Origin: an uncultured Ignavibacteria bacterium
Lineage (GTDB): Bacteria > Bacteroidota > Ignavibacteria > Tepidaquicellales > OLB5
DNA: 64,000 bases
Direction: 5' to 3'
Assembly (NCBI GenBank): GCA_937873695.1
Contig: CALMYL010000008.1
Location: 423,369-487,368, forward strand
Within the stretch, counting starts at the first letter, position 1. Each line of letters opens with the position of its first letter. The notes under the pieces were generated by a model that had not been told where the DNA came from, did no database searches, and worked only from the letters and a program-made list of their open reading frames with translations. Of this stretch, positions 1 to 64,000 are shown piece by piece. A program made the position numbers and the translations under genes.

Positions 1-193
1 AGCAGAGGAAGGTGCTGCAGTGACGAAGTATTCATCAGATATTGAGCTATGCATGGCGTGGTATGCCTTACTCTGCGGAGCAGAGGAAGGTGCTGCAGTG
101 ACGAAGTATTCATCAGATATTGAGCTATGCATGGCGTGGCATGCCTTACTCTGCGGAGCAGAGGAAGGTGTTACGATGATGAAGTGTTTATGA
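1..193. repeat. 78-bp tandem repeat (two full copies plus a degenerate third)
   Basis: Units start at 1, 79 and 157 (AGCAGAGGAAGGTG...). Copies 1 and 2 differ at one base (T/C at 62/140). Copy 3 matches for about 14 bases and then diverges. The array continues beyond the left edge, so the copy number is unknown. The period is a multiple of three and both strands have an open frame. Confidence 0.9.
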
Positions 194-225
194 AGTATTG
201 ATAAAGTCCGGAAGTACACATTCAT
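1..225 (-). CDS. Partial repeat protein with 26-residue tandem repeats, runs off the left edge
   Basis: A minus-strand frame opens at ATG 225-223 and stays open to the window edge (75 codons, no stop). After an N-terminal stretch of about 18 residues (MNVYFRTLSILHKHFIIV) it consists of near-identical 26-residue units; one unit contains HAMHSSISDEYFV and TAAPSSAPQSKA. The units differ by a Cys/Tyr change. The start ATG overlaps the TGA of the upstream small gene as ATGA, a classic translational-coupling arrangement. The 78-bp period keeps frame, so the plus strand is also open in one frame through the repeat; the coupled start is my reason for preferring minus. I do not recognise the protein. 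It could instead be non-coding tandem DNA. Confidence 0.42.
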   Translation of the reverse strand, partial: MNVYFRTLSILHKHFIIVTPSSAPQSKACHAMHSSISDEYFVTAAPSSAPQSKAYHAMHSSISDEYFVTAAPSSA

Positions 226-443
226 GTTCTCCATGTGTTGTGCTCACCGCAATTCCAGTTGAAGTAAACGAATACTTTGTGCTTCAGACAGAATTTCTGT
301 CCATATTCATATTCAAGCTTCGCATCGGATTCTTCGACCATCTTCAATGCATCCCTTATAGATGTAGTTCTATTATAGTGCTGACATGTTAAGCATGGTT
401 TGCTCAGGTCCATGTAATACGGAAATAATAGGCTGCTTATCAT
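222..443 (-). CDS. Small Cys/His-rich protein, probably metal binding
   Basis: A 73-residue protein with a CxxC pair (KPCLTCQHY) near the N-terminus and two later Cys-xx-His-like groups (FCLKHK and NCGEH), a layout typical of small zinc-binding folds. The middle is charged and helical (IRDALKMVEESDAKLEYEYG). Two starts are possible: M1 at 443 or M11 at 413 (MDLSKPC). The second places CxxC close to the start and gives a cleaner protein. Neither has an obvious Shine-Dalgarno. Its stop overlaps the start of the downstream repeat protein (ATGA). I do not recognise a family; that it is a real gene rests on its composition and the coupled neighbour. Confidence 0.55.
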   Translation of the reverse strand: MISSLLFPYYMDLSKPCLTCQHYNRTTSIRDALKMVEESDAKLEYEYGQKFCLKHKVFVYFNWNCGEHNTWRT

Positions 444-853
444 ATTTGTTCGTTTAGTATAAAATTTATTACAAAAGCAATATAATGATCAAAGTTTTTG
501 CATGTGTATCATTGGGTGATATTTGTAGATGAAATTACGTATTACTCCCTCTTAGTCTCTCCCTGTCAGGGGGAGATGTTAGTTGTATCCTGCAGGTCTT
601 TAGTATATTTTTCAGAACACAATTTGTTATATATAATGCTGGTTTACAACTCCTGTGTCATTTTCGATAATGAATGGCAGCATTAGTGGTACATTGGCGC
701 TTCCTGGCGTACTTGGCGGTTGTTAAATTAATGCAATTTGTGATTAATTCTTTGCTTTTCACTCAAATTCACACTTTCAAGTTTCTTAAATTTTCCATAT
801 ATTTGTATTCTATACTAATAATAAATCAATAAAACATATCTTTTTAGGCATAA
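444..853. other. Intergenic region upstream of atpD
   Basis: About 410 bases without a convincing gene. A 62-codon plus-strand frame at 498-686 has no ribosome binding site and no recognisable protein character. The only clear signal is the promoter element at 798-805. Confidence 0.6.
798..805 (+). promoter_or_regulatory. TAnnTTTG -7 promoter element of atpDC
   Basis: TATATTTG, matching the Bacteroidota -7 consensus, 48 bases upstream of the atpD ATG. No strong -33 TTTG is obvious. Confidence 0.5.
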
Positions 854-2269
<1,416 letters not shown>

Positions 2270-2272
2270 AAG

Positions 2273-2680
2273 ATGTCAGATAGTTTGATCCATTTAGAAA
2301 TAGTTACACCGGGCAGAATAGTTTTTACCGGCGAAGTAAAAAGTTTTACTGCGCCGGGCATTGAAGGTATGTTCCAGATACTCCGCAGCCACGCCCCGTT
2401 TATTTCAACTATAATTCCCGGTTCTGTCAAGTTTACTTCACAGGGTGATGAAACCAGGAATTTCGTTACCTCAGGCGGTACCGTGGAAGTGCATAATAAT
2501 CATATTACAATGCTTGCCGAATCAATTATTCCTGTCGAGGATATTGATATTGCACAGGCTGAAAAAGAAAAAACTGAAGCCGAGAGGGTGCTTGAATCAA
2601 AGGAACCCGGATTGGATAAAGATGCCGCAAAACATATGCTTTTGACGGCCAAAGCTAAAATAAAGGCAGTTTCTGCCTGA
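2273..2680 (+). CDS. atpC: F1F0 ATP synthase subunit epsilon
   Basis: 135 residues. The N-terminal beta-sandwich is clear (LHLEIVTPGRIVFTGEVKSFTAPGIEG style, with GMFQILRSHAPFI) and a shorter charged helical hairpin follows (EKEKTEAERVLESKEPGLD...). Epsilon couples F1 to the c-ring through gamma and can inhibit hydrolysis. It starts 3 bases after the atpD stop with no separate ribosome binding site, so it is probably translationally coupled. Sequence is ordinary for the family. Confidence 0.95.
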   Translation: MSDSLIHLEIVTPGRIVFTGEVKSFTAPGIEGMFQILRSHAPFISTIIPGSVKFTSQGDETRNFVTSGGTVEVHNNHITMLAESIIPVEDIDIAQAEKEKTEAERVLESKEPGLDKDAAKHMLLTAKAKIKAVSA

Positions 2681-2716
2681 TCTTAGCGCATAATTGCGGA
2701 AATAATTGATTTATCT

Positions 2717-2724
2717 TATTTTTG
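2717..2724 (+). promoter_or_regulatory. TAnnTTTG element upstream of tRNA-Lys
   Basis: TATTTTTG, followed by CA, about 72 bases before the mature 5-prime end of the tRNA. A long tRNA leader would be implied, so this assignment is less sure than others. Confidence 0.35.
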
Positions 2725-2796
2725 CAATTATTTTTTAATTATATTGCTGTTTCAGTAAATTCGATCTTTGAAAAATACATAGATTTTTATTTGGCG

Positions 2797-2868
2797 GGGC
2801 CGGTAGCTCAGTGGTAGAGCATCTCCCTTTTAAGGAGAGGGTCGGAGGTTCGAGACCTCCCCGGCTCA
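2797..2868 (+). tRNA. tRNA-Lys (anticodon UUU)
   Basis: Full cloverleaf. Acceptor GGGCCGG 2797-2803 pairs with CCGGCTC 2861-2867; D stem GCTC/GAGC 2806-2809 and 2817-2820; anticodon stem TCTCC/GGAGA with loop CTTTTAA (anticodon TTT at 2829-2831); T stem GGAGG/CCTCC with loop TTCGAGA. The discriminator is A2868. The 3-prime CCA is not encoded (ACA follows), so the enzyme CCA-transferase is needed. Confidence 0.96.
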
Positions 2869-2911
2869 CAAATTTTTTTTGCTAAAGCATTATTTTTTAA
2901 TAATATTTTAG

Positions 2912-2919
2912 TATATTTG
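2912..2919 (+). promoter_or_regulatory. TAnnTTTG promoter of the cold-shock gene
   Basis: TATATTTG, about 100 bases upstream of the cold-shock ATG. A transcript from here would have a leader of about 95 bases, as is common for cspA-type genes with temperature-controlled leaders. Confidence 0.5.
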
Positions 2920-3020
2920 CATAGATTAATTCCTGCATTTTGCGGGAATGTATTACAGGGCGTTGATTTTCGTAGTTTTTGACGCTTGAATTTTATTACT
3001 TAGAAAGGAGGAGAAGCCGA

Positions 3021-3221
3021 ATGCAGAAAGGTAAAGTAAAATGGTTTAATGCTGATAAGGGATTTGGATTTATAACTGGTAATGATGGAAAGGACGTATT
3101 CGTGCATTTCAAGTCAATAGTCGGAGATGGTTACAGATCACTCGAGGATGGACAGGAAGTTGAATATGAGGTAGAAGAAACCGACAAAGGTTTACAGGCA
3201 AGAAACGTCACTAAAGCATAA
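3021..3221 (+). CDS. Cold-shock domain protein (CspA family)
   Basis: 66-residue single cold-shock domain that binds single-stranded nucleic acid. RNP1 is KGFGFI, preceded by [10 protein letters not shown], and RNP2 is VFVHF. A longer frame opens at 2979, but the ATG at 3021 sits 9 bases after a perfect AAAGGAGG (3004-3011) and gives the standard length. A rho-independent terminator follows directly, so it is a single-gene transcript. Role: RNA chaperone/antitermination at low temperature or general growth. Confidence 0.95.
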
Positions 3222-3250
3222 TTTTGTCTTAGTACACGAGAATAAATGAA

Positions 3251-3281
3251 AAACCCCGCTTACAGAAGCGGGTTTTTTTTT
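3251..3281 (+). terminator. Rho-independent terminator after the cold-shock gene
   Basis: CCCGCTT (3255-3261), loop ACAG, AAGCGGG (3266-3272), then nine T. A-run on the left side allows some function on the minus strand too. Confidence 0.93.
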
Positions 3282-3316
3282 ATTCCATATTATGATACCC
3301 GTTACGGCAATGTCTA

Positions 3317-4222
3317 TTACGGCTCTATACAAAATCTCAGATCTGTTTTATAGATCCCTCCGCCTGTGCAGGCGTATAACTTCGTGCCCGATATCAGAAT
3401 ATCCCATACCAATGCCTTCTTCATATATGTATCTTGACCTAAACAAGATTCTTGCCAATTAATCCCATAATCAGTTGAGCATATTATCCCATTTACATAA
3501 GTACCTGCAAAAACGATATTGCTGATGTTGAATAGTTTGTATATATCTCTTCCTAAAGAGTATACTTCGATCCAATTCTCATTTGATCTTTTTCTCCAAA
3601 TTGTTCCGTCATTATTTGCAATTAATATTGTATCGTTAAATGCTATAATGGAATTAGTTGTTCTATCAAAAATTTTAGTCCATTGACCGGTTAAACTTGA
3701 TGCAATATGCAGCCCTTTGTTAGTACCTGCGTAATAGTTCATTCCGATCTCAGCAATTGAATATGTAACATTTTTCATGCTTGTTTCGCTCCAGGTGATA
3801 CCATTATCTGAAGACCTGAAAATACCGTTTTTTGTTCCTGCTAATAAGTTGGTCTTATTATCAAAAACTGTAATGATCACCTTTGCATTTATAACACTAG
3901 GTTTCCAGTTTAAACCGGAATTTGTTGAATAGAATATGCCGTCATTAGATGTACCTGCTACCAGATTGTTACCGCTTATAACAAGTCCTCTGATTTCTTT
4001 AGGTGAGTTGTATATGCTTTTCCATTTTTCTTCATAATTTGCCCTTATAAATATGCCTGAATCTTGAGTCCCGGTGATCAATGTATTACCAAACAGTATT
4101 AATCGGTTTGCAGTAATTTTCCCCATTCCCAATGTATCTGCGCTCCACTGAGAATTTATCATGCCCGGTAACGCTGAGATCGTTAACAGGATGAGTACCG
4201 CTAAGACTCGTTTACTTTTCAT
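3317..4222 (-). CDS. Secreted beta-propeller protein with BNR/YCF48-like repeats
   Basis: 301 residues with a signal peptide (MKSKRVLAVLILLTISALPG..., cleavage near residue 24). The rest is a series of about 40-residue repeats with Asp-box-like ends (STNSGLNWKPS, SSDNGITWSET, STDYGINWQES) alternating with AGT or GTK turns, the pattern of BNR/photosystem-II-stability-factor-type propellers. It has no T9SS sorting domain (ends LRFCIEP), unlike most secreted neighbours, so it may stay periplasmic or have lost the end. Ligand and function are unknown. It is the last gene of a minus transcript facing the cold-shock terminator. Confidence 0.8.
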   Translation of the reverse strand: MKSKRVLAVLILLTISALPGMINSQWSADTLGMGKITANRLILFGNTLITGTQDSGIFIRANYEEKWKSIYNSPKEIRGLVISGNNLVAGTSNDGIFYSTNSGLNWKPSVINAKVIITVFDNKTNLLAGTKNGIFRSSDNGITWSETSMKNVTYSIAEIGMNYYAGTNKGLHIASSLTGQWTKIFDRTTNSIIAFNDTILIANNDGTIWRKRSNENWIEVYSLGRDIYKLFNISNIVFAGTYVNGIICSTDYGINWQESCLGQDTYMKKALVWDILISGTKLYACTGGGIYKTDLRFCIEP

Positions 4223-4334
4223 AAATTTTGAAAATAGTTAATAAATTGTGTGCAATATAACGATTCCAAATAATTAATTTACATATGTTTTAAGAGTTAA
4301 ATCAAATTCATAAAATCTAACCCCTTTACGGTAT

Positions 4335-4364
4335 TAACTTTGTACCATTTATGCATTAATTTTG
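4335..4364 (+). promoter_or_regulatory. Two TAnnTTTG elements upstream of the GH5 gene
   Basis: TAACTTTG at 4335-4342 and TAATTTTG at 4357-4364, both upstream of the ATG at 4402. Either could be the -7 element; the second would give a leader of roughly 30 bases. Confidence 0.5.
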
Positions 4365-4401
4365 TTACGTGAATGAATAATTTAAAAGGGAATAAAATAT
4401 C

Positions 4402-6093
4402 ATGAAAACAACTCTTATTTTAGCTATTATCTCAATATTTGCAGTTAACAGTTTCTCGAATCCTAAATATGATAAATGGCAGGACCCGTCATATTTCAGG
4501 GGATACAATGTTCTGTATGAATCACCAAAGAACCTGCAGGATTTTATAGATTTTAAAAATTACGGAGGAAACCTCTTCCACATTCAGCCGGATGGCTTTT
4601 ATGCCTGTGATGCGCCGTACGATGTAGTGCAGGCTAACATTGACGGATGCGATATGCTTGTAAATTACTGCAGGCAGGTTGGGATATACTACGTGATCGG
4701 AATGCGCTCCGGTCCGGGAGCCTATGATACTTTTGATGAATCACAGGGGACTACCGGTGAATCAAGAGTATGGAATGACGGCAACACCACAGAGCAGACC
4801 AGGTATGCCGAAATGCTTAAAATGGTGGCAGAACGATATGGAGAGGATACCCTGTTCGTTGGTTTGAACCTTGTAATAGAACCAAGACCGAAAGTGAGGG
4901 TTATACCCGCCAATACTTCTGCAGCATACAAATTCTTTCTGGAAAATATATATAATATACATATGGATAGGGTTTACTCTTCGTGGGTAGCTGTTATCCG
5001 TGAAACTGAACCGGATCTTCCGGTGATCCTGGAAAGCTTCGCGTACTCAACACCTGAGCTGTTCCCTGCATATACTGTAAACGATCCGTATATAATTTAT
5101 TCGGCGCACAACTATCAGCCTGTTGAATTCAGCAAGGAAGCCGTGCCGTTCAATAAAACATACCCGGGAGTATACTGGAACATATCCACACTTTCGCAGG
5201 TGCTGTACGACGCCGCGTTTTTGCGCCTAACGGTGTTTGGCAAGCTTCGCGACTTTCAGGTCACAACCGGCGCGCCCGTATTTATAGGTGAAATGGGAAT
5301 GTACAAACCTCAAAACGGCGGTGAGCAATACCTGGATGATCAGCTGAGTATTTTTAAGGATTATGGATGGCATTTCGCTTTCTGGGACTGGCGCAGGGGA
5401 CCCGGCGCTGACTGGAATATTGAAAAATTTGGTGACCCTGACAATATGCACTGGAAAACAGTTCTCGCGAAATTTCATGCGCCGCCCGTTCCGGGCATGA
5501 TAGCACCGTTGAATGATGCGATGGTATCTTCAGCTATTGTATTCTCGTGGGATACCATGACGGCCTTTACACTTTTTGACCTCGAAATAAGTATGATAAA
5601 TGGCTCAAGGCTGGATGTGTTTGTTATCTCAGATATTAATCAAAGTACCTATACCCTGGCTGAAAACACTCTGCAAAATGGTGAAAGATATTCATGGCGC
5701 ATCAGGTCTAAAAATCCAGGAGGAGAGCCCGAAAATAATTCTTCGTGGTCAGAACCAAGAACATTCACGGTCGGTTCATCATCATCTGAGAAACACCCCA
5801 TTGCAGGTGACAAAAAGAATGAATTAAGCCAGAACTTTCCTAATCCATTTAATCCCTCTACAAGGATAAGTTACTCGCTTGCTGTTAACAGTAATGTGAG
5901 ACTAAGGATATATGATATGACAGGCAGGGAAGTGGCAAGCCTGGTGAATGATTACATGCTTAACGGTGTTCACAGCGCGGAATTTAACGCCTCGCAGCTG
6001 GCCAGTGGTGTTTATATATACAAACTTGATGCTGTGCCAGCAGATGGCTCGCCGGCTTATACAGAGATCAAAAAAATGATATTAATAAAATAG
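4402..6093 (+). CDS. Secreted GH5-like glycoside hydrolase with FN3-like module and T9SS sorting domain
   Basis: 563 residues. Signal peptide 1-19 (LILAIISIFAVNSFS). Residues about 25-350 resemble a clan A (GH5-like) barrel: RGYN near strand 1, the acid/base Glu in NLVIEPRP (E160) and the nucleophile Glu in VFIGEMGM (E297), with the SAHNYQP histidine segment between them. A fibronectin-like module follows (about 355-455) and a T9SS C-terminal domain (NFPNPFNPSTRISY to KKMILIK, about 475-563). Predicted substrate is a beta-linked polysaccharide such as a glucan or mannan; the exact specificity cannot be read. AAAGGGA before the start serves as ribosome binding site. Bordered by a strong terminator. 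Confidence 0.85.
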   Translation: MKTTLILAIISIFAVNSFSNPKYDKWQDPSYFRGYNVLYESPKNLQDFIDFKNYGGNLFHIQPDGFYACDAPYDVVQANIDGCDMLVNYCRQVGIYYVIGMRSGPGAYDTFDESQGTTGESRVWNDGNTTEQTRYAEMLKMVAERYGEDTLFVGLNLVIEPRPKVRVIPANTSAAYKFFLENIYNIHMDRVYSSWVAVIRETEPDLPVILESFAYSTPELFPAYTVNDPYIIYSAHNYQPVEFSKEAVPFNKTYPGVYWNISTLSQVLYDAAFLRLTVFGKLRDFQVTTGAPVFIGEMGMYKPQNGGEQYLDDQLSIFKDYGWHFAFWDWRRGPGADWNIEKFGDPDNMHWKTVLAKFHAPPVPGMIAPLNDAMVSSAIVFSWDTMTAFTLFDLEISMINGSRLDVFVISDINQSTYTLAENTLQNGERYSWRIRSKNPGGEPENNSSWSEPRTFTVGSSSSEKHPIAGDKKNELSQNFPNPFNPSTRISYSLAVNSNVRLRIYDMTGREVASLVNDYMLNGVHSAEFNASQLASGVYIYKLDAVPADGSPAYTEIKKMILIK

Positions 6094-6170
6094 CATCATT
6101 ATATTACCGGACCCTGTTTCGCAGACTGATATTGCAGCTTCGCTTTTAAATATTATTCACAAAAAAACAA

Positions 6171-6196
6171 ACCCCGCATATTATGCGGGGTTTTTT
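6171..6196. terminator. Bidirectional terminator between convergent genes
   Basis: CCCCGCAT (6172-6179), loop ATT, ATGCGGGG (6183-6190) with six T on the right and a long A run on the left. It serves the GH5 gene and the subtilase gene on the other strand. Confidence 0.92.
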
Positions 6197-6218
6197 ATGA
6201 AACAGAACTAATGTGATC

Positions 6219-8621
6219 TTACTTAACCAGTACCATCTTTTTTATATCAGAAAAGTAAACTGAATTCCCGTTAGGGCTGAATGCTTCCAGTTTATAGAAA
6301 TAGATACCGCTGCTGAGCCCCTTGTGATAATTTGCATCGAATTCTATATTGTGATTTCCTGCATCGCGAACGTTATTCAGCAGTACTGCAACCTCTCTTC
6401 CAATTGCATCAAAAACCCTCACCCTAACCAGCGATTGCTTCTGCAGTGAATAGTGTATCACGGTTGCCGGATTGAACGGATTGGGATAATTCTGACTTAA
6501 CGAAAATACCAACGGCGTTTCAATATTACCTGTACCGGTTAAGGTTGAACCATATGGAAAGTTGGTAGCCTGTGCCACGGTTGTATAATAACTCTTGAAA
6601 TACGTATTATCTGGCATTCCAAGTATCACAGTATTTGTTCCGGTTGCTCCGGGTTTTGTCTTCGCGCAAAGTATTACATGCCTAAGCGAATCTGTTACTT
6701 TGAATTTAATAGTATCCATTACTATCTGGTTTGCCGGATCAAAATTAACCTCATGCAGCAGCCTGTCGCCTGCATCAACAATATTATTCCTGTTCACATC
6801 CCAAAACAGCCTGAACTTCTCAACATCACTTGCGGTTGCGGTTCCGCTTCTTGAAAAAACAAGCTGTTTCAAAGAACCTATCCACGGCGAAGCGGTATTC
6901 TTCAATTTTAAACCAACAAGCTCCCTGGCTGTATCGTTTGCCGGTGTAGTTTGGTTTATCAGCCAGTTGCTTCCGCCGTTAATGCCTTCTGTCAGGCAAG
7001 CCGGTGATGTTGTGGCCAGAAGCGCGTCAATTCTTCCCGCTCCGTATCTGTAATCCTTGCCGGGATCGCCTTTTTCGATCGCGGTAAGTTCCAGGACCCT
7101 GTCAATATCCCCGGGCAGCATTTCCGGATTGATGGAAAGCATCAGTGCAAGGCAGCCCGCAGTGTGCGGCGTAGCCGATGATGTACCGCCGAAAGTAGAT
7201 CCGTAACCTGTACCTGAGCTTACGTATGTGGAAATTGAATTCTGACCTGGTGCCGAAACATCCGGTTTAAGTAAACCCATTGAATCCGGCATTTCTACCG
7301 GAGCAATGCGGCTATATGGGTAATCCATATGCTGAGGCAGAATTGGATAAGTATATGTTGCCCATAATGCCCAGTTGCCCCAAGTGGTAGGGCCCCACGG
7401 TGAAGTTGAATATATAACATCTGTGCTTACATGAACATTACCAACTCCAATAACTCCGCTTAAATTGCCAATTTTCAGCTGGTCAGGATGGCGCCAGGGA
7501 GCAGGGTTACAGCCTGCTGAAGAAATATTATGCGGTATTCCGGTTGAATTTCCGTCATTGCTTGTTGAGTGTGCGTGGATCATCCCTCCGGCAAGTGACA
7601 TGTCTGTTGCAAGTCTTACCAGTGAATAATCCGGCTTGGGATTGAAGTACCATTTAAAGCTCAGTGAGCTTGTTACTACATCCATTCCCATTTGAAGCGA
7701 ATACTGGAACGCTGATATCTGCTGAGTATAACCGCTGGGGTTGCGCATTATCATGCATTTTGCCCAGGGGGCAACGCCTGTCTGTGTTCCCATAGTACCA
7801 TCACCTATAACATGCCCCAATGTTGCTGAGCCATGCGAAGCGGTTGTGATAGTTCCGCTGTTGGTGCCGTAATCCCATCCCATAAAATCATCAACCTTGC
7901 CGTTGCCGTCATCATCAATTCCGTTCACGTCGCCCGGGTCAATTGTTGAGCCTGTTCCCGTTGCCCATATTATTGTCATGCCATTATTATTTGCGTCTTC
8001 ACCCAGATTCTGCCAAATACCCTTAACCAAATCAGGGTGTTTCCACCAGAAACCGTCATCTGCATTGGCTACTTTGATGCCCCAGCCTTTGTTGCCGAGT
8101 GCCCAGCAGTCATCCGCGTTCATAAGTATGATACCCGGTTCAGGAGCAAGCAGGCTGAAGGGAACAGGCGCTAAGGATTCATCAAGCAGTAATTCTGCGG
8201 GATACTGCGGGTCAAGATTAATGCCCGTAATTTCCGAGTAATTGCCCGCGTCAAGCGCGTATATCAGGTTTGGTGATGCTTTAAAACTGATAGCATTAAC
8301 TATCCATAACACTTCCATGTTCTCAATTTCTGTGCTGCGCAAGTTCAGAAAACTCTTAACCCTTGACTGCGAGTTATTCGCATGACTCATCAGCCTTTCA
8401 ATAACTATCTGCCTGCGCTCACGCTTCGGCGTATCATACGGAATGTCCCCGAAATCCTGCAGTCCAAGAGGCGCATTGAAAGTTATGTAAACAGGTATGA
8501 AGCTGTTATCGGTGTTTTTGCTTAATTCCTGCGCAAGGTATGCGTTTATCTTTGTGCCTGCATTAAGTGAAACTGCAGTTAATAACATTAAAACGATCAG
8601 AAGAAAGTTCTTTTTACACAT
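6219..8621 (-). CDS. Secreted subtilisin-like serine protease (S8) with T9SS sorting domain
   Basis: 800 residues. Signal peptide 1-21. An N-terminal propeptide-like region precedes the catalytic domain (about 165-555). The triad is visible: Asp188 in VANADDG, His263 in SHGSATLGH, Ser481 in GGTSSATPHTAG; the oxyanion Asn is in STSNDGN (about 355). A calcium-loop-like acidic stretch DVNGIDDDGNGKVDD lies between Asp and His. The region about 560-700 is beta-rich, then the sorting domain (NYPNPFNPATVIHY to KKMVLVK). The protein is exported to the periplasm by Sec and to the surface by T9SS. Role: extracellular proteolysis or maturation of other cargo. Confidence 0.92.
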   Translation of the reverse strand: MCKKNFLLIVLMLLTAVSLNAGTKINAYLAQELSKNTDNSFIPVYITFNAPLGLQDFGDIPYDTPKRERRQIVIERLMSHANNSQSRVKSFLNLRSTEIENMEVLWIVNAISFKASPNLIYALDAGNYSEITGINLDPQYPAELLLDESLAPVPFSLLAPEPGIILMNADDCWALGNKGWGIKVANADDGFWWKHPDLVKGIWQNLGEDANNNGMTIIWATGTGSTIDPGDVNGIDDDGNGKVDDFMGWDYGTNSGTITTASHGSATLGHVIGDGTMGTQTGVAPWAKCMIMRNPSGYTQQISAFQYSLQMGMDVVTSSLSFKWYFNPKPDYSLVRLATDMSLAGGMIHAHSTSNDGNSTGIPHNISSAGCNPAPWRHPDQLKIGNLSGVIGVGNVHVSTDVIYSTSPWGPTTWGNWALWATYTYPILPQHMDYPYSRIAPVEMPDSMGLLKPDVSAPGQNSISTYVSSGTGYGSTFGGTSSATPHTAGCLALMLSINPEMLPGDIDRVLELTAIEKGDPGKDYRYGAGRIDALLATTSPACLTEGINGGSNWLINQTTPANDTARELVGLKLKNTASPWIGSLKQLVFSRSGTATASDVEKFRLFWDVNRNNIVDAGDRLLHEVNFDPANQIVMDTIKFKVTDSLRHVILCAKTKPGATGTNTVILGMPDNTYFKSYYTTVAQATNFPYGSTLTGTGNIETPLVFSLSQNYPNPFNPATVIHYSLQKQSLVRVRVFDAIGREVAVLLNNVRDAGNHNIEFDANYHKGLSSGIYFYKLEAFSPNGNSVYFSDIKKMVLVK

Positions 8622-8944
8622 TATGGTATAAATTTAATGTTCCTGAAAAAGCTTCCCGAAATTATTTTATTTCGTCCTCCGGAAGTTATGTTAATTAAAC
8701 TTTTTTCGAAGTGAACTGAATCTCTCCGTAATGCTCAAATATATTTAACAATTTAGGCTATAACAATTCAATAATCTTTTTACAGCCTCAATAAGATAAT
8801 TTTTATATGTTTAGCTTTGCCTATAAACTCTGCAAGCCCCCTTGAGCTAAAAAAAAGCCCGGCACAACTTGCCGGGCTTTTAAAAATTTCGAAATAATTT
8901 TGTTACTTTATCAGCCTTAGAAACAAGGTTGTTAAATAACTTCG
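8622..8944. other. Intergenic region between two secreted-protein genes
   Basis: About 320 bases. The right part holds the terminator at 8857-8879 and the conserved 3-prime hairpin at the stop of the next gene. The rest (8640-8840) shows no gene; it should contain the subtilase promoter but no exact TAnnTTTG is present. Confidence 0.5.
8857..8879. terminator. Terminator downstream of the first sialidase-like gene
   Basis: AGCCCGGCA (8857-8865), loop CAACT, TGCCGGGCT (8871-8879), with an A run of seven on the left, i.e. a T run in the minus-strand transcript. Confidence 0.88.
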
Positions 8945-10957
8945 TTATTTAATTAACATCATCTTCTTTATGGCTGTATATCCCGGAGTTTCAAGTCTGT
9001 AGAAATAAACTCCGGTTGCAAGATTCTGCGCGTTGAAATCATATGTATACTTGCCGGCGTTATAATTGCCGTTAATTAGCTCAGCAACCTGCCTGCCGGC
9101 TATATCATACACTGCAAGTTTAACATTTCCCTGTTTGGATATATCGAACCTTATGTTTGTTGTCGGGTTGAACGGGTTCGGGTAGTTCTGGTACAGGTAA
9201 AATGATTCAGGTACTTCATTGCTGATAGTATGAATACCAATCACGTTATTGGTAAGTATACTTACTGTCCTGGTATGCAGCGGAGTGCCGTTAGGACCCG
9301 CGCCTTTTACAGTGACAGTATATGAACCCGCAGTAACGTTGCCTGAAGTAACAATTTTCATTCTAAGTGAATCAGGGTAGCTTGTTAATGAATCAAGCGG
9401 AGTATCGGTAGCCTTGTTTACAAATGAAACTGAAATTGTGCCCGTTGCGGGAGGCGGAGCCACTGTTGCGGTAAACTTAACGGAATTGCTGTAAAGTTTA
9501 ACTGCCGGCACAGATACCCAAACATATGAACTATCCTGAATGCTGTTAAGCGAATCAGTAGCGGGATTTACTTTCATAGCATAATCCGGGAAGTATGAAC
9601 CCATTGTTAAATAGTTGCAATTCCTTGCGTCATACCAAACGGCATATCCTGTTACCGGATTCGCTGTCATACCGTCATAATCACCCCTGTAGCAATTTTG
9701 ATTCGCGCCGCAGGCAGGGCAGGGATATGTAAATGTAGCATTAGAAATTCTCTGGTTTGGCGCAAATGTGGTTCCGCCTGTTGTTGAGTATGTTCCCCAT
9801 ACGCCTGTTGTATAACTGGCGGGATTCTCGCGGGTATCATACCATTTTATATATAACTTGCCTGTTGTTTTTTCACACCATATTGCAGGGAACCACTGGT
9901 CGCTTAACTCCGGATTAGCGTTATCATTTACCGTAATTTTTGATGACCAGTTAACCCCCTGATCAGAGCTGTATTGCAGGATTATATCCGGTTTATTTCC
10001 GTTACCGGAAGGAACATTAGAAGCATATACCAAATACAGCCTGCCCCTGTATGGACCGTTTGAATTATCCATTGCAATCATTGGATAGGGGCGGGTCCTG
10101 GCATTATTGATAACAAGTCTTGAAGCAGAGTTTAGTGTTCCAACATAGCCTGCAACGTTCAGTGCTGAGACTACTGAAAACGTAGCCCCGCCATCAGTAG
10201 AACGATGAAAAGTATAATTTACAGCGTATTGCTGACCCGTATTGGTTACATAAATAACGCATCCTCCGTTTGTACTGCCGTTTGGTCCGACTGCTATCAT
10301 TGTTCCCGGAACCGTATTGCTTGAGCTGTAAGTCTGTGCCCAAGTTAAACCCATATCGGTGCTTCTTGAAAAATTACCGGGTGTTATTGCGGCATATAAA
10401 TAGTTTGCATAAGGTCCTGTGCCTGTTTCTTCAGCGGCAACTGTATTCCTGTCATTCCCGGTGACAGTAAAAATCGGCGCTGTCCAGCTGTTACCGTTTG
10501 TGGTTGAAATGTAAATATACTGATTAGTAACACCTGAAGCGTATATTAAGGTACCATTAGCCAAATATGCTGTCCATGGGTCACAGCAGGTGCTTGGATG
10601 GTAGCTGGGTTGATTCAAAGTCCATGTCAATCCTCCATCCATTGTATTTCTTGCATTTTGCGGTGAGCCATTGGAGCCCATAAATATCTGCAGCGGATTT
10701 AATGGATTGTTTGTTACATGCTGCTCTGCTCCATCTACACCGATGTTATGGTTATCAAACCCATCTGCATCAGTAATCACATCTAAGCTGCCATCTGGCT
10801 CAAAAGCCTTGTGGTGGCTCATGTATTCCCAGGTGGGTTGGTCTATATTAGGATTATTATCGTCATAATTTCTGCCGATAAAATCCTGAGCCTGGAATAA
10901 CAAAACGCCTGCTGTTACAAAAAAACATAACAAAACAATTTTGGTAATATTTTTCAT
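8945..10957 (-). CDS. Secreted sialidase-like beta-propeller protein with T9SS sorting domain (copy 1)
   Basis: 670 residues. Signal peptide about 1-23. The body (about 60-470) has BNR/Asp-box repeats (STDGGATFSVV, STDMGLTWAQ, TTNGNSWTAP) typical of sialidase-like six-bladed propellers, with a Cys-rich insertion PCPACGANQNCYRGDYDG. A beta-sandwich module (about 480-575) and a sorting domain (NYPNPFNPTTNIRF to KKMMLIK) follow. The sialidase RIP/Arg-triad signature is not evident, so glycosidase activity is not claimed. It is about two-thirds or more identical by eye to the upstream gene at 11153-13174; the pair is a tandem duplication. Each copy has its own terminator. Confidence 0.82.
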   Translation of the reverse strand: MKNITKIVLLCFFVTAGVLLFQAQDFIGRNYDDNNPNIDQPTWEYMSHHKAFEPDGSLDVITDADGFDNHNIGVDGAEQHVTNNPLNPLQIFMGSNGSPQNARNTMDGGLTWTLNQPSYHPSTCCDPWTAYLANGTLIYASGVTNQYIYISTTNGNSWTAPIFTVTGNDRNTVAAEETGTGPYANYLYAAITPGNFSRSTDMGLTWAQTYSSSNTVPGTMIAVGPNGSTNGGCVIYVTNTGQQYAVNYTFHRSTDGGATFSVVSALNVAGYVGTLNSASRLVINNARTRPYPMIAMDNSNGPYRGRLYLVYASNVPSGNGNKPDIILQYSSDQGVNWSSKITVNDNANPELSDQWFPAIWCEKTTGKLYIKWYDTRENPASYTTGVWGTYSTTGGTTFAPNQRISNATFTYPCPACGANQNCYRGDYDGMTANPVTGYAVWYDARNCNYLTMGSYFPDYAMKVNPATDSLNSIQDSSYVWVSVPAVKLYSNSVKFTATVAPPPATGTISVSFVNKATDTPLDSLTSYPDSLRMKIVTSGNVTAGSYTVTVKGAGPNGTPLHTRTVSILTNNVIGIHTISNEVPESFYLYQNYPNPFNPTTNIRFDISKQGNVKLAVYDIAGRQVAELINGNYNAGKYTYDFNAQNLATGVYFYRLETPGYTAIKKMMLIK

Positions 10958-11062
10958 TTGCGGTATTTTTGGTTTATGGATAAACTATTCTTTATGAAAA
11001 TAATATAACGATATTTCAATACTAAAAAAAGTCCAGATGTTTGTTTCTGCTGTTTACAAAAA

Positions 11063-11087
11063 AAGCCTGCTCTTTTAGAGCAGGCTT
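11063..11087. terminator. Terminator downstream of the second sialidase-like gene
   Basis: AAGCCTGCTCT (11063-11073), loop TTT, AGAGCAGGCTT (11077-11087) with A runs and T runs on both sides. Confidence 0.9.
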
Positions 11088-11152
11088 TTTGGATCAATAC
11101 TTTATGCTTGTTATTTTACTACCTTAGAAACAAGGTTAGCAAAATAACTTCG

Positions 11153-13174
11153 TTATTTCACTAATATCATCTTTTTTATGCTGGTGTAATCAGGTGTTTC
11201 AAGTTTATAGAAATAAACACCTGTTGACAAATTTTCAGCGGAGAAGTCAAATGAATATTCGCCTGCTGAGTAATTGGAGTTTACTATCTCAGCAACCTGT
11301 TTACCTGAAATATCGTATATAGCTAACTTAACGTTACCTGATCTTGCCAGATCGAACCTGATCTTCGTTGTCGGATTGAACGGATTTGGATAGTTCTGGT
11401 ATAAGAAGAACTTCTCGGGAATTGTTGAACTGTTATGGTTTATTGCAACCGAGCCGACATTCACAGTCAGAGTCCTAACATGAACAGGTGTACCGTTTGG
11501 ACCATTACCTTGTACTCTTATGGTATAAAGTCCTGAAGGAACTCCGCCGGAAGTTTTAATCCTTAATCTTAATGAATCAGGGAAGACTGTCAAACGGTTC
11601 TGCGCTGCAGGTGTTGTCCTGTTCAGGAAGGATAATGTCAATGTACCAGCACCCGGTGGATTAGTTACAGTTGCTGAAAAGAGTGCGGTATCAGTATATA
11701 ATTTTACACCGGGGATACTTACGTAAGCGAATCCGCTATCATTTGTACCATTTGAAATACCAACAACAGGTGTTGTTTTCATAGCAAAATCCGGGAAGTA
11801 TGAACCCATTGTCTGGTAGTTACAGCCTCTGGGATCCCACCATACAGCAAATCCTACTTTTGGATTAGCTGTGAAGCCGTCGTAATCTCCTCTGTAGCAA
11901 TTCTGGTTTGCCCCGCACGCTGGACAAGGATATGTCCATGATGCATTCGAAATTCTCTGGTTTGGTGCAAATGTGGTACCGCCTGTTGTAGAATATGTAG
12001 CCCATACCCCTGTTGTATAAGATGCCGGATTCTCACGGGTATCATACCATTTTATATAGAGCTTACCTGTGGACTTTTCACACCATATTGCAGGGAACCA
12101 CTGGTCACTCTGCTCCGGATTCGCATTGTCATTTACAGTGATCCTTGATGACCATGTAGCACCCTGATCGGTGCTGTACTGTAAAATAACATCAGGTTTG
12201 TTGCCGTTACCTGCAGGTACATTTGAAGCGTACACAAGATATAATCTGCCTCTGTATGGGCCATTTGAATTATCCATTGCTATCATCGGGTACGGTCTTG
12301 TTCTTGCATTGTTAATCACAAGTCTGCCAGCTGAATTCAATGTTCCCACATAACCCGCAACGTTTAAGCTTGACATAACCTGGAATGAGCCTGAAGCACC
12401 TCCGTTTGTTGAACGGTGGAATGTATAGTTAACAGGTACTGTTGAGCCTGTGTTTGTTACGTAAATTACACATCCGCCGTTTGTTGTACCGTTTGGACCA
12501 ACTGCAATCATTGTTCCGGGTACCGTATTACTTGATGTGTATGTCTGTGTCCATGTCAATCCAAGGTCTGTACTTCTCGAAAAATTGCCTGGTGTAATTG
12601 CCGCGTATAAGTAACTGGCAAATGGTCCGGTTCCTGTTTCTTCAGCTGCCAAAGTGTTTCTATCATTTCCGCTGACTGAAAGAACAGGCGAGGTCCAGCT
12701 GTTACCATTTGTAGTTGATCTGTAAATATACTGGCCTGATACTCCTGAACCATAGATCAACGTGCCGTTTATCAAATAAGCAGCCCAGGGATCGCAGCAC
12801 GTACCTGACTGATATGATGGGTTGTTAAGTGTCCATGTCAGACCGCCATCCATTGTGTTTCTTGCATTTTGAGGTGCGCCTGAACCATTTGCGCTTACAA
12901 AAATCTGTAATGGATTTAATGGATTATTGGTTACATGCTGTTCAGCGTAATCAATGCCGATATCATAATTATCATATCCTGAAAGGTCTGTAATTATATC
13001 GCCGGAATTATCATTCTGCTGAAATGCATGTAAATGAGATTTGGATTCCAGTGTCGGACGATCAACCAAAGGATTATTATCGTCAGAATTGTGGAAAATA
13101 TCCTGTGCCTGAAAAAGCATTACCCCCGCTGCTGTTAAAAAGCTCAGCAGCAGAATTTTCGAAAAATTTTTCAT
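11153..13174 (-). CDS. Secreted sialidase-like beta-propeller protein with T9SS sorting domain (copy 2)
   Basis: 673 residues, same architecture as the downstream copy: signal peptide, Asp-box propeller (STTNGNSWTSP, STDLGLTWTQ, STDQGATWSS), the Cys-rich YPCPACGANQNCYRGDYDGF segment, a beta-sandwich and the sorting domain ending KKMILVK. The middle of the propeller (AGYVGTLNSA to NARTRPYPMIAMDNSNGPYRGR region) is nearly invariant between copies, while N-termini and the beta-sandwich differ more. That suggests selection on the propeller face. Ligand is unknown. Upstream lies a perfect 18-bp palindrome (13268-13285). Confidence 0.82.
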   Translation of the reverse strand: MKNFSKILLLSFLTAAGVMLFQAQDIFHNSDDNNPLVDRPTLESKSHLHAFQQNDNSGDIITDLSGYDNYDIGIDYAEQHVTNNPLNPLQIFVSANGSGAPQNARNTMDGGLTWTLNNPSYQSGTCCDPWAAYLINGTLIYGSGVSGQYIYRSTTNGNSWTSPVLSVSGNDRNTLAAEETGTGPFASYLYAAITPGNFSRSTDLGLTWTQTYTSSNTVPGTMIAVGPNGTTNGGCVIYVTNTGSTVPVNYTFHRSTNGGASGSFQVMSSLNVAGYVGTLNSAGRLVINNARTRPYPMIAMDNSNGPYRGRLYLVYASNVPAGNGNKPDVILQYSTDQGATWSSRITVNDNANPEQSDQWFPAIWCEKSTGKLYIKWYDTRENPASYTTGVWATYSTTGGTTFAPNQRISNASWTYPCPACGANQNCYRGDYDGFTANPKVGFAVWWDPRGCNYQTMGSYFPDFAMKTTPVVGISNGTNDSGFAYVSIPGVKLYTDTALFSATVTNPPGAGTLTLSFLNRTTPAAQNRLTVFPDSLRLRIKTSGGVPSGLYTIRVQGNGPNGTPVHVRTLTVNVGSVAINHNSSTIPEKFFLYQNYPNPFNPTTKIRFDLARSGNVKLAIYDISGKQVAEIVNSNYSAGEYSFDFSAENLSTGVYFYKLETPDYTSIKKMILVK

Positions 13175-13267
13175 CTGTGATTGGTTAGTTTAATAGAAAA
13201 TGTTAATTGATTTCCGAAATATAAATGCATTTCTCTATATATGCAATAGTTAAGCAGGGCAGAACAA

Positions 13268-13285
13268 CTAACGTAATTACGTTAG
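13268..13285. promoter_or_regulatory. Perfect 18-bp palindrome upstream of the second sialidase-like gene
   Basis: CTAACGTAATTACGTTAG, two-fold symmetric over all 18 bases, about 95 bases upstream of the ATG at 13174. No T run follows, so it is more like an operator than a terminator. No regulator gene is adjacent. Confidence 0.4.
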
Positions 13286-13300
13286 GCTTTTCCAAAAGCA

Positions 13301-13327
13301 AAAATGAGGGGTATAGCCCCTCATTTT
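13301..13327. terminator. Bidirectional-looking terminator hairpin
   Basis: AAAATGAGGGG (13301-13311), loop TATAG, CCCCTCATTTT (13317-13327). It lies downstream of the minus-strand gene ending at 13464 and would stop its transcript before the sialidase-like gene. Confidence 0.8.
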
Positions 13328-13463
13328 GTCGTGCTGCTCTTTATGTGTTGTGAAACATCAATTCATCAGTTTAATTTCACCGGTTTTATTTTATTATCAG
13401 TCCCTCAAGCAGGATTTTCCGGACTCTTTGGTAGAGTCCTTTGGACTTATCAAATAGCAGTTG

Positions 13464-14294
13464 CTATTTGATAAGCAGCATCTTTTTTGTAGAAATTGTT
13501 TTGCCATCGGCTGTCAGTGAATAAAAATAGGTGCCGCTGGATAAACTTGATCCGTTGAAATCAACCCTATATTTACCGGGTTTCATGGTCTGCGCTACAG
13601 GAACGGCAATTTCATTTCCCAGGATATCAAATATCCTGATCTTTATATCAGATGTTCTTGCCACAGAAAAATCTATCTGTGTTACAGGGTTAAACGGATT
13701 CGGGAAGTTCTGTGAAATGGAAAACTCCTGCGCAGCAGTGCTTAAATTTATGATTCCTATAGGATTATAAATCCTTACAGGTTTGTTCAGGCTCCAGTTC
13801 CATTTATCACCCTCGCTGTTAAGGCTGTCATTCGTGCTGTTCGATGTTGCGTATAATGTATCGTATCCCGTTACAGATGATGCCGTATATCGCACTATCC
13901 ATGAAACAGTATCATTGCTGAACATTTTAGGATGTGTATGGGTAAGCTCACCTTCCTGTTTCCTTACCATGGTGTCACCGGGCACGCCGCTAAGGGTAAG
14001 CGTATCGGCTCCGCCATCCCTGTAATTTGCAAAATTAAATCCGCCCGTTATTGCGGGTCCGCCTGTCGTTTTTATTCTGTATAAAGCTGTTGTGCCGGCG
14101 GGAATGCTGTCAGGTCCTATTATCTGCACACTTACTGTTGAAGTAGCAGTATCACCGTGGCAAACGCAGCCAAGAGGCGGAAGCGTTTTGCGGGTTGTAC
14201 CAACATACCCTGTGGGGAAAAACACAAATGAATATAAAATTATGCCAACTGCGAATAATGCAAATGATAAAATAAATATTTTTCTTGAGTTCAT
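13464..14294 (-). CDS. Secreted choice-of-anchor-V-like protein with CxCHG motif and T9SS sorting domain
   Basis: 276 residues. Signal/anchor segment 1-25. Just after it comes a GCVCHGD motif, then a beta-sandwich (about 50-175; GPDSIPAGTTALYRIKTTGGP, GGFNF, EGELTHTHPK) that resembles the Reeler-like choice-of-anchor-V family, where a CxCHG or CxxCHG motif near the N-terminus is usual. The end is a T9SS sorting domain (NFPNPFNPVTQIDF to KKMLLIK). Cys/His in CVCHG and the HTH of THTHPK could bind metal or a heme, but the spacing is not a standard CxxCH heme site. Single-gene unit between two terminators, with a good promoter at 14317-14324. Confidence 0.72.
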   Translation of the reverse strand: MNSRKIFILSFALFAVGIILYSFVFFPTGYVGTTRKTLPPLGCVCHGDTATSTVSVQIIGPDSIPAGTTALYRIKTTGGPAITGGFNFANYRDGGADTLTLSGVPGDTMVRKQEGELTHTHPKMFSNDTVSWIVRYTASSVTGYDTLYATSNSTNDSLNSEGDKWNWSLNKPVRIYNPIGIINLSTAAQEFSISQNFPNPFNPVTQIDFSVARTSDIKIRIFDILGNEIAVPVAQTMKPGKYRVDFNGSSLSSGTYFYSLTADGKTISTKKMLLIK

Positions 14295-14316
14295 TGCTGT
14301 ATTAGATGTGTTATTG

Positions 14317-14324
14317 CAAATTTA
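14317..14324 (-). promoter_or_regulatory. TAnnTTTG promoter of the anchor-V-like gene
   Basis: TAAATTTG read on the minus strand, 22 bases upstream of the ATG at 14294. Confidence 0.55.
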
Positions 14325-14344
14325 CTTAAATATTGAGAAATAAT

Positions 14345-14375
14345 AAACCCCGTTCAATACTTCTGAACGGGGTTT
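14345..14375. terminator. Terminator downstream of the 720-residue propeller gene
   Basis: AAACCCCGTTCA (14345-14356), loop ATACTTC, TGAACGGGGTTT (14364-14375): a 12-bp perfect stem with AT-rich ends. Confidence 0.9.
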
Positions 14376-14398
14376 GAGATCTAAAATGTTCTTTTTGC

Positions 14399-16561
14399 TT
14401 ATTTTACAAGTATCATTTTCTTTGTATCTATCTTCTGTCCGTCAACTGAGAGTGAATAGAAATATATTCCCGTTGCCAGATTTGACGCGTTGAAATCAGC
14501 TGAGTATTTACCCGCTGCAAGATTTCCGTTGAAAACGGTGGCAACTTCGTTGCCAAGCACATCAAATACTTTTATGGCAACATATGAAGCTTTCGCGATA
14601 TCATATTTTATCTGTGTGGTTGGGTTAAACGGGTTAGGATAGTTCTGTTTCAGACCGAACGTTGCCGGCACTTCTGAGGATATCTGTCCGTTTGATACAA
14701 CCGGTGTAACATTATAAGTAATGTTCAGCTTGCATACGCCGCTGCCGTGCTGGTACAGCACTGTAGCCTTATCCATAAATACAACTCCCGCTGCCGGTGA
14801 GCTTGTTGCTGGATACTGCGTAAAAGTAGCGCCGTTATCAAGTGATAAGTAGGTGTTTGTGCCGTACTGATCGTATGTAACCGCTGTCGGGTCATCCTTT
14901 GCTATATCGGTTGCCCAGAGTGAACCGCTCTGGTTCAGATTTGAATATGATGTTCCCATATTATTACTTTTCCAGAAACTGCCTGATGACCATGTTGTGT
15001 GATATAACAGGTTTACATCCTGTGATGTATTGGATATCATCGGAATTTCTGAACCTGTTACTGTATTTATAAGTGCCCAGTTCATACCGCCGTTAACTGA
15101 TTTCCATACTTTTCCTGAACCTGAGCCTGTTGTCCCGTCGCCAATTATGATCGTGTTCGGATTATCGAACTGAATAATAACATCACAGGGACTTCTGAAA
15201 ATTCCGCCTGCTTCGCCGCCGCTTAAAAGGGTCCAGTTGGCTCCCCAGTTTGTTGATACTCTCAAAGGTGCGTTATCGGGCGCCAAATATACAGTATTCG
15301 GATTGTTGGGGTCAACTTCCAGTGGCATACCATATGATGTTAAGTTGATAGGGTTAATTGAATTTGTCCACGTTGTGCCGTAATCTGTGCTTACAATAAC
15401 TCTTCCGCCCGATGAACCCATTGAAGCAATCATCAGGTTTGTATCAACTGTATTCACAAAGAATGAGTGGCATGAACTTCCGGGAACCGAAACATTGAGT
15501 GTGACCCATGTTTCACCTTTATCAAGGCTTCTTCTTAAAACTGTACCTGATAAAATGAAGACACCATTTTTATTTTTCGGATGCAGGCAGAAAGGATTGC
15601 CGATATTTCCGCTTGTTGATTGTTTTGTAACGTAAGATTTAGTTACAGTTACGCCGCTCTGGAAGTTCCATGAGGCGCCGCCGTCAGTTGTCCTTAAAAT
15701 TGCTTTGTTGTTGTTTGCTACTGCCCAGCCGTTATTTCCGTTAAAGAAAAATATGTCGCTTAAATATCCCTGCATCGGATTCTGCTGGTATGCTCTTGTA
15801 TTTCCTGCATCGCTTGAAAAATTAATGAAACCGCCGCCGCCGCATGTGTAGAATGCAGACGCGTTAAGCATTGAGACCCCTCTGACTTCGGGTCTTACAA
15901 CGCTTTTGTAATCCTTTATAGACCAGTTTGAACCGTTATATACAGCAATAACGCCATCTGCACCGGTTGCTACTATAGCGGGACTGAATGCGTCAATTGA
16001 AAGAAGGTTGGTTGTTGTGCCTGTTGAGTAACTTGACCATGAAGAACCGCCATTTACGGTGTAAATAACTGTTCCGTTGTTTCCGCAGGCATAGCCTGTG
16101 TTTGCATTCAGGAATTTTACACCATTAAGATCGTTTGCAGTACCGCTTGTCTGCAGGTTCCATGAGGCGCCGCCGTTTATTGATTTCATAACTCTTCCGC
16201 CTGCGCCTACTAACCAGCCGGTGTTTTCATCTGCAAAGTAAACGCCGTTCACATCCGCTCCGCCAACGCCGTAATTTGTGTAGCTTCCGCCGCCGTTTGT
16301 GCTCACCTGTACCGCGCCGCCATCACCTACAAGCCATATCTTCTGATTAATAGCATGCACTGAATTAAAGTTTGAAGCTCCTGCGTTAGGGTATGAGCCA
16401 AAGTTCGCGCCGCCATCGTATGAAATGAAAATCGCTCCGCCATCGCCGGCTGCAATAACAAAATAACCGTCTTTGGAATAAACAGAGTTGAATCCTGTTT
16501 GTGAATAGGAGCTTACAGCGAACATAATAAGCCCTAAGAAAACTGTCAGTAGTTTCTTCAT
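14399..16561 (-). CDS. Secreted YCF48/BNR-type propeller protein with T9SS sorting domain
   Basis: 720 residues. Signal peptide 1-20 (LTVFLGLIMFAVSSYS). About a dozen repeats follow, each ending in a GG-S-W or G-TW Asp-box form (SINGGASWNLQ, TVNGGSSWSSY, TTDGGASWNFQ, SVNGGMNWALI, STDYGTTWTNS), as in photosystem-II stability factor and sortilin-type propellers. Length would allow two seven-bladed or one ten-bladed propeller. The C-terminus is a sorting domain (NYPNPFNPTTQIKY to KKMILVK). Likely a surface-exposed binding or xyloglucanase-like protein; catalytic residues cannot be assigned. Confidence 0.85.
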   Translation of the reverse strand: MKKLLTVFLGLIMFAVSSYSQTGFNSVYSKDGYFVIAAGDGGAIFISYDGGANFGSYPNAGASNFNSVHAINQKIWLVGDGGAVQVSTNGGGSYTNYGVGGADVNGVYFADENTGWLVGAGGRVMKSINGGASWNLQTSGTANDLNGVKFLNANTGYACGNNGTVIYTVNGGSSWSSYSTGTTTNLLSIDAFSPAIVATGADGVIAVYNGSNWSIKDYKSVVRPEVRGVSMLNASAFYTCGGGGFINFSSDAGNTRAYQQNPMQGYLSDIFFFNGNNGWAVANNNKAILRTTDGGASWNFQSGVTVTKSYVTKQSTSGNIGNPFCLHPKNKNGVFILSGTVLRRSLDKGETWVTLNVSVPGSSCHSFFVNTVDTNLMIASMGSSGGRVIVSTDYGTTWTNSINPINLTSYGMPLEVDPNNPNTVYLAPDNAPLRVSTNWGANWTLLSGGEAGGIFRSPCDVIIQFDNPNTIIIGDGTTGSGSGKVWKSVNGGMNWALINTVTGSEIPMISNTSQDVNLLYHTTWSSGSFWKSNNMGTSYSNLNQSGSLWATDIAKDDPTAVTYDQYGTNTYLSLDNGATFTQYPATSSPAAGVVFMDKATVLYQHGSGVCKLNITYNVTPVVSNGQISSEVPATFGLKQNYPNPFNPTTQIKYDIAKASYVAIKVFDVLGNEVATVFNGNLAAGKYSADFNASNLATGIYFYSLSVDGQKIDTKKMILVK

Positions 16562-16725
16562 TTTTCCTTCTTAGTGTTTAAATATTTATAAATTTTAAAA
16601 TAATTCCGTAAAAATATGGAAACATTTTTACTAATGCAATAGGCTGAAATTAAACATTCTAACAGATTTGGTTACTAAAAATAAGAAAATCTGTTGAAAA
16701 ACTTTCAAAAATTAAATAAAATCAT

Positions 16726-16733
16726 TATCTTTG
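16726..16733 (+). promoter_or_regulatory. TAnnTTTG promoter of the YqhA-like gene
   Basis: TATCTTTG, followed by CC, 52 bases before the ATG at 16786. Confidence 0.55.
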
Positions 16734-16785
16734 CCTAAATAATGTAAAATTTGTGTAAATTTATAAAAAATAGGAATTTTTGAGT

Positions 16786-17313
16786 ATGATCCAGCTAATT
16801 GAAAAACTGTTGTGGAAAAGCCGTTACATGGTATTTTTTGCTGTTTTATCCGCTATCATTTCTGCTTTGATTATGATAGTAATGGGTACAATTGAAGTTA
16901 TTGGCGTTTTAAGGGAGTTTGGCCACGCTTTTTCAAGCGCTGAAGCTTATGAGGAATTCGGGAAAAATACTGTATCGCACCTGGTTGGCGCTATAGATTA
17001 TTATCTTATTGGTACTGTATTCCTTATCTTTGGTATCGGGTTGTACGAGCTTTTCATCAGCAAAATTGATATTGCCGAAAATGATGAAACATCATCAAAA
17101 GTTCTTGTTATACATGACCTGGATGCTTTGAAAGAAAAAATAGCTAAGGTAGTTATTATGGTGTTAATAGTGACTTTCTTTAAATACGCCATAAATTTTC
17201 ATTACACAGAAATGATCAACCTGCTTTACCTTAGTATAGGTATTTTGCTTATTGCGGTATCAATTTATCTGACCCATAAATCAAATCACCCGGCGGGACA
17301 CAGCGGCAAGTAG
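16786..17313 (+). CDS. YqhA family (UPF0114) membrane protein
   Basis: About 175 residues with four hydrophobic helices: near 18-42, 72-95 (YYLIGTVFLIFGIGLYELFIS), 118-135 and 140-160. The YELFISKIDI segment after helix 2 and the DLDALKEKIAKVV segment are characteristic of UPF0114/YqhA. Biochemical role is unknown. A TTG at 16780 gives two extra residues; I prefer ATG 16786, with TAGGAA (16771-16776) as a weak ribosome binding site. Transcribed alone, with a repeat tract after its stop. Confidence 0.85.
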   Translation: MIQLIEKLLWKSRYMVFFAVLSAIISALIMIVMGTIEVIGVLREFGHAFSSAEAYEEFGKNTVSHLVGAIDYYLIGTVFLIFGIGLYELFISKIDIAENDETSSKVLVIHDLDALKEKIAKVVIMVLIVTFFKYAINFHYTEMINLLYLSIGILLIAVSIYLTHKSNHPAGHSGK

Positions 17314-17365
17314 CAAATTGCAAATAACAAATACCAAATAGCAAATAACAGATAGCAAGTAACTT
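17312..17365. repeat. CAAATA-type phrase repeat
   Basis: A run of imperfect 8-base phrases (CAAATTG, CAAATAA, CAAATAC, CAAATAG, CAAATAA, CAGATAG, CAAGTAA) directly after the YqhA-like stop. Related tracts lie at 58655-58705. Confidence 0.75.
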
Positions 17366-17420
17366 TACAAATAAGGACTTAAGGCATTTCCGGTAAATCC
17401 GGAATTAACAATTTGTATAT

Positions 17421-17780
17421 ATGTATATTGAGTGGCTTAGAGATTATTGTATGAGCTTTGCCGGGGCGAGTGAAGAAATTCAGTGGGAAGATCATTTGCT
17501 GTTTAAAGTGGGCGGAAAAATATTTGTGATTGCCGCAATTAATAGTGCCGCTGAAAATATCATGTCATTAAAAAGTGATCCTGAAGAGTTTGATGAACTG
17601 CTTGAAATTGAAGGAATAGTACCCGCGCCATACCTTGCTAAAAGTAAATGGATAGCTGTAAAAAAGAACTGCAGGCTTAAACCAGCGGAGCTGAAGGAAC
17701 TTATCAAAACTTCGTATGAGCTTGTATATGGAAAACTTCCAAAGAAAGTAAGACTTTCAATTGCTGATGAACAGAATTGA
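17421..17780 (+). CDS. MmcQ/YjbR family protein
   Basis: 119 residues with the CyaY-like YjbR fold: YIEWLRDYCMSFAGASEEIQWE at the start, VGGKIFVIAAI strand, SLKSDPEEFDEL, then the helix-turn with YLAKSKWIAV and LKELIKTSYELVYGKLPKK at the end. The family is named for DNA binding, but the function is not established. A second YjbR protein is encoded at 57374-57697. It converges with the transglutaminase-like gene, 9 bases apart. Confidence 0.88.
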   Translation: MYIEWLRDYCMSFAGASEEIQWEDHLLFKVGGKIFVIAAINSAAENIMSLKSDPEEFDELLEIEGIVPAPYLAKSKWIAVKKNCRLKPAELKELIKTSYELVYGKLPKKVRLSIADEQN

Positions 17781-17789
17781 TCAAGTGAA

Positions 17790-18848
17790 TCAGTTACTCA
17801 TCACCTTGCCTGTTTTATAGTTAATAAATTTAGAATCCTTACCGGGCCTCTGAAGAAATGAGATCTCGCCGGTAATATCCTTCTGCTGTAGCACAGTATT
17901 GCCTATTATAAAACCATTCACTGTTGTTTCAGCAATAGAATACTTATTGCCTTCGAAGGTGAATGTCAGCCCGTTTGAATTGTTATACTTCCCCGAAACA
18001 CCAACAGAAATGTGCCCGGGTGAATAAACCAGAATGTAATCAATTCCTGCCTGTTCAAGCAGAGATGCGTAAAGCACTGCCGTTCCGCTGCAGTCAGATA
18101 CTCCCGTCATCAGCACTTCATTCGGCCGCTTCAAAACTTCATACCCGCCGTAGGCTTCTTTTTGGCTGAACGAAATTTGTGATGTAACAAAATCAAGCAA
18201 TCGCTGAGCGGTTTCTTCTTTCGATGAACCTTCTTTTACTATCATTTTTACAAGGCGGGTCAGACTTGTCTCACCCGGCACTGAAACAAATGCACCGTGA
18301 TCTGCCAGGTGTTTGTTTTTCTTGATCTCGGGGTCGCTTTTGCCTCCGTAAACTGAAATATCATCTGCGAAATCCGCCAGCTCATTTAATGATTGAGTAT
18401 ATTCAATACCATTGCTGAGTTTTACAGTTATATTTCTTGTACTATCAGGCTTAAAATCATTTTTGGGGAACCTGAATAGCATTCTGCCTGTACCTTTTAG
18501 AGTGTATGATCCCAGGAATACGTCACCGTTTTGTTCAAAACCGAATTCAACCGCGTTCCGGTCAATAGTAAGCTTATTCAGAGTTGTACTGCTGTCATAA
18601 TCCTTTTTGTTAATACTGAAGTAGAGGGTTTTTTCATCAAGGTCATACAGCTTCAGGTCAGCTTCGGTGCTTGTTGCCTGCTGAACAAAATCCTTGCAGC
18701 GGAATAGCGGCTCAGACATATAACTTACCACCACATCGCGCAGCCGTTTGTTGTTATGGGTATCGGTCAGCTCATCAGTTTTCTGACGGCAATCAAAACT
18801 TATGGCGCAAATGAGCAGGAGGGCATATATGAATAATTTATTTTTCAT
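17790..18848 (-). CDS. Transglutaminase-like lipoprotein
   Basis: About 352 residues from ATG 18848. A longer frame to 18914 exists, but MKNKLFIYALLLICAISFDC at 18848 is a clear lipoprotein-type signal (Cys20, although the box SFDC is not canonical). The C-terminal half carries a transglutaminase-like core: Cys in SDCSGTAVLYASLLEQAGI, His in SPGHISVGV, and a third acidic residue in YSIAETT. The N-terminal half is beta-rich. Predicted periplasmic cysteine protease/acyltransferase fold; substrate unknown. It has no operon partner. The non-canonical lipobox leaves open that it is simply secreted. Confidence 0.75.
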   Translation of the reverse strand: MKNKLFIYALLLICAISFDCRQKTDELTDTHNNKRLRDVVVSYMSEPLFRCKDFVQQATSTEADLKLYDLDEKTLYFSINKKDYDSSTTLNKLTIDRNAVEFGFEQNGDVFLGSYTLKGTGRMLFRFPKNDFKPDSTRNITVKLSNGIEYTQSLNELADFADDISVYGGKSDPEIKKNKHLADHGAFVSVPGETSLTRLVKMIVKEGSSKEETAQRLLDFVTSQISFSQKEAYGGYEVLKRPNEVLMTGVSDCSGTAVLYASLLEQAGIDYILVYSPGHISVGVSGKYNNSNGLTFTFEGNKYSIAETTVNGFIIGNTVLQQKDITGEISFLQRPGKDSKFINYKTGKVMSN

Positions 18849-18974
18849 TATGCTTAATAATTTTATCCAATATAAAAAGTATATATGATATCTGAAATTG
18901 ATATATTGGAGCATTATACTTTTTGCATCTAAACCGGAATAATTTAAGTAAGCGTTTCATAGTAAACTTTTCAT

Positions 18975-18982
18975 TAAATTTG
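18975..18982 (+). promoter_or_regulatory. TAnnTTTG promoter of tRNA-Arg
   Basis: TAAATTTG followed by CA, 21 bases upstream of the mature tRNA 5-prime end. This spacing fits a short tRNA leader well. Confidence 0.6.
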
Positions 18983-19003
18983 CAGACCGGTATGAATAAT
19001 TCT

Positions 19004-19075
19004 GCTCCCGTAGTGTAATGGATAGCACGTCAGGTTCCGGTCCTGCCGGTGAGGGTTCGAGTCCTTCCGGGAGTA
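19004..19075 (+). tRNA. tRNA-Arg (anticodon CCG)
   Basis: Acceptor GCTCCCG 19004-19010 pairs with CGGGAGT 19068-19074 (one G-T pair). D stem GTGT/GCAC; anticodon stem TCAGG/CCTGC with one mismatched outer pair; loop TTCCGGT with anticodon CCG at 19037-19039; T stem GAGGG/CCTTC with loop TTCGAGT; discriminator A19075. CCA is not encoded. Confidence 0.93.
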
Positions 19076-19087
19076 CAAATTCAAATA

Positions 19088-19238
19088 TCAATTAGCAATG
19101 AGCAATTAACAATTATCAATATTCTGTTTCATGTATTTGTTTGTTGATTGTTAAAGGTAGTTGAGCCGCAATTTCTTTGCGGCGAAGTCTTACTCACCAG
19201 GAGGAAGGCTCATTGTTCATTGTACATTGTTAATTGCC
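19088..19238. repeat. MITE-like inverted element after tRNA-Arg
   Basis: GCAATTAACAAT (19102-19113) is repeated inverted as ATTGTTAATTGC (19226-19237). Both ends are made of CAAT/TTAAC phrases. Inside lies a hairpin GCCGCAA/TTGCGGC (19165-19171, 19177-19183). There is no coding capacity. It fills the gap between the tRNA and the TRIC gene, whose ATG is just 3 bases beyond. Confidence 0.6.
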
Positions 19239-19240
19239 AA

Positions 19241-19858
19241 ATGGAAGCATTACTTAAAACCATCGAGATACTCGGGATATTCGCATTTGCCATCACGGGA
19301 ATTATAGAAGCCCGCAGGAAGCAGATGGATATTATCGGCACATATTCCGTCGCTATGATAACAGCCTTCGGCGGGGGAACCCTGAGGGATGTTCTGATAA
19401 ATCATTACCCCTTATTCTGGATCCAAAATTACAAGTACCCCATAATGATTCTTGCGCTTGCTGTGATTTCAATATTTATCCTGCGGAAATCAAACAGCTT
19501 TTCAAAACCGGTATTATTAATACTCGGGCTGCTTGATGCACTTGGCCTGGGACTTTTCAGTGCCGTAGGCACAAGCTACGCTTTAAATGCGGGTGTATTC
19601 TGGTTCAATTCCGTGTTAATAGGGGTTGTAACAGGTGTTTTTGGCGGCGTCATGCGCGATGTGATCTGCAACGAAGTACCGGTATTTTTTAAGCAGTCAC
19701 AGTTATATGCAACCTGTTCCTTTATCGGTTCACTGGTATTTGTAATACTTGCTAATTATTTTCCGGTTGATCCTTTTGTACCGCTTGCTGCCTGTATAGC
19801 AACAGCGTTCGCTTTGCGAGTTATTTCCATTAAGTACAACGTTCAGCTTAAATTTTAA
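19241..19858 (+). CDS. TRIC-type cation channel family protein (YadS/UPF0126)
   Basis: 205 residues, seven hydrophobic segments in two homologous halves. Each half has the family signature: FGGGTLRDVL in the first and FGGVMRDVICNEVP in the second, with ALGLGLFSAVGTSYAL between. Bacterial TRIC homologues form trimeric potassium-permeable channels. A longer upstream frame (from 19148) overlaps the inverted repeat element, so ATG 19241 is preferred. First gene of a plus-strand run to 22816. Confidence 0.92.
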   Translation: MEALLKTIEILGIFAFAITGIIEARRKQMDIIGTYSVAMITAFGGGTLRDVLINHYPLFWIQNYKYPIMILALAVISIFILRKSNSFSKPVLLILGLLDALGLGLFSAVGTSYALNAGVFWFNSVLIGVVTGVFGGVMRDVICNEVPVFFKQSQLYATCSFIGSLVFVILANYFPVDPFVPLAACIATAFALRVISIKYNVQLKF

Positions 19859-19863
19859 ATCCC

Positions 19864-20736
19864 GTGCAGAAAGAAGATAAATTTTCGTATGAAAAAACCC
19901 TTAAGACAGATAAAGATAATTCATTCCTGAATCTGCAGCAATTTCTGTTCATTACTTCCAAACAGCTCACAAAGTTCTTTTATTATACCAAAGTTACACC
20001 GCACCAGGTAATATTGCTTTCTATGTTATTCGGCATCACTGCTTCATACCTGATTATCCAGCCGGTAAAATTGTATGCTGTAGCCGGAGCCATCCTGTTA
20101 TTCTACAAGAACGTGCTTGATAAAGTTGACGGCTCGCTTGCGCGCGCAAAAGGACTCGACTCACGCCGCGGAAGGTTCTACGATTCAATTTCAGACTTCA
20201 TGGTAACATTTACCAGCTTTACGGCAATATCATACAGCCTGTATGTTCAGTACAATTCAGTTTATGCTTTCGTTGCGGGATATGCCGCTATGATATTTTC
20301 TATGCTGCAATGTTCATACTTTATTTATTACCAGGTATCGTTCATCAGATCAACCGGCAAAGATACAGTAAACCGCATTCTTGAAAATGTAACCGATGAA
20401 GATATGATCCGGCAGGATAAATGGACAACTTTCCTGCAGCGGATATTCATGCTCATTTACGGCTGGCAGGATAAATTATTTTATTTAATTGATAAGAGGC
20501 TTATTTCTTCATTCGGCGGTGATGAAATTAAACTGCGTGCATGGTACCAGAACAAACCTTTCCTTACGCTTGCAAGCTCACTTTCCATAGGTACTCATAT
20601 TTTCTTAATATGCATTTCAGCCGTAATTGGCAGGTTTGAGTACTATATATTAGTGAATTTAATATTGATGAACTTATTGCTAATTTTAAGTGTTGTTTAT
20701 CATTACAAATCAACGGTAAATAAATTAAAAACATAA
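19864..20736 (+). CDS. CDP-alcohol phosphatidyltransferase family protein
   Basis: 290 residues starting at GTG 19864, 5 bases after the TRIC stop. The active-site signature D-G-x2-A-R-x8-G-x3-D-x3-D is complete: D89-G90, A93-R94, G103, D107, D111 (DGSLARAKGLDSRRGRFYDS region). Several membrane helices flank it. It transfers a phosphoalcohol from a CDP-activated donor to an acceptor alcohol in phospholipid or inositol-phosphate-type synthesis. The exact substrate is not readable. No Shine-Dalgarno is seen and translation is probably coupled. Confidence 0.87.
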   Translation: MQKEDKFSYEKTLKTDKDNSFLNLQQFLFITSKQLTKFFYYTKVTPHQVILLSMLFGITASYLIIQPVKLYAVAGAILLFYKNVLDKVDGSLARAKGLDSRRGRFYDSISDFMVTFTSFTAISYSLYVQYNSVYAFVAGYAAMIFSMLQCSYFIYYQVSFIRSTGKDTVNRILENVTDEDMIRQDKWTTFLQRIFMLIYGWQDKLFYLIDKRLISSFGGDEIKLRAWYQNKPFLTLASSLSIGTHIFLICISAVIGRFEYYILVNLILMNLLLILSVVYHYKSTVNKLKT

Positions 20737-20739
20737 ATT

Positions 20740-21156
20740 TTGTTTTATATAACACGCAAATTCCATTTCTCGGCGTCTCACAGGGTGTATGACCCTATGC
20801 TAAGCGATGAAGATAACCTGAAGAAGTACGGCAAGTGCTCAAACCCCAACGGGCACGGGCATAATTATGAAATGGATGTTACCGTGGCAGGTGAAATTGA
20901 TCCTGCTATTGGTTACGTTATGGATCTGACAGAGCTTAAACTGCTTGTTGAAAAGATCATTATTGAAAAAGTTGATCACAAAAACCTTAACCTGGATGTG
21001 GATTTTATGAGCGGTGTGCTTCCTTCCACAGAAAATATCGCGCTTTCATTCTGGAACCAGTTAGAAGGTAAAATAAACTCTAATGGCAGGAAGCTGTATT
21101 CAATTAAAGTCAAAGAGACTGTAAACAATTCCGTGGAGTACAAAGGAAATAACTGA
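20740..21156 (+). CDS. 6-pyruvoyltetrahydropterin / 6-carboxytetrahydropterin synthase (PTPS/QueD family)
   Basis: 138 residues. Zinc ligands His14 (SASHR), His39 and His41 (GHGHNY); catalytic Cys33 in [15 protein letters not shown] and the [14 protein letters not shown] end also match the family. It converts dihydroneopterin triphosphate to a tetrahydropterin product. The next gene, FolE, makes that substrate, so the two form a pathway pair. Product could feed queuosine/7-deazaguanine or biopterin-type synthesis; no QueE/QueC is nearby. It starts at TTG 20740, 3 bases after the previous stop; an ATG start giving the conserved N-terminus is not available. Confidence 0.9.
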
Positions 21157-21166
21157 AATATTTAAA

Positions 21167-21799
21167 ATGGCTGATAAAAAAAGAACTAGCGGCATTACGC
21201 AGGATGATGATAATAATATCATCAGTGTGAATTACAGTGATGAATCACTAAAGAAGCTTGAAGAAAGCGTTGAGACTATTTTGGCTGAAATAGGCGAGGA
21301 CCCTAAACGTGAAGGACTGCTTAGAACACCAAACCGTGTTGCCAAGGCATATAAGTTCATGACCAAAGGCTACAGCGAAGATATTGAGAAAGTGCTTAAT
21401 AACGCGATCTTTAATGAGCATTACGATGAAATGGTAATTGTAAAGGATATCGATTTCTACAGTCTGTGCGAGCACCACCTGCTGCCGTTTTTCGGCAAAT
21501 GCCATATTGCGTATATACCCAATGGTAAAATTGTAGGCTTAAGCAAGCTTCCCAGGATTGTGGAAATGTTCAGCCGCCGCCTGCAGGTGCAGGAGCGCAT
21601 GACGCGCGAAATTGGGGATATGATTAATAAGGTGCTTGAACCCAAAGGCGTAGCCGTTGTGACCGAAGCCTCACATTTATGCATGATGATGCGCGGCGTT
21701 GAAAAACAGAATTCCGTTGCAACAGCATCAGCAATGCTGGGCAGATTTAAATCAGATGAAAAAACCAGAACGGAATTTTTGAAACTTATTGGGAAATAA
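21167..21799 (+). CDS. folE: GTP cyclohydrolase I (type IA)
   Basis: 210 residues. It opens the imidazole ring of GTP to give 7,8-dihydroneopterin triphosphate, the first step of folate and pterin synthesis. Zinc ligands are C101 and H104 ([10 protein letters not shown]) and C172 ([11 protein letters not shown]); [20 protein letters not shown] is the standard core, and [16 protein letters not shown] precedes it. Located 10 bases after the PTPS-like gene, same strand. Confidence 0.97.
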
Positions 21800-21854
21800 A
21801 GTTCTATATGGTGGGCATTGACTGTGCGTGCCCGGCTCTGATGTGGTCAGTGCG

Positions 21855-22011
21855 GCATCAACGCAGTTGATGCAATCCAAAAAGTCTGTTAACTCCGTTG
21901 TTGGTCTTATGACCAACAATAAACTATCAATAATAAGATTCCCCGCGTTGTTGGTCTTGTTGACCAACAACAGCAATTAAGTTCCCCGTTGTTGGTCTTG
22001 TGACCAACAAC
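21855..22011. repeat. Cluster of palindromic repeats (three GTTGTTGGTC hairpins and one different hairpin)
   Basis: GCATCAAC-GCA-GTTGATGC at 21855-21873. Then three hairpins with arms TTGTTGGTC/GACCAACAA at 21898-21919, 21947-21971 and 21988-22011. Stems are 9-10 bp and loops TTAT, TTGTT, TTGT. The spacers also repeat (CAATAATAAGATTCCCCG, CAATTAAGTTCCCCG). Loop and spacer changes with intact stems suggest the pairing is kept. Confidence 0.85.
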
Positions 22012-22030
22012 AAATAATCAATAATAAAAT

Positions 22031-22816
22031 TTGTTAACCACTAACCAAATAAAACTATTCGCTTCGCTCAAACAGAAGAAATTCAGGCTTGAGCACGGCA
22101 AATATTTAATTGAAGGCTTTCATTTGATAGAAGAGTGCCTAAGCTCGCCGCATGAGCTGGAATATATCATTCTGCGAAATGAAGTTGACCTTCAGGGTCA
22201 TACAGCAATACTTGAAAAGATCGCGCAGAATAAAACCATTGTTGAGCCTTTGCCGGAAAAATTATTCAATAAGCTTACAGATACTGAATCCTCACAGGGA
22301 ATTGTTGGAGTAGTGAGCCGCCCGGAATATAACAAAACTAAATCATCCGGTGACCTGATAATCGCGCTTGATAAGGTTAGCGATCCGGGTAATTTAGGTA
22401 CAATAATCCGCACAGCTTATTGGTTTGGTGTTGACTGGATTCTGCTTAGCGATGGCTCGGCTGACCCGTATAATCCCAAAGTAGTTCGCTCAACACAGGG
22501 CGGAATTTTCCATACCAATATTACAGAAGATGCTGAGCTTGCAGCTGAGCTGAAGAAACTTGAATCAAAAGGGTACTCAGTTTACCTGTTTACACTTGAT
22601 ACCGAAAGATCATTATCTCAAATTAGCGAATCAGGCAAATCAGGGAAATCAGTGTTGGTGTTTGGCAGTGAGGCTCATGGGATTTCAAAAGAAATTTTGG
22701 ATATGGGCTTTGAGAAAGTGAAAATTGAAGGATACTCAGCTAGTGAATCACTCAACGTAGCAATTTCTACGGGAATTGCTTTATATGAGTTCAAACAGCA
22801 TGCAAAAGAAAAATAA
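22031..22816 (+). CDS. TrmH/SpoU family RNA 2-prime-O-ribose methyltransferase
   Basis: 261 residues. N-terminal substrate-binding domain (FRLEHGKYLIEGFHLIEECL), then the SPOUT knot with motif 1 LDKVSDPGNLGTIIRTAYWFG, motif 2 VFGSEAHGIS and motif 3 YSASESLNVAISTGIALYEF. It uses SAM to methylate a ribose in rRNA or tRNA; RlmB-like 23S rRNA methylase is most likely but not certain. Start codon is TTG 22031. An internal alternative is not obvious. The cluster of hairpin repeats lies immediately upstream and could affect its expression. Confidence 0.9.
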   Translation: MLTTNQIKLFASLKQKKFRLEHGKYLIEGFHLIEECLSSPHELEYIILRNEVDLQGHTAILEKIAQNKTIVEPLPEKLFNKLTDTESSQGIVGVVSRPEYNKTKSSGDLIIALDKVSDPGNLGTIIRTAYWFGVDWILLSDGSADPYNPKVVRSTQGGIFHTNITEDAELAAELKKLESKGYSVYLFTLDTERSLSQISESGKSGKSVLVFGSEAHGISKEILDMGFEKVKIEGYSASESLNVAISTGIALYEFKQHAKEK

Positions 22817-22867
22817 AACAATAATTTTCTGCATACTGCTCAACGACTCACCAACTTACCAACTCAC

Positions 22868-23677
22868 CTACTTAACAATAACCATTTTTTTTGTATCACT
22901 AAACCCTTCAGCTTCAAGCTTATAATAATACACACCGCTTGGCAGGTTAGTCGCATCAAAGATAGCTTCATAAGTATTTGCCTGCTGATATTCATCAATC
23001 AACACTTTAACTTCCTTTCCAAGCTCATCGTAAACTGTTAGCTTAACATTTCCATTTTTCGGCAATCCGTATCTTATTTTAGTTACGGGGTTGAACGGGT
23101 TGGGATAATTGTGGTAAAGTCTGTAGGTATTTGGTATCTCTACAGTTTGTATTCCGCCCGTTGGACAGGTAAATGTTAACTGAATGCACCAGGCATGCAA
23201 TGAACCTGTATCACCGGAATTACCCGTATCTGTTACAGCAATTTTCCAATATCCATCAGTACTAATGCCATTGAAGGGTGTAAGCGGACTTGATGGTCTG
23301 TAAGTTCCTGTAAACGGAGCTGTGCCGGATGAAAGAGGAATCAATGCAGAATCATCCAGTACCGTATTTATAAAATTATCTCCTGAACCGCCCACAAAAT
23401 TAACTATCAGTGAACCTGAATTTCCTTTTCGTAAATATACTCTTAAATCAGAAACCCATGTGTGATTGATGTTTGTCAAAATCGCATTAACATCATTTAC
23501 AATACAGCCGTTGCCAAGAAATACATATATAGAATCTGTGGCTGTTGAATGATCCAACACTAGTATATTCAGTCCGCTTCTGCAAAAACTCTGCTGTGAG
23601 CTCTGAGGCAGAACATCTTCAGTAAATATAGTAGCAATAACAAAACAAAATATAACCTGTAAGATTTTCATTCTCAA
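22868..23677 (-). CDS. Secreted P-domain protein with T9SS sorting domain (third of three)
   Basis: 269 residues: signal peptide 1-24, one proprotein-convertase P-domain (about 30-170; HTWVSDLRVYLRKG, GGSGDNFINTVLDDSA, PFTGTYRPSSPLTPFNG, GYWKIAVTDTG, GSLHAWCIQLTF) and a sorting domain (NYPNPFNPVTKIRY to KKMVIVK). P-domains normally sit beside a subtilisin or zinc protease; here they stand alone. This is the last gene of a three-gene tandem series with 8-base gaps. Probably a surface adhesin or calcium-binding module. Confidence 0.87.
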   Translation of the reverse strand: MRMKILQVIFCFVIATIFTEDVLPQSSQQSFCRSGLNILVLDHSTATDSIYVFLGNGCIVNDVNAILTNINHTWVSDLRVYLRKGNSGSLIVNFVGGSGDNFINTVLDDSALIPLSSGTAPFTGTYRPSSPLTPFNGISTDGYWKIAVTDTGNSGDTGSLHAWCIQLTFTCPTGGIQTVEIPNTYRLYHNYPNPFNPVTKIRYGLPKNGNVKLTVYDELGKEVKVLIDEYQQANTYEAIFDATNLPSGVYYYKLEAEGFSDTKKMVIVK

Positions 23678-23685
23678 AATTCCAT

Positions 23686-24483
23686 TTATTTAATTATGAC
23701 CATTTTTTTGGTATCGCTAAATCCTTCAGCTTCAAGCTTATAATAATACACACCGCTTGGCAAATTAGTAGCATCGAAGACAGCTTCATACGTATTAGCC
23801 TGCGAGTAACCATCAGCCAAAACTGCGACCTCTTTGCCAAGCTCATCGTAAACCGTTAGCTTAAGATTTCCATTTTTCGGCAAGCCATATTTTATCTTGG
23901 TTACAGGATTAAAAGGGTTTGGATAGTTTTGGTAGAGTCTGAAAGTATTAGGGATTTCTACTGTTTGTATACCGCCCGTCGGGCAAGTAAAAGTTAACTG
24001 AATACACCATGCTTTCAAAAACCCGGTATCACTTGTGGCGGTATCGGAAATAAGTATTCTCCAGTACCCATCAGTACTAATTCCGTTAAATGGAGTCAGC
24101 GGAAAAGAAGGTCTATATGTGCCGGTGAAAGGGGGTGTGCCGGATGCCAGAGGGATTGTGGCGGAATCATCTAGCTTAGTCCGTATAAAATTATCGCCCG
24201 AGCTTCCCACGTGATTTATTACCAGCGAACCGGCATTATCCTTCTGGAAATAAACATTAATATCAGAGATCCAGGTATGAACCAGGGTATCCATAATGAA
24301 ATTCACATCAGTTACCATACAACCGTTTCCTTTGTTGACAAGCATTGAGTCTCTGAGAAAACTGAAAGAGGGGATATTCATATTCAGCCTGTTCCTGCAT
24401 TGTGATTGCTGAATTGACTGCGAAAGTGAATTGAAAGAGATGATTAGAAGCAAAAAAGCAAAAATGTAAAATTTTAGTTTCAT
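23686..24483 (-). CDS. Secreted P-domain protein with T9SS sorting domain (second of three)
   Basis: 265 residues, same plan as its neighbours: signal peptide, P-domain (HTWISDINVYFQKD, GSSGDNFIRTKLDDSA, PFTGTYRPSFPLTPFNG, GFLKAWCIQLTF) and sorting domain ending KKMVIIK. Its P-domain is closer to copy three than to copy one: the CIQLTFTCPTGGIQTVEIPNT linker is shared by copies two and three only. No separate promoter is visible; it lies 8 bases after the stop of the 25289-24492 gene. Confidence 0.87.
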   Translation of the reverse strand: MKLKFYIFAFLLLIISFNSLSQSIQQSQCRNRLNMNIPSFSFLRDSMLVNKGNGCMVTDVNFIMDTLVHTWISDINVYFQKDNAGSLVINHVGSSGDNFIRTKLDDSATIPLASGTPPFTGTYRPSFPLTPFNGISTDGYWRILISDTATSDTGFLKAWCIQLTFTCPTGGIQTVEIPNTFRLYQNYPNPFNPVTKIKYGLPKNGNLKLTVYDELGKEVAVLADGYSQANTYEAVFDATNLPSGVYYYKLEAEGFSDTKKMVIIK

Positions 24484-24491
24484 AATACTTA

Positions 24492-25289
24492 CTATTTTAT
24501 TATTACCATTTTTTTTGTATCACTAAACCCATCTGCCTCCAGCTTATAATAATAAACGCCGCTTGGCAAATTAGTAGCATCGAAGACAGCTTCATACGTA
24601 TTAGCCTGCGCGTAACCATCCACCAGAACAGCGACCTCTTTGCCAAGCTCATCATAAACCATTAGCTTTACATTTCCATTTTTCGGCAATCCGTATTTTA
24701 TCTTGGTCATGGGATTGAACGGGTTTGGATAGTTTTGATAAAGCCTGAAGGTATTGGGGATTTCAATTGTATTTATTCCTCCCGTATAAAAATAATATTC
24801 CACAATTATACACCATTCATTTAGATATCCCGTATCACCCTGAGCTGTATCTGTGATGGTCAATATCCAATATCCCCAACCAGTAAACAGATTGTTAAAA
24901 GCTGAAAGAGGCTGGTTCGGTCTGTACGATCCCGTAAAAGGTGCTGTTGCACTGTCTATTTTTACAGCTGCTGAATCATCAAATACAGTTCCAATGAAGT
25001 TATCACCTGATCCGCCGGTTTTATTAAATAGCCTTACCCCCAACGTATCTTTTTTCAGATAAATTGAAAGGTCACTAACCCAACTATGAATCAATCTGTC
25101 TATTCGAACTTTAACATTCGTTATAACTGTTCCAGGGCCAATATTCACATTAATACTATCTTTAGCAATTGAGAGGTCGTTTATTTGAACATAGATCCCC
25201 GACCTGCAGAAGGGTTGCAACGGTTGAGAGCAAATAAAGAATGAATTTAAAATGATTGCTAAAGCAAAGATGTAATATTTTGTTTTCAT
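24492..25289 (-). CDS. Secreted P-domain protein with T9SS sorting domain (first of three)
   Basis: 265 residues: signal peptide 1-21, P-domain (HSWVSDLSIYLKKD, GGSGDNFIGTVFDDSA, PFTGSYRPNQPLSAFNN, GYLNEWCIIVEY) and sorting domain (NYPNPFNPMTKIKY to KKMVIIK). It is first in the operon. Its P-domain is the most diverged of the three, while the sorting domains are nearly identical between all three. This looks like duplication followed by divergence of the ligand face, or exchange between sorting domains. Confidence 0.87.
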   Translation of the reverse strand: MKTKYYIFALAIILNSFFICSQPLQPFCRSGIYVQINDLSIAKDSINVNIGPGTVITNVKVRIDRLIHSWVSDLSIYLKKDTLGVRLFNKTGGSGDNFIGTVFDDSAAVKIDSATAPFTGSYRPNQPLSAFNNLFTGWGYWILTITDTAQGDTGYLNEWCIIVEYYFYTGGINTIEIPNTFRLYQNYPNPFNPMTKIKYGLPKNGNVKLMVYDELGKEVAVLVDGYAQANTYEAVFDATNLPSGVYYYKLEADGFSDTKKMVIIK

Positions 25290-25514
25290 AATTCTTACTT
25301 TTTCAGGATTGTAAAATATGAATTGTCAAAACATAGCAAATATGTTATGATAAATCAATGTAAAACCATTTTGTTAATTCAGGGTGGTTACCTTTTTACC
25401 GTTACATTAAATCTTGCTAATTTGCAAAAAATTAGATAATTTGTATTAATAGTAAGTAATTAAGTTAGAAAAGCTATCCAATCACTAATTGAAAATATTA
25501 GCTTTTTCAGACTA

Positions 25515-27326
25515 ATGCCCGAAAAACTCGGTTTTACTTTCTATTTCTCAATAATCCTCTTGCTATTAGCTGTGCATACAGATACCAATTCCCAGAAAAT
25601 ACAGGTTGATGACGGCGAGTCACCGGAATACTATTCCAATATTGTAAAGCTCTACGCTCCCAGTGAAGATGCCTTCATTGCGCTGCAGTATCTTGCCGCT
25701 CCCTCAGTATTCAAACATGACTGGAAAAAAGCCATTAAGATATACGAAGATAATAAATTTAAATTCCTCGGACTTGATGAACGTATCGACAAAATAATTT
25801 CTATTCTGAACGATTCAGCCAAAAATATCAGGCTCTACAATATGGGCGGTAATATTAACTCGCTGGGTAAGGAGTACAGCCCGGTAATTTCGCCTGACGG
25901 CAAAAAAATATATTTCACCGGGCGCGATAGGGAAGATAACGTAGGAGGTGAAGATATCTTTATTTCGCAGTACGTTAATAACCGCTGGATAATCGCCAAA
26001 CCGCTTATTGGAAAGATAAACACCGAAAGCAATGAGTACATTAACAGTATTTCCGCTGACGGGAATACGCTCGTACTTTTCGGGAACTATTTAAACGCAC
26101 TCGGACGCGGAGATAACTTCTACACTGAAAAAACTAAGAATGGTTTCACAGAAGTGCAGCAGTATCCTGAACCGATAAATTCCAAGTGGTGGGATGCCGA
26201 TGCATACCTGACTGCTGACGGTAAAGCGATAATTTTTTCCAGTGAGAGGCCCGGCGGAGTGGGCGATTATCACCCCAAAGGCGATTATCATCACGGCATG
26301 TATTGGGGCAACACTGATCTTTATGTAGTGCTTAAAGAGGCCGATGGCTCATGGAGCAAAACGGCAATTAACCTGGGTGATTTTATCAACACTCCCTATA
26401 CTGAGCGCACTCCGTTCCTTCATCCCGATGGTAAGACATTGTACTTTTCTTCTGATGGTCACACGGGACTCGGTAAAAGCGATGTGTTTAAATCCGTGAG
26501 GCTAGACGATTCTTCATGGACTCACTGGAGTGAACCGGTAAATCTGGGCAAAGAGATAAACACACCAAACGAAGACTGGGGATTTAAGATATCCACCGAT
26601 GGCAAGCAGGCGTATTTTTCAACAGTAAATGATATGGGTTTTGGCGAAGAGGATATTTATTATGTCGAGCTCCCGGAAGAAGTGCAGCCTGTCAGCGATG
26701 TTGTGACCATCAACGGCAAGGTGCTGGATGAGAATGGTGACCCGGTGGAAGCAACTATTAAATGGGAAGACGTTGAACTGAAAAAGGAAGTTGGTGTTGC
26801 CAAAACTGACCCTGTGACAGGCGAGTATTTCATAGCGCTGCCTACAGGCAGGTATTACGCTTATTACGCTGATGTAAAAGGATTTTATTCAATTGTTAAC
26901 TACCTCGATCTGACCGCAGCAAAAGCATTCGAGCAGATAAGCACTAATATGAGCGTTATATCTGTTGAGGAGCTCAAGAACTCAGGTAAAGCAATTAAGA
27001 TAGAGAACATATTTTTTGATTCAGGTAAGTTTGACCTGAAGGAAGAATCACATGAAGCATTGAACCTGCTTTACCGCTTCATGCATGCAAATCCCGATGT
27101 AATGGTTGAAATTAACGCGCATACCGATGATGTTGGCAGCGACCATTTTAACCAGGATCTCTCCGATAAACGCGCAGCTTCAGTGGTAAGTTACCTGGTG
27201 AGTATCGGTATAAATCCCGCTAACATTATCTCCCAGGGATTTGGTGAAACACAGCCCGTTGCCCCAAATGATACTGAAGAGGGCAGAGCCCTCAACCGCA
27301 GGGTTGAGTTCAGGCTGCGGAAGTAA
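25515..27326 (+). CDS. PorE-like OmpA-family protein (propeller, regulatory domain, OmpA C-terminus)
   Basis: 603 residues. Signal segment 5-25. A short helical domain (PSEDAFIALQYLAAPSVFKHDWKKAIKIYE) is followed by PD40/WD40-like propeller blades (about 110-395; SPVISPDGKKIYFTGRD, NSISADGNTLVLFG, PFLHPDGKTLYFSSDG). A carboxypeptidase-regulatory-like domain (about 400-480; NGKVLDENGDPVEATIKW) and an OmpA C-terminal peptidoglycan-binding domain (about 490-603; NAHTDDVGS, LSDKRAASVVSYL, NRRVEFRLR) complete it. This order resembles PorE, the T9SS-associated peptidoglycan anchor. A paralog follows at 27675. Confidence 0.85.
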   Translation: MPEKLGFTFYFSIILLLLAVHTDTNSQKIQVDDGESPEYYSNIVKLYAPSEDAFIALQYLAAPSVFKHDWKKAIKIYEDNKFKFLGLDERIDKIISILNDSAKNIRLYNMGGNINSLGKEYSPVISPDGKKIYFTGRDREDNVGGEDIFISQYVNNRWIIAKPLIGKINTESNEYINSISADGNTLVLFGNYLNALGRGDNFYTEKTKNGFTEVQQYPEPINSKWWDADAYLTADGKAIIFSSERPGGVGDYHPKGDYHHGMYWGNTDLYVVLKEADGSWSKTAINLGDFINTPYTERTPFLHPDGKTLYFSSDGHTGLGKSDVFKSVRLDDSSWTHWSEPVNLGKEINTPNEDWGFKISTDGKQAYFSTVNDMGFGEEDIYYVELPEEVQPVSDVVTINGKVLDENGDPVEATIKWEDVELKKEVGVAKTDPVTGEYFIALPTGRYYAYYADVKGFYSIVNYLDLTAAKAFEQISTNMSVISVEELKNSGKAIKIENIFFDSGKFDLKEESHEALNLLYRFMHANPDVMVEINAHTDDVGSDHFNQDLSDKRAASVVSYLVSIGINPANIISQGFGETQPVAPNDTEEGRALNRRVEFRLRK

Positions 27327-27674
27327 TTAAATTCGAAATCTTTTTAACGATGTTTATATTGATAATTATAACTTAGAATTAATTTTTCTAATCCCGGCAT
27401 TCATGCCGGGGATTTGGCATGGTACATGCAGGGCTTCAGCCCTGAATAAAAAAAGTCAACGCTCCGCACTTATATTTCCCCCTTACGGCTTTGTTACAGT
27501 AAAACATGTTTTCAGTGATATAACTACCCCCAAAAAATGAAATCCCGAAGGGATGGAATTTTTGTAAATTTCAGGATATAGCTTAACAGAACCCTGAAAG
27601 GGTGAAATTATTTTGCAGATTTATAGATTATATTTGTAGGTAGAAAATGAATATAAAATAAAGAAAGTATAGAA
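27327..27674. repeat. Intergenic region filled with short palindromic repeats
   Basis: No gene. It holds CCCGGCAT-TC-ATGCCGGG (27393-27410), CAGGGC-TTCA-GCCCTG (27429-27444), and a pair ATCCC-GAA-GGGAT (27542-27554) and ACCCT-GAA-AGGGT (27591-27603) about 50 bases apart, each followed by GGAAT or GAAAT. The latter type is widespread in Bacteroidota intergenic DNA. Confidence 0.7.
27629..27636 (+). promoter_or_regulatory. TAnnTTTG promoter of the second PorE-like gene
   Basis: TATATTTG, 38 bases upstream of the ATG at 27675. The presence of its own promoter separates it from the first copy. Confidence 0.5.
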
Positions 27675-29444
27675 ATGGTACTCCGTTTATCACTTATCAT
27701 ATTCATTTCCCTTTTAACCATACCAATCTGCGCCCAGCGTGATCTTGAAACTATCCAGAGCGATGAAGAGCTAAGGCAGTTCATACTGCAAACCGCTCCG
27801 CAGGAAGACGCATTTGTTGCCGTGCAAAGACTTGCCAAACCCTACATTGATAAAAAAGACTGGAACGGCGCCATTAAAATTTTTCTTGAATACCGTGACC
27901 TGTTCATTGATGAAATAAACCGAACCGATAAAATCATATCATTGCTTGGAGCTATGGAGCAAGGGCTGACAGTTACCAATATTGAAACCGTTAACACGAA
28001 AAAAAGCGAATACTTTCCGGTACTTTCTATCGATGGCACATTAATGTACTTCACTTTTGCCGAAGGCAAAAAAGGCGGCGAGGATATTTACTTCTCGCAG
28101 CTGATTGCTGATACATGGATAAAGCCCAAAAACCTCGGCTCACCATTCAGCACAAGTGAAAATGACGCGATAAACAGTGTATCAGCGGATGGTAACACAA
28201 TGGTGCTCTTCGGGTCGTATAAAGGATTCATAGGCGGCGGTGATAATTTTTACACCGAAAAAACCACAACCGGCTGGTCACAGATAAAACCATTCCCCAA
28301 GCCGCTCAATACGCAGTATTGGGAGTGTGATGGATTCCTGACTGCTGATGGAAAAGCTTTTTTCTTCACGAGCGATAGACCCGGCGGGGTAGGTGATTTT
28401 GTTAAGGGCGGGCAATTCTACCATGGTGAGTATGAAGGCAACACCGATATCTATGTTTCGGTCAAGAGTGATTCAGGATGGGGTAAGCCAATAAATATTG
28501 GTACTATGGTCAATACCCCCTATGCGGAGCGTTCACCGTTCCTCCACCCCGATGGGAAAACTCTGTATTTTTCAAGTGACGGGCACTACGGACTTGGGAG
28601 CCTTGATGTTTTTAAAACCGTGAGGCTTAGTGACTCGTCGTGGGCGGAGTGGAGCGAGCCCGTGAATCTTGGTAAGGAAATAAATACCTCGGGGTATGAT
28701 GTTGCTTATAAAATCTCCACCGATGGCAGGTATGCGTATTTTTCAAGTGACCGCGAAGGCGGCAAAGGGGGATACGATATTTACCGCGTTGCCCTGCCAA
28801 AGGAAGCAATGCCTGAGAAGAATGTACTGACAATTAAAGGCAAGGTCACAGATGAAAATTCCAAACCGCTTGATGCTAATCTGCTTTGGTATAACCTGAG
28901 CGCAAATACTAATGCGGGCGCGCTTACCAGCGATCCCGAAACAGGCAGTTATATTATTACTCTGCCCAATGGCGCAAACTACAGCTATTTTGCTGAACGC
29001 ACAGGATATTATTCGGTAAGTAATAATATCGATCTCACCGGGCAGAATGAATTCAGTGAACTGACTATTGATATTGTTATGCAATCCGTTCAATCGCTGC
29101 AAAATACTTCAATTGTACTGAATAACATTTACTTCGATTTCGATAAATCTGAATTACAGCAGGGCTCATTTGTTGAGCTTGATAGAGTAGTGAAATTCCT
29201 GAACGATAACCCGGATGTTAAAATTGAGATATCAGCGCATACCGATAGCAAAGGTAGCGATGATTACAATTTATCCTTATCGCAAAAACGGGCGGAAAGT
29301 GTTGTGGCGTTTTTGGCAGGGGCGGGGATAGATCCCTCAAGACTCATTGCCAAAGGTTACGGCGAAAGTGTTCCGGTAGGGGATAACTCCACCGATGATG
29401 GCGCCGCCAAAAACCGCAGAGTTGAGATGAAAGTGCTGAATTAA
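27675..29444 (+). CDS. PorE-like OmpA-family protein, second copy
   Basis: 589 residues with the same domain order as the upstream copy: signal peptide 1-20, helical segment (PQEDAFVAVQRLAKPYIDKKDWNGAIKIF), propeller blades (FPVLSIDGTLMYFTFAE, NSVSADGNTMVLFG, PFLHPDGKTLYFSSDG, KISTDGRYAYFSSDR), a regulatory-like domain (KGKVTDENSKPLDANLLWY) and OmpA C-terminus (ISAHTDSKGSDDYNLSLSQKRAESVV, KNRRVEMKV). Two copies imply either two secretion complexes or a T9SS anchor plus a general envelope anchor. Convergent with the next gene; shared terminator follows. Confidence 0.85.
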   Translation: MVLRLSLIIFISLLTIPICAQRDLETIQSDEELRQFILQTAPQEDAFVAVQRLAKPYIDKKDWNGAIKIFLEYRDLFIDEINRTDKIISLLGAMEQGLTVTNIETVNTKKSEYFPVLSIDGTLMYFTFAEGKKGGEDIYFSQLIADTWIKPKNLGSPFSTSENDAINSVSADGNTMVLFGSYKGFIGGGDNFYTEKTTTGWSQIKPFPKPLNTQYWECDGFLTADGKAFFFTSDRPGGVGDFVKGGQFYHGEYEGNTDIYVSVKSDSGWGKPINIGTMVNTPYAERSPFLHPDGKTLYFSSDGHYGLGSLDVFKTVRLSDSSWAEWSEPVNLGKEINTSGYDVAYKISTDGRYAYFSSDREGGKGGYDIYRVALPKEAMPEKNVLTIKGKVTDENSKPLDANLLWYNLSANTNAGALTSDPETGSYIITLPNGANYSYFAERTGYYSVSNNIDLTGQNEFSELTIDIVMQSVQSLQNTSIVLNNIYFDFDKSELQQGSFVELDRVVKFLNDNPDVKIEISAHTDSKGSDDYNLSLSQKRAESVVAFLAGAGIDPSRLIAKGYGESVPVGDNSTDDGAAKNRRVEMKVLN

Positions 29445-29476
29445 AATTTCGTAAGTATGACAAGACTATAACAAAA

Positions 29477-29501
29477 AAAGCACGGATGGAATCCGTGCTT
29501 T
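29477..29501. terminator. Bidirectional terminator between convergent genes
   Basis: AAAGCACGGAT (29477-29487), loop GGA, ATCCGTGCTTT (29491-29501), with A run on the left. Confidence 0.9.
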
Positions 29502-29518
29502 AAGACAAGATTTCTTCT

Positions 29519-30802
29519 TTACTTAATCAATATCATCTTCTTGCTTTCGGTAAAACTGCCGCTTTCGATCCTGTATATATAAATACCCGAAGGCATTTGT
29601 GAGGCGTTCCAGTCAGCCTTGTAGCTGCCGGGTGCTAACTGTGTTTCGAAAAGTGTATGGACAAGCCTGCCCATTATATCATATATCCTGATCGAGGTAT
29701 AACCCGCTTTTGGAATACTGAAATTTATATTAGTTACCGGATTGAACGGGTTAGGATAATTCTGTTCCAGCATGAAATCCTTTGGCACTTCATTACTTAT
29801 TGGTGTAATCCCAATTGGCGCGCCGCCGCCATCGGTGGTTTTTAATACAGTGTTATTATCACCAGAACAATAGCCGGTTAGATCATTTAGAAAAAAAATG
29901 CTTCGTAAAGAACTGCCTGTACTTGTAATTTGTAAAAACCAGTTAACGCCTGTATTGGTTGTTTTAATTATTTGCCCGCTGTAACAGCTTGCATAACCGA
30001 TGTTGGCACTGGGAAAGTGGATTGAATAAATGCCGTTTGCAGTAGGAATATTATATTGCAGCCAGTTTACGCCGCCATTTGTAGTTTTTAGCATATAATT
30101 ATGTGAAGCTGCGCCAATATAACCTGTAGAAGAATTAACAAAAAACATGGCAGTAAACCATCCCCAATTAGAAGGCAAATAATACTGAACACTCCAGTTA
30201 TTTCCTCCATTTGTAGTTTTCATAAAAACGCTGGTATCTAAAAAATAAGTAATACCGGATACATAACCTGTTTCTGTATCAGCAAAATGCACATTGTACA
30301 GATTGTAATTAATGTTCAACGGATTATTAACTATAAACCAGTTATCACCGCCATTGTTAGTTTTTATAATTTTTCCTGCTTCACCGCAGGCATAACCTAT
30401 ATTTACATTTGGAAAATTAATACTATTTAAATTTTGGTTTGTTGGGTTGCTCTGAGATACCCAATTGTCTCCAAAATTTGTAGTTTTAGCAATAAAACTA
30501 CCACCTATTCCGTATCCAGTATTTGGGGATGGGAAATTAATAAAGTTACCGCCTATTAAAGTATTCATATAGCTCCAATTAATACCAGCATTAGTAGTTT
30601 TATAAGGCACAATAATCCCGTTATTTATATCTTTAAAATAAATTCCACCTACCCCGGTGGAAAAATTAAGATTATACCAGCCTGTTTGGGCAAATGTATT
30701 GAAATGAGAAAGAAAAGCTATAAATAGTATTATAATTAAATTTAACTTTGTGAGCAATCTATTGCTTAATTTAGTATTCATGTTTATTCTGCTAAATTTC
30801 AT
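29519..30802 (-). CDS. Secreted YCF48-like propeller protein with T9SS sorting domain
   Basis: 427 residues. Hydrophobic signal segment 20-38 (LNLIIILFIAFLSHFNTFAQ). Seven or so repeats end in TTNxGxNW (TTNGGNNWSVQ, TTNGGVNWLQY, TTNTGVNWFLQ) with GYA or GYG turns (NIGYACGEAG, TGYGIGG), which is the YCF48/photosystem-II-stability-factor pattern of a single propeller. Sorting domain NYPNPFNPVTNINF to KKMILIK. Start could be ATG 30802 or ATG 30781; neither has a clear ribosome binding site and both keep the signal peptide. It lies just downstream of the orphan sorting-domain fragment. Confidence 0.85.
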   Translation of the reverse strand: MKFSRINMNTKLSNRLLTKLNLIIILFIAFLSHFNTFAQTGWYNLNFSTGVGGIYFKDINNGIIVPYKTTNAGINWSYMNTLIGGNFINFPSPNTGYGIGGSFIAKTTNFGDNWVSQSNPTNQNLNSINFPNVNIGYACGEAGKIIKTNNGGDNWFIVNNPLNINYNLYNVHFADTETGYVSGITYFLDTSVFMKTTNGGNNWSVQYYLPSNWGWFTAMFFVNSSTGYIGAASHNYMLKTTNGGVNWLQYNIPTANGIYSIHFPSANIGYASCYSGQIIKTTNTGVNWFLQITSTGSSLRSIFFLNDLTGYCSGDNNTVLKTTDGGGAPIGITPISNEVPKDFMLEQNYPNPFNPVTNINFSIPKAGYTSIRIYDIMGRLVHTLFETQLAPGSYKADWNASQMPSGIYIYRIESGSFTESKKMILIK

Positions 30803-30815
30803 TTATTTGAACATA

Positions 30816-31151
30816 TCATTTAATAATTACCAGCTTTTTCTGATCTACAAAATCACCTGCGGTTAATTTATAAAAATATACTCCGCTTGATACCTGATTA
30901 CCATATTCATTTGTTCCGTCCCACAGTACTTCTTTTAATCCTTTGCTCTCAAAACTATCAACAACTTCTTTAACCAACTGTCCAAGGATATTATAAATCG
31001 TCAAAGTAACTTTAGAATCGTATTTTAATGTATATTTTATTTTAGTAACCGGATTAAACGGATTTGGGTAATTTTGAGATAATGAATATTCAAATGATGT
31101 ATCAATAAAGACAATTAAATCTAAAAGTGGCTTTATGTAAAGTGGTAGCAT
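30816..31151 (-). pseudogene. Orphan T9SS sorting-domain fragment
   Basis: 111 codons whose last 85 are a complete sorting domain (YSLSQNYPNPFNPVTKIKY to KKLVIIK, including YNILGQLVKEVVD and GVYFYKL). The first 18 residues (MLPLYIKPLLDLIVF...) are hydrophobic but do not form a normal signal peptide with cleavage site, and no cargo domain is present. It looks like the 3-prime end of a cargo gene whose body was deleted. The upstream region 31152-31310 has no recognisable rest of the gene. Confidence 0.7.
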
Positions 31152-31313
31152 AACTAAATATAGTTTAGAAGTAAATAAAAATCATCAACTTTTTGGCTAA
31201 ATGCAATGCTTAAATTATGAATGATATACAAATCTGGAGAAACTGCAAATTGATTGTTCACAGTACTCCGATTTTTTTTCCCCCTATCCACTGAAATTTG
31301 CCTAAAAGATGCG

Positions 31314-31321
31314 TATTTTTG
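31314..31321 (+). promoter_or_regulatory. TAnnTTTG promoter of the heme-copper-oxidase-like membrane gene
   Basis: TATTTTTG, 14 bases before the frame opens (31336). A transcript from here has room for only a short leader. Confidence 0.5.
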
Positions 31322-31335
31322 TCAATCATAAATAA

Positions 31336-32580
31336 AAATACGAATTAGAACTTATCGAATTCCCAAGTAAAATAAGACTTTCGCTGCTGTATTTTGTGAT
31401 CGTTGCCGCAATTGGCGCTTTCCTGAGGATGAAGTTCGTTTTCCCTATTGAATTGCTCAACTTCGAAAATACCCTGCACTCACATTCACACTTCGCAATA
31501 CTCGGCTGGCTGTACAATGCGCTATACATTGCGATAGTTTACACGTATGTCAAAGATCCCGCTAAACAGAAAAAGTATAATTTACTTTTTTGGATAACAC
31601 AGGTATCAATTATCGGAATGCTTTTCACTTTTGCATGGCAGGGCTATGCGGCTTATTCCATAACTTTTTCAACAATGCATATTTTCTGCTCGTATGCATT
31701 CATATTCTTTGTGCTTAAAGATATTTCAGGGATACAGCACGAAACCCTTTCATTAAAGTTCATATACGGCGCTTTGTTTTTCCTGTTCCTTTCGTCATTG
31801 GGTCCATGGGGTTTAGTTGTAGTAGTCATTCAGGGCTCCACTGGTACTGATCTTTACAAACAGGTAATATACTTTTACCTGCACTTTCAGTATAACGGCT
31901 GGTTCATTTTCGCGCTCATTGGGTTATGGCTTAAATACTACGAAGCCAAAGGCGCGAAGTTCAATGAAAGAACCGCTTCATCAGCCTTCAATATTCTGTT
32001 TTATACCAATGTTGCAGCATATACGCTTTCTTTGCTTGGATTCAAATTACCGGCGTATGTTTACTGGCTGGCAATTCTCACTGCATTTGTTCAGCTAGTG
32101 GGCTTGCGTTACCTCTACAAACTTCTGTTCGCAAATGAAATCAAGGTCTTTCACGATAAAAATACCATAACACACAGTCTGTTTCGTTTCAGTTTCCTTG
32201 CACTGTTTATAAAATATCTGCTGCAGCTAGTTTCAGCATTGCCAAATATTGGCGATGTTGCTTTCCTTAGCAGGGAAGTGACCATCGGGTTTATCCATTT
32301 GGTTATGCTGGGAGTGATATCTTCGGGTATGCTTGGCTGGTTCTCGGGATTTGATCTGATTGCGGCAGGCAGTAAATGGTTTAAATACGGAATGGTTTTA
32401 TTCCTCATTACATTTGCGCTGAGTGAAGTGCTGCTCTTCTATCCCGCTTTAGTGATTTGGTTTAAAATTTCCGGTATATCAAACTATGCTATGTATATGT
32501 TTGTGTTATCGGGTGGAATGCTTGCGGGTACAATTGCTGTGTTTATTTCTTCGCTCAAAAAAACATCTCCCCACTGTTAA
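31336..32580 (+). CDS. Polytopic membrane protein resembling heme-copper oxidase subunit I
   Basis: About 12 hydrophobic helices. The motif LHSHSHFAILGW with several later His (STMHIFCSY, FIHLVMLGVISSGMLGWF) recalls heme- or metal-binding helices of cytochrome oxidase subunit I-like proteins of Bacteroidota; function is not proven. The first standard start is GTG 31396, which cuts the first helix. The frame is open from 31336 (after TAA 31333) and the upstream codons (ELELIEFPSKIRLSLLYF) complete that helix, so the true start is probably upstream at a non-standard codon. I give the maximal frame. No operon partner on this strand. Confidence 0.6.
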   Translation, partial: KYELELIEFPSKIRLSLLYFVIVAAIGAFLRMKFVFPIELLNFENTLHSHSHFAILGWLYNALYIAIVYTYVKDPAKQKKYNLLFWITQVSIIGMLFTFAWQGYAAYSITFSTMHIFCSYAFIFFVLKDISGIQHETLSLKFIYGALFFLFLSSLGPWGLVVVVIQGSTGTDLYKQVIYFYLHFQYNGWFIFALIGLWLKYYEAKGAKFNERTASSAFNILFYTNVAAYTLSLLGFKLPAYVYWLAILTAFVQLVGLRYLYKLLFANEIKVFHDKNTITHSLFRFSFLALFIKYLLQLVSALPNIGDVAFLSREVTIGFIHLVMLGVISSGMLGWFSGFDLIAAGSKWFKYGMVLFLITFALSEVLLFYPALVIWFKISGISNYAMYMFVLSGGMLAGTIAVFISSLKKTSPHC

Positions 32581-32619
32581 AACAATGAATTCAGAAAGAT
32601 GAATAAATTTCTATGTATC

Positions 32620-32700
32620 CGTCAACTGTTAACTATCAACTGTTAACTATCAACTGTAAAATATCAACTGTAAACTATCAACTGTAAACTATCAACTATT
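32620..32700. repeat. 14-base phrase repeat (TATCAACTGTAAAC type)
   Basis: Six imperfect copies in a row: GTCAACTGTTAAC, TATCAACTGTTAAC, TATCAACTGTAAAA, TATCAACTGTAAAC, TATCAACTGTAAAC, TATCAACTATTAAAC. The array ends exactly at the stop codon of the DinB gene on the minus strand. Similar phrases occur at 57700-57720 and 58705-58745. Confidence 0.88.
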
Positions 32701-33172
32701 AAACTACCTGTTTCAAATGATACTCCATATGAACAACATAATCCTCTATCAGCCAAAGCAGATTTTTTTCTGATGTATCTTCACGGAAGGCAGCATTGGC
32801 AAGCTCGATTGTTACCGCCAGTTTTTCTTCAGGAATATTGGAAATTATCTGTACTATTTGCCTATTCAGGCTTACCCAATAATTCAATAGCTCGCCGGTT
32901 TCCATAACATTATAATGATTTATCCTCACCCAGTCATCCTGTGCATATGGAATAATCTTAAATGGCTGTTCTTCAAACTGAGCGCGTACGAATCTGCCAA
33001 GATTGTTTACTGCAGAATCACACAGGTGACCAAGAATTTCTTTCTTCGACCATTTTTCGGGCGATTTTTTGAATACAATCTCTGCAGGTGCGATACTCAT
33101 AACCTTTTCCGGTACTTCGTTTAGCAGACTGCTGATACGGTTTATGGAGTTACTCAGAACGTTTATTTGCAT
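32699..33172 (-). CDS. DinB superfamily protein
   Basis: 157 residues, four-helix bundle. Putative metal-site histidines lie in KEILGHLCDSAVNN (helix 2) and VVHMEYHLKQVV (last helix). DinB-like proteins bind a divalent metal and include thiol transferases; many are of unknown role. Its start overlaps the stop of the upstream lipoprotein by one base (TAATG), so the two are coupled. One of five DinB-type proteins in the window. Confidence 0.87.
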   Translation of the reverse strand: MQINVLSNSINRISSLLNEVPEKVMSIAPAEIVFKKSPEKWSKKEILGHLCDSAVNNLGRFVRAQFEEQPFKIIPYAQDDWVRINHYNVMETGELLNYWVSLNRQIVQIISNIPEEKLAVTIELANAAFREDTSEKNLLWLIEDYVVHMEYHLKQVV

Positions 33173-33558
33173 TATTTTTTTATGTTGGTTGAATCATTAA
33201 CTTTTTCTCCAAGGAAATACGGCATACAGTTCGGATGTTTTTCTCTTACATATTCTATGAACTGTTTTGTATATTCCTCGCTGTTGCTGAATTTATTCTC
33301 AAGCTGATCAGCGTTTTCAAGGCATGGTGCAAGTTCAATGATCTTCACCTCAAAAGAATCTGCATAAATTGCCTTTGTAAGTGAGTCCTCTGTACTCACC
33401 ATTTTATCAAGATATGGTTTAAGCGGCTCCATACACTTGCATATCGATTTAATTGCCTTCCTGTCTTCACTCTTAATAAGGTCATATTTATCATCACTTC
33501 CCGAGCATCCCCAGATATATACAAATACTAGAATAAACAATACTACACTTTTACGCAC
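33172..33558 (-). CDS. Small lipoprotein of unknown function
   Basis: 128 residues. Lipoprotein signal MRKSVVLFILVFVYIWGC with Cys18 as lipidation site. The mature part is helical and charged with a pair ICKCMEPL and two further Cys (APCLEN, HPNCMPYF), so a disulfide is possible. I do not recognise a family. It overlaps the end of the cyclase gene by 16 bases and is coupled to the DinB gene at its other end, so the three are one transcript. Confidence 0.72.
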   Translation of the reverse strand: MRKSVVLFILVFVYIWGCSGSDDKYDLIKSEDRKAIKSICKCMEPLKPYLDKMVSTEDSLTKAIYADSFEVKIIELAPCLENADQLENKFSNSEEYTKQFIEYVREKHPNCMPYFLGEKVNDSTNIKK

Positions 33559-34835
33559 ATTACCTCCACTGGTTTTTCAAACCCTTTAATTGAAACTTCG
33601 CCAAGTGACTCCACCGCCTGGCCGTTAGTATTAATTTTGTTTAAGAAATCTCTTGTTACCAGAAACTGGGTCCGGTACTCTTTATTAAGCTGTTCAAGCC
33701 TTGCGGCAGTTATCACTGTTGTGCCTGCAATTGAATACTGCTTGCGTATATCATTGCCGATATTCCCGGTAATAACTTCGCCTGAGTGAATGCCGATACC
33801 GACCCTTGTAATTGGTATTACACCAACTTCAGCCAGTACCTTAATTTTATTAATTATCTCAAGTCCCGCATTGAATGCATTTTGCTCATGGTTTAAAGTT
33901 TGTAACGGGATCCCGAATGATGCCATAAAACCATCACCCATAAACTGGTTTACCAATCCCTTATGTTTTGAAATTATCTCTATCAGCGGATCAAAGATAT
34001 TATTCTGGAATTCAATTATCTCCTGCGGGTCCCTGGTTTCTGCGTATGTACTGAAATTCCTTATATCAAGGAACATTATTGTTGCGTTAACCCGTTTAAC
34101 ATCAAGCTCATCTTTCCTTTGTATAAGTTCATCCACAATTTCACGGGATACCTGCTGGCCGAAAAGATTTATTATTTTCTGCTTTTCCATCAGCTGCTTA
34201 AATGAACTTTGCACCCTGTTGTTGATCTCAGATGCTATCATTCCCGATGCCGCGCCTGTGAAAAGCATCATTACCGCCCTCACGTAGTATGAAGCAATTG
34301 GCATGTGGGCTTTTATATCACTTACAGGAATAATGTAATTATAAATGTAATAAGTTAAAGCTGAATACTGCAAGGCTGCAACAACACCGAGGAAAAAACT
34401 CAGTTTAAAATTAAGCTGCAGAGATGAAATTGCAATGAGCAGAAAGTAAGTCAGGAAATACGGCGCATCAAGGTAAACGGCACGCTCTTCAATTATAGTA
34501 AGCATGAACATCAATATGCCGGGAAAAATTATTTCAATAAGGGTATGTGCAAGCTTTACGTGGTCATTTATTGATAATTTATTCTTTATGTACCTCCTCA
34601 GCAGGAAAAGAAATATCAGCTCATAGTTAAGGAAGAAAAATACCCAGATTATTATAGCGTAACCTGAAGTTTTGTATTTGAAGAATTTCTGCAGGTCTAA
34701 AAAATCGAGGTAGTTGTTGATGATACTTACAGCCATACCTATCCCGAGGATATAGCAGATCAGCTTTACTCGTTTATATTCGCTCAGAGTTTTTTCAAAC
34801 TCAAATTCTTTCTTAAAAGAACTGTCCTGTATCAA
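33543..34835 (-). CDS. Membrane-bound class III adenylate/guanylate cyclase
   Basis: 430 residues. Six hydrophobic helices in 23-200, then a linker and a class III cyclase domain (about 245-430). Metal-binding aspartates are D257 in MFLDIRNFS and D301 in QFMGDGFMASFG; GIHSGEVITGNIG and AARLEQLN are also typical. It makes cAMP (or cGMP) from ATP (GTP) at the inner membrane; the specificity pair is not certain from sequence. No sensor domain other than the membrane part is visible, so the helices may sense something directly. Upstream is a DinB gene. Confidence 0.9.
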   Translation of the reverse strand: MIQDSSFKKEFEFEKTLSEYKRVKLICYILGIGMAVSIINNYLDFLDLQKFFKYKTSGYAIIIWVFFFLNYELIFLFLLRRYIKNKLSINDHVKLAHTLIEIIFPGILMFMLTIIEERAVYLDAPYFLTYFLLIAISSLQLNFKLSFFLGVVAALQYSALTYYIYNYIIPVSDIKAHMPIASYYVRAVMMLFTGAASGMIASEINNRVQSSFKQLMEKQKIINLFGQQVSREIVDELIQRKDELDVKRVNATIMFLDIRNFSTYAETRDPQEIIEFQNNIFDPLIEIISKHKGLVNQFMGDGFMASFGIPLQTLNHEQNAFNAGLEIINKIKVLAEVGVIPITRVGIGIHSGEVITGNIGNDIRKQYSIAGTTVITAARLEQLNKEYRTQFLVTRDFLNKINTNGQAVESLGEVSIKGFEKPVEVMCVKV

Positions 34836-34848
34836 TATTCTTCCGGTT

Positions 34849-35289
34849 TTAAAATGTCAACATCCTTCTGTGGTAATTTATCTGTCCAACATGGTAACCC
34901 AAATGCAGCGCCAGTCTTACCAATGCATCATAAATAGCCTGGTCTTCACCGTGAGAAGCCTCAGGAAAAGGTTCGATCAGATCATCATCGGTTAATGAAT
35001 CAAGAATAGGTATTACTATGTTTGTTGTTGAATCAATATCATCTAATATCTCTGCTTTTGATATACCCTTTGCTGAAAATTCCAGGTCTCTATTCCGCAC
35101 ATATCCGTTTTTTCCGAGTACTGAACCAATGTTATGTTTCAAATTACCGCATAAATGTAACGCCAGGTTACCCGGTGTGTTTTTCAAGTCACCTGTTAAC
35201 TTCCACAGGTCACTCTCGTTCTGGTAGAGCGAAATTTCTTTTTTTAGACTCTCGAGGTATTTTTGGTACTGGGATGTAATGTATCTCAT
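34849..35289 (-). CDS. DinB superfamily (DUF1572-type) protein
   Basis: About 146 residues from ATG 35289 (MRYITSQYQKYLESL). An upstream ATG at 35328 would overlap the previous gene and add residues without family match. Metal-site histidines are in NLALHLCGNLKHNIG and LALHLGYHVGQINYHRRM; the R-N-RDLEFSAKGISKAE segment is shared with the DinB protein at 43927-44427 (RVRDAEFSAKEGYAAAE), so the two are close paralogs. Function unknown, probably thiol or metal chemistry. Confidence 0.85.
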   Translation of the reverse strand: MRYITSQYQKYLESLKKEISLYQNESDLWKLTGDLKNTPGNLALHLCGNLKHNIGSVLGKNGYVRNRDLEFSAKGISKAEILDDIDSTTNIVIPILDSLTDDDLIEPFPEASHGEDQAIYDALVRLALHLGYHVGQINYHRRMLTF

Positions 35290-35306
35290 TTTATGAATTG
35301 GATTTA

Positions 35307-35780
35307 TTAAATTATTTTTAGCAGCCAAAAAATATATACAACTGCAAGGATGAACATTACGATAGTCATTATTAATCTGAACTTAAACCCGGGGCGCAGT
35401 TCCTGCTGCGCTTCATCCTTTAATTCCTGCGGCATATTAGTTGTTGTTTGATTTATTGAATTGTTCATGTTCTCAGCTTTCGGCATCATTATGCCAAATC
35501 CTGAGCTTTCAAGCTTCCCTAGTCCCTTTGTGACCATTTCCTTAGCTTCCGGCGGCATTTGGTCAATGCTGCTGTACTGCTTACCGTTGTAGAAAAATGA
35601 GTTAAAATTCGCAACCAGCGGTTTACCGCTTCCGGCTGCTCCTGAGTTAAGCAGTCCTTCAACGAAGTCGGGTATTCCGTTATTATTCTCATCTTTGAAC
35701 ATAACTTTGAACTCGTCTGGTATATCATTCAGGCTGTTATATTCCTTGCCGTTAAAATTTATTTTGCTTTCAAATGACAT
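35307..35780 (-). CDS. C-tail membrane protein with duplicated NGKxY motif, unknown function
   Basis: 157 residues. Two copies of a motif, FNGKEYNSLNDIPDEFK (9-25) and YNGKQYSSIDQMPPEAK (64-80), so an internal duplication. Between them is DENNNGIPD (30-38), a calcium-loop-like DxNxNGxxD. A low-complexity stretch follows, then a single C-terminal membrane helix (about 132-155) with a short tail; no signal peptide. The bulk is therefore probably cytoplasmic and tail-anchored. I do not recognise the family. It lies 5 bases from the GNAT gene on the same strand. Confidence 0.68.
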   Translation of the reverse strand: MSFESKINFNGKEYNSLNDIPDEFKVMFKDENNNGIPDFVEGLLNSGAAGSGKPLVANFNSFFYNGKQYSSIDQMPPEAKEMVTKGLGKLESSGFGIMMPKAENMNNSINQTTTNMPQELKDEAQQELRPGFKFRLIMTIVMFILAVVYIFWLLKII

Positions 35781-35785
35781 TTTTT

Positions 35786-36394
35786 TTAGCCTGCCTTTTT
35801 AATATTCGATTTCCACTCTTCATTATTTTCTGCGAAACCAACTACCTGCATCCATTTATGATCGGGGAGGGTTTCAATTCTCATTCCAAGCCGTTTTAAC
35901 ACCGCCTGTGATGGATTATTATATTTATGAGTTATACCAATTATCCTTTGCAGCTTAAGTGTATCGAATCCGTATTTTATAAGTCCAGATGCTGCTTCAT
36001 GCGCAAAACCACGGCACTGGTAGTGCGATGATACTGCGAAAAATATTCCTACTTCCGGATAGTTCTGCTCTGTATCTGATGCGCCTGCTATGTAGCGGTA
36101 ATATGGCACAAGCCCCAGCGGTGCAAGCACCGGCACAAAACCGCATGCGCCTATGAGCTGAAGGGAATCCTTAAGTACAATTGCATGGTCACCGTAAGGT
36201 GGATTTAACAGAAGGCGGTTTTGTTTATACCCCTGTATGGTCCATTCCAGCCATTGTTTCCTCTGAGCAATCGAGGAATCCTGCTCCTTTGAATCAATGA
36301 ATTTAAGCTCAACATCCAGTATTCTGTAAATTTCCCCCAGGTCGGCCGGGCGGAATTCACGGATTATCAAACGTTCGGTTACTATTGGTTTCAT
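35786..36394 (-). CDS. GNAT family N-acetyltransferase (RimJ/RimL type)
   Basis: 202 residues. Starts TERLIIREFRPADLGEIY, typical of RimL-type enzymes, with the acetyl-CoA-binding segment SSHYQCRGFAHEAASGLIKYGFDTLKLQRIIG and ending HKYNNPSQAVLKRLGMR. It transfers acetyl from acetyl-CoA to an amine, perhaps a protein N-terminus or small molecule. First gene of the minus-strand transcript running to 32699, with a clear promoter at 36420-36427. Confidence 0.9.
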   Translation of the reverse strand: MKPIVTERLIIREFRPADLGEIYRILDVELKFIDSKEQDSSIAQRKQWLEWTIQGYKQNRLLLNPPYGDHAIVLKDSLQLIGACGFVPVLAPLGLVPYYRYIAGASDTEQNYPEVGIFFAVSSHYQCRGFAHEAASGLIKYGFDTLKLQRIIGITHKYNNPSQAVLKRLGMRIETLPDHKWMQVVGFAENNEEWKSNIKKAG

Positions 36395-36419
36395 ACTTTT
36401 TTATTAATCCTGCAAATTA

Positions 36420-36427
36420 CAAAATTA
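36420..36427 (-). promoter_or_regulatory. TAnnTTTG promoter of the GNAT gene
   Basis: TAATTTTG on the minus strand, 25 bases upstream of the ATG at 36394. Confidence 0.55.
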
Positions 36428-36484
36428 TTTGGATAGTTTGTATAGAAGGATATATATTCATTGTCGGCCCAAAGCTTCTCTTCT

Positions 36485-36514
36485 GCGAGGAGCAAAGCGA
36501 CACGGCAGTTGCTT
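36485..36514 (+). repeat. GCGAGGAGC interspersed repeat
   Basis: GCGAGGAGCAAAGCGACACGGCAGTTGCTT-type sequence. It matches, inverted, the unit at 41992-42019. No gene is present in 36428-36614 other than the comEC promoter. Confidence 0.6.
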
Positions 36515-36614
36515 GCGGTGAAAAATTGATTTTATTATAGGTGTATAATATTAGTATAAGGAAGTGCTCAGAATTTAAACTTATTTTTTCCCAAAAAATA
36601 ATTACAAATATTAC

Positions 36615-36622
36615 TAACTTTG
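36615..36622 (+). promoter_or_regulatory. TAnnTTTG promoter of comEC, possibly leaderless
   Basis: TAACTTTG with only four bases between its last G and the ATG at 36627. Transcription would start at or next to the ATG. Confidence 0.5.
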
Positions 36623-36626
36623 CAAA

Positions 36627-39035
36627 ATGCTAAATTCCTTCAGCAAAAAATATCCCGCTGCAACGGCCGTATTCCCTTTAGGTACCGGAATACTTATCAG
36701 CTATTATCTTAAACTCAATATATCATTTCTGCCTGACTGGCTGTTTCTTTCAATCCTTGTTTCTCTCGGATTATTCATCGTTGTACTTTACTCACGTATT
36801 CCAATAGGTGAGTTATATCTTTTCCCGTACTTATTCCTTATTATATTATTCGGAATATTTTCGTTCCAGTACAGGTATTACAAAACTGATCCTGATAATA
36901 TTTCTGCAAAACTCAAACAATCCACGGGTAACTCAATTATTACCGGAGTTGTCGCAGAACAGCCCGAAATTAAAGAGGATAGGATAAGGGTATTAGTTGA
37001 ACTAAACAGTGTTAATGATTCCGCAGCCGATGGATTTGTACTTGCATCCATATATAACAACAAATTCAAAGAAGATGTGCCTGTTGGCTTAACTTACGGC
37101 GATGTTGTTGAGCTAAAAGGAAAGATTGAACCGCTTCCGCCTGGGCGTAATCCGGGTGAATTTGACTATGGCAGGTATTTAAAGCTGCACGGAGTTGATG
37201 CCGTATTCAGCGCGTACGGATTTGAGAACATTACCCTCACAGGACACGAAAAGCAAAATCCGTTTCATAGTTACATAATAATCCCTGTTAAGCAGTATTC
37301 CATAAAAGTTATCAATGAAAATGTAGGCGGAGCGGAAGGGGAGTACTTAAAAGGGCTGCTGCTTGGCGAGAGAAGCAATATCTCAAAAGAAATGAAGGAT
37401 AATTTCATCAATGCGGGAGTTGCGCATATCATCGCAGTATCGGGGTTAAATGTAGCTTATGTTATGCTAATTATCTGGGGGATCTTGTTATTCATCCCGG
37501 TTCGTCAATCAATCAAAATATTCTTAACTATCGGCTGCCTTATGTTTTATATGGATCTCACCGGCAATACTCCGTCAATAGTGAGAGCTGTGATCATGGC
37601 TTCAATTTTCCTTATTGCCCAATTGGCTGAAAGAAAACCCAACAGCTACAATATAATTTCATTTGCTGCATTGGTAATATTATTTATCGATCCGCGGCAA
37701 TTGTTTGATGCGGGATTTATACTTTCCTTTTCAGCGCTGTTATCTATTGTTGTGATTTATCCCGTATTCAACAGGTGGGTGAATTTAATAGCATGGTATA
37801 AAAATATGGATAGCAGTAAGAACACTGTAAAAGCTTTCAAAGCAGTGATTACACTCTTCTTAGGTACACTTGCGGCGCAGGCAGGTACACTGCCGGTTAC
37901 TGCAATAATGTTCAAAAAAATATCAATTGTATCACTGGCTTCAAACCTTTTTGCTATTCCGCTATCAAATGTATCGCTGGCTATTGGCTTCATCATGGTG
38001 CTGGTTTCACCGCTGACCGGCTGGTTAGCTGCAGTCTTCGGCGCGATAAATTCCATGCTGCTGTTTCTGCAGATAAGCTTAATTGAATTCTGCGCGAACC
38101 TTGATTTTGCGTTTGTGCAAACATATTTTGTTGATTGGATGATGTTTGTTGTGTATTACATAATGCTGGTGCTGCTGCTTACAGTTAAACAGGGGAATTA
38201 TAAACTGCGTATAGCCGTAATTCTGCTATTAGGATTAAATTACTCAATATGGAAAGATGTCTCCGGTATGACAGATGAAGCTGAGATCACATATCTATAC
38301 ACAGGTTCAGCAAACAGTACGCTTATCAGAATGCCGGGAGGTTCAACGGTAATGATAAATGCAGGTACATCAAATGATAAGTATAACACCGCGCAAAGGA
38401 CTGTTATACCATACCTGAAAGGCAGCGGTGTTGATAAGCTGGATCTGCTTGTGATGAATGCACTGGATAAAAATGAATTCCGGAACCTGCTCTACTTTGC
38501 GCAGAATTTCGAAATATCAAAAGTGATGATGCCGGTACACTACAGAAAAATTGTAAATGAAAAGGGATTTGCCGTTAACTTCAAAAATACCAATGTTGAA
38601 TTTGTAACTGGCTCAAAGATAGTGAATCGAAACGGGAATTTCAGATTGTTCATTTACTACGATAGCCTGCTGGCTGGAAGTTCAATGATGACTCAGTTTT
38701 TGTATGGCGACCAATCATATGTATTTAATGATGCTTTTACGCCCGAAGAAAATATTTTTAATACTGCTTATATTAACACACTTGATCTCAACATGCAGGC
38801 AATCAGGGTCACGGGTTCAGGTACATTTAACACAACGCCTGCGGCTATGATCACTGATATAAATCCCGAATACATTATTATTGGCGAAACAGTCACAGGC
38901 AGAAGGAAAGTAAGTTCAGAGATATTTTCCGCCGCGCTGAATGAAACGGGTTATAATATTCTTGATGTAGGTAAATCCGGCGCGGTGATATTTAAAACAA
39001 ACGGTGATTTTACAAGAAGGGTAGATTGGAGATAA
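36627..39035 (+). CDS. comEC: ComEC/Rec2 DNA-uptake channel protein with degenerate C-terminal hydrolase domain
   Basis: 802 residues. N-terminal helices, an OB-like external domain (about 90-210; GDVVELKGKIEPLPPGRNPGEFDYGRYLKLHG), the Competence channel domain (about 235-520; VAHIIAVSGLNVAYVMLI, DLTGNTPSIVRAVIMA) and a C-terminal metallo-beta-lactamase-like domain (about 550-800). In normal ComEC the last domain has a HxDxDH site after LDALVLS; here the equivalent is LVMNALDKNEF, so metal binding is lost. The channel domain itself seems intact. Translation start follows a probable promoter by four bases. Confidence 0.92.
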   Translation: MLNSFSKKYPAATAVFPLGTGILISYYLKLNISFLPDWLFLSILVSLGLFIVVLYSRIPIGELYLFPYLFLIILFGIFSFQYRYYKTDPDNISAKLKQSTGNSIITGVVAEQPEIKEDRIRVLVELNSVNDSAADGFVLASIYNNKFKEDVPVGLTYGDVVELKGKIEPLPPGRNPGEFDYGRYLKLHGVDAVFSAYGFENITLTGHEKQNPFHSYIIIPVKQYSIKVINENVGGAEGEYLKGLLLGERSNISKEMKDNFINAGVAHIIAVSGLNVAYVMLIIWGILLFIPVRQSIKIFLTIGCLMFYMDLTGNTPSIVRAVIMASIFLIAQLAERKPNSYNIISFAALVILFIDPRQLFDAGFILSFSALLSIVVIYPVFNRWVNLIAWYKNMDSSKNTVKAFKAVITLFLGTLAAQAGTLPVTAIMFKKISIVSLASNLFAIPLSNVSLAIGFIMVLVSPLTGWLAAVFGAINSMLLFLQISLIEFCANLDFAFVQTYFVDWMMFVVYYIMLVLLLTVKQGNYKLRIAVILLLGLNYSIWKDVSGMTDEAEITYLYTGSANSTLIRMPGGSTVMINAGTSNDKYNTAQRTVIPYLKGSGVDKLDLLVMNALDKNEFRNLLYFAQNFEISKVMMPVHYRKIVNEKGFAVNFKNTNVEFVTGSKIVNRNGNFRLFIYYDSLLAGSSMMTQFLYGDQSYVFNDAFTPEENIFNTAYINTLDLNMQAIRVTGSGTFNTTPAAMITDINPEYIIIGETVTGRRKVSSEIFSAALNETGYNILDVGKSGAVIFKTNGDFTRRVDWR

Positions 39036-39043
39036 TAACTCAT

Positions 39044-39079
39044 CCCCGCACCATGCCTGCGGCAGGCAGGAAAGCGGGG
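39044..39079. repeat. Nested hairpin downstream of comEC
   Basis: Outer arms CCCCGC (39044-39049) and GCGGGG (39074-39079), inner arms GCCTGC (39055-39060) and GCAGGC (39062-39067). No T run follows directly, so it may be an interspersed repeat rather than a terminator. Confidence 0.6.
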
Positions 39080-39170
39080 GTCTCTGGCTTGATTGTCTCC
39101 GCAGATTATCCTGCTTTTGGGACTCTGCGGCACACTCATCAGTTAACGCAGATTCATGCTTAAGAGAAAC

Positions 39171-39827
39171 TCATGCATACCCAATCAATACCATCAATAA
39201 CCCTGACTTAATCTTAACCGAAAATAGATTCCCAACCGCCTCATTCAGCGCGCCTTCGCGCACACCGAATTCAAGTGTACTGCTCTTCAGCGGGTATTTT
39301 AATCCTTTAGTGGTAACGCCAACGGCCTTCGGCATAGGGATGAGTGAAACTATACTCCCAACGCCGCACGCAAACTCTGCACTCCTGCTTATCAGCTCCC
39401 CGGTAAAACCATTCTCGTAAATCTGTATTCTGGCTTTCCGGAAAAACTTTTTTATTATACTCAGATTATTCAGGGTATGATCAAGCCTTTTGCCTGCAAA
39501 CCCGATTATAGAAATGTTCTTGATCTTCTTCGATAGGGCAAATTTTATTGCTTTCTCAAGGTCGTTTTGGTTCTGGTTAACTATTTTCTTAATGACAACA
39601 TTTTTCTTTCTGAAGTAGTTCAGAACCTTCGGGCTTATACTATCCATGTCGCCGATGATAAAATCAGGGGTAATTTTATTCCTGTACAGAAAATCAGAAG
39701 CCCCGTCACAGGCAATTATTGTAATTGCCCTGCGGGGCTTAATTTTGCTAAACAGTTCTTTAAGGTCTTTTGTAAAGATCTTTCCGTTACATACAATTAA
39801 ACATTCTTTTAAATTGGAAGATCTCAC
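39171..39827 (-). CDS. thiN: Thiamine pyrophosphokinase
   Basis: 218 residues. Transfers pyrophosphate from ATP to thiamine to make the cofactor TPP. Family residues: ACDGASDFL, FIIGDMDSI (GDxDS), QNDLEKAIKFAL, and GFAGKRLDHTLNNLS (G-x-x-R-x-DH). The C-terminal beta-sandwich that binds thiamine is the region VSLIPMPKAVGVTTKGLKYPL. No TPP riboswitch was recognised nearby. It is 27 bases downstream of the arginine decarboxylase gene, same strand, and probably co-transcribed. Confidence 0.93.
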   Translation of the reverse strand: MRSSNLKECLIVCNGKIFTKDLKELFSKIKPRRAITIIACDGASDFLYRNKITPDFIIGDMDSISPKVLNYFRKKNVVIKKIVNQNQNDLEKAIKFALSKKIKNISIIGFAGKRLDHTLNNLSIIKKFFRKARIQIYENGFTGELISRSAEFACGVGSIVSLIPMPKAVGVTTKGLKYPLKSSTLEFGVREGALNEAVGNLFSVKIKSGLLMVLIGYA

Positions 39828-39854
39828 TATTTCACTATTTCTCTATTTCACATC

Positions 39855-40403
39855 TTACGGAAGCATAACGGCGGCTGCAATAACAGTTGTCCATATACCT
39901 GCCTTATCGCCTTCGGCTGATTGAGTTATGTTGAATGTTTTATATATTTGCCCGCTGGCCTTGTAGACCTGCTCTCTTTCATCCCAGGCCTGCGCAGGGT
40001 CAAATTCAATGCCAAGAGTAGTTGCCAGCATCTGGGCTGCTATATCCTCAGCATAATCGCCGGAAATTTTTTCCGATTCACCAAATGGATGATGCTCAGA
40101 AATATACCCGTACTGCTGAGCGCTTGCGCTCGGAAGCGCAACCCCTATAGATGATGCTATCAGGCGGTTAGCTTCGTTGGTTGAATTTCTTGCCATAACA
40201 CAGAAAGTTATCTGGCCCGGCTCCAGCAGTTTAACGCCTTCTTCCTTTGAGAGCCTTTTGCAGCCTGCAGGGAATATACTTGATACCGATACCAGGTTGC
40301 ATTTTTCAATACCTGCCATACGCAGTGCAAGCTCAAATGATTGTAAATAATCCTTATGCCTTCCAACACCCTTGGTGAAAAAGATTTTAGTAGGTTTGAA
40401 CAA
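39855..40403 (-). CDS. Pyruvoyl-dependent arginine decarboxylase
   Basis: 182 residues. Decarboxylates arginine to agmatine, the entry to polyamine synthesis. The self-cleavage site that generates the pyruvoyl group is [10 protein letters not shown], with the Ser41-Ser42 bond expected to break into alpha and beta chains. [19 protein letters not shown] and [14 protein letters not shown] are also family segments. Length fits the roughly 165-195 residue enzymes of archaea, Chlamydia and Bacteroidota. Promoter TATATTTG at 40459-40466. Followed by thiN. Confidence 0.94.
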
Positions 40404-40458
40404 TTTCTGTTATTTCTCCAGTTAGATAATTAATTTAAAATAGGTGAGTTATACAGCG

Positions 40459-40466
40459 CAAATATA
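40459..40466 (-). promoter_or_regulatory. TAnnTTTG promoter of the arginine decarboxylase gene
   Basis: TATATTTG on the minus strand, 55 bases upstream of the ATG at 40403. Confidence 0.5.
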
Positions 40467-40507
40467 ATAAATAAAAACTAAATCCGTTATATAATAATTG
40501 TTAGGAA

Positions 40508-40625
40508 CCCTCACCCCCGATCCACCCGACTGCCTATGCAGTTCTCCCGGAGGGAGAGGGGGACAACTACATGAAACTATAGGTCTTTCTCCCCTCTCCT
40601 TACAGGAGAGGGGAAGGGGGTGAGG
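40508..40625. repeat. Interspersed inverted element with CCCTCACCCCC ends
   Basis: CCCTCACCCCC (40508-40518) pairs with GGGGGTGAGG (40616-40625) at the other end. Internal hairpins are CTCCC-GGA-GGGAG (40544-40556) and CCCCTCTCCT-TAC-AGGAGAGGGG (40591-40613). About 118 bases, no coding capacity, directly beside the tyrS stop. This type of element occurs in many bacterial genomes. Confidence 0.85.
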
Positions 40626-40631
40626 TCGTAA

Positions 40632-41843
40632 CTAAACCAAAACCCGCAAAAACTTCCTTTTGCCTACCTTCAGCACAAAATCCTTTTCAGCCTTTACAAC
40701 ATACTTCTCGTCTGTTATCTTCTCGCCGTCTATTGTCACGCCACCCTGTTTTATCAGCCTTATTGCTTCAGACGAAGTTGCCGCCATATTATTTTCTTTA
40801 ATTATGGTAACAAGTTTCACTTCTTTGGCGGCAAGTTTAAATTCAGGTATATCGTCGGGAATTTCCTTCTTCACAAATATCGTTTCAAATTCGTTTTGCG
40901 CGTATTTGGCTGATTCTTCATCGTAATACTTCTTAACCAGCTCATAACCCAAACGAACCTTCAGGTTGCGCGGATTAGTCGTAGGATCATCAAGTTCTTT
41001 CTTTATCTCGGCAAGCTCAGCATCATTTAACATTGTGCCAAGTGAGTAGTACTTGTATATCAGCTTATCGGGTATGGACATTGATTTACCGAAAATATCC
41101 TTGGGCGAATCAGTAAAACAGATTGCGTTGTTAAGCGATTTGCTCATCTTCTCAATGCCATCGGTGCCTTCTAGCAGCTCGCATGTTACAATGCACTGTG
41201 AGGGCTGCCCGTATGCTTCCTGTATAGCCCTGCCAACAAGTAAATTGAATTTCTGGTCAGTGCCGCCAAGCTCAACATCGCTTAGCACTGCAACGGAGTC
41301 ATACGCCTGGCTTAACGGATACAACAGCTCATGCAGGCTTATGGGAGTCTTGCTTGCCATACGTTTTGTAAAATCATCCCGCTCAAGTATCTGCATTACG
41401 GTGTATTTGCTTGAAAGCTTAATAACATCACTGAAAGTCATTTTATCCAGCCACTCGGAGTTATACCTTATCTCAAGATCTTTCTCAAGCAGTATCCTTG
41501 AAGCCTGCTCAAAATATGTTTTACCATTTACGCGGGTTTCTTCAAGAGTCAGCGCAGGGCGCGTTTTGCTTTTCCCAGAGGGGTCGCCGATCATCGCGGT
41601 GAAATCACCAATAATAAGTACAGCCTTATGCCCCAGGTCCTGGAAATCACGCAGTTTCTGCAGCACTACTCCGTGGCCAATATGCAGGTCGGGTCTGGAG
41701 GGGTCGCAACCAAGCTTCACCCTCAAGGGTTTATTTTCCTTTATGGATTTTTCAATCTTCTTAGCAAGCTCATCTTCGGGAATAATTTCAACTGTATTCC
41801 GTTTAATATGATCTATCTGTTCTTTTACCGGTGGAAATGACAT
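40632..41843 (-). CDS. tyrS: Tyrosyl-tRNA synthetase
   Basis: 403 residues. Charges tRNA-Tyr with tyrosine. Class I signatures: HIGH at 54-57 (PDLHIGHGVV) and KMSKS at 232-236. SDVELGGTDQKFNLLVGR is the tyrosine-site region. A C-terminal S4 RNA-binding domain (about 340-403; AIRLIKQGGVTIDGEKITDEKYVV) follows. Length and the Q-rich linker match the TyrZ-type enzyme. A hairpin ATTCCCGC/GCGGGAAT lies just upstream of the start. Confidence 0.97.
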   Translation of the reverse strand: MSFPPVKEQIDHIKRNTVEIIPEDELAKKIEKSIKENKPLRVKLGCDPSRPDLHIGHGVVLQKLRDFQDLGHKAVLIIGDFTAMIGDPSGKSKTRPALTLEETRVNGKTYFEQASRILLEKDLEIRYNSEWLDKMTFSDVIKLSSKYTVMQILERDDFTKRMASKTPISLHELLYPLSQAYDSVAVLSDVELGGTDQKFNLLVGRAIQEAYGQPSQCIVTCELLEGTDGIEKMSKSLNNAICFTDSPKDIFGKSMSIPDKLIYKYYSLGTMLNDAELAEIKKELDDPTTNPRNLKVRLGYELVKKYYDEESAKYAQNEFETIFVKKEIPDDIPEFKLAAKEVKLVTIIKENNMAATSSEAIRLIKQGGVTIDGEKITDEKYVVKAEKDFVLKVGKRKFLRVLV

Positions 41844-41851
41844 GTTTTTTC

Positions 41852-42019
41852 ATTCCCGCGAAGGCGGGAATCTCTATTTAAAATTTATAAATTAATTCCT
41901 AAGCTATATTTTGCGAGCGAAGCGCAATGCCTTGCTGACACGAAGTGGAAGAAAGGAAGCAATCTCATAGATTGAAACTGAACTTACAGATAAGATTGCC
42001 GCGTCGCTCCGCTCCTCGC
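41852..42019. repeat. Palindromic repeats upstream of tyrS
   Basis: ATTCCCGC-GAAG-GCGGGAAT at 41852-41871, 8 bases from the tyrS ATG. Further right are GCGAGCGAAGCGCAATGCC-type (41915-41933) and GATTGCCGCGTCGCTCCGCTCCTCGC-type (41994-42019) repeats, the second being an inverted relative of 36485-36514. No gene seen in 41872-42026. Confidence 0.7.
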
Positions 42020-42026
42020 AAATGTT

Positions 42027-42551
42027 TTATATTTTAACTCTTTTCAACTGTCTCTGAACATCAGCTTTTTTGATCGATTCGCGCTTATCATATTGCTTCT
42101 TGCCTTTTGCTAAGCCAAGCTCAACCTTAACAAAGGGACCCGAAAAATAAAGCTTGAGCGGTATTAAGGTCAGACTCCTATCTTTCAGCTTGTTTTCTAA
42201 CTTCCTAATTTCACTTTTCTTCATTAAGAGCTTGCGGGTGCTGGTCGGCTCGTGATTGGTAAATGTCCCAAGCTTGTAAATCGCAATATTGGCATTATTG
42301 AGCCACACTTCATTTTTCTTCACGCGGGCATAGGAATCAACAAGGCTTGCCTTGTGGTCACGCAGTGACTTCACCTCAGTGCCCGAAAGAACAATACCTG
42401 TTTCGTATTTATCCAGGATCTCAAAGTCATGGTAAGCCCTTTTATTTAAGGCAATTACAACCTCTTTTCGCGGTTTTGGGTCTAGCGGTGTACCGCCTGA
42501 AACCTTATTGCCTGTTGGCTTTTGTTTGACTGTTTTTTCCTTGTTGTTCAT
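42027..42551 (-). CDS. smpB: SsrA-binding protein SmpB
   Basis: 174 residues from ATG 42551. Binds tmRNA and brings it to stalled ribosomes. Core motifs: NKRAYHDFEILDKYETGIVLSGTEVKSLRDHKASLVDSYARVK, KLLMKKSEIRKLENKLKDRSLTLIPLKLYF and LGLAKGKKQYDKRESIKKAD, with the basic tail QRQLKRVKI. It has a Lys-rich N-terminal extension of roughly 25 residues compared with the usual start near KEVVIALNKRAY. A TTG at 42563 would add four residues. Promoter TATTTTTG lies 10 bases upstream, giving a very short leader. Confidence 0.95.
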   Translation of the reverse strand: MNNKEKTVKQKPTGNKVSGGTPLDPKPRKEVVIALNKRAYHDFEILDKYETGIVLSGTEVKSLRDHKASLVDSYARVKKNEVWLNNANIAIYKLGTFTNHEPTSTRKLLMKKSEIRKLENKLKDRSLTLIPLKLYFSGPFVKVELGLAKGKKQYDKRESIKKADVQRQLKRVKI

Positions 42552-42560
42552 TGTAAATTG

Positions 42561-42568
42561 CAAAAATA
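42561..42568 (-). promoter_or_regulatory. TAnnTTTG promoter of smpB
   Basis: TATTTTTG on the minus strand, with nine bases between its G and the ATG at 42551. Confidence 0.5.
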
Positions 42569-42626
42569 TTCAAAAAAGTAAGTAAAAACTATACTATAAA
42601 CCAGTAAGCCCGAACGCTGTTTCGGC

Positions 42627-42647
42627 TGCCGAACGAGTGGTTCGGCA
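42627..42647 (+). repeat. Hairpin in the leader of the hydrolase gene
   Basis: TGCCGAAC (42627-42634), loop GAGTG, GTTCGGCA (42640-42647), 11 bases before the ATG at 42659. A smaller TTCGGC/GCCGAA overlaps its left arm, so two structures could compete. Confidence 0.6.
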
Positions 42648-42658
42648 TAAATGAACCT

Positions 42659-43312
42659 ATGAAAATTAAAACATTCACTGTAAACCCGTTTTCTATGAAC
42701 TGCTACATCTATTGGGATGAGAATTCTAAAGAGGGAGTGATCATTGATCCTGGTGCTTATGAGGATTTCGAAAAAGAAGAGATCTTAAATTTTATCAAAT
42801 CAAACGGAATTGATATTAAGCTCATATTATTAACTCATGGCCACATCGATCACATCATGGGTAACAAATGGGCTATTGAGACCTTGGGAGTTCCCGTATT
42901 AATGCACAAAGATGACCTGCCGCTTATTGATAGGGCAATGGATCAGGCTGCGATGTTCGGCGTGCAGTTCCCAAAACCGCCGGCGCCGGATAAATTCATA
43001 GATGAAAATGATGTTATCAAAGTTGCCGGGAATGAATTTAAAATAATCCACACACCCGGTCACTCACCCGGCAGTGTATGTTTTGTAGATGAAAAAGAAA
43101 AAGTAATTTTCGGGGGTGATACAGTTTTTCGCGGTTCCGTCGGGCGCACCGACCTGTGGATGGGTGATATGGACGTACTGCTGGATTCCATACAGAATAA
43201 AATATTCAGTTTTCCAGATGACTTCGTCATTTACCCAGGACATATGGAAGAAACTACGATAGGGGAAGAAAAAGAGAGTAACCCTTTTTTGAATGGTGAA
43301 TTGAGGATGTAG
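42659..43312 (+). CDS. MBL-fold metallohydrolase (glyoxalase II-like)
   Basis: 217 residues. Binuclear zinc site THGHIDH (H60, H62, D64, H65), then HTPGHSPGSVCF (third His group) and FGGDTVFRGSVGRTDLW and YPGHMEETTIGEEKESNPFL. It is the small glyoxalase-II-like group seen throughout bacteria; candidate substrates are acyl-thioesters. The C-terminal HHH substrate-binding domain of true GloB is absent, so a true hydroxyacylglutathione hydrolase role is doubtful. A hairpin covers the region before the start codon. Confidence 0.9.
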   Translation: MKIKTFTVNPFSMNCYIYWDENSKEGVIIDPGAYEDFEKEEILNFIKSNGIDIKLILLTHGHIDHIMGNKWAIETLGVPVLMHKDDLPLIDRAMDQAAMFGVQFPKPPAPDKFIDENDVIKVAGNEFKIIHTPGHSPGSVCFVDEKEKVIFGGDTVFRGSVGRTDLWMGDMDVLLDSIQNKIFSFPDDFVIYPGHMEETTIGEEKESNPFLNGELRM

Positions 43313-43334
43313 ATAAGTTCTTATTCTTTATACT

Positions 43335-43916
43335 TTACCGCCTTTTTTCTCTGCAGCCATAGATTGTAATTGGTATCATCAGGCTGCCTAGCAATGAGTA
43401 AACAATGATCAGAAGTATATCAACTGTTTTGATCATTCCGGCAGAGTAGAATTTATTAAAAGAATACAAACCCAGCGGAATGAAAAAAATTGCTGCAGTC
43501 ACTACCCCTGGATTGTAGCCCCTTGTCTTAAACGCTGTAAAAAAATGCATTATTCCGTTAATGAAAATAATGCCAATGGCTGTCATAACAGCCTGTGGAT
43601 TATCCCTGAAGAAAAGCAATACCGCGATATTCAGGCCCCATCCCAAAATAACATTAACCCAGAATATTCCTTTGTCAGTAAGTTTGTTCCTGAAAAAACC
43701 AAACGGATTATATATCCTTGTATTGAAGTATTCCTTGAATGTTCCGGGATAAACATATTCTTCAAACTGATGGATCATCAGGAATGCAAGGTTCAGCAAA
43801 ACATATTTTTCAAGCAGCGGCATGCTATGTTTATTTATAAGATATATATATGCCAGTATGAACAGTGAAAACAACAAACCGGCTTTTGCCCAGTTTCTGT
43901 AAATCAGGTTGATCAT
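43335..43916 (-). CDS. HXXEE domain membrane protein
   Basis: 193 residues with five or six hydrophobic helices. The family signature is HQFEEYVYPG (H-x-x-E-E) in helix 2, with NPFGFF and a later NGIMHFFTAF segment. Function unknown; the polar HxxEE within the membrane suggests metal binding. It starts 10 bases after the DinB stop at 43927, same strand, and so is coexpressed with it. Confidence 0.85.
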   Translation of the reverse strand: MINLIYRNWAKAGLLFSLFILAYIYLINKHSMPLLEKYVLLNLAFLMIHQFEEYVYPGTFKEYFNTRIYNPFGFFRNKLTDKGIFWVNVILGWGLNIAVLLFFRDNPQAVMTAIGIIFINGIMHFFTAFKTRGYNPGVVTAAIFFIPLGLYSFNKFYSAGMIKTVDILLIIVYSLLGSLMIPITIYGCREKRR

Positions 43917-43926
43917 TGTGTAATTA

Positions 43927-44427
43927 TTATTTGTTCTTTGCGTTAAGGTTTGCTCCTTTGTAAAATCCGGTATCAGTATCTTTCAGAGATTTTGTCAGAT
44001 AAACTATTTGCCCGGTGTGATACGAGTAATGCTCTGTGACGTGTACTACTGCCGCAATACCGCTCATGCTGCTGCCTTGAATAACGTAAGACTTGCTTAG
44101 TGATCCTTCATCCAGTCCGCTGATAATATTAAGACATTCATCATTTACTGTTTTCATCAATTCAAGCAGCTCAGCTGCTGCATAACCTTCTTTTGCCGAA
44201 AACTCCGCATCTCTTACCCGCGTATCTTCTCTGCCGCCCAACGCGGAAATAATATACTGCGTCATATTTCCCGATAGATGAAGAACTAGGTTGCCAACTG
44301 AGTTAGATGATGGATTGGGTCTGTGCCAGATCTCTTCATCACTCAGCATATCAATACAGGTTTTTATCCTCGGGTAATTCAGGCTTATCCTGTAAACAGA
44401 CTGATGCAGAAATTCTTTGTAAAGCAC
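43927..44427 (-). CDS. DinB superfamily (DUF1572-type) protein
   Basis: 166 residues. Metal-site histidines in LVLHLSGNMTQYI and VHVTEHYSYHTGQIVYLTK. The motif EIWHRPNPSSNSVGNLVLHL is typical of the DUF1572 group; the REDTRVRDAEFSAKEGYAAAELLELM segment matches the paralog at 34849-35289. Operon with the downstream HXXEE gene. Confidence 0.88.
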   Translation of the reverse strand: MLYKEFLHQSVYRISLNYPRIKTCIDMLSDEEIWHRPNPSSNSVGNLVLHLSGNMTQYIISALGGREDTRVRDAEFSAKEGYAAAELLELMKTVNDECLNIISGLDEGSLSKSYVIQGSSMSGIAAVVHVTEHYSYHTGQIVYLTKSLKDTDTGFYKGANLNAKNK

Positions 44428-44582
44428 TTTTAATATTGAAATGAAAAGTTGGAAAAATGTTTTTTTGCTTATGCAAAATACAAATTTGTATGTTAAATTA
44501 ATATGAAGAGAATCACCAAAACAGTTAAATTTAACATAAGAGTTACCGGAAGTTTAAGGTTCAATATTGTTTTTACGCGGAG

Positions 44583-45017
44583 TTACTTTCCGCCTTTATT
44601 CATTCTTGCTGCAATTTCATCATGCGAAAGATCTTCTATATGCGTTGCTACCCACCACTGGTTCCCGGAAGGATCTGTGAAGCCGCATGTACGGTCGCCG
44701 TAAAACTCATTGGTCGGCTCACGCAGTGATCTGCCCCCGGCATCTATGCCTCGTTTATAGATCTCATCGCAGTTTTCCATGTATAAATACATCATTGTCG
44801 GGTATGCCGGATATTTTTCACTGCCTTCGCTCAGCATAACCGCGGAGTCCCTGATCTGAATGGAAGCGTGCATTATTATGCCGTTATCATCTTTTGATAT
44901 ATCCATTATCCTGGCGTCAAATACTGTTTTGCAGAATTCAATTACTTTATCTGCGCCCGTGCAAATAAGGAACGGGATTACGTTCGAGTAGCCTTCAGGT
45001 ATTGGTTTTACGCTCAT
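44583..45017 (-). CDS. VOC family protein (PhnB/glyoxalase-like)
   Basis: 144 residues: IPEGYSNVIPFLICTGADKVIEFCKTVFDA at the start, HASIQIRDSAVMLSE in the middle and EFYGDRTCGFTDPSGNQWWVATHIEDLSHDEI at the end, the pattern of PhnB-like vicinal-oxygen-chelate proteins. Metal ligands would be H (MHAS) and E/W-x-A-x-H. Substrate unknown. Last gene of the minus run 46945-44583, 17 bases after the 45035 gene. Confidence 0.9.
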   Translation of the reverse strand: MSVKPIPEGYSNVIPFLICTGADKVIEFCKTVFDARIMDISKDDNGIIMHASIQIRDSAVMLSEGSEKYPAYPTMMYLYMENCDEIYKRGIDAGGRSLREPTNEFYGDRTCGFTDPSGNQWWVATHIEDLSHDEIAARMNKGGK

Positions 45018-45034
45018 AGTTAATTTTAATTTTA

Positions 45035-45568
45035 TTATTCTGCGGTTGAAACAAATGTCGCTGAAATATCTTTAATCGATTTTTCTCTTTCTGCGCTGTA
45101 ATCCTTCGCTTCGGTTATAAATCGCAGCATATATACATAATTGTTCGGCGCATCCGGTAACTTAGTCCTGAAATAATAGATCATCTCATCAAATTTATTA
45201 TCTTTATAATGAGCGTTCTTCATATCATATTTCCCAAAATCCTGTTCACTGTAATCACCGCTTTTGGAAGGTATATTCAGCGAAATATCCTTTTCAAGGT
45301 TATATATGAAATCATCAATATTCTTAACGCTGTTCAGTTTAAAAGCAAGAAGCATTATTGTCATTTTTTTATCCGGGCTCTCGAACGAATATGAGATCGC
45401 ATCTTTATCTGTAGTCTCTTTCATATCCTTCATTTCCCATCCGGCAGGCATTTTGAATGTGAATTTATATATAAAATCGTCCACAATCTTTTCTTCGGTT
45501 TGGGAGAAACCTTTTGCTGAAAAAATGAATAAAAGTATTAGTAACGCAAGTCCTGTTTTTCTGAACAT
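45035..45568 (-). CDS. Secreted PsbP-like/unknown-domain protein
   Basis: About 177 residues from ATG 45568 (MFRKTGLALLILLFIFSAKGFSQ signal peptide); the frame continues upstream to 45601 but the added residues disturb the signal. The mature part has FTFKMPAGWEMKDM, FESPDKKMTIMLL and an AEREKSIKDISATF end, which recalls PsbP/DUF1795-type small alpha-beta folds. Periplasmic or outer-membrane-associated; function unknown. It lies between the M48 protease gene and the VOC gene. Confidence 0.7.
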   Translation of the reverse strand: MFRKTGLALLILLFIFSAKGFSQTEEKIVDDFIYKFTFKMPAGWEMKDMKETTDKDAISYSFESPDKKMTIMLLAFKLNSVKNIDDFIYNLEKDISLNIPSKSGDYSEQDFGKYDMKNAHYKDNKFDEMIYYFRTKLPDAPNNYVYMLRFITEAKDYSAEREKSIKDISATFVSTAE

Positions 45569-45601
45569 TGAATTTTTTGGTGTTAGATTAAGAAAAAACA
45601 A

Positions 45602-46456
45602 TTAACGCGAGGGCAGTTTCTGTTTCATTGCCTGGTACTCATCTGTGTACAAACCTTTGGTAGGGTCAGGTTTCGGGTTCATTTTGCCAAGCTCTTTATT
45701 TACAAAGCTTATCCTGTCATTAGGCAGGGGATGTGTGGAAAGCAGCCTGTCAAGATCGCCGGGTGTTGTGCCTTTCTTGCGCTGTTCTTCCTTTATCTTA
45801 TCAAAAAAGAATGTAATACCCCCGGGGTACCACTTTGTTGATTTAAGGTACTGAATGGAGTAATAATCAGCTTCTGTCTCATCGTCACGCGAATTTTTAA
45901 GAAACGCCAGTCCCACAAATAGATTCGCCGCAATTTCAGCAAGAAGGCTTGGGTTGCCGCCTAGTATAAAGCTTAACAGCATGCTTACACCGTAGTAAGC
46001 AGTTAATCTCTGGGTTACATGCCTGCGTTCGGCATGCGCTATTTCATGACCTACTACACCCGCGAGCCCTGATTCATTATCAAGGAACTTCATCAAACCG
46101 GTATATATATAAACATAACCGCCGGGTGTGCAGAACGCGTTTATTATTGTGTCATCTATTACCTGGAAATTATAGGGATATATGCTCCTCTTTGTTATTT
46201 TGGGCGAGTTTAAGATCTCTTTGCCTATTCCGGTAACATAATCTTTAATATCCTGGTGTCCCTGCAGCATTGGGAATTCTTTAGGGTTTGCCTTGATCTC
46301 TTTATCAAACTGTTCTCCAAGTTCTACATCATCCTTATCCGAAAAAATATTTGACTGCTCGCAGCTTTGGAAAACAGCAGAAGCAACAAGCAGGGCAAAA
46401 AGAAATGCAAAAGGGTAAAATCCTTTGTGCTTCATCTCATTTTTCAGAAAGTTCAT
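45602..46456 (-). CDS. M48 family metalloprotease lipoprotein (LoiP/BepA-like)
   Basis: 284 residues. Lipoprotein signal with Cys32 in FQSC; a later start at residue 8 (MKHKGF) is possible. Zinc motif HEIAH (137-141) in GLAGVVGHEIAHAERRHVTQRL, and the third ligand in RDDETEADYYSIQYL. NAFCTPGGYVYIYTGL and the LLSTHPLPNDRI end are also family features. Periplasmic protease for envelope quality control. It is 6 bases downstream of a TPR gene, a common partner of M48 proteases. Confidence 0.92.
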   Translation of the reverse strand: MNFLKNEMKHKGFYPFAFLFALLVASAVFQSCEQSNIFSDKDDVELGEQFDKEIKANPKEFPMLQGHQDIKDYVTGIGKEILNSPKITKRSIYPYNFQVIDDTIINAFCTPGGYVYIYTGLMKFLDNESGLAGVVGHEIAHAERRHVTQRLTAYYGVSMLLSFILGGNPSLLAEIAANLFVGLAFLKNSRDDETEADYYSIQYLKSTKWYPGGITFFFDKIKEEQRKKGTTPGDLDRLLSTHPLPNDRISFVNKELGKMNPKPDPTKGLYTDEYQAMKQKLPSR

Positions 46457-46462
46457 AGGTTT

Positions 46463-46945
46463 TTAATTTAATTTACCCTGTAATGTATAGTACAGCTTTT
46501 TTGCAAGTTCATATTTTGGAGACATGTTCATTGCTGTCTTGTATTCATCCAGAGCTTCAAACCATAAACCCTTCAGTTCGTATGCTCTGCCAAGATTAAG
46601 ATGAGCAAAGTGGTATGAATCATACCTCTTGGCTTTAAGGGCCATTTCAAGCCAGGTTATGGCTTCATCATACAGCGCCTGCTGAATGAGATATGATCCA
46701 ATATCGTTATACGGATTGCCGTAATCCGGGTCAATTTCTATGGCTATCTTGCATTCTTCAATTGCGCGGTCAAGATCCCCCAAGAAACTATATGCCCAGC
46801 CAAGAAAAGTATGTGCTTCGGCGGTCGGAAAGAATTCAATTGAAAGCTTGTAATTCCTTATTGCCTCTTCATAATTGCCATCCATCTGCAGTTTGTAAGC
46901 TCTTTCCAGGTATTCCTGGGCTTTAGATATGCTGGATTCGGTCAC
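46463..46945 (-). CDS. Tetratricopeptide repeat protein
   Basis: 160 residues made of four TPR units: AQEYLERAYKLQMDGNYEEAIRNYKLSIEFFP, AEAHTFLGWAYSFLGDLDRAIEECKIAIEIDP, NPYNDIGSYLIQQALYDEAITWLEMALKA, FAHLNLGRAYELKGLWFEALDEYKTAMNMSP. No signal peptide, so cytoplasmic unless exported another way. Likely a protein-interaction scaffold for the operon with the M48 protease. Confidence 0.9.
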   Translation of the reverse strand: MTESSISKAQEYLERAYKLQMDGNYEEAIRNYKLSIEFFPTAEAHTFLGWAYSFLGDLDRAIEECKIAIEIDPDYGNPYNDIGSYLIQQALYDEAITWLEMALKAKRYDSYHFAHLNLGRAYELKGLWFEALDEYKTAMNMSPKYELAKKLYYTLQGKLN

Positions 46946-47093
46946 TAATTATAATATCTGGTTTATAATAAAATGCTTAATAAATTAAACAGATAATCTT
47001 TACTTATTGTTTCAATTTAGCAGTTTTGTTACAATTTGTAAAAAACGGTCTGTTTTAGGGCTCAATTTCGGGGAGTGTACCGTATTTTCACGT

Positions 47094-47101
47094 GTAAATT
47101 T
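47094..47101 (+). promoter_or_regulatory. TAnnTTTG promoter of the purine nucleoside phosphorylase gene
   Basis: TAAATTTG followed by CA, 47 bases before the TTG start at 47149. Confidence 0.55.
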
Positions 47102-47148
47102 GCAAAAAATAAAATTATTTTGAAACATAAAAAGAATTATTCAGTAAA

Positions 47149-47874
47149 TTGATAAATAATAGCAAAATAGCGCTGGCTTTGATACTCGGAAGCGGGGTTG
47201 ACCTTGATGATGATCTTATTTCCGGCAAGACTGTCATTCTGGAAGATAAAAAAGGAATCCATCACAAAACCATTTATACATGCAGTGTGCAGAATAAGGG
47301 AGTGCTGGTTTTCAAAGGAAGAAGACATTTCTACGAAGGGTACAGCCTGGAAGAGATTACATTTAATATAAATTTTGCTATAAATATGGGTGTTGAAAGA
47401 ATCCTTATCACTAATGCAGCCGGCGGTCTGAATGAGAATTTTTCTGAAGGGGATTTGATGCTAATTACTTCACACATAAATTTTCTTGATAAACTGAGGT
47501 TCACTTCTAAAAAAGCTCAATTGCCTTTTTACAGCAAAGAACTTCAGGATAAGTTCAGGTCATCCTGCAGGATAATGAATGTAAAACTGCATGAAGGCAC
47601 ATATGGATGCTATTCGGGTCCTACGTATGAAACCAAAGCTGAGATTCGTTTCCAGAAAAAAATTATGCTTGATGCCGCCGGAATGTCCACTGTCCCGGAG
47701 GTCATTGAGTCTTCATCTAAAAGGATAGAAGTTATTGCTCTTTCAGTCATAACTAATTTGCTGAAAGAAAATTCAGCCGCCGAAACTTCCCACGATAATG
47801 TTTTGCTGACCGCCCAAAAAGCTTCTTTGAACCTCAAAAAAGTACTGCCTGTATTCATTTCTCAATTGAATTAG
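47149..47874 (+). CDS. Purine-nucleoside phosphorylase (PNP/MTAP family)
   Basis: 241 residues from TTG 47149. Phosphate site LGSG near the start and GRRHFYEGYS; ITNAAGGLN; purine-site GPTYETKAEIRF (Y-E pair) and GMSTVPEVI; SVITNL (the base-recognising Asn) and TSHDNVLLTAQ. It splits purine nucleosides by phosphate to base and ribose-1-phosphate. About 30 residues shorter than typical trimeric PNPs, at the N-terminus, where the frame starts directly at the first strand. Upstream of this TTG there is no better start. Confidence 0.9.
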   Translation: MINNSKIALALILGSGVDLDDDLISGKTVILEDKKGIHHKTIYTCSVQNKGVLVFKGRRHFYEGYSLEEITFNINFAINMGVERILITNAAGGLNENFSEGDLMLITSHINFLDKLRFTSKKAQLPFYSKELQDKFRSSCRIMNVKLHEGTYGCYSGPTYETKAEIRFQKKIMLDAAGMSTVPEVIESSSKRIEVIALSVITNLLKENSAAETSHDNVLLTAQKASLNLKKVLPVFISQLN

Positions 47875-47956
47875 TGCTAATTTTTGCTTAATTTTAAGGA
47901 TATTACATTAAATTCCGGGCAGTTTTTTTACAATTTTTTAATGATCATCCATCATT

Positions 47957-48433
47957 ATGGGAACAGAAAATTTGAACCCCTCAGCAGCCTATTTAAGTGA
48001 CCTTAGACAGTTTACTGTTGATAAGAATTTCTGGCAGGCAAGCCTGCTTAAGCAGATAGAAGGACTCACAATGTCCCAGGCCCTGTACAAACCCTCTCCG
48101 GATAGACACGGCATTTGGCAGATTGTAAGGCATATTTCATACTGGAAGTACTGGGCTCTTACTTACCTGAATGAAGATATAAAGCTCAATGCCAGAGATG
48201 ATAACTGGGCTCCTTTGCCGGTCGTACAAAGTGAAGAATCGTGGAGTGAAGAAATTGAGAAATTAAGAAAACTGAACAGCGATTGTATGAAAGCCGCGGA
48301 GAAACTTGGTGAAAAATTGTTTTCAGATGAAGAAAAGATCGCTTTTTTCAGGCAGTGCCTGTATCATGATTCATATCACTGCGGGCAGATAGGCTTTTTA
48401 AGAGCGATGCAGGGGATAACCCCTGTTGAGTGA
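47957..48433 (+). CDS. DinB superfamily protein
   Basis: 158 residues. DinB helical bundle with metal-site residues in IWQIVRHISYWKYWALTY and the end CLYHDSYHCGQIGFLRAMQG. NFWQASLLKQIEGLTMSQALYKPSPDRHGIW is typical of the YfiT/DinB_2-type group. It sits between PNP and gyrA on the plus strand. Confidence 0.88.
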   Translation: MGTENLNPSAAYLSDLRQFTVDKNFWQASLLKQIEGLTMSQALYKPSPDRHGIWQIVRHISYWKYWALTYLNEDIKLNARDDNWAPLPVVQSEESWSEEIEKLRKLNSDCMKAAEKLGEKLFSDEEKIAFFRQCLYHDSYHCGQIGFLRAMQGITPVE

Positions 48434-48513
48434 TCCGTTCAGGTAACATTTCTTTTACCGGAAATTTAAGAAAAAACAGCAGATAAAAAATTTTATACTT
48501 ATTAAATATATAG

Positions 48514-50961
48514 ATGGCTAACGAAAAAATTATTCCTGTAAATATTGAACAGGAAATGCAGAACTCTTACCTGGACTACTCAATGAGCGTAATAGTTGCC
48601 CGTGCGCTGCCGGATGTAAGAGACGGACTTAAACCCGTTCACCGCAGAGTGCTTTATGGTATGAACGAACTCGGGCTTCAGCCAAACCGCCCTTATAAAA
48701 AATCCGCAAGGGTGGTGGGCGATGTACTGGGTAAGTATCATCCGCATGGCGATAAGGCTGTGTATGATACAATTGTGCGTATGGTACAGGATTTTTCTCT
48801 GCGCTATCCGCTTGTTGACGGGCAGGGTAACTTTGGCTCTGTTGATGGCGACTCTCCCGCAGCAATGCGTTATACTGAAGTAAGACTAGCTCAGATATCC
48901 AACAGTATGCTTGCCGATCTTGACAAAAATACCGTGGATTTTGTTGCCAATTATGATGATACTGCAAAAGAACCCTCTGTGCTGCCCACAATTCTGCCGG
49001 GACTTCTGGTTAATGGTTCAAGCGGTATTGCTGTTGGTATGGCAACAAATATCCCGCCGCATAATCTTACAGAAGTAGTTGATGGATTAGTTGCACTTAT
49101 CAAAGACCCTGCTATCAGCATTGATAAAATAATGAAACACATCAAAGCCCCTGATTTTCCTACCGGAGGTATTATATGGGGATTTGATGGAGTTAAGTCG
49201 GCTTACTTAACAGGCAGAGGTAAAATAATCATCCGTGCCAAAGCAAGGATAGAAGTGGCGAAGAATGACAGGGAAACCATTATCATATCAGAGCTTCCTT
49301 ACCAGGTAAATAAGGCGAATTTGATAGAGAGTATTGCATATCTTGTCCGCGATAAAAAGATAGAGGATATTTCCGATGTCAGAGACGAATCAGATAAAGA
49401 CGGCTTAAGAGTTGTAATAGATGTTAAACGCGGCGGTGCAGCAAATGTTATACTTAATAATCTCTTCAAGCATACACAAATGCAGGTTACCTTTGGGGTA
49501 ATTCTGCTTGCGCTTGTTGATGGAATACCCAGGGTGCTGAATCTAAAGGATATGATGGAGAGCTTTGTGAAACACAGGCTTAATGTCATCATCCGCAGAA
49601 CGAAGTTCGATCTTGATGCCGCCGAAAAACGCGCACATATATTAGAAGGCTACATGATTGCACTTGATAACATTGATGAGGTCATCGAGGTTATCAAAAA
49701 ATCAAAGGATGTACCCACAGCCCAGGAAAGATTGATGAAACGATTCAAGCTTTCCGAAATTCAGTCCAAAGCAATTCTTGAAATGAGATTGCAGCGCTTA
49801 ACCGGACTTGAACGCAAGAAAATTGAAGAGGAATACCGTGAGCTTATCAAACTTATCGAAAAGCTCAAAAGAATTCTGGCAAGTGATGCATTAAGAAGAG
49901 AGATCTTAACCGATGAGCTTAAACAGCTGAAAGAGACTTATGGCGATGAAAGACGCACTGAAATTGTGATGAACGCCGTGAAGATAAGCGACGATGAGTT
50001 TATAAAAGAATTTATTAAAGAAGAAGATGTTGTTATAACTATTAGTCACAGCGGTTATATTAAACGTACACCTGTAAGCGGTTACCGCAGACAGTCCAGG
50101 GGCGGCAAAGGTATAATCGGGGCAACAACCCGTGAAGATGATTTCATTGAACATATGTTTGTTGCATCAACCCATAACCACCTGATGTTCTTTACAGATC
50201 TGGGTAAGTGCTATATGCTTAAGGTCCACGAAATACAGGAAGCTTCAAGGACGGCAAAAGGTTACTCTGTGGCCAATTACATCGGCAAAAGCAAAGAAGA
50301 AGAGATCACCGCGATACTGAATGTAAAGGATTTTGGCGAAGAACACTACATCACTATGGTTACTAAACAGGGTGTGATGAAAAAAACCGACCTGAATAAC
50401 TTCGAAAATACACGTAAGGGCGGTATTATCGCTATAAGCCTGGGCAAAGATGATAAGTTGATAGATGTACAGCTGACAAACGGCAAGCAGGAAATACTAA
50501 TTGGTACAAGAAGCGGAATGGCTATCAGGTTCAATGAAAGCGATGTACGCTCAATGGGCAGAACTGCCGCCGGTGTGAGAGCGATTAAACTGGATAAAAA
50601 GGATTATGTTGTCGGACTTGTTGCAGTAAAACGGGCAGGTACTTCTATACTTGTTGTGACTGATAAAGGTTACGGCAAACGCAGTGACCTGCAGGATTAC
50701 CGTATGACACGCCGCGGCGGCAAGGGCGTTATTACAATGAAATCCAGCGATAAGAACGGTTCGCTGATCTCTATCCGCGAAGTTGTTGATAACGATGACC
50801 TGATGATTATCACTACCAAGGGTATAATGATAAGGCAAAATGTTGGCGAAATAAGGGTAATGGGCAGAAATACTCAGGGCGTAAGGCTTATCAAGCTGCA
50901 TGATAACGATACAATTTCCGCTGTTGCCAGCGTTGTTGGTGATGACGATGAAGTTGAATAA
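48514..50961 (+). CDS. gyrA: DNA gyrase subunit A
   Basis: 815 residues. Cuts and rejoins DNA in negative supercoiling together with GyrB (not in this window). Catalytic Tyr120 in [10 protein letters not shown]; quinolone-region [15 protein letters not shown] (78-90) has Lys81 where Escherichia coli has Ser83. The C-terminal pinwheel carries a GyrA-box-like [12 protein letters not shown] near 526-537 and further blades. The end ([10 protein letters not shown]) is acidic. No ribosome binding site or exact TAnnTTTG is visible. Directly followed by the AT-rich cassette. Confidence 0.97.
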
Positions 50962-50990
50962 TAGATTCAATAATATTATGAATATTTTTC

Positions 50991-52049
50991 ATGAAATCTG
51001 AAGAATACAATTTACCACCTTGTTCGATACCTAAACCAGGCGAAAGCGTTACTTGGTTCGAGGGGAATAGACGAATGGAAGGAATTCTTTTAGGATATGA
51101 TATTGACGAAAAACCTCTGATTCTGAACAAATTTAACGTACAAACTAAAGCAAATTCATTTAGGTTAATTCGTGTTACTAACCCCTATGATAGAATTGAT
51201 CCGAACTGGAAAAGACTTCCAACCAATGGAAAAATTATTAAACCTCATAGTACTATTATTTCAGCTTTTAAGAAAAAAGTCTATGAAAGAATTCCGCCAG
51301 GACCAAGTTATATTGAATTAATCTCGGAAATATATTATAGAGGTTTTGAAGTATACCTAGTAGGTGGTACTGTGAGGGATGTATTACAAGAAAATACATC
51401 ACAAGATATTGATATAGTAACCGCAATGCCTTTAAAATCATTTATTCCTTTGCTAAAATCTATGTTTAATGAAAATGTTCATTATTATAATAAGACTGGT
51501 TTTGTCAGAATTGGGGGAGCACCAGCATCTGGTGATCCTTTTATAGATATTAAAAACTTCCCATTGTATAATCCAGGTGGTCAAACTGCGTTATTTGGTT
51601 CCGATATTAATATAGATCTAAAATTTAGAGATTTTTCGTGTAATGCAATCTATTATGACCCTATAAATGAAGTGCTTATCGATCCAGCTGGTTCAGGTAT
51701 TGATGATGCAATGGATAAAAAACTAATTTTAGTTAAAGATGTTGATATCCAAGGTCCTCTGCATCATACTGCAACGGTAGTCATTCGGTTGATAAAATTT
51801 GTGGGACGTGGATATAATTGCCCGAAGGAAACTATGCTAGAAATCAGAGATAAATTCTGTCCACTCCTTTCAACAATGAGTGCCGCAGAAAGAATTAGGT
51901 ACATGAATGCTCAAATTTTTAATAAGAACAGAGAAGGCAAACGGGTTGAGATTTATGAAGCCTTTGCGGAAACTATGAGTGAATTGGGTTTAGAAGAAGA
52001 GTATCATAAGTATTTTAAGCCAATTGAAGAACTATTAGATCTAGGATAA
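50991..52049 (+). CDS. Shortened CCA-adding/poly(A)-polymerase-type nucleotidyltransferase in a cassette with NACHT
   Basis: 352 residues. Residues 1-95 form a beta-rich domain (SVTWFEGNRRMEGILLGYD, FNVQTKANSFRLIRV) reminiscent of an SH3/Tudor barrel. Residues 105-310 have class II CCA/PcnB-type signatures: YLVGGTVRD (GG125-126, R129-D130), DIDI (D139, D141), RDFSCNAIYYDP (213-224), VVIRLIKF, SAAERIRYMN (297-306). The usual C-terminal body and HD domains are missing and the protein ends at 352. It transfers a nucleotide to an unknown acceptor. Stop overlaps the NACHT start by one base. The region is AT-rich compared with gyrA. It is not a normal housekeeping CCA enzyme, though a truncated copy cannot be excluded. 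Confidence 0.82.
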   Translation: MKSEEYNLPPCSIPKPGESVTWFEGNRRMEGILLGYDIDEKPLILNKFNVQTKANSFRLIRVTNPYDRIDPNWKRLPTNGKIIKPHSTIISAFKKKVYERIPPGPSYIELISEIYYRGFEVYLVGGTVRDVLQENTSQDIDIVTAMPLKSFIPLLKSMFNENVHYYNKTGFVRIGGAPASGDPFIDIKNFPLYNPGGQTALFGSDINIDLKFRDFSCNAIYYDPINEVLIDPAGSGIDDAMDKKLILVKDVDIQGPLHHTATVVIRLIKFVGRGYNCPKETMLEIRDKFCPLLSTMSAAERIRYMNAQIFNKNREGKRVEIYEAFAETMSELGLEEEYHKYFKPIEELLDLG

Positions 52050-53956
52050 TGCAAAAATTTTTTTATTTACCAGTTAAACATATTATTGATAATTATTATC
52101 AAAAAGATAATATTTTTGATGATGATATCCATACTTTCGACTCCCAAAATTACAGCAAAATTATAGAGAAATACTTTAAGAAAATATATGGAATTGTTAA
52201 ACTAGAATCAGGTAATTATGAGACAGAAATCTTCAAGCCAATTTCTGATAAATATGACATTTCTTTTTGTTTAGTTGATACTGAGTTTTATCCTAAGAAT
52301 CAAAATAAAATATATGTCGAGGAAGATAAACAAAACTTTCTATACGATAAACTAATAACCAATTGCAGATACTCTGAAGGAATAGTCCCTGAGCAATCAA
52401 TATACATAGAGTCTTTTTTTGTTACTCCAAAAGTTAAAAAAACATTTAATGATAAGGTTTATTTTTATTCGAAAGATATCTTCCATGACAGCTGTATTAT
52501 TACAGGCAGTGCTGGGTCAGGTAAGACTACACTTCTTCGAAAACTAACACTTGAATATGCGAAGCAGACATTTGATGAAGATAATAAGATTAATAAAATT
52601 CCTATATATATTCAATTAAGATATCTAAACGATAAAGACGTGAGTCTTGAGCAATTTATTAAGAATATTATTACAAGTATAGTTGATAAAAGTATATTAA
52701 CGAATGATGTAAATTTTATTAACTCAGGGAAAATTCTTTTGTTGCTTGATGGTATTGATGAAATTAGATATCAGAATCTTGACACCTTTTATGAAGAATT
52801 ACAGAATTTCAGAAATAAATATCCTTTAACGACATTTATCTTGTCATCCAGACCACATGAAAAAATTAAAAATCTGCAGAATTTTGATAGCTTTGAGCTA
52901 TTATCTTTTGATCTTAACCAAATAAGAGAGTTGACTTATAAAAAACTAACTAAAAATAGTTGGAAAAATTTCATAAGCATTTTAAAATACTCTTCTGAAA
53001 TTATTAATATTCTTGGTAATCCATTACTTTTAACAATTACTCATTTTCTTTTTGCAAATAAAGTTGTAATTCCTACCAATATGGGTCAACTTTTGAAAGA
53101 ATTAGTTGAAATTATGATTAATAAATGGGATATGAATAGAAGTATAAAAAGAGAGTTTTCAGGGATTGATTTTAATTCTATTCGTATAAATAATTTATTA
53201 GGGGCCATATCTCATTATTGTCAAATTAATAATAAAACGATTTTTACTGATAGTGAGGTCATTCCTATTGTAAAAGATTTTAAAACAGCAAATGAAGTTT
53301 CCAGTTTTTTAACATACTTGGAATTATCGACAGGTGTTATTGTTAAATGTGATAATAAAAATTGGCAGTTCTCCCATAAATTGTTACAGGATTATTTTTG
53401 TTCTAACTACTTGGTTGAGGGCATAAGCACGATTGAGGACAAAATTTTTATTAATAGAGAATGGCAAAGGGTAAGTTCATTAATAGCTGGCCTCAGTTCT
53501 GAACCTGAATACATTCTTGATAAGGTGTTAGAAAAGTATAGTACTGATATAATCTTGAAATTAGAAAACCAATTTTCTATTCTAAACGAATCATTACTTA
53601 TAAAAGATAATGATATACTTAAGGTCATTAAAAACCTAGATGTATATTTGACCACAGTTGAACTGCAATCAAAACTTGTAGAGTCAGATATCTGTTTAAA
53701 TGAAAGTGAAGTTCTTGTGAAAAATCATAAAGTTAGCAAAATTATACTCTCTCTTAAGAATATTTTTTTAGAATTGTTTAAAATACGGTATACTAACTAT
53801 GACACTATTCTTAGTCATGGATTAACTTCTTCAAAGTCTTTAATTTTAAGATCCATTAACAAGCTTATTAATAAACAAGGAAATATAAATTTGTTAATAG
53901 AGGAATCTACTGCTTTGTTTGTTGTTAATGAGGAATCACCAGAAATTGACTATTAG
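52049..53956 (+). CDS. NACHT-type STAND NTPase
   Basis: 635 residues. An unrecognised N-terminal region (1-140) is followed by a NACHT NTPase: Walker [10 protein letters not shown] (153-161), Walker [13 protein letters not shown] (228-239), sensor-like LSSRPH (266-270), NPLLLTI (324-330) and a winged-helix-type [15 protein letters not shown] (441-455). The C-terminal 170 residues are helical without obvious LRR, WD or TPR. Bacterial NACHT proteins act as signal-sensing switches in antiphage defence; here no separate effector domain (nuclease, TIR, protease) is visible, so the partner nucleotidyltransferase may be the effector or sensor. Start ATG overlaps the partner stop (TAATG). Codon use is strongly AT-rich. 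Confidence 0.85.
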
Positions 53957-53973
53957 TGATAGGAAAATTTAAA

Positions 53974-54990
53974 ATGATTGATCTACGTTCCGATACAGTT
54001 ACCAGACCTTCGGCAGCAATGCGCGAAGCGATGGCAAATGCAGAAGTTGGTGATGATGTGTGGGGCGATGACCCTACAGTAAATCAGTTGCAGGATAAAT
54101 GTAAAGAGCTGACCGGTAAACCGGCGGCTCTTTTTGTTACCTCCGGATGTATGGGTAACCAGCTTGCAATAAAAAGCCATACAAACCCATCTGAAGAAAT
54201 TATTGCCGAGTGGGATTCTCACATAGTAAAATATGAAATTGCCGGTCCGTCTTTTATTTCAGGTGTTCAGGTAATGCCGCTGAAGGGCGTTCATGGAGTT
54301 ATGGATCCCGGGGAAATTGAAGCACACATAAGACCTGACTGGTACCATTACCCCAAGACTTCGCTTGTGTGCATTGAAAATACTCACAACCGTGCCGGCG
54401 GTACTATCTACCCGCTTGATGATATTAAGCAGGTAAGCAAAGTATGCAGTGATAACAACCTGAAGCTCCATTTAGATGGCGCGAGGATATTTAATGCTTC
54501 TGTTGAATCAGGTGTAAGCGTAAAGGATTACGCGGCGCAGGCTGATTCCATTACATTCTGCTTTTCCAAAGGTCTCGGCGCGCCGATTGGCTCAATTTTA
54601 TGTGGTGATGACGATTTTATCACCCGCGCGCACAAGTTCCGCAAGATACTTGGCGGCGGCATGCGCCAGGCGGGAATAATCGCAGCCGGAGCATTATATG
54701 CCATTGAAAATAATGTTGAGCGCTTAAAAGATGACCACAAAAACGCAAAACATTTTGCCGAAGAAATTTCTAAGCTGCCATATGTTGTTATCGATATGGA
54801 ATCAGTCCAGACAAATATAGTAGTCTTCAATACTACCAGGGATGCCGCTAAGATAAAGGAAGTACTTGAAGGAAAAGGGGTGCTTGTTACAAATGAAGGT
54901 AAAGACAGAATGCGGGCAGTTTTCCATATGGATGTAAGCTCTGAGCAAACCGCACAGGCAATAGAAATCTTTAAAACATTAAAAGCTTAG
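53974..54990 (+). CDS. ltaE: Low-specificity L-threonine aldolase
   Basis: 338 residues from ATG 53974 ([12 protein letters not shown], the family start); a GTG at 53956 adds only six residues and overlaps the NACHT stop. GGAAA at 53962-53966 can serve as ribosome binding site. PLP-Lys in [13 protein letters not shown], with HLDGARI and ENTHNRAGG. Cleaves threonine/allo-threonine to glycine and acetaldehyde. GC content returns to the normal level here, so the upstream cassette ends close to 53960. Confidence 0.94.
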
Positions 54991-55074
54991 ATTATTACAA
55001 GTGTTCTATAGCCAGCCTGTGATTCGTATTTGAAATGTAAGAAAGTTTAATCATTATCTTCATCTTCTATGTTG

Positions 55075-55212
55075 CCACGACCTTTAGGTCGTGGATTAAA
55101 GTGTAAGTAAAAGAGGGCTTCAGCCCCTAAGATTTTTAGTTTCTTTCATAATTAAAATTAGCGGCTAAAGCCAAATCTAAAGCAATCATCATCCACGACC
55201 TGAAGGTCGTGG
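55075..55212. repeat. Composite palindromic element (four hairpins) after ltaE
   Basis: CCACGACC-TTTA-GGTCGTGG (55075-55094) and CCACGACC-TGAA-GGTCGTGG (55193-55212) flank GGGC-TTCA-GCCC (55115-55126) and GGCT-AA-AGCC (55163-55172). Outer pairs are the same sequence, so the whole also forms a 138-base repeat unit. The region between ltaE and the thioesterase gene (54991-55271) has no gene. Confidence 0.85.
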
Positions 55213-55271
55213 CAATTATTATATTGGTAGTTATATTTTGTTTGTAAAAAGCAAAATACAAAAATATTTCT

Positions 55272-55727
55272 ATGGAACTCGATAAATCAAAATATAAACA
55301 TAAATTCACTTTAAGAGTCCGCAATTTCCAGGTTGATTCTCAGGGCATTGTTCACAATGCCATTTATTTGGAGTATTGCGAAATTGGCAGGGTTGAGTAT
55401 GTCCGCGATCTCGGCATTCAGCTTTTGCCAACCGGAATATTTGACGATGGCGTAAAGATAAATGTTAAACGCAACGAAATAAATTACGAATCGCCCGCAA
55501 TGGTTGATGACCAATTGGATATTTACACCCGTATTTCATACATAAAGAACTCAAGCTTTTGTTTTGAGCATCTTATTTTCCATCATGAATCAGGCAGGCT
55601 GCTTGTTACACAGAAATCCGTGCAGGTTAACCTGAACGCCGAAACTAACCGCCCTGAGAGACTTCCCGATGAACTTCGGAAAATAATAATTGATTTTGAA
55701 GGTGATAATGTTGAAGTAATGGGGTAG
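55272..55727 (+). CDS. Acyl-CoA thioesterase of the hotdog fold (4HBT/YbgC-like)
   Basis: 151 residues. FQVDSQGIVHNAIYLEYCEIGRVEYVRDLG contains the D-x-x-G-x-V-x-N motif with catalytic Asp. KINVKRNEINYESPAMVDDQLDIYTRIS is the second hotdog strand. Hydrolyses acyl-CoA or similar thioesters. Terminal extension NAETNRPERLPDEL is usual. Monocistronic between palindromic regions. Confidence 0.9.
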   Translation: MELDKSKYKHKFTLRVRNFQVDSQGIVHNAIYLEYCEIGRVEYVRDLGIQLLPTGIFDDGVKINVKRNEINYESPAMVDDQLDIYTRISYIKNSSFCFEHLIFHHESGRLLVTQKSVQVNLNAETNRPERLPDELRKIIIDFEGDNVEVMG

Positions 55728-55754
55728 TTATTAAGTTTCTGCTTTTCCTGGAGT

Positions 55755-55773
55755 GCATTGACTGTGTCAATGC
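55755..55773. repeat. Small palindrome GCATTGAC/GTCAATGC
   Basis: GCATTGAC (55755-55762), loop TGT, GTCAATGC (55766-55773), followed by a partial GTTCAATGC. The same phrase (GGGCATTGACTGTGCGTGCCC) occurs near 21813. Confidence 0.6.
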
Positions 55774-55830
55774 TTTAAAAGTTCAATGCAAGAATAGTAA
55801 TGAAAGGATGGGAGCTTTTTTGTGATAATC

Positions 55831-56802
55831 CTAAACTTCCTTATTATACTTATTTCTGTAATCGATAGGAGATAGCCCCGCAATCTTCTTAAATACATCA
55901 CGGAATGCTTTGGTATCTGTATATCCAACATCATACATCACTTCATTAACGGTTTTTCTGCCCTGCTCCAGCTCCTTTTTTGCCGCTTCAATTTTAACTC
56001 TTTGAATGTATTCCACAATTGTATTGCTCGTTGCCCTTTTAAATCTGCGCTCAAATGTACGCCTGCCCACTCCGAACAGGTCGCATAGCTCATCAACTGT
56101 AATTTTATCTTTGTAATTGAGCTCTATATATTCCTGCGCGTTCTTTACGGCTTCATCCCCATGATCCTTTTGACCCGTGAAAATTATGAACGATGATTGA
56201 TTCTGTTTGCCTATATCAAGCAGAAAGAATTTTGAAATTAATATTGCCGTTTCTCTGTCAGTATATTTTTCAACAAGGTAGAGCAGCAAATTCCAGTAAG
56301 ATGTAGCGCCGCCGCTTGAATAGAGTCCGTTCTGTTCGGTTACTATCTTATCATCCGCAAGCTTAATATCGGGGAACATCTGCCTGAACTGTGCGGCATA
56401 AAGCCAGTGAGTTGAGCATTGTTTGCCCTTCAGTAATCCGGTGGAAGCAAACAGGAACGCACCTATACACAGACTCGCTATCTCCGCTCCATTTTTGTAC
56501 TGCTCAACGATCCATGGAATATAGTCCTTGTTCATTTCAATAGCCTTAACAACATCCCTGCCTAAGGCGGGAATTATAACCAGGTCAGTTTTTTTGATAT
56601 CTGCAATTGCGGCATCAGGGTGTATGGTTGCTGTTCCGTCACTCAGTGTAACGTCGCTTCTTAGTGAAGCCAGCTTAACGCTGAACATTTCTTTTTTGCC
56701 GGTATTACGCAGCATTTCGTTTGCAGCAGTGAACATATACCGGGGGTCCGCAATACTTGCAAGTACCGCACCTTCAGGTACTAAGATAGTAATATTTTTC
56801 AT
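55831..56802 (-). CDS. GlxA-type AraC family regulator (DJ-1/PfpI domain plus HTH)
   Basis: 323 residues. DJ-1/PfpI-like domain (about 1-185) with nucleophile-position Cys112 in LCIGAFLFASTGLLKGKQCSTHW. Helix-turn-helix AraC domain (about 215-320): YIELNYKDKITVDELCDLFGVGRRTFERRFKRATS, then VNEVMYDVGYTDTKAFRDVFKKIAGLSPIDYRNKY. It is divergent from the 56944-61166 run and likely controls it and itself through the sites at 56826-56910. The signal sensed is unknown; DJ-1-like domains often respond to reactive aldehydes or oxidation. Confidence 0.94.
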   Translation of the reverse strand: MKNITILVPEGAVLASIADPRYMFTAANEMLRNTGKKEMFSVKLASLRSDVTLSDGTATIHPDAAIADIKKTDLVIIPALGRDVVKAIEMNKDYIPWIVEQYKNGAEIASLCIGAFLFASTGLLKGKQCSTHWLYAAQFRQMFPDIKLADDKIVTEQNGLYSSGGATSYWNLLLYLVEKYTDRETAILISKFFLLDIGKQNQSSFIIFTGQKDHGDEAVKNAQEYIELNYKDKITVDELCDLFGVGRRTFERRFKRATSNTIVEYIQRVKIEAAKKELEQGRKTVNEVMYDVGYTDTKAFRDVFKKIAGLSPIDYRNKYNKEV

Positions 56803-56806
56803 GATA

Positions 56807-56814
56807 CAAAGTTA
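56807..56814 (-). promoter_or_regulatory. TAnnTTTG promoter of the GlxA-type regulator, possibly leaderless
   Basis: TAACTTTG on the minus strand, with four bases between its G and the ATG at 56802, the same geometry as comEC. Confidence 0.5.
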
Positions 56815-56825
56815 ATAATATACCT

Positions 56826-56910
56826 TGTCGCAATCAACCCGTTAGATTGTCGTATTTACATATTGGCTATGTCGCAAAATGACCGTATGTTTGTAGGACT
56901 TTTTGCGACA
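56826..56910. promoter_or_regulatory. Array of TGTCGCAA half-sites between divergent genes
   Basis: TGTCGCAA 56826-56833, TGTCGTAT 56848-56855 and TGTCGCAAAA 56870-56879 are 22 bases apart each, two helical turns, in direct orientation. The fourth TTTTGCGACA 56901-56910 is the inverted form. This is the pattern expected of AraC-type operators. Confidence 0.62.
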
Positions 56911-56943
56911 GAGTAATTTATATATCAAATAACAACAATATAA

Positions 56944-57357
56944 ATGAAAATCAAAAACCTGCCTGAAAATATTAATGTTCTATGTATAAAAGCTGAAAGT
57001 TTCCCATCGGGAATAAAAGCGGCCCACGAAAAATTGCATTCGCTGTTTATCGAAGATGACAGGAGGGAATATTTTGGTATTTCATGGATGGGAAAAAATA
57101 ATGAAATTATATATTATGCAGCTGCAGAGGAGATCTTACCCGGAGAAGCATTACTGTACGGCTGCGATACCTTTATAATTAAAAAAGGGGATTATTGCGG
57201 GATAATGCTCAAAGACTGGCGTAAAACGCCGGATCTTGTTGGTATTACTTTTCAGGAATTGCTTTCATCACCGGATCTTGATCCGGATGGCTATTGCCTT
57301 GAGATTTATCACGGCGAAAGTGATATGGAATGCCTTGTAAAACTAAAAGCTCAATAA
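56944..57357 (+). CDS. GyrI-like/effector-binding domain protein
   Basis: 137 residues. VLCIKAESFPSGIKAAHEKLHSLF and REYFGISWMGKNNEIIYYAAAEEIL with the ending DPDGYCLEIYHG fit the GyrI-like small-molecule-binding fold (SOUL/effector domain of transcription activators). Stand-alone domain without HTH; ligand unknown. It is the first gene of the plus-strand run divergent from the AraC regulator. Confidence 0.7.
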   Translation: MKIKNLPENINVLCIKAESFPSGIKAAHEKLHSLFIEDDRREYFGISWMGKNNEIIYYAAAEEILPGEALLYGCDTFIIKKGDYCGIMLKDWRKTPDLVGITFQELLSSPDLDPDGYCLEIYHGESDMECLVKLKAQ

Positions 57358-57373
57358 TAAAACCGCAAATTCA

Positions 57374-57697
57374 ATGATAAAAACAGAAACATTCCGCGAG
57401 CTGGCCCTGGCAATGCCCAACGCAATTGAACTCCCGCATTTTGATAAAGCGTCGTTCAGAGTGAATAAAAAGATCTTTGCAACGCTTAATTCTGAACGAA
57501 ATATTGCAACCATAAAACTTAATGCTGTTGACCAGAATGTATTCGCATCCGTGAATCCCGGGATAATATACCCGGTACCAAATAAATGGGGGCAGCAGGG
57601 CTGGACACATATAGACCTGAAAAAAGTGCGTAAAAATACTTTGATAGATGCGCTCACAACTTCTTACTATGTTGCTGCAAGTACAAATAGCAAATGA
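57374..57697 (+). CDS. MmcQ/YjbR family protein
   Basis: 107 residues, shorter than its relative at 17421. FRELALAMPNAIELPHFDKASFRVNKKIFATLN is the family core, with GWTHIDLKKVRKNTLIDALTTSYYVAA at the end. Function unknown. Second gene of the run, 16 bases after the first. Confidence 0.87.
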   Translation: MIKTETFRELALAMPNAIELPHFDKASFRVNKKIFATLNSERNIATIKLNAVDQNVFASVNPGIIYPVPNKWGQQGWTHIDLKKVRKNTLIDALTTSYYVAASTNSK

Positions 57698-57735
57698 TAA
57701 CTGTAAACTATCAACTATAAAAGTAAAATAAAAAT

Positions 57736-58146
57736 ATGGCTAAACAGATCTTCATCAACTTACCGGTTAAAGACCTTAAAAGGTCAATGGATTTTTTTGC
57801 TAAACTCGGTTTCACATTCAATCCCCAATTCACCGATGAGAACGCAGCTTGTATGATAATCGGTGAAAATATCTTCGCTATGCTTCTGGTTGAGAGTTTT
57901 TTTAAAACCTTCACCAGAAAAGATATTGCGGATGCTTCTAAAACCACTGAGATCTTAACCTGCATTAGTGTGGGAAGCAGAGATGAAGTGAATAAAATGG
58001 TGGATGCAGCTGTTGCTGACGGAGGTGTTGAGTACAGCGAGGCAGCGGATCACGGGTGGATGTATTACCGCGTTTTTGAAGATCCCGATAAACACCAGTG
58101 GGAAATTATGTTCGGTGATGAAAGCCAAATTACCGAAAACAAATAA
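57736..58146 (+). CDS. VOC family (glyoxalase/bleomycin-resistance) protein
   Basis: 136 residues: FINLPVKDLKRSMDFFAKLGFTFNPQFTDENAACMII and YRVFEDPDKHQWEIMFGD are typical. Possible metal/ligand residues are the His in DKHQWEIMF and the Glu in this segment. Substrate unknown. Third gene of the run; a TATCAACTATAA phrase repeat lies before it. Confidence 0.92.
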   Translation: MAKQIFINLPVKDLKRSMDFFAKLGFTFNPQFTDENAACMIIGENIFAMLLVESFFKTFTRKDIADASKTTEILTCISVGSRDEVNKMVDAAVADGGVEYSEAADHGWMYYRVFEDPDKHQWEIMFGDESQITENK

Positions 58147-58179
58147 CATTATTTAAAAGAAAATCTTTAAGGAGCAGCC

Positions 58180-58650
58180 ATGCAAAAAGTAAAACCATGC
58201 CTTTGGTTCAATTATAACGCAGATGAAGCGTTGGATTTTTATTCAAAGGTATTTAAAAATTTCGAAGTAACAAGCAGGTCAAAATACGGCCCCAATATGC
58301 CCGGCCCCGAAGGGGCACTTTTAACCGCTGAATTCAGGATTGAAGACCAGGAATTAATGGCCTTAAATGCAGGTCCGGCATTTAAATTCACTGAAGCAGT
58401 TTCAATTGTGGTGTATTGTGAAGATCAGGCAGAAGTTGACCATTACTGGGAAAAACTTACAGAGGGCGGGGAGGAATCAATGTGCGGATGGCTGAAAGAC
58501 AAATTCGGGCTATCATGGCAAATTGTGCCAAAGAGGCTGGGTGAACTGATGAGTTCAAAAGATGCTGCAAAAGGCGGTAAAGTCATGCAGGCTTTGCTTA
58601 AAATGACAAAGCTTAATGTTAAGGAGCTTGAAGAAGCATATAACAGCTGA
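58180..58650 (+). CDS. VOC family protein (PhnB/3-demethylubiquinone-methyltransferase-like)
   Basis: 156 residues. VKPCLWFNYNADEALDFYSKVFKNFEVTSRSKYG at the start, EFRIEDQELMALNAGPAFKFTEAVSIVVYCEDQAEVDHYWEKLT in the middle, GWLKDKFGLSWQIVPKRLGELMSS at the end are diagnostic of the PhnB-like group. An excellent ribosome binding site AAGGAGCAGCC precedes the ATG at 58180. Substrate unknown. Confidence 0.93.
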   Translation: MQKVKPCLWFNYNADEALDFYSKVFKNFEVTSRSKYGPNMPGPEGALLTAEFRIEDQELMALNAGPAFKFTEAVSIVVYCEDQAEVDHYWEKLTEGGEESMCGWLKDKFGLSWQIVPKRLGELMSSKDAAKGGKVMQALLKMTKLNVKELEEAYNS

Positions 58651-58654
58651 CAAA

Positions 58655-58745
58655 CATCAAATTCCAAATAGCAAAAACCAAATAACAGCTAGCAGAAAAC
58701 AGATAATAGTTATCAACTGTCAATTATCAACTGTCAACTGGCAAG
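58655..58745. repeat. Mixed phrase repeats (CAAATA type followed by TATCAACTG type)
   Basis: Phrases CAAATTC, CAAATAG, CAAAAAC, CAAATAA, CAGCTAG, CAGAAAA, CAGATAA, then TATCAACTGTCAAT, TATCAACTGTCAAC, TGGCAAGTATCAAT. It joins both repeat types found at 17312 and 32620. No gene in this gap. Confidence 0.8.
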
Positions 58746-58790
58746 TATCAATTAAATTTTCATCCATAAACCAATTAATATAATACTATA

Positions 58791-59204
58791 ATGAAAAAAA
58801 TGTATCCGGTAGTACACTTTGAGCTGCCCTGTGACGACAGGGACAGAATGTCAGAATTTTATTCACAGGCATTCGGCTGGGAAGCCCAGAAGCTTGGCCC
58901 TGAAATGGGGAATTACACAATAGTTAAAACATCTGAAACCGATGAAAAAGGTTATCCTAAACAAAAAGGTATAATTAACGGTGGACTCTTTCCAAGAATG
59001 AAAGATGCGCAGTATCCCACTGTTGTTATTGCAGTAGAAGATATATACGCTTCTATGAAAGATATAGAAAGTGCCGGCGGTAAAATTATAGGCGGCGGCC
59101 ATAAAGCCGGAGAGCCTGATGATATCCCGGGTGTGGGTCTTTATATTGCCTTTGCAGATACTGAAGGCAACCGAATCGGAATACTGCAGCCAAAAGGAAT
59201 GTAA
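58791..59204 (+). CDS. VOC family protein
   Basis: 137 residues: VHFELPCDDRDRMSEFYSQAFGWEAQKLGPEMGNY, NGGLFPRMKDAQYPTVVIAVEDIYASMKDIESAGGKII and GVGLYIAFADTEGNRIGILQP are typical of the subgroup of VOC proteins annotated as glyoxalase-like in Bacteroidota. Metal ligands are plausible at H9, E and E. Fifth gene of the run. Confidence 0.92.
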   Translation: MKKMYPVVHFELPCDDRDRMSEFYSQAFGWEAQKLGPEMGNYTIVKTSETDEKGYPKQKGIINGGLFPRMKDAQYPTVVIAVEDIYASMKDIESAGGKIIGGGHKAGEPDDIPGVGLYIAFADTEGNRIGILQPKGM

Positions 59205-59228
59205 TAAGGAAGACAGGAATAAAGAAAT

Positions 59229-59792
59229 ATGAGAAAATTAAAATTGCAGGTTCAAATCTCTATTGATGGTTTTGTCTGCGGACCAAACGGCGAGCTGGAC
59301 TGGATGACCTGGAACCTCTCAGATGATCTGAAAAAATTCATTCATGATCTTTCAGAACCCATAGATACTATTTTAATGGGTAAAAATATGACAGATGGAT
59401 TTGTTAATCACTGGAAAAATGTGAAAGCGGATAAAGATAATCCTGAACATTGGGCAGGTGTAAAATTTACTGATACTCCCAAAGTCGTGTTTTCCAGGAC
59501 ACTCAAAGAATCAGCCTGGGAAAATACAACACTTGCATCGGGCAATCTTACAGATGAAGTAAATAAACTTAAAGCCATTGATGGAAACTATTTAATGGTA
59601 TATGGCGGCGCGGGCTTTGTAAATTCACTGATTAAAGATGACCTGATTGATGATTATTATCTCTTCATAAACCCCGCGGTTATTGGCAATGGCAAAAGAA
59701 TATTTGACGGGGTAAAAGGAACCAGGAAATTGAAATTATTGGATTCTTATAAATTCGGGTGCGGTGTTGTTGTGAACCATTATGAAAAATAA
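59229..59792 (+). CDS. Dihydrofolate-reductase-like/RibD C-terminal domain protein
   Basis: 187 residues. LQVQISIDGFVCGPNGELDWMTW, ILMGKNMTDGFVNHW, PKVVFSRTL, GNYLMVYGGAGFVNSLIKDDLIDDYYLFINPAVIGNGKRIFDG are typical of the RibD_C family. It is an NADPH-dependent reductase with unknown small-molecule substrate, not a true folate DHFR. Sixth gene of the run, 24 bases after the VOC gene. Confidence 0.92.
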   Translation: MRKLKLQVQISIDGFVCGPNGELDWMTWNLSDDLKKFIHDLSEPIDTILMGKNMTDGFVNHWKNVKADKDNPEHWAGVKFTDTPKVVFSRTLKESAWENTTLASGNLTDEVNKLKAIDGNYLMVYGGAGFVNSLIKDDLIDDYYLFINPAVIGNGKRIFDGVKGTRKLKLLDSYKFGCGVVVNHYEK

Positions 59793-59817
59793 ATAATAAA
59801 TTTTATCTCAATCTGAA

Positions 59818-60327
59818 ATGAATACAAAAGTAAACTGCAACAGAATAGAACCGTTATTGTTCCTGTATGACCTGCATACTCAATTATTTCCGAATGTAAT
59901 AACAGGTATCAGCGCTGATGATGCGCATAAAAGGCTTGATTCAAAGGCTAATCACGTGGCATGGTTAGCCGGCAGCCTTGTACAGCAGCGGGTTGATCTG
60001 GTTAACGATTTCGGAGGTAATGCCGGGCACAGCGCGGAAGCGCTCTTCAGCAATTTCCAGGGTATAAAAGATGATACAAGGTATCCTGAACTGGATACTT
60101 ATGACAAAGATTGGCAGAAAGTCTCGAAGCAGCTAAGAGATATTCTTGCTGAAACTACCGGTGAAAAGCTCGATAGCATTCATAAACAACCCGGAATGCC
60201 TGAAATTGAAATGCCATACTTTGATATGCTGGGATATTCAATTCACAGGGAGTCTTACCTGATAGGACAGATCGGTCTGTGGAGAAGAATTCTCGGTTAT
60301 CCCGCAATGAAGTATCCCGGAATGTAA
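59818..60327 (+). CDS. DinB superfamily protein
   Basis: 169 residues. Residues consistent with a DinB bundle: RLDSKANHVAWLAGSLVQQRVDLV and the C-terminal SIHRESYLIGQIGLWRRILGY; the His in ANHVAW and HRESY would bind metal. Fifth DinB-type protein in the window. Seventh gene of the run. Confidence 0.85.
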   Translation: MNTKVNCNRIEPLLFLYDLHTQLFPNVITGISADDAHKRLDSKANHVAWLAGSLVQQRVDLVNDFGGNAGHSAEALFSNFQGIKDDTRYPELDTYDKDWQKVSKQLRDILAETTGEKLDSIHKQPGMPEIEMPYFDMLGYSIHRESYLIGQIGLWRRILGYPAMKYPGM

Positions 60328-60365
60328 TAAATTTAAAAACTATAAAATGAAAGGAAGCAGCTCCA

Positions 60366-60803
60366 ATGGAAAAACTGAATTTTTCAATCAAAATAAATGC
60401 ACCGCGTGAGAAGGTTTATAAAACTATGCTCGAAGATGAAACTTACCGCATTTGGACAGAAGCGTTCCATCCAGGTTCGTATGCTGAAACTGACTGGAAG
60501 AAGGGAAGCTCTGCCCGCTTTTTATCACCGGAAGGTGACGGCATGGTGAGCAGAATTGCCGAAAATATTCCCAATGAATATGTTTCAATTGAGCATTTGG
60601 GTATGATAGTTAAGGGTGTTGAAGATACTACAAGCGACGAAGTTAAAAAATGGGCAGGGTCGATGGAAAATTATACTTTCCGTGATGCAGATGGCGGTAC
60701 TGAAGTACTTGTCGAAATGGACTCTGATGAAAATTATTCCAAGATGTTCAATGAAATGTGGCCTAAAGCATTAAACAAACTTAAAGAGATCTCAGAAGAG
60801 TAA
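60366..60803 (+). CDS. SRPBCC/AHSA1-type lipid-binding protein
   Basis: 145 residues. NFSIKINAPREKVYKTMLEDETYRIWTEAFHPGSY is the family start, and MWPKALNKLKEISEE the usual last helix. Binds a hydrophobic ligand or acts as chaperone-type ATPase activator (AHSA1). Eighth gene of the run; 3 bases before the DUF1801 gene. Confidence 0.9.
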   Translation: MEKLNFSIKINAPREKVYKTMLEDETYRIWTEAFHPGSYAETDWKKGSSARFLSPEGDGMVSRIAENIPNEYVSIEHLGMIVKGVEDTTSDEVKKWAGSMENYTFRDADGGTEVLVEMDSDENYSKMFNEMWPKALNKLKEISEE

Positions 60804-60806
60804 TAA

Positions 60807-61166
60807 ATGAGAGAAAAATTTGCGACAGTAAAAGACTATCTGAATTCTTTGGAGCCTGAAGTAAGAAAAACACTTCAGGCTGTAAGGAAATCAATAATAT
60901 CATCTTCAAAAGGAATTGATGAGGTGATCAGCTACAATATTCCGGGTTACAAGATCGAAGGAAAGGCAGTTGTATATATTGCGGGATTCAAAAATCACTG
61001 CAGTCTTTACCCGATGACAAAAAATCTGGTAAATTCGCTTGGCAGCAAGCTTGATAAATTCACAATAAAGGGCTCAACCCTTCAGTATGAGATTGGCAAA
61101 CCTTTGCCGCCTGCTTTGGTAAAAATGATTGTTAATGAAAGGATCAAAATGCTAAAATTAAAATAA
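60807..61166 (+). CDS. DUF1801 (YdhG-type) protein
   Basis: 119 residues. TVKDYLNSLEPEVRKTLQAVRKSIISSSKGIDEVISYNIPGYKIEGK, then AGFKNHCSLYPM and TLQYEIGKPLPPALVKMIVNERIKM at the end, the standard DUF1801/YdhG layout. Function unknown, possibly iron chaperone-like. Last gene of the run; starts 3 bases after the SRPBCC stop and is thus coupled. Confidence 0.93.
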   Translation: MREKFATVKDYLNSLEPEVRKTLQAVRKSIISSSKGIDEVISYNIPGYKIEGKAVVYIAGFKNHCSLYPMTKNLVNSLGSKLDKFTIKGSTLQYEIGKPLPPALVKMIVNERIKMLKLK

Positions 61167-61196
61167 TTTGCATGGATATCTAAACAAAATCAGTAA

Positions 61197-62078
61197 CTAC
61201 TTACCCTTCTTAAACGCGTCTTTCAGTGAATTCCTGATTATCTCCCTGTTTATTGCTCCCCCAAAATTTATTGTGATAGTTCCCTGGTGGGTCAGTCCAA
61301 GATCCTGGTGATTATAAAATCCATAATCAATTTCGAATATTGAATAATACAAACCCACGCCGCCTGAGAATTTTGTCGGTTCTGTCCCAATGCCTGCTCT
61401 TAAGTCAATCATATCGTACAATGAATACTCTACTCCTGCTTTAACTGATGCTGTATATCTTGTATCTTTTTCCACATCAAGCACAAAGTTCAGTTCTTTG
61501 CGCGGCTGTATTGATACTCCTGTGCGGTAAACCTGCGGCAGTTTGTCATCCTGTGTTCCGATTTTGGGTCTGTTTAAATTGAATGCCGCGAACCCCCATC
61601 TTAAAAAATCTGTTAAGTATGCAAGTCCGCCAATATCAATTCCAAAAGTCGATGCCGAGCCGTAATTCTGAATTTTTAAATTGTAATAATTTATATTCGC
61701 TCCATAGAAAATTTTCTTTTTGTAATTGTTTGAGTAAGTGGCGGTAACCGTAATTTCTTTGTACAACTCAAATCCGTAAGTCTTTGCTGAGAGGCCGAAT
61801 GCACCAAATTTAGTAGGTTCAACATAATTAACTGAACCATTAGCCAGCTCCTTTAAACCAAACGGGGCAGGGGAGTAAAAAACCGAAACTTCCCTGAACG
61901 GGATCTGTGAAATACCTGCCGGATTATAGTAAACAGCATTTGAATTATTAGCCAGTGAAGTAAACGCTCCGCCAAGTGATATGGGTTTCGCCCCGATATC
62001 TATCAGCTCAAACTGTGAGTATGTAAAACGGAACGAAACTGATAATAAAACTATTATAATTTTTAAGCTTATCTTCAT
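61197..62078 (-). CDS. PorV/PorQ-like outer-membrane protein (UPF0164-type)
   Basis: 293 residues from ATG 62078 (MKISLKIIIVLLSVSFRFTYS signal peptide); a start at 62099 adds seven residues. The family motif follows the signal: IGAKPISLGGAFTSLANNSNAVYYNPAGIS, then 14 or so beta strands of an outer-membrane barrel. In T9SS, PorV/PorQ-type proteins shuttle or attach cargo after it leaves the translocon. This is the only PorV-like gene in the window, apt for the many sorting-domain proteins. Promoter TATTTTTG at 62097-62104, with a short leader of about 18 bases. Confidence 0.85.
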   Translation of the reverse strand: MKISLKIIIVLLSVSFRFTYSQFELIDIGAKPISLGGAFTSLANNSNAVYYNPAGISQIPFREVSVFYSPAPFGLKELANGSVNYVEPTKFGAFGLSAKTYGFELYKEITVTATYSNNYKKKIFYGANINYYNLKIQNYGSASTFGIDIGGLAYLTDFLRWGFAAFNLNRPKIGTQDDKLPQVYRTGVSIQPRKELNFVLDVEKDTRYTASVKAGVEYSLYDMIDLRAGIGTEPTKFSGGVGLYYSIFEIDYGFYNHQDLGLTHQGTITINFGGAINREIIRNSLKDAFKKGK

Positions 62079-62096
62079 AATTATTATATTATAGCA

Positions 62097-62104
62097 CAAA
62101 AATA
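62097..62104 (-). promoter_or_regulatory. TAnnTTTG promoter of the PorV/PorQ-like gene
   Basis: TATTTTTG on the minus strand, 18 bases upstream of the ATG at 62078. Confidence 0.5.
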
Positions 62105-62175
62105 ATCAAAAAAAATCACTAAAATAGTGTGGATTGATTATATTAGCTCATTTGATTAACTTGAAATGTAAAAAT

Positions 62176-63120
62176 ATGAATTATTTGTTGAAAATGCAAA
62201 AAATATCGTTAAAATTATGCATAATTATTGCATTAATTTCAATCCCTTCATTCCACAGTACCCTGATATCACAGGAGCTTGAAGCCACTGTAGACGTTGA
62301 TGTTTCCGCAATTAATATAGATATCAGGGACAGGCTTTCTAATTTTAAGAATGACGTGCAGAATTACCTGAACAAAACCCGCTTTACTGATGAAAATATT
62401 GTGAATGATGTTAGGGGCAAACCATATAAGATCAAGTGCACATTTTCTTTCTTTTTCCGTAATGCTACAGGTATTGATAGCTACGAAGCGCAGCTGGTAG
62501 TAAGCGTGCAGCGTAATATATACAGAACCGATAATTTTACGACAGTTTTCAGGATAAAAGATGAAACCTGGGCGTTCAATTATGTTAAGGGACAGAGCTT
62601 CTACCATGATGACCTGAAGTACAATAACCTCACAAGTTTCCTGGATTATTACGCTTACATGATAATTGGTTATGACGATGATTCCTGGGAGCCTTCTCTT
62701 GGCACTGCCCGCTTTCAGAAAGCGCAGAATGTTGTGAATCTTGCCATTGCCAACAGTGACGGCAAAGGCTGGGTAGATAACTCAAGTCTTAAACAGTCAA
62801 GAAGCGCTTTCCCTTCTGAACTGCTGAATTCAAAGTATGATAATTTCCGTAAGGCTGTATGGATTTATCATTTTGCGGGAATTGATTCGCTGCAGTATGG
62901 TAAAAAGCAGGCACTCGAAAGGATAGCAGAAGCTTTGCAGATAATAGGAAAGATCAAGAAAACTGAGATCCGCTCATTTATTATTAAACAATTCTTTGAT
63001 GCGAAGTATCTTGAGATATCAGCAACATTGGTAGATTATTACGATAAATCAATTTACCGTAAGCTGATGGAGTTTGACCCGGACCACTCATCTACCTATG
63101 AAGAGTACGGCAAGAAATAG
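62176..63120 (+). CDS. DUF4835 (PorD-like) family secreted protein
   Basis: 314 residues from ATG 62176 (MNYLLKMQKISLKLCIIIALISIPSFHS); ATG 62194 is an alternative. Signal peptide then LEATVDVDVSAINIDIRDRLSNFKNDVQNYLNKTRFT, FRNATGIDSYEAQLVVSVQRNIYRTDNFTTVFRIKDETWAF and LDYYAYMIIGYDDDSWEPSLGTARFQKAQNVVNLA are diagnostic for DUF4835, a family tied to T9SS (named PorD-like in some annotation). Role in the machinery is not established. It is followed by another barrel gene on the same strand. Confidence 0.87.
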   Translation: MNYLLKMQKISLKLCIIIALISIPSFHSTLISQELEATVDVDVSAINIDIRDRLSNFKNDVQNYLNKTRFTDENIVNDVRGKPYKIKCTFSFFFRNATGIDSYEAQLVVSVQRNIYRTDNFTTVFRIKDETWAFNYVKGQSFYHDDLKYNNLTSFLDYYAYMIIGYDDDSWEPSLGTARFQKAQNVVNLAIANSDGKGWVDNSSLKQSRSAFPSELLNSKYDNFRKAVWIYHFAGIDSLQYGKKQALERIAEALQIIGKIKKTEIRSFIIKQFFDAKYLEISATLVDYYDKSIYRKLMEFDPDHSSTYEEYGKK

Positions 63121-63176
63121 CGCGTTATACAGCATACGAAAAAAATATTTTTAATTAATTATATCTAAAGGAGAAC

Positions 63177-63878
63177 ATGAAGTCAACTAATTTCTGCAGG
63201 AATTCATTTTTAGCATTAATTCTTATTTGTTTCACAGCCACATCTTTATATGCAGGTGACCCTTATAACAGGGTAAACAGCAAAGATATTAAGCCTCATT
63301 TCAAAGAAGCTGAAAAGCTTCTTGCAAAGCGCAACGCGCTTTTCAGTCTTGATGCTGATATTAAACTGGGTGTAGGTATTGCCAGTACAACTTTCGATCT
63401 TAATAAACCTGATTCCACAGAACAGCTTACAACAACATCATCAAAAGTAGGACCGTCATTCGGCGCAACACTCTCTCTGAATTTTTTTGGTTTCGGGTTT
63501 ACAACCGGATTCGCATATGGCAGCAAAGGTTATGAAAGCGGAACAGGGCAGAAAACAAACCTGAATTATTTCAATATTCCATTATTGCTTTATTTTGATT
63601 TTAATGTGGGACAGAAACTGAGAGTTGAAGGTAACCTGGGACCATATTTCGGTCTGCTTATGTCTCAGGATAATAGCACTTTATATAAGGCCAAGAATTT
63701 TGATTTCGGGTTAACAGGCGAACTTCAGTTCGCGTATATGTTCAATAAGTATATGGGCGTATTGCTGGGCGGCAACTACGAGTACGGCGGTTTAAATAAC
63801 CTCAGCAATAACGATCTTGTAAAAAAAATGACAACTTCTACAATGAACATTTACACAGGATTGAAGTTTGAATTGTAA
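63177..63878 (+). CDS. Outer-membrane beta-barrel protein
   Basis: 233 residues. Signal peptide 1-26 (FLALILICFTATSLYAG); then about eight alternating beta strands ending in an aromatic residue (FEL). SLNFFGFGFTTGFAYGSKGYES, YFNIPLLLYFDFNVGQKLRVEGNLGPYFGLLM, GELQFAYMFNKYMGVLLGGNYEYG match the eight-stranded porin-like family of Bacteroidota. Ribosome binding site AAAGGAGAAC immediately before the ATG at 63177. Function unknown. Confidence 0.85.
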   Translation: MKSTNFCRNSFLALILICFTATSLYAGDPYNRVNSKDIKPHFKEAEKLLAKRNALFSLDADIKLGVGIASTTFDLNKPDSTEQLTTTSSKVGPSFGATLSLNFFGFGFTTGFAYGSKGYESGTGQKTNLNYFNIPLLLYFDFNVGQKLRVEGNLGPYFGLLMSQDNSTLYKAKNFDFGLTGELQFAYMFNKYMGVLLGGNYEYGGLNNLSNNDLVKKMTTSTMNIYTGLKFEL

Positions 63879-63935
63879 ATCTGTATTTTTGTACTCTGTT
63901 GGAGGAAAAAATTAAACTATAAACGAGGAGAAAAA

Positions 63936-64000
63936 ATGCGCTTTTTAACTAAATTTAAATACTTTTTTGCACTGGTTTTTTCAGTAGCACTCGGCTTTTC
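63936..64000 (+). CDS. Start of a secreted protein, cut by the window edge
   Basis: ATG 63936 begins MRFLTKFKYFFALVFSVALGFS, a clear signal peptide, with GAGGAG (63925-63930) as ribosome binding site. The product cannot be identified from 21 codons. It follows the barrel gene in the same direction. Confidence 0.75.
   Translation, partial: MRFLTKFKYFFALVFSVALGF

Follow-up and report, generated by a model that had tools for sequence, protein, structure and literature searches.

The locus examined here raises the question of why three neighbouring genes encode small proteins with much the same C-terminal sorting domain (CTD) and clearly different P-domains, and whether selection on the sorting domain or recombination between the genes accounts for this pattern. 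The three open reading frames, P1, P2 and P3, lie on the minus strand and fill positions 22868-25289 of the window (the whole stretch of 64,000 nucleotides that was analysed), with a spacer of 8 bp between neighbours. P1 (22868-23677) has 269 aa from its listed TTG start, an ATG being present two codons downstream at 23671, and P2 (23686-24483) and P3 (24492-25289) have 265 aa each. Each frame comprises a putative signal peptide, a P-domain and a T9SS type A CTD, as read from the ORF list, Pfam and NCBIfam, with the AlphaFold model in addition for P2 and the alignment for P3. The P-domains, with approximate limits, cover about aa 32-171 of P1 (23165-23584) and aa 28-166 of P3 (24792-25208) by Pfam and alignment, and about aa 29-166 of P2 (23986-24399) by model superposition. 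The CTDs, placed by Pfam and NCBIfam, are found at 22871-23140 (P1), 23689-23958 (P2) and 24495-24764 (P3), all on the minus strand; the last two are homogenised with each other by pS and silent-codon comparison, and that of P1 is less homogenised in the pS comparison. A SpoU-type RNA methyltransferase gene (22031-22816, plus strand) and a PD40/OmpA protein gene (25515-27326, plus strand) were recognised by Pfam and locus comparison as the conserved flanks of the array site. The head-to-tail unit is probably one operon, which would be read from 25289 to 22868; promoter and terminator scans gave chance-level results only.

The sorting domain is recognised above cut-off in the three proteins, which score 40-42 bits with Por_Secre_tail (PF18962, Pfam cut-off 27) and 46-48 bits with TIGR04183 (NCBIfam cut-off 23). 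For P_proprotein (PF01483, cut-off 21 bits), P1 and P3 reach 27.4 and 22.5 bits, and P2, with 20.8 bits, is short by 0.2. No protease or further domain was found in P1-P3 by Pfam or NCBIfam, leaving a mature chain of P-domain and CTD behind N-termini that are hydrophobic on reading by eye and that form a helix at residues 2-16 in the P2 model. The AlphaFold model of P2 (pLDDT 82, 10-row alignment) has a pTM of 0.54, as would be expected if the relative orientation of its two domains is uncertain. Its residues 21-167 superpose on the P-domain of furin (Z 14.9; 121 aligned residues with an rmsd of 2.0) and its residues 181-264 on the T9SS CTD of mirolase (8qb1, Z 8.5). Two-domain glycoside hydrolases, ranked at the top by Foldseek, were discarded, as these matches spanned both domains at an rmsd of about 14, a composite effect, and the domains were separated by VIA-align 2. 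When solved structures were searched by sequence, P2 and the array alignment yielded no more than weak matches, confined to the region of the CTD. The sequence-only reading, which had described three tandem proteins of P-domain and T9SS sorting domain without protease, is thus confirmed by Pfam, NCBIfam and the P2 model. In an alignment of 13 array proteins, a second cysteine pair (Cys58 and Cys171 of P1) is complete in 8, absent in 5, P3 among them, and never represented by a single residue; since the two residues are always present or missing together, a second disulphide is suggested. The source genome, that of an uncultured bacterium placed in class Ignavibacteria by its named relatives, also encodes a PorU sortase (NF033707, 922 bits, cut-off 420).

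The same reading had taken as its premise that a P-domain normally accompanies a protease, and this fails in the genome under study. Among 13 other P-CTD proteins that our searches brought up, a set that may not be complete and in which some N-termini are cut by the locus edge, only 4 carry a protease domain (3 subtilases and 1 C25). The others combine the P-CTD end with LamG-like domains (3 proteins), propeller-like repeats (5 proteins, some of the repeats being below Pfam cut-offs) or BNR and CARDB domains (1 protein), one of the 13 (L198, 6703-8316) having been recognised by likeness and not by Pfam. Because a protease is present in just 4 of 13, the P-CTD end appears, from its domain partners, to be a general C-terminal cassette of T9SS cargo in this lineage and not the mark of a protease. 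When the class was scanned with PF01483 (E <= 1e-6), 27 of 119 genomes contained matches, and every match listed lay in a frame of at least 528 aa; as this profile scores the array subfamily poorly, the scan is no measure of how rare stand-alone P-CTD genes are. A separate stand-alone P-CTD gene is found away from the array site in two relatives (L189, 10119-10910; L190, 8517-9317), where it adjoins a DUF4292 gene in L190 and an ORF of the same size in L189.

The two halves of the array proteins differ strongly in their divergence. For the pairs P1-P2, P1-P3 and P2-P3, amino acid identity is 67, 49 and 46% in the P-domain and 89, 86 and 92% in the CTD. The earlier description of nearly identical sorting domains beside diverging P-domains therefore holds for the proteins and not for the CTD DNA, where identity is 80-88%. 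With 150 CTDs of the source genome scored from 330 candidates, the closest CTD outside the array has just 70% DNA identity, so that the P1-P3 CTDs are more alike than the general family likeness of the scored CTDs would account for.

Codon alignments of the 13 array proteins, which come from six genomes, were used to compare silent sites within and between genomes. Mean pS within genomes (12 pairs) was 0.752 for the P-domain and 0.481 for the CTD, and between genomes (66 pairs) 0.714 and 0.657, respectively, many of the P-domain values being saturated. When genome labels were permuted among the ten sequences from the multi-copy genomes, three in number, the between-minus-within difference of pS was +0.085 for the CTD (p 0.004) and -0.052 for the P-domain (p 0.98), and the fractions of identical silent codons agree, the CTDs being alike within genomes. 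In 9 of the 12 within-genome pairs CTD pS is lower than P-domain pS with a bootstrap value below 0.01, the exceptions being P1-P2, P1-P3 and G005_c-d. Within the source window P2-P3 is the only significant pair (bootstrap values of 0.18 and 0.37 for P1-P2 and P1-P3), and most of the case for conversion rests on the relatives G005 and G011. The two domains also have incompatible histories in AU tests: the P-domain tree is rejected by the CTD alignment (p 0.0004 with 10 sequences, 0.0009 with 13) and the CTD tree by the P-domain alignment, and grouping by genome is not rejected by the CTDs (p 0.50), whose tree has low support with many nodes below 60. Since silent sites are homogenised too, the CTD likeness goes beyond purifying selection; moreover, CTD pS reaches 1.0 against G001, which indicates that these silent sites are not frozen by themselves. 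These data support the 3-prime gene conversion put forward in the sequence-only reading, the divergence being unequal along the gene. The closest within-genome CTD pairs have pS values of 0.34-0.45, comparable to the 0.36-0.58 of flanking genes between these species, so that the most recent CTD exchanges date from about the time when the species separated. Orthologue CTDs are not always more diverged than the corresponding P-domains, G005_b/G011_c showing the opposite.

The diversification suggested earlier for the P-domains receives no support. They fall into types that extend across species, {P1, G011_c, G005_b}, {G005_c, G011_a} and {G005_a, G001_s}, and the gene-wide omega of orthologous P-domains between species is 0.06-0.11. 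For P1 and G011_c the P-domain pS is 0.38, flanking genes having 0.36-0.52, and the collinear order B-A-P1 is common to the source genome and G011, the order of P types being different in G005. The P-domains are thus old, stable paralogue types under purifying selection. The leading genes of the multi-copy arrays (L181, 6634-7467; L182, 213-1034; window, 24492-25289) have their 5' end in common, with a different P type in G005; as this is one case only, we claim no position effect.

A second tandem array, whose proteins combine a propeller-like part, a P-domain and a CTD, is present in the source genome (C17, L198), G005, G011 and G003, and 14 of its genes were used, the first gene of G011 being cut by the contig. 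In this array the CTD of gene 1 stays distinct and those of genes 2-4 are homogenised. Genes 3 and 4 of the source genome share 99% aa identity in the CTD (pS 0.28) and 64% in the P-domain (pS 0.72), and the corresponding values are 97% (0.38) and 60% (0.72) for the G003 pair and 94% (0.43) and 59% (0.69) for the G005 pair, the G011 pair being weaker with 86% (0.49) and 61% (0.75). Over the whole of this array, permutation within and between genomes gives no significant result for CTD pS (p 0.51), as gene 1 retains its own CTD; in AU tests the swapped trees were again rejected. A tandem pair of BNR genes in the window (8945-10957 and 11153-13174), taken as a control, shows no homogenisation: the paralogue CTDs have 70% aa identity and a pS of 0.77, and the CTDs of orthologues in the source genome and G011 have 89-92% and 0.63-0.67. 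Conversion of all CTDs is ruled out by this pair. Elsewhere in the window, an ORF of 111 aa (30816-31151, minus strand), barely more than a sorting domain, adjoins a BNR cargo gene and is a remnant or truncated cargo gene.

Comparative inspection of the site between the SpoU and OmpA-PD40 genes in 15 genomes of the family (G000-G014, G000 being the source genome) revealed that the array varies from 0 to 4 copies at one syntenic position, which bears out the variable copy number anticipated for related genomes and is at odds with a constant one. Four copies are present in G005, three in the source genome and at least three in G011, whose contig starts there; G009, G001 and G003 have a single copy, and in G002, G004, G007, G008, G010 and G014 the array is absent and the flanks adjoin each other. 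The site occurs on two contigs of G006, neither of which carries a P-domain copy. Two genomes were unreadable at the site, the flanks lying on separate contigs in G013 and not being found in G012, and the relatives represent few species with mostly fragmented genomes. In a phylogeny built from seven proteins of the flanks, the genomes with three or four copies form one clade, whose sister clade holds one single-copy and one zero-copy genome, and the remaining single- and zero-copy genomes are interspersed; this distribution fits one gain followed by several losses as well as repeated gains. On one contig of G006 (C350; L233, 4948-6351), a gene for a 467-aa BNR-type T9SS cargo protein occupies this position between the SpoU and OmpA-PD40 genes, and since the array site holds another cargo gene in this genome, it may be a landing place for such genes.

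Two further features of the window were noted. A gene for a 635-aa NACHT-domain NTPase (52049-53956, plus strand; PF05729, 52 bits), possibly a defence gene, lies in a stretch with a GC content of about 27% against about 40% in most of the window; at its ends it touches ORFs that look by eye like a nucleotidyltransferase and a threonine aldolase, and it gave no PADLOC match. At the window edge, positions 1-170 hold a 78-bp tandem repeat in 2.2 near-identical copies.

On balance, we propose as the most probable explanation, with reasonable though far from full confidence, that P1-P3 belong to an array of minimal T9SS surface cargo evolving at two tempos, its P-domains being kept by purifying selection and its 3' CTDs recombining within the genome. 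What was computed for this array comprises its architecture, the P2 fold, the syntenic copy variation, the incongruent P-domain and CTD histories, the excess of CTD silent-site likeness, the purifying selection on the P-domains and the presence of PorU. From their domains, the proteins would be exported by Sec, would then cross the outer membrane by means of the CTD and would be anchored on the cell surface by PorU. Each would expose one furin-type P-domain, a surface module without catalytic function that most likely binds a ligand or the matrix. A review describes the C-terminal domains of collagenolytic proteases from bacteria, among them the P-domain, as aiding stability or collagen binding (PMC11294657). 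Homologous recombination between the CTD-coding 3' ends of neighbours, by gene conversion or unequal exchange, would keep the address tag uniform, and the CTD would serve as a recombination handle by which P-domain cassettes could be added, dropped or reordered; the range of 0 to 4 copies at a fixed position would follow if the same CTD exchanges caused the copy-number changes. The data fit conversion and unequal exchange alike; unequal exchange would also account for changes of whole units and for the altered order of P types in G005.

Tandem duplication without recombination, in which the secretion machinery would hold the CTDs alike while the P-domains drift, is a reading that we consider unlikely. 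A CTD omega of about 0.05 and the lack of a significant silent-site excess in P1-P2 and P1-P3 would suit it, but homogenisation within genomes extends to the silent sites, each of the two domains is incompatible with the tree of the other, saturation of CTD silent sites is seen elsewhere (with G001) and the BNR pair, although it also bears CTDs, is not homogenised. Somewhat more probable, though still unlikely, is a fairly recent duplication of whole genes, CTDs included, followed by the import of divergent P-domains at the 5' side. Similar CTDs beside saturated P-domains would be expected from such replacement, as would an arrangement of P types in G005 unlike that of the source genome and G011 and, in one case, the common 5' end of the leading genes of G005 and G011 despite their unlike P types. 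However, orthologous P-domains are retained from species to species with a divergence like that of the flanking genes (P1/G011_c), and the order B-A-P1 is common to the source genome and G011; it thus looks as if the P-domains had stayed in place and the CTDs had been overwritten.

Two other hypotheses concern the role of the proteins more than the exchange of their ends. The P-domains could act in trans, by stabilizing surface proteases encoded elsewhere or presenting substrate to them, and the subtilases and C25 protease with P-CTD ends of their own in this genome, together with the known stabilization of proteases by P-domains (PMC11294657), would be in line with this. Yet these proteases already possess a P-domain, the array has no protease gene next to it and the majority of P-CTD partners in the genome are not proteases, so we regard a trans role as about as improbable as duplication without recombination. 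That the genes are decaying C-terminal ends of larger cargo genes after loss of N-terminal domains is very improbable: many larger proteins do end in the same cassette and several genomes have no copy, but all 13 array genes have intact frames and their own putative signal peptides, omega has been low over long times and up to four copies are retained. A wider possibility, advanced only tentatively, is that T9SS sorting domains generally serve tandem cargo arrays as recombination handles: the conserved 3' CTD would be overwritten again and again within a genome, and unequal exchange would allow whole cargo cassettes to be gained, lost or rearranged while the address tag is kept, a modular re-stocking of the surface. 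If this were general, sorting-domain phylogenies would be unusable for tracing cargo genes, and the gain or loss of surface proteins would be open to cargo arrays by their very structure. For the tandem cargo studied here, conservation of a sorting tag by selection can be told apart from its homogenisation by recombination.

In the open-licence literature, consulted as titles and abstract openings, we recognised no paper dealing with T9SS cargo that consists of a lone P-domain or with sorting-domain conversion; type A cargo of the T9SS is known, as is the fold of the P-domain, and the evolutionary finding is real and modest. The array resembles other T9SS type A cargo (TIGR04183/PF18962) in its putative signal peptides and C-terminal sorting domains, with PorU in the genome, and differs in that the cargo part is a lone P-domain and the CTDs are homogenised. 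By the P2 model, the beta-sandwich fold is that of the furin P-domain (PF01483; about 121 residues, Z 14.9) and of the P-domain of the Aeromonas sobria serine protease (Z 11.9); unlike these proteases, the array proteins have no catalytic domain, aligned identity is 15-18% and some members have a probable second disulphide. The propeller-P-CTD array of the source genome shares the tandem P-CTD cassette and the 3' homogenisation in genes 2-4, whereas it has an additional N-terminal propeller-like domain and a gene 1 with its own CTD. The gingipain/HagA proteins of Porphyromonas gingivalis are likewise T9SS surface proteins with common modules and recombination between genes and strains (PMC5266723), but it is the adhesin modules that are shuffled there, whereas in the present array the cargo domains are distinct and the sorting domain is homogenised.
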